A stretch of 23,379 nucleotides of DNA from a virus, in IMG/VR virus record IMGVR_UViG_3300048625_000012, positions 1 through 23,379 of that record; one strand, written 5' to 3'. The notes under the pieces are model-generated. The model saw only the letters and a program-made list of their open reading frames with translations, was not told the origin of the DNA and did no database searches. Position numbers and translations under genes: made by a program. This document shows, one piece after another, positions 1 to 23,379 of this stretch (the stretch's first letter is position 1; every line of letters starts with the position of its first letter).

Positions 1-2
1 CT

Positions 3-419
3 GTTGACGTTTACAACAGCAAAGTATATTTGCAAGGTAAACCAGAATGGCAAGAGATTACAGTTAACCTACGCGACGATGCTGCTGGTAACGTAAGCCG
101 CTTAGTTGGCGAACAAATCCAGAAGCAATTTGACTTTGCTGAACAATCTAGTGCAGCAAGTGGTATTGACTACAAGTTCTTGTTACGTTACGAAGTACTA
201 GACGGCGGTAATGGTGCTAACCAGCCTAACGTTTTAGAAACTTGGGAACTATACGGATGTATGTTGAGCAGCGTGGACTACGGTGACATGGCATACAGCT
301 CTAGTGACCCTGTACAAATCGCATTAACCATGCGCTTTGATAACGCAGTACAAACTCCAACAGGTACCGGCATTGGTACAGCGGTTGGTAGAACACTAGG
401 CACAATGATCTCCGGATAA
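3..419 (+). CDS. 19: Tail tube protein gp19 (5' end outside window)
   Basis: The frame is open from base 3, so the gene begins before the window and only the last 138 or so residues are seen. The TTG at 30 is internal. The sequence reads as the T4 gp19 tail-tube subunit: 'VYLQGKPEWQEITVNLRDD' near the visible start, then 'LETWELYGCMLSSVDYG', and the run 'DPVQIALTMRFDNA' before a short Gly/Thr-rich tail. gp19 stacks in hexameric rings to form the inner tail tube through which DNA passes. A strong terminator follows 33 bases after the stop. The next gene also looks tube-like, which fits a tail morphogenesis block. Confident family call from recognised conserved strings. Confidence 0.85.
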   Translation, partial: VDVYNSKVYLQGKPEWQEITVNLRDDAAGNVSRLVGEQIQKQFDFAEQSSAASGIDYKFLLRYEVLDGGNGANQPNVLETWELYGCMLSSVDYGDMAYSSSDPVQIALTMRFDNAVQTPTGTGIGTAVGRTLGTMISG

Positions 420-452
420 GCCTAGACGAGCAATATTATAAAAAAGCACTTG

Positions 453-480
453 AGCCCGGTTTAATCACCGGGCTTTTTTC
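453..480 (+). terminator. Rho-independent terminator after gp19
   Basis: Perfect 8-bp stem AGCCCGGT/ACCGGGCT (453-460 with 467-474), loop TTAATC, followed by a run of six T. It closes the gp19 transcript and separates it from the late-type promoter at 485. Confidence 0.92.
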
Positions 481-484
481 TGGC

Positions 485-490
485 TAAATA
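485..490 (+). promoter_or_regulatory. Late promoter-like TAAATA
   Basis: GCTAAATA lies just after the gp19 terminator and 21 nt before the GTG start at 512. It resembles the T4 late promoter (TATAAATA). The same 21-nt spacing recurs at 4092-4097 before the gene at 4119. There is room for a Shine-Dalgarno (AGGA, about 499-502) in the predicted leader. Confidence 0.6.
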
Positions 491-511
491 ATACATAATA
501 GGATACGTATT

Positions 512-2185
512 GTGAGCATTAATCAGTTTTTACAACAAGTGGGCAAAGGTGATCAGATTAAAGATTATCAACACGCCGCTAAGTTATACGTTGGCGACAA
601 CTTCAATTTAGCACCACGTCAGGGCTACCTGTTCCACGTGTTCTTGGACTTGGCTCCTGCATTTCTTAATAAGATCGGCGACGACTCTAGAGTAAAAGCC
701 GGTATGCTAGTTAAAAGCGTAGACCTTCCTAAGTTTACTGTTGACACTAAGACACTAAACAGCTATAACAAATACGACATTGTACAAACTAAAGTAAAGT
801 ACGATCCGATTACTATCACATTCCATGACGACCATGCAGACGTAGTTCGCAGCATTTGGTTCCAGTACTACAACCACTATTTCCGTGATGCAGACTTAGG
901 ATACTCCGACTCAGGCGGCCAGGTTAACCCTGCGTATATGCAATCAACCAAGTATGGACAACGCCCAAACAACAGCTGGGGTTATACTCCTCGCTCAGAT
1001 GTTGGCAGATTGATTAATGCTATCCGTATCTATAGCATGAGTCAAAAACGTTTTGCAGAATACACACTAATTAACCCTGTTATTACGAGCTTTAAGCATG
1101 GACAACACCAAGCCGGCTCAAGCGATCCAATCCAACACGAAATGACTATCTCTTATGAATCCGTTATCTACGGGGCAGGCTGGGTAAGTAGTCAAACGGT
1201 GCGCGGATTTGCTGGAGCAATTTACGATCATTCTCCGAGCCCACTAACCCCTGCTGGTGGTGGTACACAAAGTATCATTGGACCAGGTGGCTTGTTAGCA
1301 ACAGCAGACAGCATTGTTGGCGACCTAAGTAAAACACCACCTGCTGAAACTAATCCGGGTGCAGCGTTCTTTAAGGCCTTTAGAGGATATCAAAACTTAA
1401 AGAACATGAACTTGGGCGCAGTGGCTAAAACAGAATTATCACAACTTGGTATGGATATGCTACGTGGTAATAATCCATTGAATCGATTATTTGTGCCTAA
1501 CTTAGGTAATTTAGCAAATGGTTCCCCAATTTATGAATACGGCAAAGGCGCAAGCCCGGGCGCTGGCGGCAATGGTAATGCCAATGGCGTAACTAGCAAT
1601 GGCACTGGCATTGGCAGCTCAATTAGCCTTGGTATGGCAGGTACTGTACTTGCAGGCCTTGGGGCTAGTGTGCTAGTTGGTAAGAGAGCAGGCGGCGGCA
1701 TCTCTGGCTTGTTGGCTGTGGGCGGATTAGTAACAGGTGCAGGCGCACTAAACAAACTAATCAAGATTAATCCAGCAACTGGTGCAGCAGAAAGCGTCTC
1801 GACATTATCAGACAAGACACTAGCAGAGCAAAAACTTGCATCTATTCCTGGGGCTAACGTAAACGAACAGTTGGAAAATACTTTATCGTCAACGAATTCT
1901 AGCACAGAGGATGCAGTAGCAAACGCAACTGACACGGCAATGACTAATCCTTCGTACTTTGAAAACGATGGCTCAGTATCTACAGCAACTAACCCAAATC
2001 CAACAGCATTGGCATCATTTGATGAATTTGGAACTCCGACTACTACAGCAGCACAAAGCCCGCACGATATTGCAGGAGACACAGTTGACTACGCATCATC
2101 GCAAGCAGAGCAGAACTCAAACTTCTCGATGGGCAACTTTGGTAGTTTAGATTTACCAACTGACCAAGGCGATGTAGAGGCATAA
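512..2185 (+). CDS. Tail tube-fold structural protein (gp54/gp48-like baseplate-tube candidate)
   Basis: 557 aa with GTG start preceded by AGGA. The N-terminal 240 residues look like the gp19 tube fold: 'GYLFHVFLDL', 'VKSVDLPKFTVDTKTLNSYN', 'YDPITITFHDDHADVVRSIW', then 'ISYESVIYGAGWV'. The C-terminal half differs. It has a Gly/Ala-rich hydrophobic stretch at about residues 369-416, long enough to be membrane-active, then a Ser/Thr/Asn-rich acidic tail. In T4, gp48 and gp54 are tube-like proteins that join the baseplate to the tube, so that role is the best guess from fold and position. The numbered identity (48 or 54) cannot be settled by eye. It sits between gp19 and a conserved small gene, with its own late-type promoter. 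Confidence 0.6.
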   Translation: MSINQFLQQVGKGDQIKDYQHAAKLYVGDNFNLAPRQGYLFHVFLDLAPAFLNKIGDDSRVKAGMLVKSVDLPKFTVDTKTLNSYNKYDIVQTKVKYDPITITFHDDHADVVRSIWFQYYNHYFRDADLGYSDSGGQVNPAYMQSTKYGQRPNNSWGYTPRSDVGRLINAIRIYSMSQKRFAEYTLINPVITSFKHGQHQAGSSDPIQHEMTISYESVIYGAGWVSSQTVRGFAGAIYDHSPSPLTPAGGGTQSIIGPGGLLATADSIVGDLSKTPPAETNPGAAFFKAFRGYQNLKNMNLGAVAKTELSQLGMDMLRGNNPLNRLFVPNLGNLANGSPIYEYGKGASPGAGGNGNANGVTSNGTGIGSSISLGMAGTVLAGLGASVLVGKRAGGGISGLLAVGGLVTGAGALNKLIKINPATGAAESVSTLSDKTLAEQKLASIPGANVNEQLENTLSSTNSSTEDAVANATDTAMTNPSYFENDGSVSTATNPNPTALASFDEFGTPTTTAAQSPHDIAGDTVDYASSQAEQNSNFSMGNFGSLDLPTDQGDVEA

Positions 2186-2186
2186 T

Positions 2187-2564
2187 ATGGCAAATGCAAC
2201 AAACTTAAATGCAGTTGACTTATCGGTCAACGACAACACAAATCCGAATACCTACTTCAACAACTATTTTGGGCCAAACGTAAAAGTTAGCCCAAACGTT
2301 GATGCAGCGATCCTAAGCTATTTCGAAGAAGTAACGTACAACAAAGAAGCGGCTAAAGCATTAGCAGCAGCAGTTATCTACACTAGCACACAGCAGGGCA
2401 TTAACCCAATGGAGTCGCTAAAAGAATTTACCAAGCTGCCCAAGGGCGAATTAAACGCATACCTAGTAATGTTCTTAAACATGAACCGCAAGGGTACTAG
2501 TTATCTTGGTATTACTAACCAACCTATTGCCAACAAATACGTTAGCCGCGCAATTATTTTATGA
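2187..2564 (+). CDS. Conserved T4-like phage protein of unknown function
   Basis: 125 aa. The ATG at 2187 comes 1 base after the preceding stop, and AGAGG at about 2176-2180 serves as ribosome site. I recall similar proteins in marine T4-like phages from the strings 'NYFGPNVKVSPNVDAAILSYFE', 'AAAVIYTSTQQGINPMESL' and 'LNAYLVMFLNMNRKGTSYLGI', but not a function. It is mostly helical, soluble, without membrane segment or signal. Its stop overlaps the gp4 start (ATGA), so it is translationally coupled to a head-completion gene. A small virion or assembly factor is a reasonable inference, no more. Confidence 0.7.
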   Translation: MANATNLNAVDLSVNDNTNPNTYFNNYFGPNVKVSPNVDAAILSYFEEVTYNKEAAKALAAAVIYTSTQQGINPMESLKEFTKLPKGELNAYLVMFLNMNRKGTSYLGITNQPIANKYVSRAIIL

Positions 2565-2995
2565 GTAAGTATGCACAGGGGCAATTTCAGATTAAGAACC
2601 CTGAAAAGTATGTGGGGCTAAAAACTCCTACATACCGCTCTAGCTGGGAATTTGTGTTTATGCAGTTCTTAGACAATAATCCTAGTGTAGTGCAATGGGC
2701 AAGCGAAGCCATACGCATTAACTACCGTAACCCATTAACAAATAAAAATACAATTTACGTACCAGACTTTTTAATGGTCTATGTAGATGCAGCCGGGCAG
2801 CAACATGCCGAGGTTATTGAAGTTAAGCCCACTAAAGAAACTAGCTTGCAAGAAGCTGGTAAAAGCCCACGAGCGCAGGCAGCAGCCATTATAAACATGG
2901 CTAAGTGGGAAGCAGCTAGGGCTTGGTGTAGAAGCCAGGGGTTGACGTTTAGAGTGATTACAGAAAACGAAATCTTCCACCAAGGCGGCAAATAA
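2561..2995 (+). CDS. 4: Head completion nuclease-like protein gp4
   Basis: 144 aa, T4 gp4 (also gp50/4) is about 150. The opening 'MSKYAQGQFQIKNPEKYVG' and 'TYRSSWEFVFMQFLDNNPSVVQWASE' are the family signature. A PD-(D/E)XK nuclease core is visible: E30 in the first helix, P68-D69, then E87-V-K89. In T4, gp4 acts at the portal end after packaging, with gp2, to finish the head before tail joining. It overlaps the previous gene by ATGA. Its stop codon TAA is the first half of a TAAATA motif that also precedes gp16. Well supported. Confidence 0.85.
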   Translation: MSKYAQGQFQIKNPEKYVGLKTPTYRSSWEFVFMQFLDNNPSVVQWASEAIRINYRNPLTNKNTIYVPDFLMVYVDAAGQQHAEVIEVKPTKETSLQEAGKSPRAQAAAIINMAKWEAARAWCRSQGLTFRVITENEIFHQGGK

Positions 2996-2998
2996 ATA
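2993..2998 (+). promoter_or_regulatory. TAAATA motif 4 nt before gp16
   Basis: AATAAATAC overlaps the gp4 stop (TAA = 2993-2995) and lies exactly 4 nt before the gp16 ATG at 3003. With T4 spacing, transcription would start at or inside the ATG, giving a leaderless message. No Shine-Dalgarno is seen here. Confidence 0.55.
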
Positions 2999-3002
2999 CC
3001 AT

Positions 3003-3515
3003 ATGACTAAAAAATTAGAATCGTTGTTTAACTTGCCCGACACCAAAGTTGACACTGATATGACTATCGACGAAGCGGTGCAGTTTGCAAAAGATAACCA
3101 AGACATCATTACACAGGTAGATGATGCAATAGATAAGATTGATGCTAGTTTGCCACTGGTGCGAGATTTAGAAGCAGGGGACGAAGAACTAGATGAATTG
3201 GCTAAGCTAGCCAAGGAAAAGTTTGAAGACCTAATGGATTTGGGCATGAACGTTGATCCACGCTTTGGTGGTCCCATCATGCAAACAGCAGGCGTTTTGC
3301 TCGGACATGCCATTAGTGCTAAGACTGCTAAAATGGACAAGAAGTTAAAAATGATCCAGCTACAGTTAGCCAAAGCCAAGCACGATCATCAAGTTAAAAA
3401 GGACGCTGCCAAAGCAGGCCCAGACGAAGAGGAAGAGCCAATTGATGGCAAAGGTATGGTGCTAGATCGCAACGCATTGCTAGCACAGATTATCGAAAAC
3501 TCAAAGAAACAATAA
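3003..3515 (+). CDS. 16: Terminase small subunit gp16
   Basis: 170 aa, T4 gp16 is 164. The central helical region is typical of marine T4-like versions: 'LPLVRDLEAGDEELDELAKLAKEKFEDLMDLGMNVDPRFGG' followed by 'AGVLLGHAISAKTAKMDKKLKMIQLQLAKAK'. The C-terminus is acidic then polar. The small subunit forms a ring that recognises concatemeric DNA and regulates gp17 cutting and ATPase. gp17 lies 4.3 kb downstream, separated by a GIY-YIG gene, four virion-type genes and an HNH gene. In T4 the two genes are adjacent, so this interval looks like an insertion hot spot. Confidence 0.78.
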   Translation: MTKKLESLFNLPDTKVDTDMTIDEAVQFAKDNQDIITQVDDAIDKIDASLPLVRDLEAGDEELDELAKLAKEKFEDLMDLGMNVDPRFGGPIMQTAGVLLGHAISAKTAKMDKKLKMIQLQLAKAKHDHQVKKDAAKAGPDEEEEPIDGKGMVLDRNALLAQIIENSKKQ

Positions 3516-3518
3516 ATA
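3513..3518 (+). promoter_or_regulatory. TAAATA motif on the gp16 stop
   Basis: AATAAATA built on the gp16 stop codon (3513-3515). It lies 62 nt before the preferred start of the GIY-YIG gene at 3581 and could transcribe it late. Confidence 0.45.
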
Positions 3519-3580
3519 TGGGTGTAGTTCGCGATACGGGAATATCCAACTACTCTAATGCTATGAGGAGCAATCAGCAC

Positions 3581-4105
3581 ATGTATTTACATTATTACGT
3601 CTATGCCTATCTTAGAAAAGATGGTACCCCTTACTACATTGGTAAAGGCAAGGGAAATAGGGCATACAAGCACGGACCATGTGAATCTACACACCCACCT
3701 CTTGATAAATCACGGATAGTTATTCTCAATGGGAATTTATCTGAAAAAGACGCATTTGCTATAGAAAAACAGCTAATATCTGAATATGGACGTAAAGATT
3801 TAGGTACTGGTATATTGCGAAATCTGACAGACGGTGGCGAAGGCGCGTCTGGGTACAAATTATCAGCAGAGTTACGTAAAGATATTTCGGTTAGACAGCT
3901 AGGAAATACACACGGCACTGGCAATAAAGGTAAAGGGGCAGATAGAACCTTTACTAATAAACTTCAGTGGCAGTTAAACATTTCGGCGGCAAAATCTGGT
4001 ATACCTAAACCTTTGGTACAATGCCCTCACTGCAATAAAACTGGCGGATTCCCGCAAATGAAACGTTGGCACTTCGATAAGTGCAAAAGACTAAATATAC
4101 TATAA
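3581..4105 (+). CDS. GIY-YIG homing endonuclease
   Basis: 174 aa from the ATG at 3581, chosen because GAGGAG (3565-3570) lies 10 nt upstream. The frame is open further back to 3518, where no such site is seen. GIY-YIG nuclease domain: VYAY at residues 7-10, YYIGKGKGNRAY at 18-29, and a helix 'AFAIEKQLISEYG' carrying the catalytic Glu. The C-terminus has a single zinc-finger-like CPHC...H...C motif, a DNA-binding end common in phage endonucleases of this type. It stands free between gp16 and the rest of the packaging region, as expected for a mobile intron-less homing gene. Its last codons contain the TAAATA motif used by the next gene. Confidence 0.85.
   Translation: MYLHYYVYAYLRKDGTPYYIGKGKGNRAYKHGPCESTHPPLDKSRIVILNGNLSEKDAFAIEKQLISEYGRKDLGTGILRNLTDGGEGASGYKLSAELRKDISVRQLGNTHGTGNKGKGADRTFTNKLQWQLNISAAKSGIPKPLVQCPHCNKTGGFPQMKRWHFDKCKRLNIL
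4092..4097 (+). promoter_or_regulatory. Late promoter-like TAAATA
   Basis: ACTAAATA inside the last codons of the GIY-YIG gene, 21 nt before the GTG at 4119. Same distance as at 485-490. AAGGAA (4108-4113) follows as ribosome site. Confidence 0.55.
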
Positions 4106-4118
4106 TTAAGGAATACAA

Positions 4119-4715
4119 GTGTTAAAAAACTTCCAACAATATATTTTTGAACTTAACACGGTATACGAATACCGTGTTAAGATCGCAGGTACAAACCCAA
4201 CAGGTGAAGTAATGGAGCGCATTAAAAACGCACTAGACGCCTACCAAGTAGAAACAGTAACACCAGCTAAAAGCATGCCAATCCAAGAGCACAGAGATTT
4301 CCCACACATGGGTGCAACTGAGTGCTGGACATTCGAGGTAGCAGTTAAGTATCCAACAACTAGCGCACAATTACGCCAAATTATTAAAGAACGTGCAGGC
4401 CTTAACGCCGATTGCGTTTGTGTATACGGCAAGAACGAGTACGACTTCAACGAAGAATTTGAAGCACACGGTAAAGATCACGAAGGTAGCTTGTTAGAGC
4501 AGCCTGAATTGAAAGCAGATGAAGGCGGCCAAGAACTAGTTGGTAAAAGCCGTTTCGATAGCTTGTTAAAAGAGCTAAGTGCCCGCACATATGAATTTGC
4601 TGAAGACAGCAAAGAAGCTGGCAAAACAACAAACTCAGCTCCTACAAACGATAAGAGTCCAGTAGGCAGCACACAAGTTAAATTACCAACACCACCTAAA
4701 GGATCTGTGAGATGA
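4119..4715 (+). CDS. Conserved virion-candidate protein with capsid-targeting-like N-terminus
   Basis: 198 aa, GTG start with AAGGAA 5 nt upstream. The first residues, 'MLKNFQQYIFE', resemble the T4 capsid-targeting sequence (MKTYQEFIAE) that directs internal proteins into the prohead and is cut by protease gp21 after I-x-E. After it comes a compact alpha/beta domain ('EYRVKIAGTNPTGEVMERI', 'ECWTFEVAVKYPTTSAQLR') of about 100 residues, then a polar acidic tail rich in Ser, Lys and Glu. I do not know a function for this family. The ATGA overlap with the next gene and the neighbouring CTS-like protein suggest a head-internal or structural role, inferred only. Confidence 0.6.
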   Translation: MLKNFQQYIFELNTVYEYRVKIAGTNPTGEVMERIKNALDAYQVETVTPAKSMPIQEHRDFPHMGATECWTFEVAVKYPTTSAQLRQIIKERAGLNADCVCVYGKNEYDFNEEFEAHGKDHEGSLLEQPELKADEGGQELVGKSRFDSLLKELSARTYEFAEDSKEAGKTTNSAPTNDKSPVGSTQVKLPTPPKGSVR

Positions 4716-6403
4716 GCAACAGCAACGGAATGTACAACGTTCTAAACGTTTTTAAAAAATTATTACCACTTAACGAGTCTACTGCAAAAGAAGTAGCAAA
4801 AGAAGTCTACGACGAAGTAGAAGCCAAAGGCAGCATCTTAGAAGGTGTTAGCAAAGTTGAAGCTAAACTACGTGAAGAATACGAACAACTAAAGACCAAG
4901 CAAGGCACTATCCACAAGGTTGGTCGCTATGGTAACGAATACGATGTAGGTGATGATGGCACTAAGAAAGCCAAGCACGTACCTAAGACAGGTCAAAAAG
5001 GCCGTCCTAAGAAAGAAAAGCCAGCTGAGATTAATGCTCCTAAAGGCGATATCTTTGGTCGTACTACAGGCAAAGCTCCTAAGGGCAAAGGTACTGTAGT
5101 TAAAGGTAAAGACACTCACGATACGGTAGACGAAGGCGAAGTAGTACCAGTCAAAGGCGGCGCAGTGCATAAAGGCACATATGGATACCAAACTGATGTA
5201 AACGACGACGGCACTAAGAAAGCCAAGCACGTACCTAAGACAGGTCAAAAAGGCCGTCCTAAGAAAGAGCGTGATCCAGAATTCAACGCACCAAAGGGTG
5301 ATATTTTTGGACGTACTACGGGTAAAGCGCCTAAGGGCAGCACAGGTACAGTAATTCGCGGCAAGGCCAATATTGATACTGTAGACGAAAGTTCATTATT
5401 AAAACAAGCCAAGCGCAATTACAATCGTGGAGCTAAAGATGCAAACGCCGACCAAGTGGGCGCTGGCAAGAAGATAGACACAATGAAGAACAGCTTGCGT
5501 CACAAAGATGTAGTTAAGTACCGCAGTGTTGCTGAAAGCCGTTTAGTGCTTGAAAGTGTTAACTTCCGTAAAATGATGGACGAAGCTGACATGAATATGA
5601 ATGAAATGCTTGAAGCTATTAATCAAGACATCCAGTCGTATAAAATGTCCGGTGACATGCCAGAGCGTTTACGTGACTTTATGCACTTGCATTCACATGC
5701 TAAAAAGCAAATGGAAGAAGCAAGCGTATTGCCACAAAACATTCCAGCAGTGCAACGCAAGGCAGCAGGTCAAAACTTCCCAGTAACAATGGATCAAGTT
5801 CAAGACACTAGCCATAATATCAGCGATCCAAAGACGTTAGCACAGAACACAGGACGTGGTCCTGCAGAAGAATTAGACGAGCTAGCTAAGTTGGCTGGTC
5901 TAACTATGGAAAGCAAGAATGTTAACGAAAACTTTGGTGAAGAAGCAGCAGCAATGCAAGACACTCACGGCAAGATTAACGTTAATACCAATGCCAGCAG
6001 CGATGGTAGCAAGAACATTAACATTACAGCAGACGGCGAAGCAGCAGAGCAACTATTGCAAATGTTGAAAATTGCTGGATTGGGTAATGGCGCAGCAGCA
6101 GCTCACGCACAAGACGTTATGTCTAGTGACAGCGGTGTTGAAATGTGTGATGAGCCAATTGAAATTGAAATGGACGAAGCCGAAGGGCAATATGCTAATA
6201 CTCCTGAAGAATGTTATCAAGGTCAAGATGTCATTACACATCAAGGTGACGACATGAATCGCGAGAAGAAGCAGTTCAAGCGTGAATATCCCGGTGACAA
6301 CCCAATGGCTGTTAACAAAATGGCTACAGAGAACATTGATGTTGTATCCAATATGGGCCGTGATTTAATGGCACAGTATCAGGCAATGAAACTACGTAAA
6401 TGA
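4712..6403 (+). CDS. Large virion-candidate protein with duplicated AT-hook-like module
   Basis: 563 aa. Residues about 65-148 and 149-232 are two copies of an 84-residue module. Each contains the basic motif KGRPKK (residues 96-101 and 180-185), close to the AT-hook core (R-G-R-P), with GDIFGRTTGKAPKG after it. The copies share an exact 59-base DNA match (4958-5016 and 5210-5268). The C-terminal half is acidic and helical, with 'ELDELAKLAGL' at about residues 387-397, a phrase close to one in gp16 (EELDELAKLA). It overlaps both neighbours by ATGA, so it belongs to one translational unit with the CTS-like proteins. DNA binding inside the capsid is an attractive inference. No known family is recognised. 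Confidence 0.65.
   Translation: MSNSNGMYNVLNVFKKLLPLNESTAKEVAKEVYDEVEAKGSILEGVSKVEAKLREEYEQLKTKQGTIHKVGRYGNEYDVGDDGTKKAKHVPKTGQKGRPKKEKPAEINAPKGDIFGRTTGKAPKGKGTVVKGKDTHDTVDEGEVVPVKGGAVHKGTYGYQTDVNDDGTKKAKHVPKTGQKGRPKKERDPEFNAPKGDIFGRTTGKAPKGSTGTVIRGKANIDTVDESSLLKQAKRNYNRGAKDANADQVGAGKKIDTMKNSLRHKDVVKYRSVAESRLVLESVNFRKMMDEADMNMNEMLEAINQDIQSYKMSGDMPERLRDFMHLHSHAKKQMEEASVLPQNIPAVQRKAAGQNFPVTMDQVQDTSHNISDPKTLAQNTGRGPAEELDELAKLAGLTMESKNVNENFGEEAAAMQDTHGKINVNTNASSDGSKNINITADGEAAEQLLQMLKIAGLGNGAAAAHAQDVMSSDSGVEMCDEPIEIEMDEAEGQYANTPEECYQGQDVITHQGDDMNREKKQFKREYPGDNPMAVNKMATENIDVVSNMGRDLMAQYQAMKLRK
4958..5016 (+). repeat. Direct repeat copy 1 (AT-hook-like module)
   Basis: 59 bases identical to 5210-5268, offset 252 bases (84 codons), in frame. 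Encodes the GTKKAKHVPKTGQKGRPKK segment. The absence of silent changes in 59 bases suggests recent duplication or gene conversion. Confidence 0.9.
5210..5268 (+). repeat. Direct repeat copy 2 (AT-hook-like module)
   Basis: Second exact copy of the 59-base unit at 4958-5016. The flanks outside the exact core are diverged but still align in protein. Confidence 0.9.
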
Positions 6404-6792
6404 AAACGTTAAAAGAGTATATCTCAGAAGTTGAGCACATGATCGCCGAAGGCGGCATGTTGCCAATGACTAAGGACCAAAACGGTGCAATTAAAAATGC
6501 AGTTACCTTTCCGGACCAAAACATGAGTACTGGCTCTGCATATAAGGGCTGGCGCTTTGGTATCGCTTTAGCAGGAGCCCCGGAGTTTCCTACTAAAGCT
6601 GATAACTGGATTGGAGGCGATCCTTTGCTAGCACCATATACCAAAGAAGAAATGGACATTATCAACTATGCTTCGCAGCAGGTTGGTGACGGAAGTAAGC
6701 AGACTTGGAGCGGTAGCCGCAGCAAAGAAATGGACAACGTTCAAAAGACTAGTCCGATTGCCAAACCAAAGAAAAACAAGTACGGCGTTTAA
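6400..6792 (+). CDS. Predicted internal head protein with capsid-targeting sequence
   Basis: 130 aa. 'MKTLKEYISEVEHMIAE' closely matches the T4 capsid-targeting sequence MKTYQEFIAE. The predicted gp21 cut would follow I-S-E (residue 10). The mature part includes 'YKGWRFGIALAGAPEFPTKADNWIGGDPLLAPYT', which I recall as conserved among marine T4-like phages without a function, and ends in a basic tail (PKKNKYGV). Start ATG overlaps the preceding stop by ATGA, and its own stop overlaps the next start (TAATG). Likely packaged in the head and possibly injected with DNA, by analogy with T4 internal proteins. The CTS is seen directly, the role is inferred. Confidence 0.65.
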   Translation: MKTLKEYISEVEHMIAEGGMLPMTKDQNGAIKNAVTFPDQNMSTGSAYKGWRFGIALAGAPEFPTKADNWIGGDPLLAPYTKEEMDIINYASQQVGDGSKQTWSGSRSKEMDNVQKTSPIAKPKKNKYGV

Positions 6793-7175
6793 TGAAACAG
6801 TACCGAATTTCGTCAGCTGATTATGTACCATCTGCAGAAGAGTCATTGATTCCTAATGCAGTGTTACACGATCCTGCCGAAGTTGGTATGCACGATTTAG
6901 CACGGATGCAGGAATTAGCAGGAATCACAGAAACTCGTGATAAAGCTGCACATGCTGGCAACCACAATCCTGGTGGAAAAATGAGTCCTGTGGGCAGCAA
7001 TATTAGCGACACAGCAATGGACAAGAAACGTTTAGAGCACGAACATCACATTAAGCCTGGTAGCCCAGAATGGTTCCAGTTGTGGTTCTCTAGACCGTAC
7101 CTAACAGGCGAAAAGCCAGTGGGCAAAACTGCACCCACTGGCAATACGCTTTTCTCTAAACCTAGTAGTAATTAA
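6792..7175 (+). CDS. Conserved T4-like phage protein of unknown function
   Basis: 127 aa, start coupled to the previous stop (TAATG). Contains 'GMHDLARMQELAGI' at about residues 32-45, similar to ELAKLAGL in the large neighbour, and a conserved C-terminal block 'KKRLEHEHHIKPGSPEWFQLWFSRPYLTGEKPVG' recalled from related phages, whose function I do not know. No signal or membrane segment. Its stop codon overlaps the stop of the convergent HNH gene: the four bases TTAA at 7172-7175 serve both strands. Confidence 0.65.
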   Translation: MKQYRISSADYVPSAEESLIPNAVLHDPAEVGMHDLARMQELAGITETRDKAAHAGNHNPGGKMSPVGSNISDTAMDKKRLEHEHHIKPGSPEWFQLWFSRPYLTGEKPVGKTAPTGNTLFSKPSSN

Positions 7176-7705
7176 CCGTTAGCAACGGCTCGGTCGATAC
7201 CCAAGTACTGATTCCAGCTTGGGTGCCCGACGTTGAATTGACGGTCTTTCCAAGTCTTAATCAATGAATGGTAAGTTGGCTTAAACGGCATACGCAGAGG
7301 CGTTTGCAGCTTATGTCCTTTCTTACTATTACATGGCTTACATGCAGTTACGGAGTTTTCCCAAGTAGTTTTACCACCAGCGGCACGTGGAATCACGTGG
7401 TCGATAGTTAGCTCTGCGTTGGGGAATGTATCACCGCAATATTGGCATTGATACAAGTCACGTAGGTACATGTTGTGGCGACTAAACTTAACAGCCTTCT
7501 TAAAGTTGAAGTACTCTTTAGTCATCGCTACCGCCGGAATTTTGATCGTCAAGTGCTCACTACGGATCTCGCGATCTTCGTAGGATTCAAGCACATGGAT
7601 GCGATCCAAAAACATTAGTTTTACGGCGTGCTGCCAGCCGATTACACTCAGCGGAAGGATGCTGATAGGCTGTAAGTCGGCATTAAGTAATAGCGTGTCT
7701 GACAT
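7172..7705 (-). CDS. HNH endonuclease
   Basis: 177 aa, the only gene recognised on the minus strand. A zinc-ribbon HNH domain is complete: C87-x2-C90, then D102-H103 in 'LTIDHVIPRAAGG', N117 in 'TWENSVTAC', and C122-x2-C125. The N-terminal 80 residues ('LLLNADLQPISILPLSVIGWQHAV', 'VLESYEDREIRS') are typical of a widespread bacterial and phage HNH family. AAGAGA lies about 5 nt before its ATG on the minus strand. It is convergent with the preceding gene and divergent from gp17. It may be a homing endonuclease or a phage enzyme for host DNA degradation or packaging. Location beside gp17 fits either. Confidence 0.88.
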   Translation of the reverse strand: MSDTLLLNADLQPISILPLSVIGWQHAVKLMFLDRIHVLESYEDREIRSEHLTIKIPAVAMTKEYFNFKKAVKFSRHNMYLRDLYQCQYCGDTFPNAELTIDHVIPRAAGGKTTWENSVTACKPCNSKKGHKLQTPLRMPFKPTYHSLIKTWKDRQFNVGHPSWNQYLGIDRAVANG

Positions 7706-7811
7706 AATTTCTCTTTTCGAATGTTAAAGACCCAACTGTATTTAACCCTTTTAGTATAGCAGAACAGTCATTTCGTGTCAACCGAAACTTATATAAACGG
7801 CGCACTTATCG

Positions 7812-7817
7812 TAAATA
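7812..7817 (+). promoter_or_regulatory. TAAATA motif 4 nt before gp17
   Basis: CGTAAATACATT ends directly at the gp17 ATG (7822), with 4 nt between TAAATA and ATG, the same as for gp16 (2993) and the gene at 15545. No Shine-Dalgarno is visible in the intergenic 7706-7821. Confidence 0.55.
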
Positions 7818-7821
7818 CATT

Positions 7822-9390
7822 ATGAGCAAAGCACTTGAAACAACCATCGTAAAGACGCCATACCAAAAGGCATCTTACACCCAACAGCAAATTGTAGAAT
7901 TTGCACGTTGCTCGGATCCCGTAACGGGACCTGAGTACTTTATGAGCAACTACTTCTTCATCCAGCACCCGACTCGAGGTAAGATGTTGTATCAGCCGTT
8001 TGAGTACCAAAAGCGACTAATCGAAAATTACCACAATTATCGCTTCTCCATTTCGTTGATGCCGCGACAAACTGGTAAGTCAACTAGCGCAGCAGGATAC
8101 TTGCTTTGGTACGCTATGTTTGTTCCAGACAGTACGATTCTAATTGCAGCGCACAAGTACACAGGTGCCCAGGAAATTATGCAGCGTATCCGCTACGCAT
8201 ACGAACTATGCCCAGACTTTATTAGAGCAGGTGCAACCAGTTACAACAAAGGATCAATTGACTTTGAAAACGGCTCACGACTAGTATCACAAACCACAAC
8301 AGAAACAACTGGGCGTGGTATGTCTATTTCCCTACTATACGCTGACGAATTTGCATTCGTTAGACCGGGTATTGCTAAAGAGTTTTGGACTTCTATTTCT
8401 CCTACGTTAAGCACTGGTGGTAAAGCAATTATTACATCAACTCCGAACAGTGACGAAGACCAGTTTGCACTACTCTGGAAAGGCGCTAACAAGTGCATCG
8501 ACGAGTTTGGGAATGAAACAGCATTGGGCACAAACGGTTTCCGTGCTTACCAAGCTAACTGGTGGGAACATCCAGATCGTGACGAACAATGGAAAGCAGA
8601 GGAAATTGGACGCATTGGTGAAGAACGTTTCCGTCGTGAACACGGTTGCGAGTTCTTGATCTATGACGAAACCTTAATCAACGCTACCACTCTAATCGAA
8701 ATGGCAAGCATTGATCCAATTGAGAGACAAGGGCAGGTGCGGTGGTATGCAAAGCCACAACGCGATAAGACTTACGTGGTTGCGCTTGATCCAAGTTTAG
8801 GCACAGGTGGAGACCCTGCTGCTATCCAAATTTTGGAGCTACCCACACTTAAACAAGTAGGGGAATGGCAGCACAACAAAACCCCTGTTCAGCGCCAAGT
8901 TGTTATCCTCAAAGAGATTTGCAATTATCTATACGAAGTAACAGGAACTGAAAACTCTATTTACTACAGTGTTGAAAACAATACATTAGGCGAAGCAGCA
9001 TTAGTTGCTATTGCAGAAGTGGGCGAAGAAAATATCCGTGGACTATTCTTGTCTGAGCCGTACAAGAGCGGTGGCGGCCGTAGATCACGTAAGGGCTTTA
9101 CTACCACAAGCAAGAGCAAGATTGCAGTGTGTGCTAAGTTTAAGAGTTTGGTTGAGCAGAAGAAGCTGTTTATTGCATCACGCAATTTAATTGGTGAGCT
9201 CAAAACTTTTGTGGCAATGGAAAACAGTTTTAAAGCCAAAATTGGTGAAACAGACGACTTGGTAATGGCTATGCTGCTAGCAGTTAGAATGGTACAAGCA
9301 CTACAGAGCTTTGATGCACAGTTAGATGATCATGTTAAGGACATGGATGAGTACATACAACCTATGCCCTTCATTATGTCTATGGGCTAA
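7822..9390 (+). CDS. 17: Terminase large subunit gp17
   Basis: 522 aa, somewhat shorter than T4 gp17 (610). ATPase: Walker A RQTGKST (82-88), Walker B LLYADEFAF (171-179) with D175-E176, coupling motif ITSTPN (204-209). RNase H-fold nuclease: D323 in 'VVALDPSLGTGGDP', E385 in 'SVENNTLGEA', and D478/D479 in 'GETDDLVMAM'. All catalytic positions are present, so the packaging motor is probably intact. It cuts concatemers and pumps DNA into the prohead through the portal. It has its own late-type motif 4 nt upstream, and its stop codon again begins a TAAATA. Confidence 0.96.
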   Translation: MSKALETTIVKTPYQKASYTQQQIVEFARCSDPVTGPEYFMSNYFFIQHPTRGKMLYQPFEYQKRLIENYHNYRFSISLMPRQTGKSTSAAGYLLWYAMFVPDSTILIAAHKYTGAQEIMQRIRYAYELCPDFIRAGATSYNKGSIDFENGSRLVSQTTTETTGRGMSISLLYADEFAFVRPGIAKEFWTSISPTLSTGGKAIITSTPNSDEDQFALLWKGANKCIDEFGNETALGTNGFRAYQANWWEHPDRDEQWKAEEIGRIGEERFRREHGCEFLIYDETLINATTLIEMASIDPIERQGQVRWYAKPQRDKTYVVALDPSLGTGGDPAAIQILELPTLKQVGEWQHNKTPVQRQVVILKEICNYLYEVTGTENSIYYSVENNTLGEAALVAIAEVGEENIRGLFLSEPYKSGGGRRSRKGFTTTSKSKIAVCAKFKSLVEQKKLFIASRNLIGELKTFVAMENSFKAKIGETDDLVMAMLLAVRMVQALQSFDAQLDDHVKDMDEYIQPMPFIMSMG

Positions 9391-9393
9391 ATA
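9388..9393 (+). promoter_or_regulatory. Late promoter-like TAAATA on the gp17 stop
   Basis: GCTAAATA starts with the gp17 stop TAA (9388-9390) and lies 20 nt before the ATG at 9414. A weak AACAGG precedes that start. Confidence 0.5.
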
Positions 9394-9413
9394 TACAAAT
9401 AACAGGTTTAACT

Positions 9414-10862
9414 ATGCGCGAATTAGACAAGATTGCAGAGAATTTATTTAACAAGATCCGTACTCGTTTTGAGAACGTGAACTTGGGCGACGAAAACGCC
9501 AAACACACTGAAGATCCGGCACAAGCACGTTTCATTAACTTTGATTACGTTGATTCAGCTGGTAAGAACTACGGTAACATCACAATCAGTATCATTGACG
9601 AAACAGGTTTAAAGATCTATTTCAGCAAGCACATTACTGATGCACTTGAGGGTGAAGAACAAGATAATTGGTTTAACTTCCTTAAAGGTATCCGTCGATT
9701 TGCCAAAGCTAACCTATTGAGCTTTGACGTTCGTGACATTACCAAGAGCAACTTAGACCTACGTGACCTAAAGCAACAAAGTAAATCGGACAGCACATAC
9801 ACCGATGATGAAGTTACAATGAACGAAAGCAAGATGTGGGGCACTAGCCGCAGCAGCTATCAAGAAATGGGCCCTGCTCGCATTATTGTTCGTCACAATA
9901 ACAATGTAGACGAAGAAAAACGCGGAAGCCGTAGCCGTAACATTGAAGCAGTATTCATTGAAAACCACGTTGGTGAACGTAGATTGCTAGACTTTAAAAA
10001 TCTACATGGTGCCCGTGCAATGGCACAACATTGCTCACAAGGTGGGTCAGTTGATGATGAGTTAGGCGAAAGCATTACTAGCATTGTGAAAGAAATGGGC
10101 GCAATGAGCCATTTTGTTCGCGAAGCTAAACGTCGCCAGTTTGAAGATACTGAAACCAGCAGCATGGCTCAAGCAGCGGTGCAGCGTTACGGCGAACTAA
10201 AGAATCAACTAAAACACTTGGGCGGACGCAGAGGTTACGACAGCTACAAGCAATCGTATCATCCAGCACACAACATTGAAGAAGAAATTGATGTAGACGC
10301 ATTACGCGAACGCTTTGTTAAAAAAGTTTACGATGATCGTTTCACCGAAGCATTGCCGTTTGTGTACAAAGCCTACAAGGATCAACAAAAGCGTATGCAC
10401 ACACCAATGGGCGAAGAATTTGAACAGTGGGCAAATGACATCACCGAAGATACATTTGAGTCCGACGACGAAGAGTACGAAGCACTGTCTAGAGTGATGA
10501 GCAAACCAATTAATGCTGGCATGGACGGACTAGATGCAGCACAAGCTATTGCCCATATTTTCGGTGAAGAGAGTTTGGAAGAGAAGTTAACTGACTTAGG
10601 TCGTACCTCGGGACCAGATACAGATGCTCGCCAAACAATTTTGGATTGGATGAGAGCAAATGGTATGACCATCGTGGCCGACAAGATCCAAGCAGAGATT
10701 GCACCAGAAAACACCGCCCCAATGGACGGAACAGCGCCAGCAGCACCTGCCCCTGTAGCAGGATCGCAACCAATGGCAGCAACCACAACAGACGAAGTAC
10801 CAACAAATGAGTCCCATGACCCACTTGATGTTATGAAACGTCTTGCAAGACTAGTTCGATAA
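9414..10862 (+). CDS. Large conserved T4-like phage protein, function unknown
   Basis: 482 aa. I see no enzyme motif. Recognisable conserved blocks, known to me only as 'hypothetical' from related marine phages, are 'GPARIIVRHNN', 'RNIEAVFIENHVGERRLLDFKNLHGARAMAQH' (about residues 175-205) and an acidic helical C-terminal third. It ends in a Pro/Ala-rich linker and the short basic helix 'DPLDVMKRLARLVR'. The block between gp17 and gp32 and the late-type promoter suggest a virion component. It is followed by a strong terminator. Confidence 0.6.
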   Translation: MRELDKIAENLFNKIRTRFENVNLGDENAKHTEDPAQARFINFDYVDSAGKNYGNITISIIDETGLKIYFSKHITDALEGEEQDNWFNFLKGIRRFAKANLLSFDVRDITKSNLDLRDLKQQSKSDSTYTDDEVTMNESKMWGTSRSSYQEMGPARIIVRHNNNVDEEKRGSRSRNIEAVFIENHVGERRLLDFKNLHGARAMAQHCSQGGSVDDELGESITSIVKEMGAMSHFVREAKRRQFEDTETSSMAQAAVQRYGELKNQLKHLGGRRGYDSYKQSYHPAHNIEEEIDVDALRERFVKKVYDDRFTEALPFVYKAYKDQQKRMHTPMGEEFEQWANDITEDTFESDDEEYEALSRVMSKPINAGMDGLDAAQAIAHIFGEESLEEKLTDLGRTSGPDTDARQTILDWMRANGMTIVADKIQAEIAPENTAPMDGTAPAAPAPVAGSQPMAATTTDEVPTNESHDPLDVMKRLARLVR

Positions 10863-10882
10863 CAGTTCGAACTTGTTTAGCC

Positions 10883-10913
10883 AAAGGCACAGAAATTTGT
10901 GCCTTTTCTTTTG
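10883..10913 (+). terminator. Terminator before gp32
   Basis: 9-bp stem AAAGGCACA/TGTGCCTTT (10883-10891 with 10898-10906), loop GAAATT, then a T-rich run CTTTT. Separates the late block from gp32. Confidence 0.85.
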
Positions 10914-10940
10914 ACTTAGCTAAATACATTATCGTATACT
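10911..10940 (+). promoter_or_regulatory. Sigma70-like promoter of gp32, overlapping a TAAATA motif
   Basis: TTGACT (10911-10916), 18-nt spacer, TATACT (10935-10940). Inside the spacer lies TAAATAC (10921-10927). A dual early and late promoter would suit gp32, which is needed through replication and late recombination. Confidence 0.6.
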
Positions 10941-10960
10941 ACACACTGTGCTGTATACGA
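10932..10960 (+). promoter_or_regulatory. Inverted repeat in the gp32 promoter/leader
   Basis: TCGTATAC (10932-10939) and GTATACGA (10953-10960) form a perfect 8-bp inverted repeat with a 13-base loop, covering the -10 box. It could be an operator or an RNA hairpin. T4 gp32 represses its own translation through a leader structure, so autoregulation is a natural hypothesis. Confidence 0.5.
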
Positions 10961-11007
10961 TTAGGCACATTAAAAGACCATCTTAATTTATATAAAGGAA
11001 ATACATC

Positions 11008-12021
11008 ATGGCTATGACACTTGCAGAAATTCGCGCAAAACTACAATCACAAGAGAACCGCACAGGCGGTAATCGTCCCCAAGGCGACAACGCCATTTAC
11101 GCACACTGGAACATTCCAGAAAACACGACATCCCGTGTTCGATTCCTCCCAGACGCAGACACTAAAAACTCATTCTTTTGGGTTGAACGTGCTATGATCA
11201 AATTGCCATTCGCTGGCATTAAAGGTCAAAGCGACAGCAAGCCTGTTGTAGTTCAAGTACCTTGCGTTGAGATGTGGGGCGATGCTTGCCCAATCTTAGC
11301 AGAAGTACGTACATGGTTCAAAGACCCAGCAATGGAAGAAATGGGTCGCAAGTACTGGAAAAAGCGCAGCTACTTGTTCCAAGGTTTCGTTCGTGAAAAC
11401 CCACTGAGCGATGACAAAACCCCTGAGAACCCAATCCGTCGATTCATCATCAGCCCACAAATCTTTACTTTGGTAAAGAACGCATTGATGGATCCAGAAA
11501 TGGAAAACTTGCCAACTGACTACGCAGGTGGTCTTGACTTCAACATCAAGAAGACCAGCAAGGGTGGTTATGCTGACTACAACAGCAGCACATGGGCACG
11601 TAAAGAGAGTTCATTGAACTCCACAGAAGCTGAAGCCATTGAGACTCACGGCTTGTACAACTTGGCAGACTTCTTGCCAAAGCGTCCTGACGCTACAGCG
11701 TTGCAAGTCATGAAAGAAATGTTTGAAGCATCTGTTGATGGTCAACCGTACGATGCAGATCGTTGGGCTAACTACTTCAAGCCAGCTGGCTTGCAAGTTG
11801 GTTCTGGTTCCACTGGTGATGAGGTGGCAGCTAAACCTGTACCACAAGCTCGCCCAGCAGTTGCAGCTCCTGTTGCAGCTCCGGTGGTTAATGAGACACC
11901 AGCATGGGAAGACGACGCAGCAGAAGCAGCATCGGCTCCAGTTGTTGCACCAGCAGCAGCTAAGCCAAGCAGCCAAAAAGCTGAAGACATCCTTGCGATG
12001 ATTCGCAACCGTAAGCAGTAA
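11008..12021 (+). CDS. 32: Single-stranded DNA-binding protein gp32
   Basis: 337 aa, AAGGAA precedes the ATG. The N-terminal basic 'LAEIRAKLQSQ' segment (cooperativity), 'SRVRFLPD' and 'FFWVERAMIK' in the core, and 'YWKKRSYLFQGFV' match gp32 of T4-like phages. The C-terminus is a long Ala/Pro-rich acidic tail ('WEDDAAEAA') ending in 'AEDILAMIRNRKQ', the usual protein-interaction region. Oddity: T4 gp32 binds zinc with a His and three Cys. Here C86 and C94 are seen, but the position of the last Cys is Leu97 ('CPIL'), so the zinc site looks incomplete. It coats ssDNA in replication and works with UvsX and UvsY encoded next. Own promoter and downstream terminator make it a single-gene unit. Confidence 0.9.
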   Translation: MAMTLAEIRAKLQSQENRTGGNRPQGDNAIYAHWNIPENTTSRVRFLPDADTKNSFFWVERAMIKLPFAGIKGQSDSKPVVVQVPCVEMWGDACPILAEVRTWFKDPAMEEMGRKYWKKRSYLFQGFVRENPLSDDKTPENPIRRFIISPQIFTLVKNALMDPEMENLPTDYAGGLDFNIKKTSKGGYADYNSSTWARKESSLNSTEAEAIETHGLYNLADFLPKRPDATALQVMKEMFEASVDGQPYDADRWANYFKPAGLQVGSGSTGDEVAAKPVPQARPAVAAPVAAPVVNETPAWEDDAAEAASAPVVAPAAAKPSSQKAEDILAMIRNRKQ

Positions 12022-12031
12022 TCTGCTCAAG

Positions 12032-12069
12032 GGAGAGACTAGACATTGCTCTAGCTCTCCTTTATTTTT
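12032..12069 (+). terminator. Terminator between gp32 and uvsX
   Basis: GGAGAG-A-CTAGA pairs with TCTAG-CTCTCC (11 bp with one bulged A, 12032-12060), loop CATTGC, followed by TTTATTTTT. Confidence 0.85.
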
Positions 12070-12083
12070 CAAGGAACAATAAT

Positions 12084-13163
12084 ATGGCAAAACCATTTGA
12101 CGTAAGTAAATTTCGTAAGACTCTTACGAAAAGCATCGAAGGCCTAAGTGTAGGCTTCAACGACCCAACCGATTGGGTATCAACAAACAATTTCGCACTT
12201 AACTACTTGATCAGCGGGGACTTCACAAAAGGTATCCCAATGGGCAAGGTTACAGTGTTTGCTGGTGAGTCCGGCGCAGGCAAAAGTTTTATCTGTAGTG
12301 GCAACTTAGTTGCTAACGCACAAAAGCAAGGCATTTTCCCTATCTTAATTGATACTGAAAACGCTCTTGATGAAAAGTGGCTACACGCACTAAACGTAGA
12401 CACAAGTGAAGACAAGCTGCTAAAGCTGAACATGGCCATGATCGACGACGTCGCTAAAATGATTAGTGAGTTCGTTAAGGAATACAAAACCATGCCAGAA
12501 GACCAACGCCCTAAAGTCTTGTTTGTATTGGACAGCTTGGGGATGTTGCTAACACCAACAGACGTTAACCAGTTTAACGCAGGTGACATGAAGGGTGACA
12601 TGGGTCGTAAGCCAAAGGCATTGACTGCATTGGTTCGTAACTGTGTAAACATGTTTGGTGACTTGAACTTGGGTCTAGTTGCAACTAACCACACATACGC
12701 ATCGCAAGACATGTTTGACCCGGACGACAAGATCTCCGGCGGTCAAGGCTTTATCTATGCTAGCTCTATCGTAGTTGCTATGCGCAAGTTGAAGTTGAAG
12801 GAAGACGAAGATGGTAACAAGGTATCTGAAGTTAAGGGTATCCGTGCTGCATGTAAGATCATGAAGACACGTTACGCAAAGCCGTTTGAGTCAGTGCAAG
12901 TTAAGATCCCGTACGAAACAGGTATGAACCCTTACAGCGGGTTAACTGACTTGATTGAAGCTAAGGGCATGTTGAAGAAAGAAGGCAACAGTCTTGTGTA
13001 CACAACAGTCGACGGTGAAATCATCAAGAAATTCCGCAAGGCATGGGAACGCAACGATGATGGATGCTTGGATACCGTAATGTCAGACATTACAAACAAT
13101 CCACACATCTTTGACAAGAGTGTTGCAGAAGACGCTCCTGTTATTGAAGAAGCAGTAGAGTAA
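12084..13163 (+). CDS. uvsX: UvsX RecA-like recombinase
   Basis: 359 aa, T4 UvsX is 391. Walker A GESGAGKS (61-68), 'PILIDTENALDEKW' (86-99), Walker B 'VLFVLDSLGML' (145-155, D150), the L1/L2 region with 'QFNAGDMKGDMGRKPKALT', and 'LGLVATNHTYASQDMF'. These are the UvsX/RecA core elements. It forms filaments on gp32-coated ssDNA with UvsY as loader and drives strand exchange in recombination-dependent replication. AAGGAA lies before the ATG. The stop overlaps the start of the radical-SAM gene (TAATG), so the genes from uvsX to the methyltransferase form one tight unit. Confidence 0.95.
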   Translation: MAKPFDVSKFRKTLTKSIEGLSVGFNDPTDWVSTNNFALNYLISGDFTKGIPMGKVTVFAGESGAGKSFICSGNLVANAQKQGIFPILIDTENALDEKWLHALNVDTSEDKLLKLNMAMIDDVAKMISEFVKEYKTMPEDQRPKVLFVLDSLGMLLTPTDVNQFNAGDMKGDMGRKPKALTALVRNCVNMFGDLNLGLVATNHTYASQDMFDPDDKISGGQGFIYASSIVVAMRKLKLKEDEDGNKVSEVKGIRAACKIMKTRYAKPFESVQVKIPYETGMNPYSGLTDLIEAKGMLKKEGNSLVYTTVDGEIIKKFRKAWERNDDGCLDTVMSDITNNPHIFDKSVAEDAPVIEEAVE

Positions 13164-14101
13164 TGCTACTAAAGGACATCAAGAGCTTACATGTCGAACT
13201 AAGCTCAAAATGTAATGCTTGGTGTCCTAGTTGTGCTCGAAATAAAAATGGATTTGGCCTCAAAGACGGCCTGGTACCGCAGAATCTAGTAGTTGACAAG
13301 CTACGCACTGCAATTGACGCATTGCCTGGTTTGACCAAAGTACAGTTCTGCGGTCGCTACGGAGATCCGGCTATTCACCCAGACTTGAGTGAAATCCTTG
13401 ACTGGACTATCCCGCGAGTGAAACAGATTACGATCCACACAAATGGAAGTGTGCGAAATGCAGACTGGTGGGCGGAAATCGGCCGCAAGTTAAGCAATAC
13501 AGATCATAGAGTCTGGTTTGGGATTGATGGCCTAGCAGGAGTCCACGAGATATATAGACAGGGCACTGACTTTAACAAAGTAATTGAAAACGCAACAGCA
13601 TTTATCAACGCAGGCGGCAAAGCAGTTTGGCAATTTATTCCATTCAAGCACAACGAGCACCAACTTAATGCTTGCATTAAGCTAGCGAATCAGTTAAAAT
13701 TTGCAGACTTTGAATTAGTTGAAGGAGTGCGCAATGTTGAAACGGCACGAAACTACCGTACAGGCGAAGAGTTTATTCTTGAGCCTTGGACAAAAGATCA
13801 AACCTTTAACTTCAGAGTGAACCATGAGCAAAAGCTAAGTACAAAGAATTGTGCCCACCTTGAGGCTCCTGGGCTATATATAACAGCTAGCGGAAAGTAC
13901 ACTTTGTGCTGCCACTTTGATCCTTTTGATGATAGGTTTGATCCTATTGGATTTGACACCATTGAAGAAACAGAACAACTGGATATCGCTAGTGAAATAA
14001 ATACCCAGCCTAGACCGTTATGTGTTTTTGCATGTGCCGGACTAAAGATGGATCGTAAACTAATACCGTTAACAAAATTAAGGAAATCAAATGAGCATTG
14101 A
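13163..14101 (+). CDS. Radical SAM protein with SPASM-like C-terminus
   Basis: 312 aa. Canonical radical SAM motif C17-x3-C21-x2-C24 ('SSKCNAWCPSC'), followed by 'QFCGRYGDPAIHPDL' (61-75, in place of the usual GGEP) and 'ITIHTNGS' (89-96), then a TIM-barrel-like series. C-terminal cysteines C230, C249, C250, C287 and C291 suggest an auxiliary Fe-S cluster of the SPASM/Twitch type. SPASM enzymes usually modify peptides or proteins; substrate unknown here. Position inside the uvsX-uvsY operon, with TAATG coupling to uvsX and an ATG overlap with the next gene, is striking. Its partner may be the methyltransferase at 14785. Fold confident, role unknown. Confidence 0.85.
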   Translation: MLLKDIKSLHVELSSKCNAWCPSCARNKNGFGLKDGLVPQNLVVDKLRTAIDALPGLTKVQFCGRYGDPAIHPDLSEILDWTIPRVKQITIHTNGSVRNADWWAEIGRKLSNTDHRVWFGIDGLAGVHEIYRQGTDFNKVIENATAFINAGGKAVWQFIPFKHNEHQLNACIKLANQLKFADFELVEGVRNVETARNYRTGEEFILEPWTKDQTFNFRVNHEQKLSTKNCAHLEAPGLYITASGKYTLCCHFDPFDDRFDPIGFDTIEETEQLDIASEINTQPRPLCVFACAGLKMDRKLIPLTKLRKSNEH

Positions 14102-14327
14102 AGCAGATGTACTAAGTGAAGTGTACACAATTTTAAAACAGTACATTCCTGTTAAGGATCGCCAGGAAGCAGCAGATAATCTTATGGGGTTGCTAGTTGA
14201 CGCACTCGACGACGTTTCGCTGAAAGAGTTTAGCGGCACAGATGCAGCACTCGGCCGTGCATATAAAGAATATGCAGCAGGGTTTGAGGACGACGAAGAC
14301 GACATTGATTCTGGGTACGAAGATTAA
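14091..14327 (+). CDS. Small conserved protein upstream of uvsY
   Basis: 78 aa, starts inside the end of the radical-SAM gene (AAGGAAA upstream). Helical N-terminal part 'ADVLSEVYTILKQYIPVKDRQEAADNLMGLLVDAL' and a very acidic tail ending 'EDDEDDIDSGYED'. I recall similar proteins near uvsY in marine T4-like phages, function not known to me. Stop is followed within 2 bases by the UvsY start. Confidence 0.7.
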   Translation: MSIEADVLSEVYTILKQYIPVKDRQEAADNLMGLLVDALDDVSLKEFSGTDAALGRAYKEYAAGFEDDEDDIDSGYED

Positions 14328-14329
14328 TT

Positions 14330-14785
14330 ATGTGGTATAACCGTGTTGTTAGCGACCTAAGTAAAATTCCCGATTGCATCGAATACTTTGAAAAAGAGTT
14401 GATCAATGCACGTGGGGAGATTGCTATCCGCGGAAACGTTGAGAAAAGCATCAGCAACTTACCGGGCGTAACAGAGTATAGATTCAACCAACTGCAAGAG
14501 ATTGAAGCTATCTTAAACTTCCTTAACATTCAGTTACGCAAGATTCGTCAAAAGCATTACAAGAAATACCTTGAAGGGTATAACCGTGCCCTAACAAGTC
14601 GTGATGCTGAGAAGTACGCAGAAGCAGAAGATGAAGTAGTTGATACGGAAACCATCATTAACGAAGTTGCACTATTAAGAAATAAGTGGCTTGGTGTGAT
14701 GAAGGGTCTGGAAAGCAAAAACTTCATGATGGGACACGTTGTTCGTTTACGCACAGCGGGCATGGAAGATATTGTAATTCAATAA
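14330..14785 (+). CDS. uvsY: UvsY recombination mediator
   Basis: 151 aa, T4 UvsY is 137. The marine T4-like version is recognised by 'RFNQLQEIEAILNFLNIQLRKIRQKHYKKYLEGYNRALTSRDAEKY' and the C-terminal 'LLRNKWLGVMKGLESKNFMMGHVVRLRTAGMED'. It is helical and charged, consistent with a hexameric mediator that loads UvsX on gp32-covered ssDNA. Located in the uvsX unit, stop overlapping the methyltransferase start (TAATG). Confidence 0.85.
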   Translation: MWYNRVVSDLSKIPDCIEYFEKELINARGEIAIRGNVEKSISNLPGVTEYRFNQLQEIEAILNFLNIQLRKIRQKHYKKYLEGYNRALTSRDAEKYAEAEDEVVDTETIINEVALLRNKWLGVMKGLESKNFMMGHVVRLRTAGMEDIVIQ

Positions 14786-15537
14786 TGGCATTTAAAAACG
14801 CCCAAGCAAGTCACGAGCATAGCAGACGAGTTTTAGATTTACTATACGAATACGATAGTTTTCTAGATAGCTTAACTGTAGTTGCAGACTTTGGGTGTGG
14901 CGCAGGATTAGATGCAGCGTGGTGGGCAGCATTACAAACACGTGATGACCCGCCTGAGCCACGCAATCTTATTGTATATGCAGTTGATCAAACTATATCG
15001 CAAGTGGATCAACGTGTACGTAATCTGCACAATGTAAAAACTATAGAAGCAAACTTTGAGCACGACCATGTTATTCCTAGAGCTTGTGACCTATTGTGGG
15101 CACACGACAGTTTCCAATACTGCCTTAGCCCAATACAGACGCTACGGTATTGGAACCAGCAAATTAATCTAAACGGAATGTTGGTTCTAAGTATTCCACA
15201 AAACACCTTTAGTCAATACAACCGGCCGCAATCTCATAGTTATAACGGAGTCTACTATAACTACACTCTTGTTAATCTCATGTATATGCTAGCAGTAAGT
15301 GGATTTGATTGCAGAGATGCTTACTTTTACAAAGAAGCAAACGATCCGTGGCTATATGCGGCTGTGTACAAAACAAGCGATCCTTTAGACGCCAAAACCA
15401 CCACTTGGTACACCCTTGCGGAGCAGAATCTAGTCAATGACAGCACTATTGCAAGCCTTAATGCGCACGGGCACGTAAGGCAAGAAGACTTAATAGTAAC
15501 GTGGCTAGACAAAGATTTCTACCGTATAAAAGAATAA
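14785..15537 (+). CDS. SAM-dependent methyltransferase (class I fold)
   Basis: 250 aa from the ATG at 14785, which overlaps the uvsY stop. An upstream extension in the same frame has no good start and is not homologous-looking. Motif I 'VADFGCGAG' (33-41), acidic strand-2 end 'IVYAVDQT', motif IV-like 'CDLLWAHDSFQY', and 'LNGMLVLSIPQN'. No DNA-methyltransferase DPPY-type motif is seen, so a small-molecule, RNA or protein target is more likely. It may act with the radical-SAM enzyme of the same operon. Its stop codon forms TAAATA for the next gene. Fold is confident, substrate unknown. Confidence 0.8.
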   Translation: MAFKNAQASHEHSRRVLDLLYEYDSFLDSLTVVADFGCGAGLDAAWWAALQTRDDPPEPRNLIVYAVDQTISQVDQRVRNLHNVKTIEANFEHDHVIPRACDLLWAHDSFQYCLSPIQTLRYWNQQINLNGMLVLSIPQNTFSQYNRPQSHSYNGVYYNYTLVNLMYMLAVSGFDCRDAYFYKEANDPWLYAAVYKTSDPLDAKTTTWYTLAEQNLVNDSTIASLNAHGHVRQEDLIVTWLDKDFYRIKE

Positions 15538-15540
15538 ATA
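15535..15540 (+). promoter_or_regulatory. TAAATA motif 4 nt before the gene at 15545
   Basis: AATAAATAC is built on the methyltransferase stop and is followed by 4 nt and ATG. This is the third case of TAAATA-N4-ATG. Confidence 0.5.
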
Positions 15541-15544
15541 CTTC

Positions 15545-16675
15545 ATGCGAAATTTAATTAACATCTTTGAAGACCCTGCATTAAAGAAGCAAGTCATTGA
15601 CGTGGTAAAATCCACGGACGATGCAGCAGTATTGCAGAAAGTACTTAACACCCTAAAAGCCGGCAACATTGAGGAACGTATCACCAGCGTTCTATCCAAG
15701 GATGCTGATGCATCACGCTTCATTAAACAAATTGCACAAGTGATTGTGCATATTGATGCTCCAGTGGAGAGTAAGGATGCGTTCCTTAAACAATACAAGC
15801 AAGGTATCATTGATACTGGAAAGTTAATGGATGGCAATGCTCATTCGTTTGACGACTTGATTAGGGGCGACGACTTTGCAAAAGAGTTGTTTATTGTGCT
15901 ATCCAAAACTCTAACATCACAAGGCGTGGGCCCCGGCGAAGTTGCTCTTGCAGTAATGAGCCCAGACATTTCCTGGAGTGGACGTGCAGTTGGCGGTGGT
16001 GACATCCAAGTTGGCAACAAAGCAGTTGAAGTTAAAACCAGCATTAGCAGCGGCGGCCGTTGGATCAACACTCGCAAAGCTAACATGAACATGCAAGGCA
16101 TTCTTAAGGCAATTCAAGGAGCAATGGTTCCGGGACCAAATGGTCAAATTGAAGCATTGCCCGAGCGTATCAACCCAGACTACTGGGTAAACAAGATCCG
16201 CCCAGTTATTGAGCCAACACAGCTTAATGCAGTTACTAAAGTAATGGCCGATGGACTGTTTAATGCGGTTGATAACTCTCGTTACCAGCAAGCCCTTGAA
16301 GGTGGAGCAGCCGCCGACATCCGTGAAGCTATCCTAGCAGTTGGTTTTGATAACTACAAAGAGTATAGTAAGTTTGACGGAATGTTGCTAATGGATGTAA
16401 AGACTGAGTCTGCTCAATACTTCGAAGATTACGACTCAATGATTGGCAAGATCAAGAGCGATATGCCGTACATCTATGGTCCCGAGAGCGAAGGTATGCC
16501 AAAAGTAACATTACTACTAGGCGATGCTGGATATGATATGGGCGCAGCAGATGCTGCACCGGCTGCACCTGTTGCTGCACCAAAGTCTATTGTTGGCGGA
16601 CACACTAAGATAACCCCTCCTGGTAAGAGATCTGCGCCAGCTAGTGCCGACACTGGGATGAGAGCCAAACGATGA
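15545..16675 (+). CDS. PD-(D/E)XK nuclease-like protein
   Basis: 376 aa. A helical N-terminal region is followed by 'GVGPGEVALAVM' (E132) and 'GGGDIQVGNKAVEVKTS', giving D153 and E162-V-K164, the arrangement of a PD-(D/E)XK catalytic core. The C-terminal 60 residues are an Ala/Pro-rich linker and basic tail. The start 'MRNLINIFEDP' lies 4 nt after TAAATA. It follows the uvsX-uvsY operon and ends before a terminator, so a nuclease in recombination, repair or host DNA attack is plausible. The late-type motif would fit a virion or packaging-linked role instead. Family name not recognised. Confidence 0.65.
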   Translation: MRNLINIFEDPALKKQVIDVVKSTDDAAVLQKVLNTLKAGNIEERITSVLSKDADASRFIKQIAQVIVHIDAPVESKDAFLKQYKQGIIDTGKLMDGNAHSFDDLIRGDDFAKELFIVLSKTLTSQGVGPGEVALAVMSPDISWSGRAVGGGDIQVGNKAVEVKTSISSGGRWINTRKANMNMQGILKAIQGAMVPGPNGQIEALPERINPDYWVNKIRPVIEPTQLNAVTKVMADGLFNAVDNSRYQQALEGGAAADIREAILAVGFDNYKEYSKFDGMLLMDVKTESAQYFEDYDSMIGKIKSDMPYIYGPESEGMPKVTLLLGDAGYDMGAADAAPAAPVAAPKSIVGGHTKITPPGKRSAPASADTGMRAKR

Positions 16676-16704
16676 TGTTACGATAAAACAACATTAGCTA
16701 ACCC

Positions 16705-16744
16705 AAAAACGGTACCTGTGCTAAAATGCAGTGTACCGTTTTTT
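16705..16744 (+). terminator. Terminator after the nuclease-like gene
   Basis: 11-bp stem AAAAACGGTAC/GTACCGTTTTT (16705-16715 with 16733-16743), with an inner CTG/CAG helper in the 17-base loop. Its T-tract runs almost into the next gene. Confidence 0.88.
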
Positions 16745-16758
16745 AATGGATGATCAAA

Positions 16759-17523
16759 ATGCGTAAAACTTTAGTATTACTTTCGCTAGCCTTATTTGCA
16801 ACTTATTGCAATGCGGTATCAGTGCAGGTTGATAACACCGACTACGAAGCTAGCCTGTCTCTGCGAGTCAACGAAAAAGCCAAACGGGGCACAGTGCTCC
16901 TACTGAATGGATGCAACGGCCCGCGAAACATGCACTATCATGACTGGGCACGATACATTGACGATGCAGGGTACAATGCAATAGTGATTGACTCATTTAG
17001 CACCCGCGGACTGTCGAATATATGCTCAATTAAGGGTAACTCGTCATATTCCTACAATACAGTACAAGATGCAATAGCAGTTGGCAAGTGGGTTAAACAG
17101 CAACCGTGGAGCAACGGGAAGGTGTCGGTGATCGGGTTTTCCTTAGGTGGCATAACTTCGTTGCTGATTGCATCAGACGATTCGGGCGTATTTGCAAGTG
17201 CAGTGGCCTACTATCCGACCTGTAGAGAACCGATTGCTGAACGCAAACTAGCAATACCGCTGCAAATACATATAGGTCTTAGCGACGAATGGGCAGCGGC
17301 AGATCGCTGCAAAGCATTAGCCCAGTCTGAAAACTTTAAAGATGCTAAGTACAATTATTACGAAAATACACACCACGCATTTGACAGCTATGGTAGCGGA
17401 AGTGCAGTGTGCTGGAAGGGAACACAATGTGCCTATGGGTATAACGCAGATGCAAATGCCGTATCAAGGGACAGAGTTAAAATTTTTCTTAACGAGACGC
17501 TAAACACAGTTGACACGCAATGA
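16759..17523 (+). CDS. Exported dienelactone-hydrolase family alpha/beta hydrolase
   Basis: 254 aa from the ATG at 16759. An in-frame ATG at 16750 is also possible, but 16759 has GGA 8 nt upstream and gives a clean signal peptide: MRK, a hydrophobic stretch, and a cut after C-N-A. Numbered from 16750, the catalytic triad is S131 in 'GFSLGG', D179 in 'GLSDEW' and H209 in 'THHAF', with 'AVAYYPTC' as in dienelactone hydrolases. It should act in the periplasm or outside the cell on an ester or similar bond; substrate unknown. Such an enzyme is unexpected in a T4-like phage and looks like acquired cargo, perhaps acting on envelope, polysaccharide esters or nutrients. The promoter of the tRNA array lies in its last codons. 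Confidence 0.85.
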   Translation: MRKTLVLLSLALFATYCNAVSVQVDNTDYEASLSLRVNEKAKRGTVLLLNGCNGPRNMHYHDWARYIDDAGYNAIVIDSFSTRGLSNICSIKGNSSYSYNTVQDAIAVGKWVKQQPWSNGKVSVIGFSLGGITSLLIASDDSGVFASAVAYYPTCREPIAERKLAIPLQIHIGLSDEWAAADRCKALAQSENFKDAKYNYYENTHHAFDSYGSGSAVCWKGTQCAYGYNADANAVSRDRVKIFLNETLNTVDTQ

Positions 17524-17538
17524 TCAATTAGTTATAAT
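17510..17538 (+). promoter_or_regulatory. Perfect sigma70 promoter P1 for the tRNA array
   Basis: TTGACA (17510-17515), 17 nt, TATAAT (17533-17538). The -35 box is inside the hydrolase gene. Start of transcription would be about 3 nt before the first tRNA. Confidence 0.9.
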
Positions 17539-17547
17539 GTTCGTTAT

Positions 17548-17622
17548 GCACCAATAGCTTAATGGTAAAGCAGCCGACTCATAATCGGTTGAGTCTTGGT
17601 TCAATTCCAAGTTGGTGCACCA
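17548..17622 (+). tRNA. tRNA-Met or tRNA-Ile2 (CAT)
   Basis: Complete cloverleaf with encoded CCA: acceptor GCACCAA/TTGGTGC, anticodon arm GCCGA-CTCATAA-TCGGT, T-loop TTCAATT. The anticodon stem resembles that of lysidine-modified tRNA-Ile(CAT), so isoleucine is possible. Confidence 0.92.
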
Positions 17623-17627
17623 AATTT

Positions 17628-17702
17628 CTGGCGTTAGTACAATGGATAGTACAGCAAGCTTCTACCTTGCGAATGTGGGTTCGATTCCTGCACGCCGGAC
17701 CA
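17628..17702 (+). tRNA. tRNA-Arg (TCT)
   Basis: Acceptor CTGGCGT/ACGCCGG, anticodon arm GCAAG-CTTCTAC-CTTGC, T-loop TTCGATT, encoded CCA. The T-stem holds two G-T wobbles. Confidence 0.92.
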
Positions 17703-17712
17703 AACAAATTGC

Positions 17713-17741
17713 TTGACACTCTTGTGTTAAGCATATATAAT
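17713..17741 (+). promoter_or_regulatory. Perfect sigma70 promoter P2
   Basis: TTGACA (17713-17718), 17 nt, TATAAT (17736-17741), about 10 nt before tRNA-Leu. Confidence 0.88.
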
Positions 17742-17750
17742 AGAAGTATC

Positions 17751-17834
17751 GCGAGAGTGGTGGAATGGTATACACAGCAGACTTAAAATCTGCCGCCGAA
17801 AGGCTTACGGGTTCGAGTCCCGTCTCTCGCACCA
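17751..17834 (+). tRNA. tRNA-Leu (TAA), class II
   Basis: Acceptor GCGAGAG/CTCTCGC, anticodon arm GCAGA-CTTAAAA-TCTGC, long variable arm with GCC..GGC stem, T-loop TTCGAGT, encoded CCA. A normal bacterial tRNA-Leu, unlike the three short ones at 20112-20617. Confidence 0.95.
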
Positions 17835-17851
17835 AATGGTAAAAGTTGTAG

Positions 17852-17880
17852 TTGACACAGAAAGACAAGTGTCATACAAT
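17852..17880 (+). promoter_or_regulatory. Sigma70 promoter P3
   Basis: TTGACA (17852-17857), 17 nt, TACAAT (17875-17880). No tRNA follows; only A-rich sequence up to the next promoter P4. Confidence 0.75.
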
Positions 17881-17955
17881 TGAGGCTTGTAACAAACAAA
17901 GAAACGAAAGTTTAAACAAAAAGATAAATAAATTTACCAGATGTTGTTAAAGAGG

Positions 17956-17984
17956 TTGACAACAAAGGTAAATAAACATACAAT
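17956..17984 (+). promoter_or_regulatory. Sigma70 promoter P4
   Basis: TTGACA (17956-17961), 17 nt, TACAAT (17979-17984). ATG follows exactly 6 nt later, at the expected transcription start. Confidence 0.78.
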
Positions 17985-17990
17985 ACTAAC

Positions 17991-18140
17991 ATGATGCAAA
18001 ACATTCTTCATTCACTTAAACAACAACAGTCTACCTTAGGCACAGTGGCCTATTGGTCAGGGATGTCGTTTAGTTTGAATACGAATGATCGCGCACCGGA
18101 GATTAGTTTAGGGTTCTTAGAGGGAAGTGGTTACGCTTAA
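17991..18140 (+). CDS. Small protein of 49 aa, possibly leaderless
   Basis: Frame ATGATG...TAA, 49 aa, beginning MMQNILHSLKQQQSTLG and ending FLEGSGYA. No family recognised, no membrane segment. It sits between promoter P4, whose predicted start coincides with the ATG, and a strong terminator at 18167, so it has a full transcription unit of its own. No Shine-Dalgarno could exist in such a transcript. The second Met is an alternative start. Could be an early takeover peptide. Promoter and terminator are seen; the protein itself is unproven. Confidence 0.5.
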   Translation: MMQNILHSLKQQQSTLGTVAYWSGMSFSLNTNDRAPEISLGFLEGSGYA

Positions 18141-18166
18141 CAAGTAGTAGCTAACAAACTTAAAGG

Positions 18167-18197
18167 ACCCTAGGATTAAAAACCCTAGGGTTTTTTG
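18167..18197 (+). terminator. Terminator after the 49-aa frame
   Basis: ACCCTAGG (18167-18174) pairs with CCTAGGGT (18184-18191), loop rich in A, followed by TTTTTT. Confidence 0.9.
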
Positions 18198-18214
18198 TTT
18201 TAAGGAAGAAATTT

Positions 18215-18367
18215 TTGAAGGTAGACTTTAATAAAAGAATTCGTGAAGTAAAGTTTACTGCCGAGCATACGCTAACAACAGAACAACGTAATACGTTGAT
18301 TCAAGAAAAGTTAGAACGTGCAAGGAAGGAACTAGAAAGCCGTAAAAAGTTTTCACTTCACGCATAG
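18215..18367 (+). CDS. Small coiled-coil-like protein of 50 aa
   Basis: TTG start with AAGGAAG about 5 nt upstream, 50 aa. Sequence is lysine- and glutamate-rich with a likely helix 'EQRNTLIQEKLERARKELESRKKF'. No relative recognised. It lies right after the terminator at 18167 and before the first long structured RNA, so it would need read-through or an unseen promoter. The good ribosome site and coding-like composition favour a real gene. Confidence 0.5.
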   Translation: MKVDFNKRIREVKFTAEHTLTTEQRNTLIQEKLERARKELESRKKFSLHA

Positions 18368-18479
18368 ACAGTGTTAGATAAGTGCTATATGCCCAGGTAA
18401 CGAGGACCTGAAAGAACACTATAATAATCTTTAAACGGGCGGACAGTTGGATGAAATGCTGGCGGTAACAGCAGAGTAC

Positions 18480-18689
18480 AAATAACTGGTTAGGGTATCG
18501 ACCCTAACATATCCTGTAGCAATACAGGGTATTCACAAACAAACTAGAAGACTAGAATATATTTGAAACATATTTTTTGGCAGCGACCCACTAGTTTGTT
18601 TATGAATACCTTAAGGATGACGATGATAGATAGATTCTGATTCTATACTATGTCCGAGCCCAGCGCCGGAAACCTTAAGGAATATATTT
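18480..18689 (+). ncRNA. Structured RNA element 1
   Basis: No tRNA or gene in 18368-18689, but dense folding. Hairpin GTTAGGGT-ATCG-ACCCTAAC (18489-18508), then ATAT, hairpin CCTGTA-GCAA-TACAGG (18513-18528), then a 20-bp stem (18528-18547 with 18591-18610, one wobble) around a 43-nt loop. Two palindromes CCTTAAGG (18609-18616 and 18673-18680) can pair with each other around an anticodon-arm-like hairpin ATAGA-TTCTGAT-TCTAT. Architecture is shared with 20795-20927. 18368-18479 shows no clear gene. Confidence 0.5.
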
Positions 18690-18764
18690 GGATGTATAGC
18701 AAAGTGGTAATGCACTACCTTCATACGGTAACTATCGCTAGTTCGAATCTAGCTACATCCACCA
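18690..18764 (+). tRNA. tRNA with CAT anticodon (Met or Ile2)
   Basis: Acceptor GGATGTA/TACATCC, anticodon loop TTCATAC with a 4-bp stem plus one mismatch, T-arm GCTAG-TTCGAAT-CTAGC, encoded CCA. Confidence 0.9.
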
Positions 18765-18766
18765 AG

Positions 18767-18913
18767 TTTTGAGATAGACGTAGGACTTGAGTCCCACATA
18801 GCATAGTGTAGTGTCTACTACATGATAACGCCAGGCTGCTATAGTGGTTGATAAACTCGTCCATACGAGACAATCCAGTGAGTCCTCCCAGGAGGATAGT
18901 TGGGCTCTCAAAA
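18767..18913 (+). ncRNA. Structured inter-tRNA segment
   Basis: TTTTGAGA (18767-18774) pairs perfectly with TCTCAAAA (18906-18913) across 147 nt. Inside are small hairpins GGACT-TG-AGTCC, CTCGT-CCAT-ACGAG and CCTCC-CA-GGAGG. No T-loop and no CCA. May be one folded RNA between two tRNAs. Confidence 0.35.
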
Positions 18914-18922
18914 ACCTTTTAT

Positions 18923-18997
18923 GGGGGCAGCAGAGGGCTGCGGATCTGCCTTGCACGTAGATTGTCTAGAGGGGTTCGATACCCCCGGCCTCCACCA
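18923..18997 (+). tRNA. tRNA-Ala (TGC), reduced D-arm
   Basis: Acceptor GGGGGCA/GGCCTCC keeps the alanine identity pair G3-T70. Anticodon arm TCTGC-CTTGCAC-GTAGA, T-loop TTCGATA, encoded CCA. The D region is only 15 nt (GCAG-AGGG-CTGC), and pair 49-65 is mismatched. Confidence 0.75.
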
Positions 18998-19004
18998 AAA
19001 TAAT

Positions 19005-19078
19005 CTGGGTATAGGATAATGGTAGTCGACGAGTCTTGGATACTCGAGGCGCTGGTTCGATTCCAGCTACCCAGACCA
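19005..19078 (+). tRNA. tRNA-Pro (TGG)
   Basis: Acceptor CTGGGTA/TACCCAG, anticodon arm CGAGT-CTTGGAT-ACTCG, T-arm GCTGG-TTCGATT-CCAGC, encoded CCA. Confidence 0.92.
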
Positions 19079-19083
19079 ATCAC

Positions 19084-19172
19084 GGGGAGTTATGCAGGCT
19101 GGGCCTGTCACGGTCTTGAAAACCGATGGACTGCGAAAGTGGTTAGAGTTCGATTCTACTATCTCCCCGCCA
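19084..19172 (+). tRNA. tRNA-Ser (TGA)
   Basis: Acceptor GGGGAGT/TCTCCCC with a T-T mismatch at pair 7, anticodon loop CTTGAAA, long variable arm, discriminator G, CCA. The T-stem pairs only if one A is bulged (TAGAG with CT-A-CTA), a possible sign of decay. Confidence 0.82.
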
Positions 19173-19178
19173 AATTTT

Positions 19179-19252
19179 ACCTGGTTAGTTAAATGGTATA
19201 ACGGAGGCTTGATAAGCCTTTATCACAAGTTCGATTCTTGTACCAGGTACCA
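19179..19252 (+). tRNA. tRNA-Ile (GAT)
   Basis: Acceptor ACCTGGT/ACCAGGT, anticodon arm GAGGC-TTGATAA-GCCTT, T-arm ACAAG-TTCGATT-CTTGT, encoded CCA. Confidence 0.94.
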
Positions 19253-19260
19253 AAGTTAAT

Positions 19261-19344
19261 GGATACTCGACACAGTTGGAGAGGTGTGGCTGGCTGTAAC
19301 CCAGTTCGTAAAGTGAGTAGGTTCGATTCCTACAGTATCCACCA
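19261..19344 (+). tRNA. tRNA-Tyr (GTA)
   Basis: Acceptor GGATACT/AGTATCC, anticodon arm GCTGG-CTGTAAC-CCAGT, long variable arm as in bacterial tRNA-Tyr, T-arm GTAGG-TTCGATT-CCTAC, CCA. Confidence 0.92.
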
Positions 19345-19351
19345 AGTTTAT

Positions 19352-19428
19352 ATACCAGTAGTTCCAATTGGCAGAACAGCAGTCTCCAAAATTGCGTGAT
19401 GGGAGTTCGAATCTCTCCTGGTATGCCA
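19352..19428 (+). tRNA. tRNA-Trp (CCA)
   Basis: Acceptor ATACCAG/CTGGTAT, anticodon arm GCAGT-CTCCAAA-ATTGC, T-loop TTCGAAT, discriminator G, CCA. Confidence 0.92.
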
Positions 19429-19433
19429 TATAT

Positions 19434-19509
19434 GCCCTTGAAACCTTTAATGGATGAGGTCCTGTCTTGTAAGCAGGAGAAGTCGGTTCGATTCCGGACT
19501 GGGGCACCA
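19434..19509 (+). tRNA. tRNA-Thr (TGT)
   Basis: Acceptor GCCCTTG/CTGGGGC with one T-T mismatch and a wobble, anticodon arm CCTGT-CTTGTAA-GCAGG, T-loop TTCGATT, CCA. Confidence 0.9.
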
Positions 19510-19515
19510 AGTTAT

Positions 19516-19594
19516 TCCGAGAAATCCAAGCAAGGTGCAGGGACCTGACTGTTAATCAGTGGTTAGGTGGGTTCGATTCCCACACTCGGAGCCA
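19516..19594 (+). tRNA. tRNA-Asn (GTT)
   Basis: Acceptor TCCGAGA/ACTCGGA (pair 7 is A-A), anticodon loop CTGTTAA on a 4-bp stem, T-arm GTGGG-TTCGATT-CCCAC, discriminator G, CCA. Confidence 0.88.
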
Positions 19595-19599
19595 ATTAT

Positions 19600-19771
19600 G
19601 TCTAGTTGGAAATGAAAGTAACCCAAAGGGAGCGCTCTGAACAGGCGCTGTTTAGTACGCTTACAAAGTAATTGTCCTGACTGTTCAACCCAAGAGGTGT
19701 TAAACCCGTAGATTTAGTTCCTACGCTCTCGCTCAAGGGATGTTGCTGTGTCACAACAGCACTAGACTCCA
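19600..19771 (+). ncRNA. tRNA-ended RNA, 172 nt, no normal T-loop
   Basis: GTCTAGT (19600-19606) pairs with ACTAGAC (19761-19767), followed by T, CCA and the same ATTTTT trailer seen after real tRNAs. Next to the acceptor is a T-arm-like hairpin GCTGT-GTCACA-ACAGC with a non-standard loop. The body holds AGCGC..GCGCT and CGTAG..CTACG hairpins and a possible GAACAG/CTGTTC pseudoknot. Confidence 0.45.
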
Positions 19772-19779
19772 ATTTTTAT

Positions 19780-19858
19780 CACTGTGTTAAGCGGGGCCGC
19801 TATGTGTAGCCTTGCAAATAGTTAGTAATGTGTACTGCAACTTACACCACAGTGTCCA
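19780..19858 (+). ncRNA. tRNA-sized RNA, 79 nt, degenerate
   Basis: CACTGTG (19780-19786) pairs with CACAGTG (19848-19854), then T, CCA and ATTTTT. T-stem GTGTA/TACAC has an 8-nt loop CTGCAACT. No convincing anticodon arm. Either a decayed tRNA or a tRNA-like RNA. Confidence 0.45.
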
Positions 19859-19866
19859 ATTTTTGT

Positions 19867-19940
19867 TCGGGGATGGTGTAATGGTAACACAACAGACTTT
19901 GACTCTGTCGTTCCGGGTTCGAGCCCCGGTTCCCGTGCCA
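19867..19940 (+). tRNA. tRNA-Gln (TTG)
   Basis: Anticodon arm ACAGA-CTTTGAC-TCTGT, T-arm CCGGG-TTCGAGC-CCCGG, acceptor TCGGGGA/TTCCCGT with T1-T72 unpaired, discriminator G, CCA. Confidence 0.92.
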
Positions 19941-19947
19941 GTTTTAT

Positions 19948-20022
19948 AGTTCCTTAGTTCAGCGGTAGAACGCTACATTGACATTGTAGAGGTCGGTGGT
20001 TCGACACCACTAGGAACTACCA
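19948..20022 (+). tRNA. tRNA-Val (GAC)
   Basis: Acceptor AGTTCCT/AGGAACT, anticodon arm CTACA-TTGACAT-TGTAG, T-arm GGTGG-TTCGACA-CCACT, CCA. Confidence 0.93.
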
Positions 20023-20025
20023 AAT

Positions 20026-20101
20026 GCAACTTTAGCTGATGTGGTCATAGCGGTGGTCTGAAGAGCCATTGAACCAGGTTCGATCCCTGGAGGTTGCACC
20101 A
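20026..20101 (+). tRNA. tRNA-Phe (GAA)
   Basis: Acceptor GCAACTT/AGGTTGC, anticodon arm GTGGT-CTGAAGA-GCCAT, T-arm CCAGG-TTCGATC-CCTGG, CCA. Confidence 0.93.
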
Positions 20102-20111
20102 AAATTTAAAT

Positions 20112-20188
20112 GCCCCGTTACGCTAATTGGTAGTGCGGATTCTCTCAAAAGGAGTTGGCTGTCTGTTCGAATCAGACACGGGGTACCA
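20112..20188 (+). tRNA. tRNA-Leu-anticodon (CAA), class I short variable loop
   Basis: Complete 77-nt cloverleaf: acceptor GCCCCGT/ACGGGGT with G1-T72 wobble, D-arm CGC..GCG, anticodon arm ATTCT-CTCAAAA-GGAGT, variable loop of only 5 nt (TGGCT), perfect T-stem GTCTG/CAGAC, A73, CCA. The anticodon says leucine, but the long variable arm of bacterial tRNA-Leu is absent. Confidence 0.85.
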
Positions 20189-20195
20189 AGTTTAT

Positions 20196-20452
20196 TTCGT
20201 TATAGAGTAGAGAGAAGGTAGAGCAGCATTGAGTAGATGAGATAATACATCTAGTAGCACAAAGTAGATAACAATCGCGTAGGCTTTAAAACCAAACACT
20301 GTGAGCCCGGGAAGTGCGGGACAGGTTGAAATGTGTGAAAAGTGAGATAAGGCATTGAGGGGATGTGAGGGTAACTTTTGGAAACTCACGGGGCACCCAG
20401 CATACGCGATTTAAGCCCCGGGTCGCAGGTTCGAGTCCTGCTAACGAAGCCA
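20196..20452 (+). tRNA. Expanded tRNA-like gene, 257 nt
   Basis: TTCGTTA (20196-20202), directly after the trailer of the previous tRNA, pairs perfectly with TAACGAA (20442-20448), followed by G and CCA. A canonical T-arm GCAGG-TTCGAGT-CCTGC abuts the 3' acceptor strand. Between lie about 215 nt instead of about 45, with hairpins TAGATG..CATCTA, CCCG..CGGG, GTGAG..CTCAC and CGGGGC..GCCCCG. No anticodon can be assigned. A purine-rich stretch follows the 5' acceptor strand. Confidence 0.6.
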
Positions 20453-20460
20453 CATACAAT

Positions 20461-20537
20461 GCCTTCGTACGCTAATTGGTAGTGCGGATAGTTTTAGAAA
20501 CTGTTGGTTGGGGGTTCGAATCCGCCCGAAGGTACCA
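20461..20537 (+). tRNA. tRNA-Leu-anticodon (TAG), class I short variable loop
   Basis: 77 nt, acceptor GCCTTCG/CGAAGGT with G1-T72, the same D-arm sequence as the CAA copy, anticodon arm ATAGT-TTTAGAA-ACTGT, variable loop TGGTT, T-stem with a G-G mismatch at 51-63, CCA. Confidence 0.85.
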
Positions 20538-20540
20538 TAT

Positions 20541-20617
20541 GCCCCTGTACGCTAATTGGTAGTGCGGACAGACTTAAAATCTTTTGGTTGCAGGTTCGAA
20601 TCCAGCCAGGGGTACCA
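20541..20617 (+). tRNA. tRNA-Leu-anticodon (TAA), class I short variable loop
   Basis: 77 nt, acceptor GCCCCTG/CAGGGGT with G1-T72, same D-arm as its two neighbours in the family, anticodon loop CTTAAAA, variable loop TGGTT, T-stem mismatch A-A at 51-63, CCA. The second TAA anticodon of the array, beside the normal class II one at 17751. Confidence 0.85.
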
Positions 20618-20620
20618 AAT

Positions 20621-20649
20621 TTGACACTTAATGAAATGGGTGCTATAAT
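20621..20649 (+). promoter_or_regulatory. Perfect sigma70 promoter P5
   Basis: TTGACA (20621-20626), 17 nt, TATAAT (20644-20649), then ACACAC and ATG of a 4-codon frame. No larger gene follows before P6. Confidence 0.88.
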
Positions 20650-20715
20650 ACACACATGTTAAGAAATTAGCATAAAGTGTAGAGTAGCATAAAAACAACA
20701 GTTAGAAAATAACAG

Positions 20716-20744
20716 TTGTCCAATAAAGAAATTGGTACTATAAT
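20716..20744 (+). promoter_or_regulatory. Sigma70 promoter P6
   Basis: TTGTCC (20716-20721), 17 nt, TATAAT (20739-20744), then ACATAC and ATG (20751) of a 12-codon frame. The downstream stretch ACATGTTAA is shared with P5. It would transcribe structured element 2 and tRNA-Glu. Confidence 0.72.
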
Positions 20745-20794
20745 ACATACATGTTAAACAAACAACGCAGCGCAGTGATCGTACTGTAATGCTA

Positions 20795-20927
20795 ACAGTC
20801 TTTAAAAAGATACTGTCATATATCCCTGTACAAGTTACAGGGCTCTATATGCAAACACAATGCCGAACAATCAAATCGCCTAAAGTGATATTAGCGTAAA
20901 GCGGATGAGTATTGTGTTTACATATAG
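20795..20927 (+). ncRNA. Structured RNA element 2
   Basis: Hairpin ACAGT..ACTGT (20795-20816), CATAT, hairpin CCCTGTA-CAAGT-TACAGGG (20824-20842), then a 17-bp stem with one mismatch (20845-20861 with 20911-20927) around an inner CTAA-AGTGATA-TTAG hairpin. It ends one base before tRNA-Glu. Same order of parts and similar loop-closing sequences as element 1. Confidence 0.55.
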
Positions 20928-20928
20928 T

Positions 20929-21003
20929 GGAGCTATCGTCTATCGGTTAGGACATCTGGTTTTCATCCAGGCAAGCGGGGTTCGATTCCCCGTAGCTCTT
21001 CCA
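20929..21003 (+). tRNA. tRNA-Glu (TTC)
   Basis: Acceptor GGAGCTA/TAGCTCT, anticodon arm TCTGG-TTTTCAT-CCAGG, T-arm CGGGG-TTCGATT-CCCCG, discriminator T, CCA. Confidence 0.9.
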
Positions 21004-21010
21004 AGTTTTT

Positions 21011-21150
21011 GTGGTAAGTTAGGTTGACAGGTTATTTGACTGTGTGCGTAGCAGGATTGCAAACCCGAGGGGCATATGGCGATGGGAAGTGATATCACCC
21101 GTTTGTAAAAACAGATAACTAGTTGGGTTCAAGTCCCAATTACTACACCA
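21011..21150 (+). tRNA. Expanded tRNA-like gene, 140 nt, Cys-like
   Basis: GTGGTAA (21011-21017) pairs with TTACTAC (21140-21146), then A and CCA. T-arm TTGGG-TTCAAGT-CCCAA is canonical. The body contains a loop TTGCAAA (cysteine GCA anticodon), CTAG as variable loop, and a GTTATTTG/CAGATAAC stem that excludes a normal fold. About 65 nt are extra, including the palindrome GTGATATCAC. It may be a tRNA-Cys with insertion; a cysteine tRNA is otherwise missing from the array. Confidence 0.6.
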
Positions 21151-21156
21151 AGTTTT

Positions 21157-21214
21157 CACATTGCTTAAACCGCATCTGATTTTAAAGTCGGCTCAAGGCG
21201 AAACTAGCAATGTG
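21157..21214 (+). ncRNA. Short acceptor-stem-like RNA
   Basis: CACATTGC (21157-21164) pairs perfectly with GCAATGTG (21207-21214). It begins where a tRNA would, after the AGTTTT trailer, but has TTTC in place of CCA and no T-arm. Contains TTTTAAA, similar to a lysine anticodon loop. Possibly a decayed tRNA. Confidence 0.35.
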
Positions 21215-21225
21215 TTTCTATTTCG

Positions 21226-21372
21226 TGCGTCATACTATCAATTGGGAGAGCATTACCCATAACACTAAGTAGGACATCGACAGTAAAGGCCAGTGGCCTA
21301 GGATGTGTAAGCCGCTAACAATGCGGTATGTTCGGGTGATGTGTGCGGGTTCGAATCCCGCTGATGTACATA
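21226..21372 (+). tRNA. Expanded tRNA-like gene, about 147 nt, CCA changed to ATA
   Basis: TGCGTCA (21226-21232) pairs with TGATGTA (21362-21368) through two wobbles. T-arm GCGGG-TTCGAAT-CCCGC is perfect. D-region AATTGGGAGAGC resembles a normal D-arm. The body adds about 70 nt with hairpins AGGCC-AGT-GGCCT and GCCGC-TAACAAT-GCGGT. The 3' end reads CATA before the usual AGTTT trailer, so CCA is not encoded. Confidence 0.5.
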
Positions 21373-21379
21373 AGTTTAT

Positions 21380-21449
21380 GCCCCGGACTGAGTTGCGAGT
21401 CGGATTTGAAGCCGAACGTAGACAGGTTCGATTCCTGTTAGGGGCGCCA
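21380..21449 (+). tRNA. Short tRNA, anticodon uncertain (70 nt)
   Basis: Acceptor GCCCCGG/TAGGGGC (five good pairs), T-arm ACAGG-TTCGATT-CCTGT, discriminator G, CCA. Anticodon hairpin TCGG-ATTTGAAG-CCGA has a 4-bp stem and 8-nt loop, so TTG or TGA cannot be decided. The D-arm is only ACT..AGT. Confidence 0.6.
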
Positions 21450-21458
21450 AGTTTGTGT

Positions 21459-21632
21459 TGTTAAGGCTGATGACGGCAATCTGAAAGCAGTCTGAAATCT
21501 AACCTCAATTCGTGTAGCTTTGCCGAGCGAAAGAGGAGGGAGTCTCTATAGTGTAGTGGACGCACACCGGCATAATCCGTCGGGGGCCTAGGTTCGATTC
21601 CTAGTAGGGTTTATTAGATATCAGCCTTAACA
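21459..21632 (+). ncRNA. 13-bp stem enclosing a tRNA-like domain
   Basis: TGTTAAGGCTGAT (21459-21471) pairs perfectly with ATCAGCCTTAACA (21620-21632). Inside, near the 3' side, is a tRNA-like part: T-arm CTAGG-TTCGATT-CCTAG, imperfect acceptor GTCTCTA/TAGGGTT, hairpin CGG-CATAAT-CCG, and no CCA. CGGCAA and TTGCCG form another helper stem on the 5' side. May be a tRNA captured inside a larger RNA. Confidence 0.45.
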
Positions 21633-21647
21633 GCATAAAGAAATAAT

Positions 21648-21733
21648 GGGGATACGGCGCAGTTGGAGAGGCGCGGCAGACTGTAAATCTGTTTCCACTG
21701 GATGAGTTGGTTCGAATCTAACTATCCCCACCA
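21648..21733 (+). tRNA. tRNA-Tyr (GTA), second copy
   Basis: Acceptor GGGGATA/TATCCCC, anticodon arm GCAGA-CTGTAAA-TCTGT, long variable arm, T-arm GTTGG-TTCGAAT-CTAAC, CCA. Confidence 0.94.
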
Positions 21734-21736
21734 AAA

Positions 21737-22068
21737 CACTAAGACAATAGTGAGTACTAGAGTAGACGGAAACCGACCCGGGAGAGACTTCCCGGGCTTC
21801 ACGAAAGTGACGAACGATAAGCAAAGTCGGTCCAGTAGGGTAAGGAAAAGTATTGTTAGCGGAAAGACTGCAACAAGGACAGAAGTTAATCACCACATCT
21901 AGTTTGTGGGTTAGTTTAACGCCGTGTATTCCTTGAACTAACAGAATCAAGTGGAAAGCAAGAGCCACAAAGTAAACACCCGCCAGCGAGGGAGCATGGT
22001 GGCAATCGCAGTGAACAACAGCGTGAGCAAAAGGGTGGGGTAAGAGTCCTCAAGAATGATGCTCCTCG
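21737..22068 (+). ncRNA. Large structured RNA between tRNA-Tyr and tRNA-Asp
   Basis: 343 bases without a credible gene but with three folded blocks. Block 1 is a three-way junction closed by ACCGA/TCGGT (21772-21776 with 21827-21831), with arms CCCGGGA..TCCCGGG and TCAC-GAAA-GTGA. Block 2 is nested: TTTGTGG/CCACAAA (21903-21909 with 21965-21971) around GTTAGTT/AACTAAC. Block 3 is a 10-bp stem with one bulge (21987-21997 with 22059-22068) spanning 82 nt, tRNA-sized but without T-loop or CCA. A CACTA..TAGTG hairpin opens the segment. A long minus-strand frame here is probably accidental. Confidence 0.5.
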
Positions 22069-22076
22069 AAATTTAT

Positions 22077-22153
22077 GCTTCGTTAGCTCAGTTGGTTAGA
22101 GCGCAACACTGTCACTGTTGAGGCCGTCGGTTCGAGCCCGATACGAGGCGCCA
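22077..22153 (+). tRNA. tRNA-Asp (GTC)
   Basis: Acceptor GCTTCGT/ACGAGGC, anticodon arm CAACA-CTGTCAC-TGTTG, T-loop TTCGAGC, discriminator G, CCA. Confidence 0.95.
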
Positions 22154-22160
22154 GTTTTAT

Positions 22161-22236
22161 ATCCTGTTAGATTATCGGTTTAGATCAACAGCCTTTCAAG
22201 TTGTAGAGACGGGTTCGATTCCCGTACAGGATGCCA
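22161..22236 (+). tRNA. tRNA-Glu (TTC), second copy
   Basis: Acceptor ATCCTGT/ACAGGAT, anticodon arm ACAGC-CTTTCAA-GTTGT, T-arm ACGGG-TTCGATT-CCCGT, discriminator G, CCA. Confidence 0.92.
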
Positions 22237-22241
22237 GTTAT

Positions 22242-22328
22242 GGATAGTAGTGTGCATGGTGCCGAGTTGGTTTGCTAAACCGATCTACTGCGAAAGCGGT
22301 AACAGTTCGATTCTGTTTCTATCCTCCA
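22242..22328 (+). tRNA. tRNA-Ser (GCT)
   Basis: Acceptor GGATAGT/TCTATCC with T-T at pair 7 (as in tRNA-Ser TGA), anticodon arm TTGGT-TTGCTAA-ACCGA, variable arm CTGCGAAAGCGG, T-arm AACAG-TTCGATT-CTGTT, discriminator T, CCA. Confidence 0.9.
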
Positions 22329-22335
22329 AGTTTTA

Positions 22336-22410
22336 GCGGGTAAGGTGTTTACGGATACACACTAGTCTTCCAAACTTGAGTAGTCGGCTCGATACCGACT
22401 ACCCGCTCCA
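22336..22410 (+). tRNA. tRNA-Gly (TCC)
   Basis: Acceptor GCGGGTA/TACCCGC, anticodon loop CTTCCAA, T-arm GTCGG-CTCGATA-CCGAC (loop starts with C, unusual), discriminator T, CCA. Confidence 0.92.
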
Positions 22411-22417
22411 AGTTAAT

Positions 22418-22493
22418 GCCGTGGTAGCTCTCTGGGTAGGGCACCTCACTGTCGATGAGACCTAGGCGGGTTCGATTCCCGTCCACGGCGCCA
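22418..22493 (+). tRNA. tRNA-Asp-anticodon (GTC), second copy
   Basis: Acceptor GCCGTGG/CCACGGC, anticodon loop CTGTCGA on a 4-bp stem, T-arm GCGGG-TTCGATT-CCCGT, discriminator G, CCA. Confidence 0.9.
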
Positions 22494-22499
22494 GTTTTG

Positions 22500-22596
22500 T
22501 AAGTGTCAGCAAGAGAACGTCACGCTATTCAATATTCTTCGAAGGTGTTGTTTAGTAAAAGGTTAATGGGTTCGAATCCCACCGTGCGCGGGCCAT
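22500..22596 (+). pseudogene. Orphan T-arm, decayed or expanded tRNA
   Basis: T-arm TGGG-TTCGAAT-CCCA and a GGGCCA end are present, but no complementary 5' acceptor strand or anticodon arm is found after the preceding trailer. Probably a broken tRNA. Confidence 0.45.
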
Positions 22597-22708
22597 TTGG
22601 AGGCTGTACTGGACAAGTATTCCTAGTGGCAGACTGCCCCCGTCCGGACTAGTTAATTCGGGTGAAGCGTTGAGATAACAGCGGCTCAACTACTTACAAA
22701 TTTAATTT
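22597..22708 (+). ncRNA. Structured inter-tRNA segment
   Basis: CTAGT (22623-22627) pairs with ACTAG (22648-22652) around GGCA-GAC-TGCC, followed by hairpin GTTGAG..CTCAAC (22669-22674 with 22685-22690). No gene or promoter seen. Confidence 0.35.
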
Positions 22709-22783
22709 ACCCGGTTAGCTCAGTGGTAGAGCAGCGGCTTGATAAGCCGTTGGTCGCAAGTTCAAATCTTGCATCGGGTACCA
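22709..22783 (+). tRNA. tRNA-Ile (GAT), second copy
   Basis: Acceptor ACCCGGT/ATCGGGT, anticodon arm GCGGC-TTGATAA-GCCGT, T-arm GCAAG-TTCAAAT-CTTGC, CCA. Confidence 0.95.
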
Positions 22784-22790
22784 AAATTTA

Positions 22791-22819
22791 TTGACAAGCA
22801 TGTGCGTGTCATATATAAT
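22791..22819 (+). promoter_or_regulatory. Perfect sigma70 promoter P7
   Basis: TTGACA (22791-22796), 17 nt, TATAAT (22814-22819), 8 nt before tRNA-Asn. Starts the last segment of the array in the window. Confidence 0.9.
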
Positions 22820-22827
22820 AGTGTTAT

Positions 22828-22903
22828 TGGCATATAGCTCAGTCGGTAGAGCGCTTGACTGTTAATCAAGATGTCCCTGGTTCGAGCCCAGGTTTGCCAG
22901 CCA
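22828..22903 (+). tRNA. tRNA-Asn (GTT), second copy
   Basis: Acceptor TGGCATA/TTTGCCA (one T-T mismatch), anticodon arm CTTGA-CTGTTAA-TCAAG, T-arm CCTGG-TTCGAGC-CCAGG, discriminator G, CCA. Confidence 0.95.
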
Positions 22904-22909
22904 AATTTC

Positions 22910-22983
22910 GCCCCATTAGTTAAATGGTAGAACACCGGTTTTGTAATCCGGGGATAGCAGTTCGATTCTGTTATGGGGCACCA
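22910..22983 (+). tRNA. tRNA-Thr (TGT), second copy
   Basis: Acceptor GCCCCAT/ATGGGGC, anticodon loop TTTGTAA, T-arm AGCAG-TTCGATT-CTGTT, CCA. Confidence 0.94.
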
Positions 22984-22990
22984 AGGTTAT

Positions 22991-23064
22991 AGCGGGTAGG
23001 GCGGCCACCACTCCAGTCTCATAAGCTCGGAGCATCGCAAGTTCAAATCTTGCACCCGCATCCA
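22991..23064 (+). tRNA. tRNA with CAT anticodon, 1-72 mismatch, no clear D-arm
   Basis: Acceptor AGCGGGT/ACCCGCA leaves A1-A72 unpaired, as initiator tRNAs leave C1-A72 unpaired. Anticodon loop CTCATAA, T-loop TTCAAAT as in initiator tRNA, discriminator T, CCA. The D region is 15 nt without GG loop pairing, and the anticodon stem lacks the three G-C pairs of initiators. Confidence 0.75.
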
Positions 23065-23068
23065 AATT

Positions 23069-23144
23069 GGGGAATTAGCTCATCTGGGAGAGCGGCAGCT
23101 TTGCAAGCTGTAGGTGATCGGTTCGAGTCCGATATTCTCCACCA
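23069..23144 (+). tRNA. tRNA-Ala (TGC), second copy
   Basis: Acceptor GGGGAAT/ATTCTCC with the G3-T70 alanine identity pair, anticodon arm GCAGC-TTTGCAA-GCTGT, T-arm ATCGG-TTCGAGT-CCGAT, CCA. Complete, unlike the copy at 18923. Confidence 0.95.
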
Positions 23145-23255
23145 ATTTTAACTGAACCAGCAGTAAACTGGAATGTATAGTAGACGAGATTTAGTGTACT
23201 GCTATATGTCTGACACGGACTTGAGTGGACAGCCCACAGTGTTGTAAAGCATATT
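23145..23255 (+). ncRNA. Inter-tRNA segment with weak structure
   Basis: AGCAGTA pairs with TACTGCT over about 45 nt, and ATATGT with GCATAT over a following domain. No T-loop or CCA, no promoter seen. Confidence 0.25.
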
Positions 23256-23332
<77 letters not shown>

Positions 23333-23336
23333 ATTT

Positions 23337-23379
23337 GCGTCTGTAGTACAATGGAAAGTACACTAGGCTACGAACTTAG
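23337..23379 (+). tRNA. tRNA-Arg (ACG), cut by window edge
   Basis: 5' half only: GCGTCTG, TA, D-arm GTAC..GTAC, anticodon arm CTAGG-CTACGAA-CTTAG. The anticodon ACG would need A-to-I editing as in bacterial tRNA-Arg. The 3' half lies beyond the window. Confidence 0.85.

Follow-up and report, generated by a model that had tools for sequence, protein, structure and literature searches.

In the tRNA gene array of a phage genome, we identified a 257-nt gene whose product was assigned, on the basis of sequence comparison, to a new tRNA-like RNA family. A complete tRNA cloverleaf is well supported in the 12 aligned sequences, with acceptor, D-, anticodon and T-stems all present and co-varying. Our preferred reading, to which we give a probability of about 60%, is that of a mature, non-decoding phage tRNA-like RNA, in which the tRNA body would serve for processing and as a scaffold, and a conserved core within a D-loop insert would act together with the anticodon loop as the working site.

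Locus and cloverleaf

The window, by which we mean the whole analysed stretch of 23,379 nt, belongs to a 354-kb phage record, and its array is matched at 100% by the contigs L005 and L008. ARAGORN listed 29 tRNAs between positions 17548 and 23332, throughout on the plus strand, with no call inside 20196–20452. Rfam at gathering thresholds returned only tRNAs for the whole window (25 matches), without a match of the tRNA model RF00005 on the 257-nt unit. This model was also absent from the matches listed at E ≤ 10 for the unit and for its copy on contig L010; apart from two same-clan overlaps of lower score, the unit matched tmRNA (T-arm, 9.5 bits) and YrlA (18.4 bits) at this level. The features of the gene are the following.

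20196–20452, plus strand: whole tRNA-like RNA gene, 257 nt (BLAST, MAFFT, covariance model; cleanly absent from L002)
20196–20202, plus strand: acceptor stem 5′ strand TTCGTTA, partner at 20442–20448
20203–20204, plus strand: U8 and A9, in 12 of 12 sequences
20205–20208, plus strand: D-stem 5′ strand GAGT, partner ACTC at 20384–20387
20209–20383, plus strand: D-loop of 175 nt, starting A14-R15-N-G18-G19 and continuing with the insert; arm helices partly supported by covariation
20267–20329, plus strand: conserved core of the D-loop insert, 95.2% identical in L010
20273–20281, plus strand: S1 5′ strand AATCGCGTA, complementary to the anticodon loop
20299–20324, plus strand: core hairpin CTGT-GAG-CCCG-GGAAGTG-CGGG-ACAG, with partial covariation
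20384–20387, plus strand: D-stem 3′ strand ACTC (alignment, pair counts)
20390–20394, plus strand: anticodon-stem 5′ strand GGGGC, partner GCCCC at 20415–20419
20395–20414, plus strand: anticodon loop of 20 nt, ACCCAGCATACGCGATTTAA, with the S1 3′ strand at 20403–20411; loop positions 1–18 without variation in the 12 sequences
20415–20419, plus strand: anticodon-stem 3′ strand GCCCC (pair counts)
20425–20441, plus strand: T-arm with canonical T-loop; T54, T55, C56, G57, A58 and C61 in 12 of 12 sequences
20442–20452, plus strand: acceptor 3′ strand, discriminator G and encoded CCA (sequence, alignment)

The tRNA ends proposed by the first-pass annotation were confirmed: TTCGTTA (20196–20202) and TAACGAA (20442–20448) form the 7-bp acceptor stem, the T-arm at 20425–20441 is canonical, and the GCCA end consists of G73 and CCA (20449–20452). 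In an array-wide scan for acceptor partners with at least six of seven pairs, 60–420 nt upstream of each T-arm, the sole candidate for this T-arm was located at 20196; it pairs perfectly, is followed by TA and gives the unit the top score, equal to that of many canonical tRNAs of the array. A normal tRNA 5′ end close to the CCA, which would have spoken against a gene of this length, was not found in the range of the scan. The middle does hold the extra length that had been described as a long body, but this description was incomplete, as a D-stem and an anticodon stem are also present.

Conservation of the acceptor pairing in relatives, which the annotation had made decisive, was found together with covariation in the 12 sequences: all seven pairs are formed (84 of 84 cells), four of them with changes on both sides, and the stem of L010 reads TTTAATG/CATTAAA. 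The D-stem is GAGT/ACTC in the window, GTGT with the partner ACAC (GCAC in L010) in nine sequences, GTTT/GAAC in L016 and GTAT/ATAC in L017. Both-side changes occur in three of five pairs of the anticodon stem, which appears as CCGGU/GCCGG in L010, CAGGC/GCCTG in L016, GTGGC/GCCAC in L011 and CGGGG/CCCCG in L012, and equally in three of five pairs of the T-stem. A14, G18 (column 17) and A21 are invariant in all 12 sequences; the second G (G19) adjoins G18 in 10 of 12, with an intervening A in the window and T in L016, and the 15–48 pair is G-C in 11 sequences and A-U in L010. Normal tRNAs vary in length around position 20 of the D-loop. The insert of about 170 nt is placed after G18/G19 and, because the A14 and G18-G19 signature is kept, would start near this position. 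The discriminator, G in 11 sequences and T in L010, argues by its change against a single fixed aminoacylation identity.

The anticodon loop comprises 20–21 nt across the relatives, i.e. 13–14 nt beyond the usual length, and is not a 7-nt loop with U33. Its bases past GATTT vary (AA, AGA, TGA, TAA, GAA, TAG, TG), and no constant anticodon is found in the loops of the 12 sequences.

A structure of 38 pairs, read off the same 12 sequences before counting, was evaluated in a 12-row MAFFT alignment which itself was not fitted to the structure. The pairs are formed in 99.1% of 456 cells; the alignment, counted as is, contains one-column shifts of the window and L017 (anticodon stem) and of L016 (D-stem), which are the source of the cells scored as other. 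Changes on both sides were observed for 14 pairs, against a mean of 4.8 in shuffles which ignore the relatedness of the sequences, and none of 500 shuffles reached this number; slid versions of the structure paired in 31–45%. RNAalifold unaided recovered the acceptor, D-, anticodon and T-stems. With its D-arm helices added, the structure has 61 pairs formed in 95.8% of 732 cells and double changes in 25 pairs and 59 cells, compared with a shuffle mean of 16.2; the D-arm helices are weaker (81–97% of cells).

A highly folded middle, as the annotation had it, is unsupported for the single sequence because folding was no better than that of shuffles (z = 0.27; 114 of 200 shuffles folded at least as well). 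In constrained folds, two of five sequences, the window (0 arm pairs) included, have no pair joining the two arms of the D-loop insert, and for single sequences without the S1 helix described below, the cloverleaf is not favoured energetically.

Conserved core, anticodon loop and predicted pseudoknot

Within the insert, 52 of 63 alignment columns of the core (columns 76–138, corresponding to window positions 20267–20327) are invariant in the 12 sequences, as are all 18 anticodon-loop columns, which amounts to 70 of 81 for both together. The comparison of L010 with the other 11 sequences gave mean identities of 95% in the core and 100% over anticodon-loop positions 1–18. The corresponding values are 35% and 40% for the D-arm flanks, 46% for D3 with the anticodon 5′ strand, 43% for columns 229–241, 39% for the acceptor 3′ strand, 69% for the 5′ end and 74% for the T-arm. 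As core and loop are kept in L010 while the flanks diverge, selection seems to preserve letters in these two segments and mainly pairing elsewhere. In the core hairpin, two of four inner pairs co-vary (U-A/C-G and C-G/G-C), and the four outer pairs are constant.

A 9-bp complementarity, designated S1, connects AATCGCGTA of the core with TACGCGATT of the anticodon loop, and its nine pairs are invariant in 12 of 12 sequences. Shuffled inserts offered at least 9 bp in 25 of 5000 cases. With two G-C pairs beyond a mismatch counted in, the duplex is predicted at −14.4 to −14.5 kcal/mol; the helix would comprise 9 bp, perhaps 11 if continued past a G-A mismatch. On these predictions, a pseudoknot between D-loop and anticodon loop formed by S1 is probable. 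Covariation cannot test S1, because both strands are invariant, and RNAalifold, which cannot draw pseudoknots, placed bases of both strands in small local hairpins.

When the acceptor, D- and T-stems and the core hairpin were imposed as constraints and the S1 strands kept unpaired, five sequences folded at −45.7 to −55.8; after addition of the S1 duplex energy, all five fell below the free minimum free energy (MFE), pseudoknot penalty excluded. With all arm helices forced plus S1, again without pseudoknot penalty, the result was below the free MFE in 4 of 12 sequences, equal in the window (−61.0) and above in 7 of 12, with the largest excess in L010 and L016. If real, the pseudoknot would constitute a tRNA-like topology without a counterpart found in Rfam 15 or in the open-access papers searched.

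The constancy of the letters in core and loop next to changing flanks resembles an active site assembled from two strands. It would suit a ribozyme or a ligand-binding RNA that gains stability from the surrounding tRNA and acts on itself or on other RNAs. We consider this improbable, given that no Rfam ribozyme or riboswitch matched, no catalytic motif was seen by eye, and the gene has tRNA genes on either side and is not directly followed by a protein gene.

Distribution among phages and comparison with known RNA classes

The 257-nt unit recurs in 11 other IMG/VR phage contigs, all with tRNA arrays. The same 12 contigs, the record of the window included, were returned by three pattern scans of IMG/VR, two for the core and one for the 3′ loop; stricter patterns recovered 4, 11 and 8 of the 12, and one further pattern returned the 12 and L039. 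The latter was rejected as a chance match, having neither tRNAs nor a covariance-model match. In 84,980 bacterial and archaeal genomes, two patterns, one of which covers only part of the variants seen later, gave no match and one chance match, respectively; the chance match, L018, is without tRNAs and without the remainder of the unit.

By BLAST, 10 of the 11 other contigs cover the full unit at 85.5–89.8% identity. For L010 the matches were confined to the core (63 nt, 95.2%) and a 43-nt 3′ stretch; its end-to-end alignment was obtained with MAFFT and the covariance model and has 59% identity over the full length. The copy of L011 (positions 573–830) had its end set by hand prior to alignment. 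A covariance model built from the 12 sequences and applied to 13 whole records found one full copy in 12 of them (200–312 bits) and also picked up ordinary tRNAs with up to 42.6 bits (E = 3e-11). The remaining record, L002, stems from a very close phage (terminase 99% identical), in which the same two tRNA-Leu genes stand without unit and spacer between them and no covariance-model copy is present.

A terminase was found in 9 of the 13 records, with identities of 100 (own), 99, 91, 81, 80, 68, 60, 58 and 32%; the value for L010 is 58% and that for L017 is 32%, despite which the RNA of L017 is 86% identical. When isolated phages are ranked by terminase, Pseudomonas jumbo phages including PA5oct come first (53%). 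Since RNA identity is high where terminase identity is low, these comparisons indicate that the RNA is either kept well beyond the phage backbone or mobile.

A tRNA gene which decayed or was randomly interrupted could account for the absence from L002 and for a single-sequence fold no better than shuffles. This explanation is scarcely credible in view of the compensatory changes in the stems and the whole-unit identity maintained in 10 of 11 contigs, one of them with a terminase at only 32%.

Searches beyond these contigs gave matches of the whole unit in 401 isolated-phage records, none covering 80%, and among the matches listed (20 of the 401) all are in the tRNA-like 3′ part (query 203–255). 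As the middle of the unit (20205–20424) matched none of 50,697 isolated-phage records, the remaining matches should also concern the tRNA-like 3′ part. No match was obtained for the L010 unit in isolated phages, for the core in E. coli genomes or for 20270–20420 in plasmids, and derivation from an RNA of a host, a plasmid or an isolated phage was rejected on these grounds.

Several other unusual elements were observed in the array. An RNA of 140 nt at 21011–21150 has an acceptor GTGGTAA/TTACTAC, a canonical T-arm preceded by the conserved stretch GAGGGGCATA, and ACCA; it is listed neither by ARAGORN nor by Rfam at gathering, and homologs with T-stem changes on both sides occur in L002, L006 and L009. 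A conserved region of about 150 nt at 18767–18916 (TTTTGAGATAGACG...CTCAAAAACC) with the terminal complementarity TTTTGAG/CTCAAAA and without CCA is found in L002, L007, L009, L011 and L016, directly 3′ of the 257-nt RNA in L007, L009 and L016. Two units noted by eye show 7-bp end pairing followed by TCCA and no canonical T-loop (19599–19772 with GTCTAGT/ACTAGAC, 19781–19858 with CACTGTG/CACAGTG), and at 21226–21372 a T-arm has its acceptor partner 143 nt upstream and a CATA end in place of CCA; with regard to the latter, weak 17-bit matches of 146–147 nt were given by covariance model R1 in G001 and G002. Four probable tRNA genes are unlisted by ARAGORN, three with T-arm and CCA by scan (18923–18997, 19516–19594, 21380–21449) and a Ser-like one by eye (19080–19172). 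Two stretches without listed tRNAs could contain a small gene as well as structured RNA: 17835–18689, conserved in L002, L003, L007, L009 and L016 and in parts in L006, L011 and L015, and 21735–21979, conserved in L002 and L017. A 20-nt inverted repeat (90%; 21452–21471 and 21620–21639) flanks an odd tRNA-Ile(AAT).

The covariance-model search of the unit, including tRNA, tmRNA and group I models, revealed no Rfam family that fits. With canonical tRNA (RF00005), the RNA shares the four stems, U8, A14, G18, A21, the T-loop, the encoded CCA and the position in the array; it differs by its D-loop of 175 nt and its anticodon loop of 20–21 nt, and it was missed by ARAGORN and by Rfam at gathering.

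In tmRNA, a tRNA-like cap with T-arm and CCA is borne on a longer structured RNA. The 257-nt RNA is likewise a longer RNA with such a cap, and its long middle between tRNA-like ends had led to the proposal of a tmRNA-like molecule. In contrast to tmRNA (RF00023), the insertion is in the D-loop, D-stem and anticodon stem are present, and the pair 3–70 is not G-U (C-G in 11 sequences, U-A in L010). Moreover, indels of 2 nt in the core of L006, L016 and L017 leave no single reading frame shared through it. The tmRNA model aligned to the T-arm only, at 9.5 bits compared with a gathering threshold of 47, and the tmRNA search of ARAGORN reported none. The proposal was therefore abandoned, and a phage tmRNA or a relative of it is extremely improbable.

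YrlA, a Y RNA-like molecule, is a non-decoding RNA containing tRNA-like modules, and in this it resembles the RNA described here. The YrlA consensus (RF02553), however, has the T-arm-like part before the D-arm-like part, and the weak match of 18.4 bits (20395–20516) is far below the gathering threshold of 69 and extends into the next tRNA. A small subset of jumbo phages encodes TROVE proteins, and cellular TROVE works with a tRNA-like partner (PMC7824862), which would allow for an RNA of the Y or YrlA type that acts with a Ro60/TROVE protein. We regard such a role as very unlikely. A TROVE gene was found in none of the 13 records, several of which are fragments, in a search whose control was positive in 1 of 14 genomes.

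ROOL and GOLLD, as described in PMC12286853, are structured phage RNAs of unassigned function often located near tRNA islands. The 257-nt RNA is distinguished from them by its tRNA ends, and no gathering-level match to either was found in the window (25 tRNA matches) or in five relatives (83 matches, tRNA only). In the accessible portions of the open-access literature searched (PMC5852040, PMC9693318, PMC12286853 and PMC7824862 among it), no such RNA is described. One jumbo-phage paper counts 'tRNA-like sequences', a pseudogene among them (PMC5852040), so comparable objects may have been overlooked elsewhere.

The idea of a tRNA bearing a novel type of insertion held in part: the D-loop carries an insertion and the anticodon loop is enlarged by 13–14 nt, but their removal would not yield a constant anticodon. 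Group I introns in tRNA genes add some 200 nt, a comparable lengthening, mostly in the anticodon loop; here the insertion is in the D-loop, and no group I model was listed at E ≤ 10 for the unit or for L010, in line with the original remark that no group I intron core is seen. A precursor of an ordinary tRNA, from which the D-loop insert and 13–14 nt of the anticodon loop are excised in a core-guided manner, by self-splicing or by proteins, would explain why all four stems, the elbow residues and the CCA are intact. Removal of 14 nt from the L009 loop would leave A-UUUUAA, a loop of regular shape, and a catalytic role of the conserved core is conceivable. Such a precursor is nevertheless unlikely, as it requires two separate excisions and would not give a constant anticodon, and as no group I match was listed at E ≤ 10; furthermore, RtcB and T4-type RNA ligase 1 (PF09511) were each found in 1 of 13 records and are absent from that of the window.

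Proposed role in phage tRNA arrays

For the mature, non-decoding RNA which we prefer, the following course can be proposed. The array transcript would be cut by ordinary tRNA maturation, with RNase P acting at the 5′ end and the encoded CCA at the 3′ end; this pathway is suggested by the ends, which resemble those of the neighbouring tRNAs. The RNA would remain intact after processing, and the core of the D-loop insert would pair with the anticodon loop to yield one compact pseudoknotted fold. The tRNA body would then represent a stable scaffold recognised by tRNA-binding proteins, on which core and loop form the working site binding a conserved partner. Decoding is not expected of an RNA whose anticodon loop departs from the 7-nt size and, at its non-invariant positions, differs among the phages.

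No partner or target was found by the TROVE search or by an antisense scan of the phage genome. Antisense action on the own genome was rejected, as the longest Watson-Crick complements (12 nt for the core, 11 nt for the anticodon loop) equal the shuffle medians; a value of 18 nt for the entire element was left out, as its own copy was most likely masked incompletely. A CsrA/Rsm sponge was also rejected; GGA occurs 4–6 times per sequence compared with shuffle means of 3.7–6.7 in the 12 sequences, hence without excess. As to its use we would favour, with low confidence, that the RNA acts as a decoy for, or inhibits, a host factor handling tRNA, e.g. a tRNA-directed defence enzyme. A decoy would fit a tRNA body, and no result singles it out over other uses.

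Some jumbo phages carry dozens of tRNA genes. The RNA described here has given up its anticodon and yet retains 86% identity where the terminase has 32%, which suggests a task other than decoding for some members of such an array. With 70 of 81 invariant columns in core and loop, a direct search for the partner becomes possible. A more far-reaching interpretation, which we put forward tentatively, is that of a new class of RNA machine: by folding back on the molecule's own anticodon loop and occupying it, the expanded D-arm may build, on the tRNA body, a composite and conserved site for binding or catalysis, and the whole may be a tRNA-like cassette moving among jumbo-phage tRNA arrays, alongside one or more further RNAs in which tRNA ends enclose an insert. 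If this is true, such arrays would bring forth functional RNAs derived from tRNAs besides helping translation.
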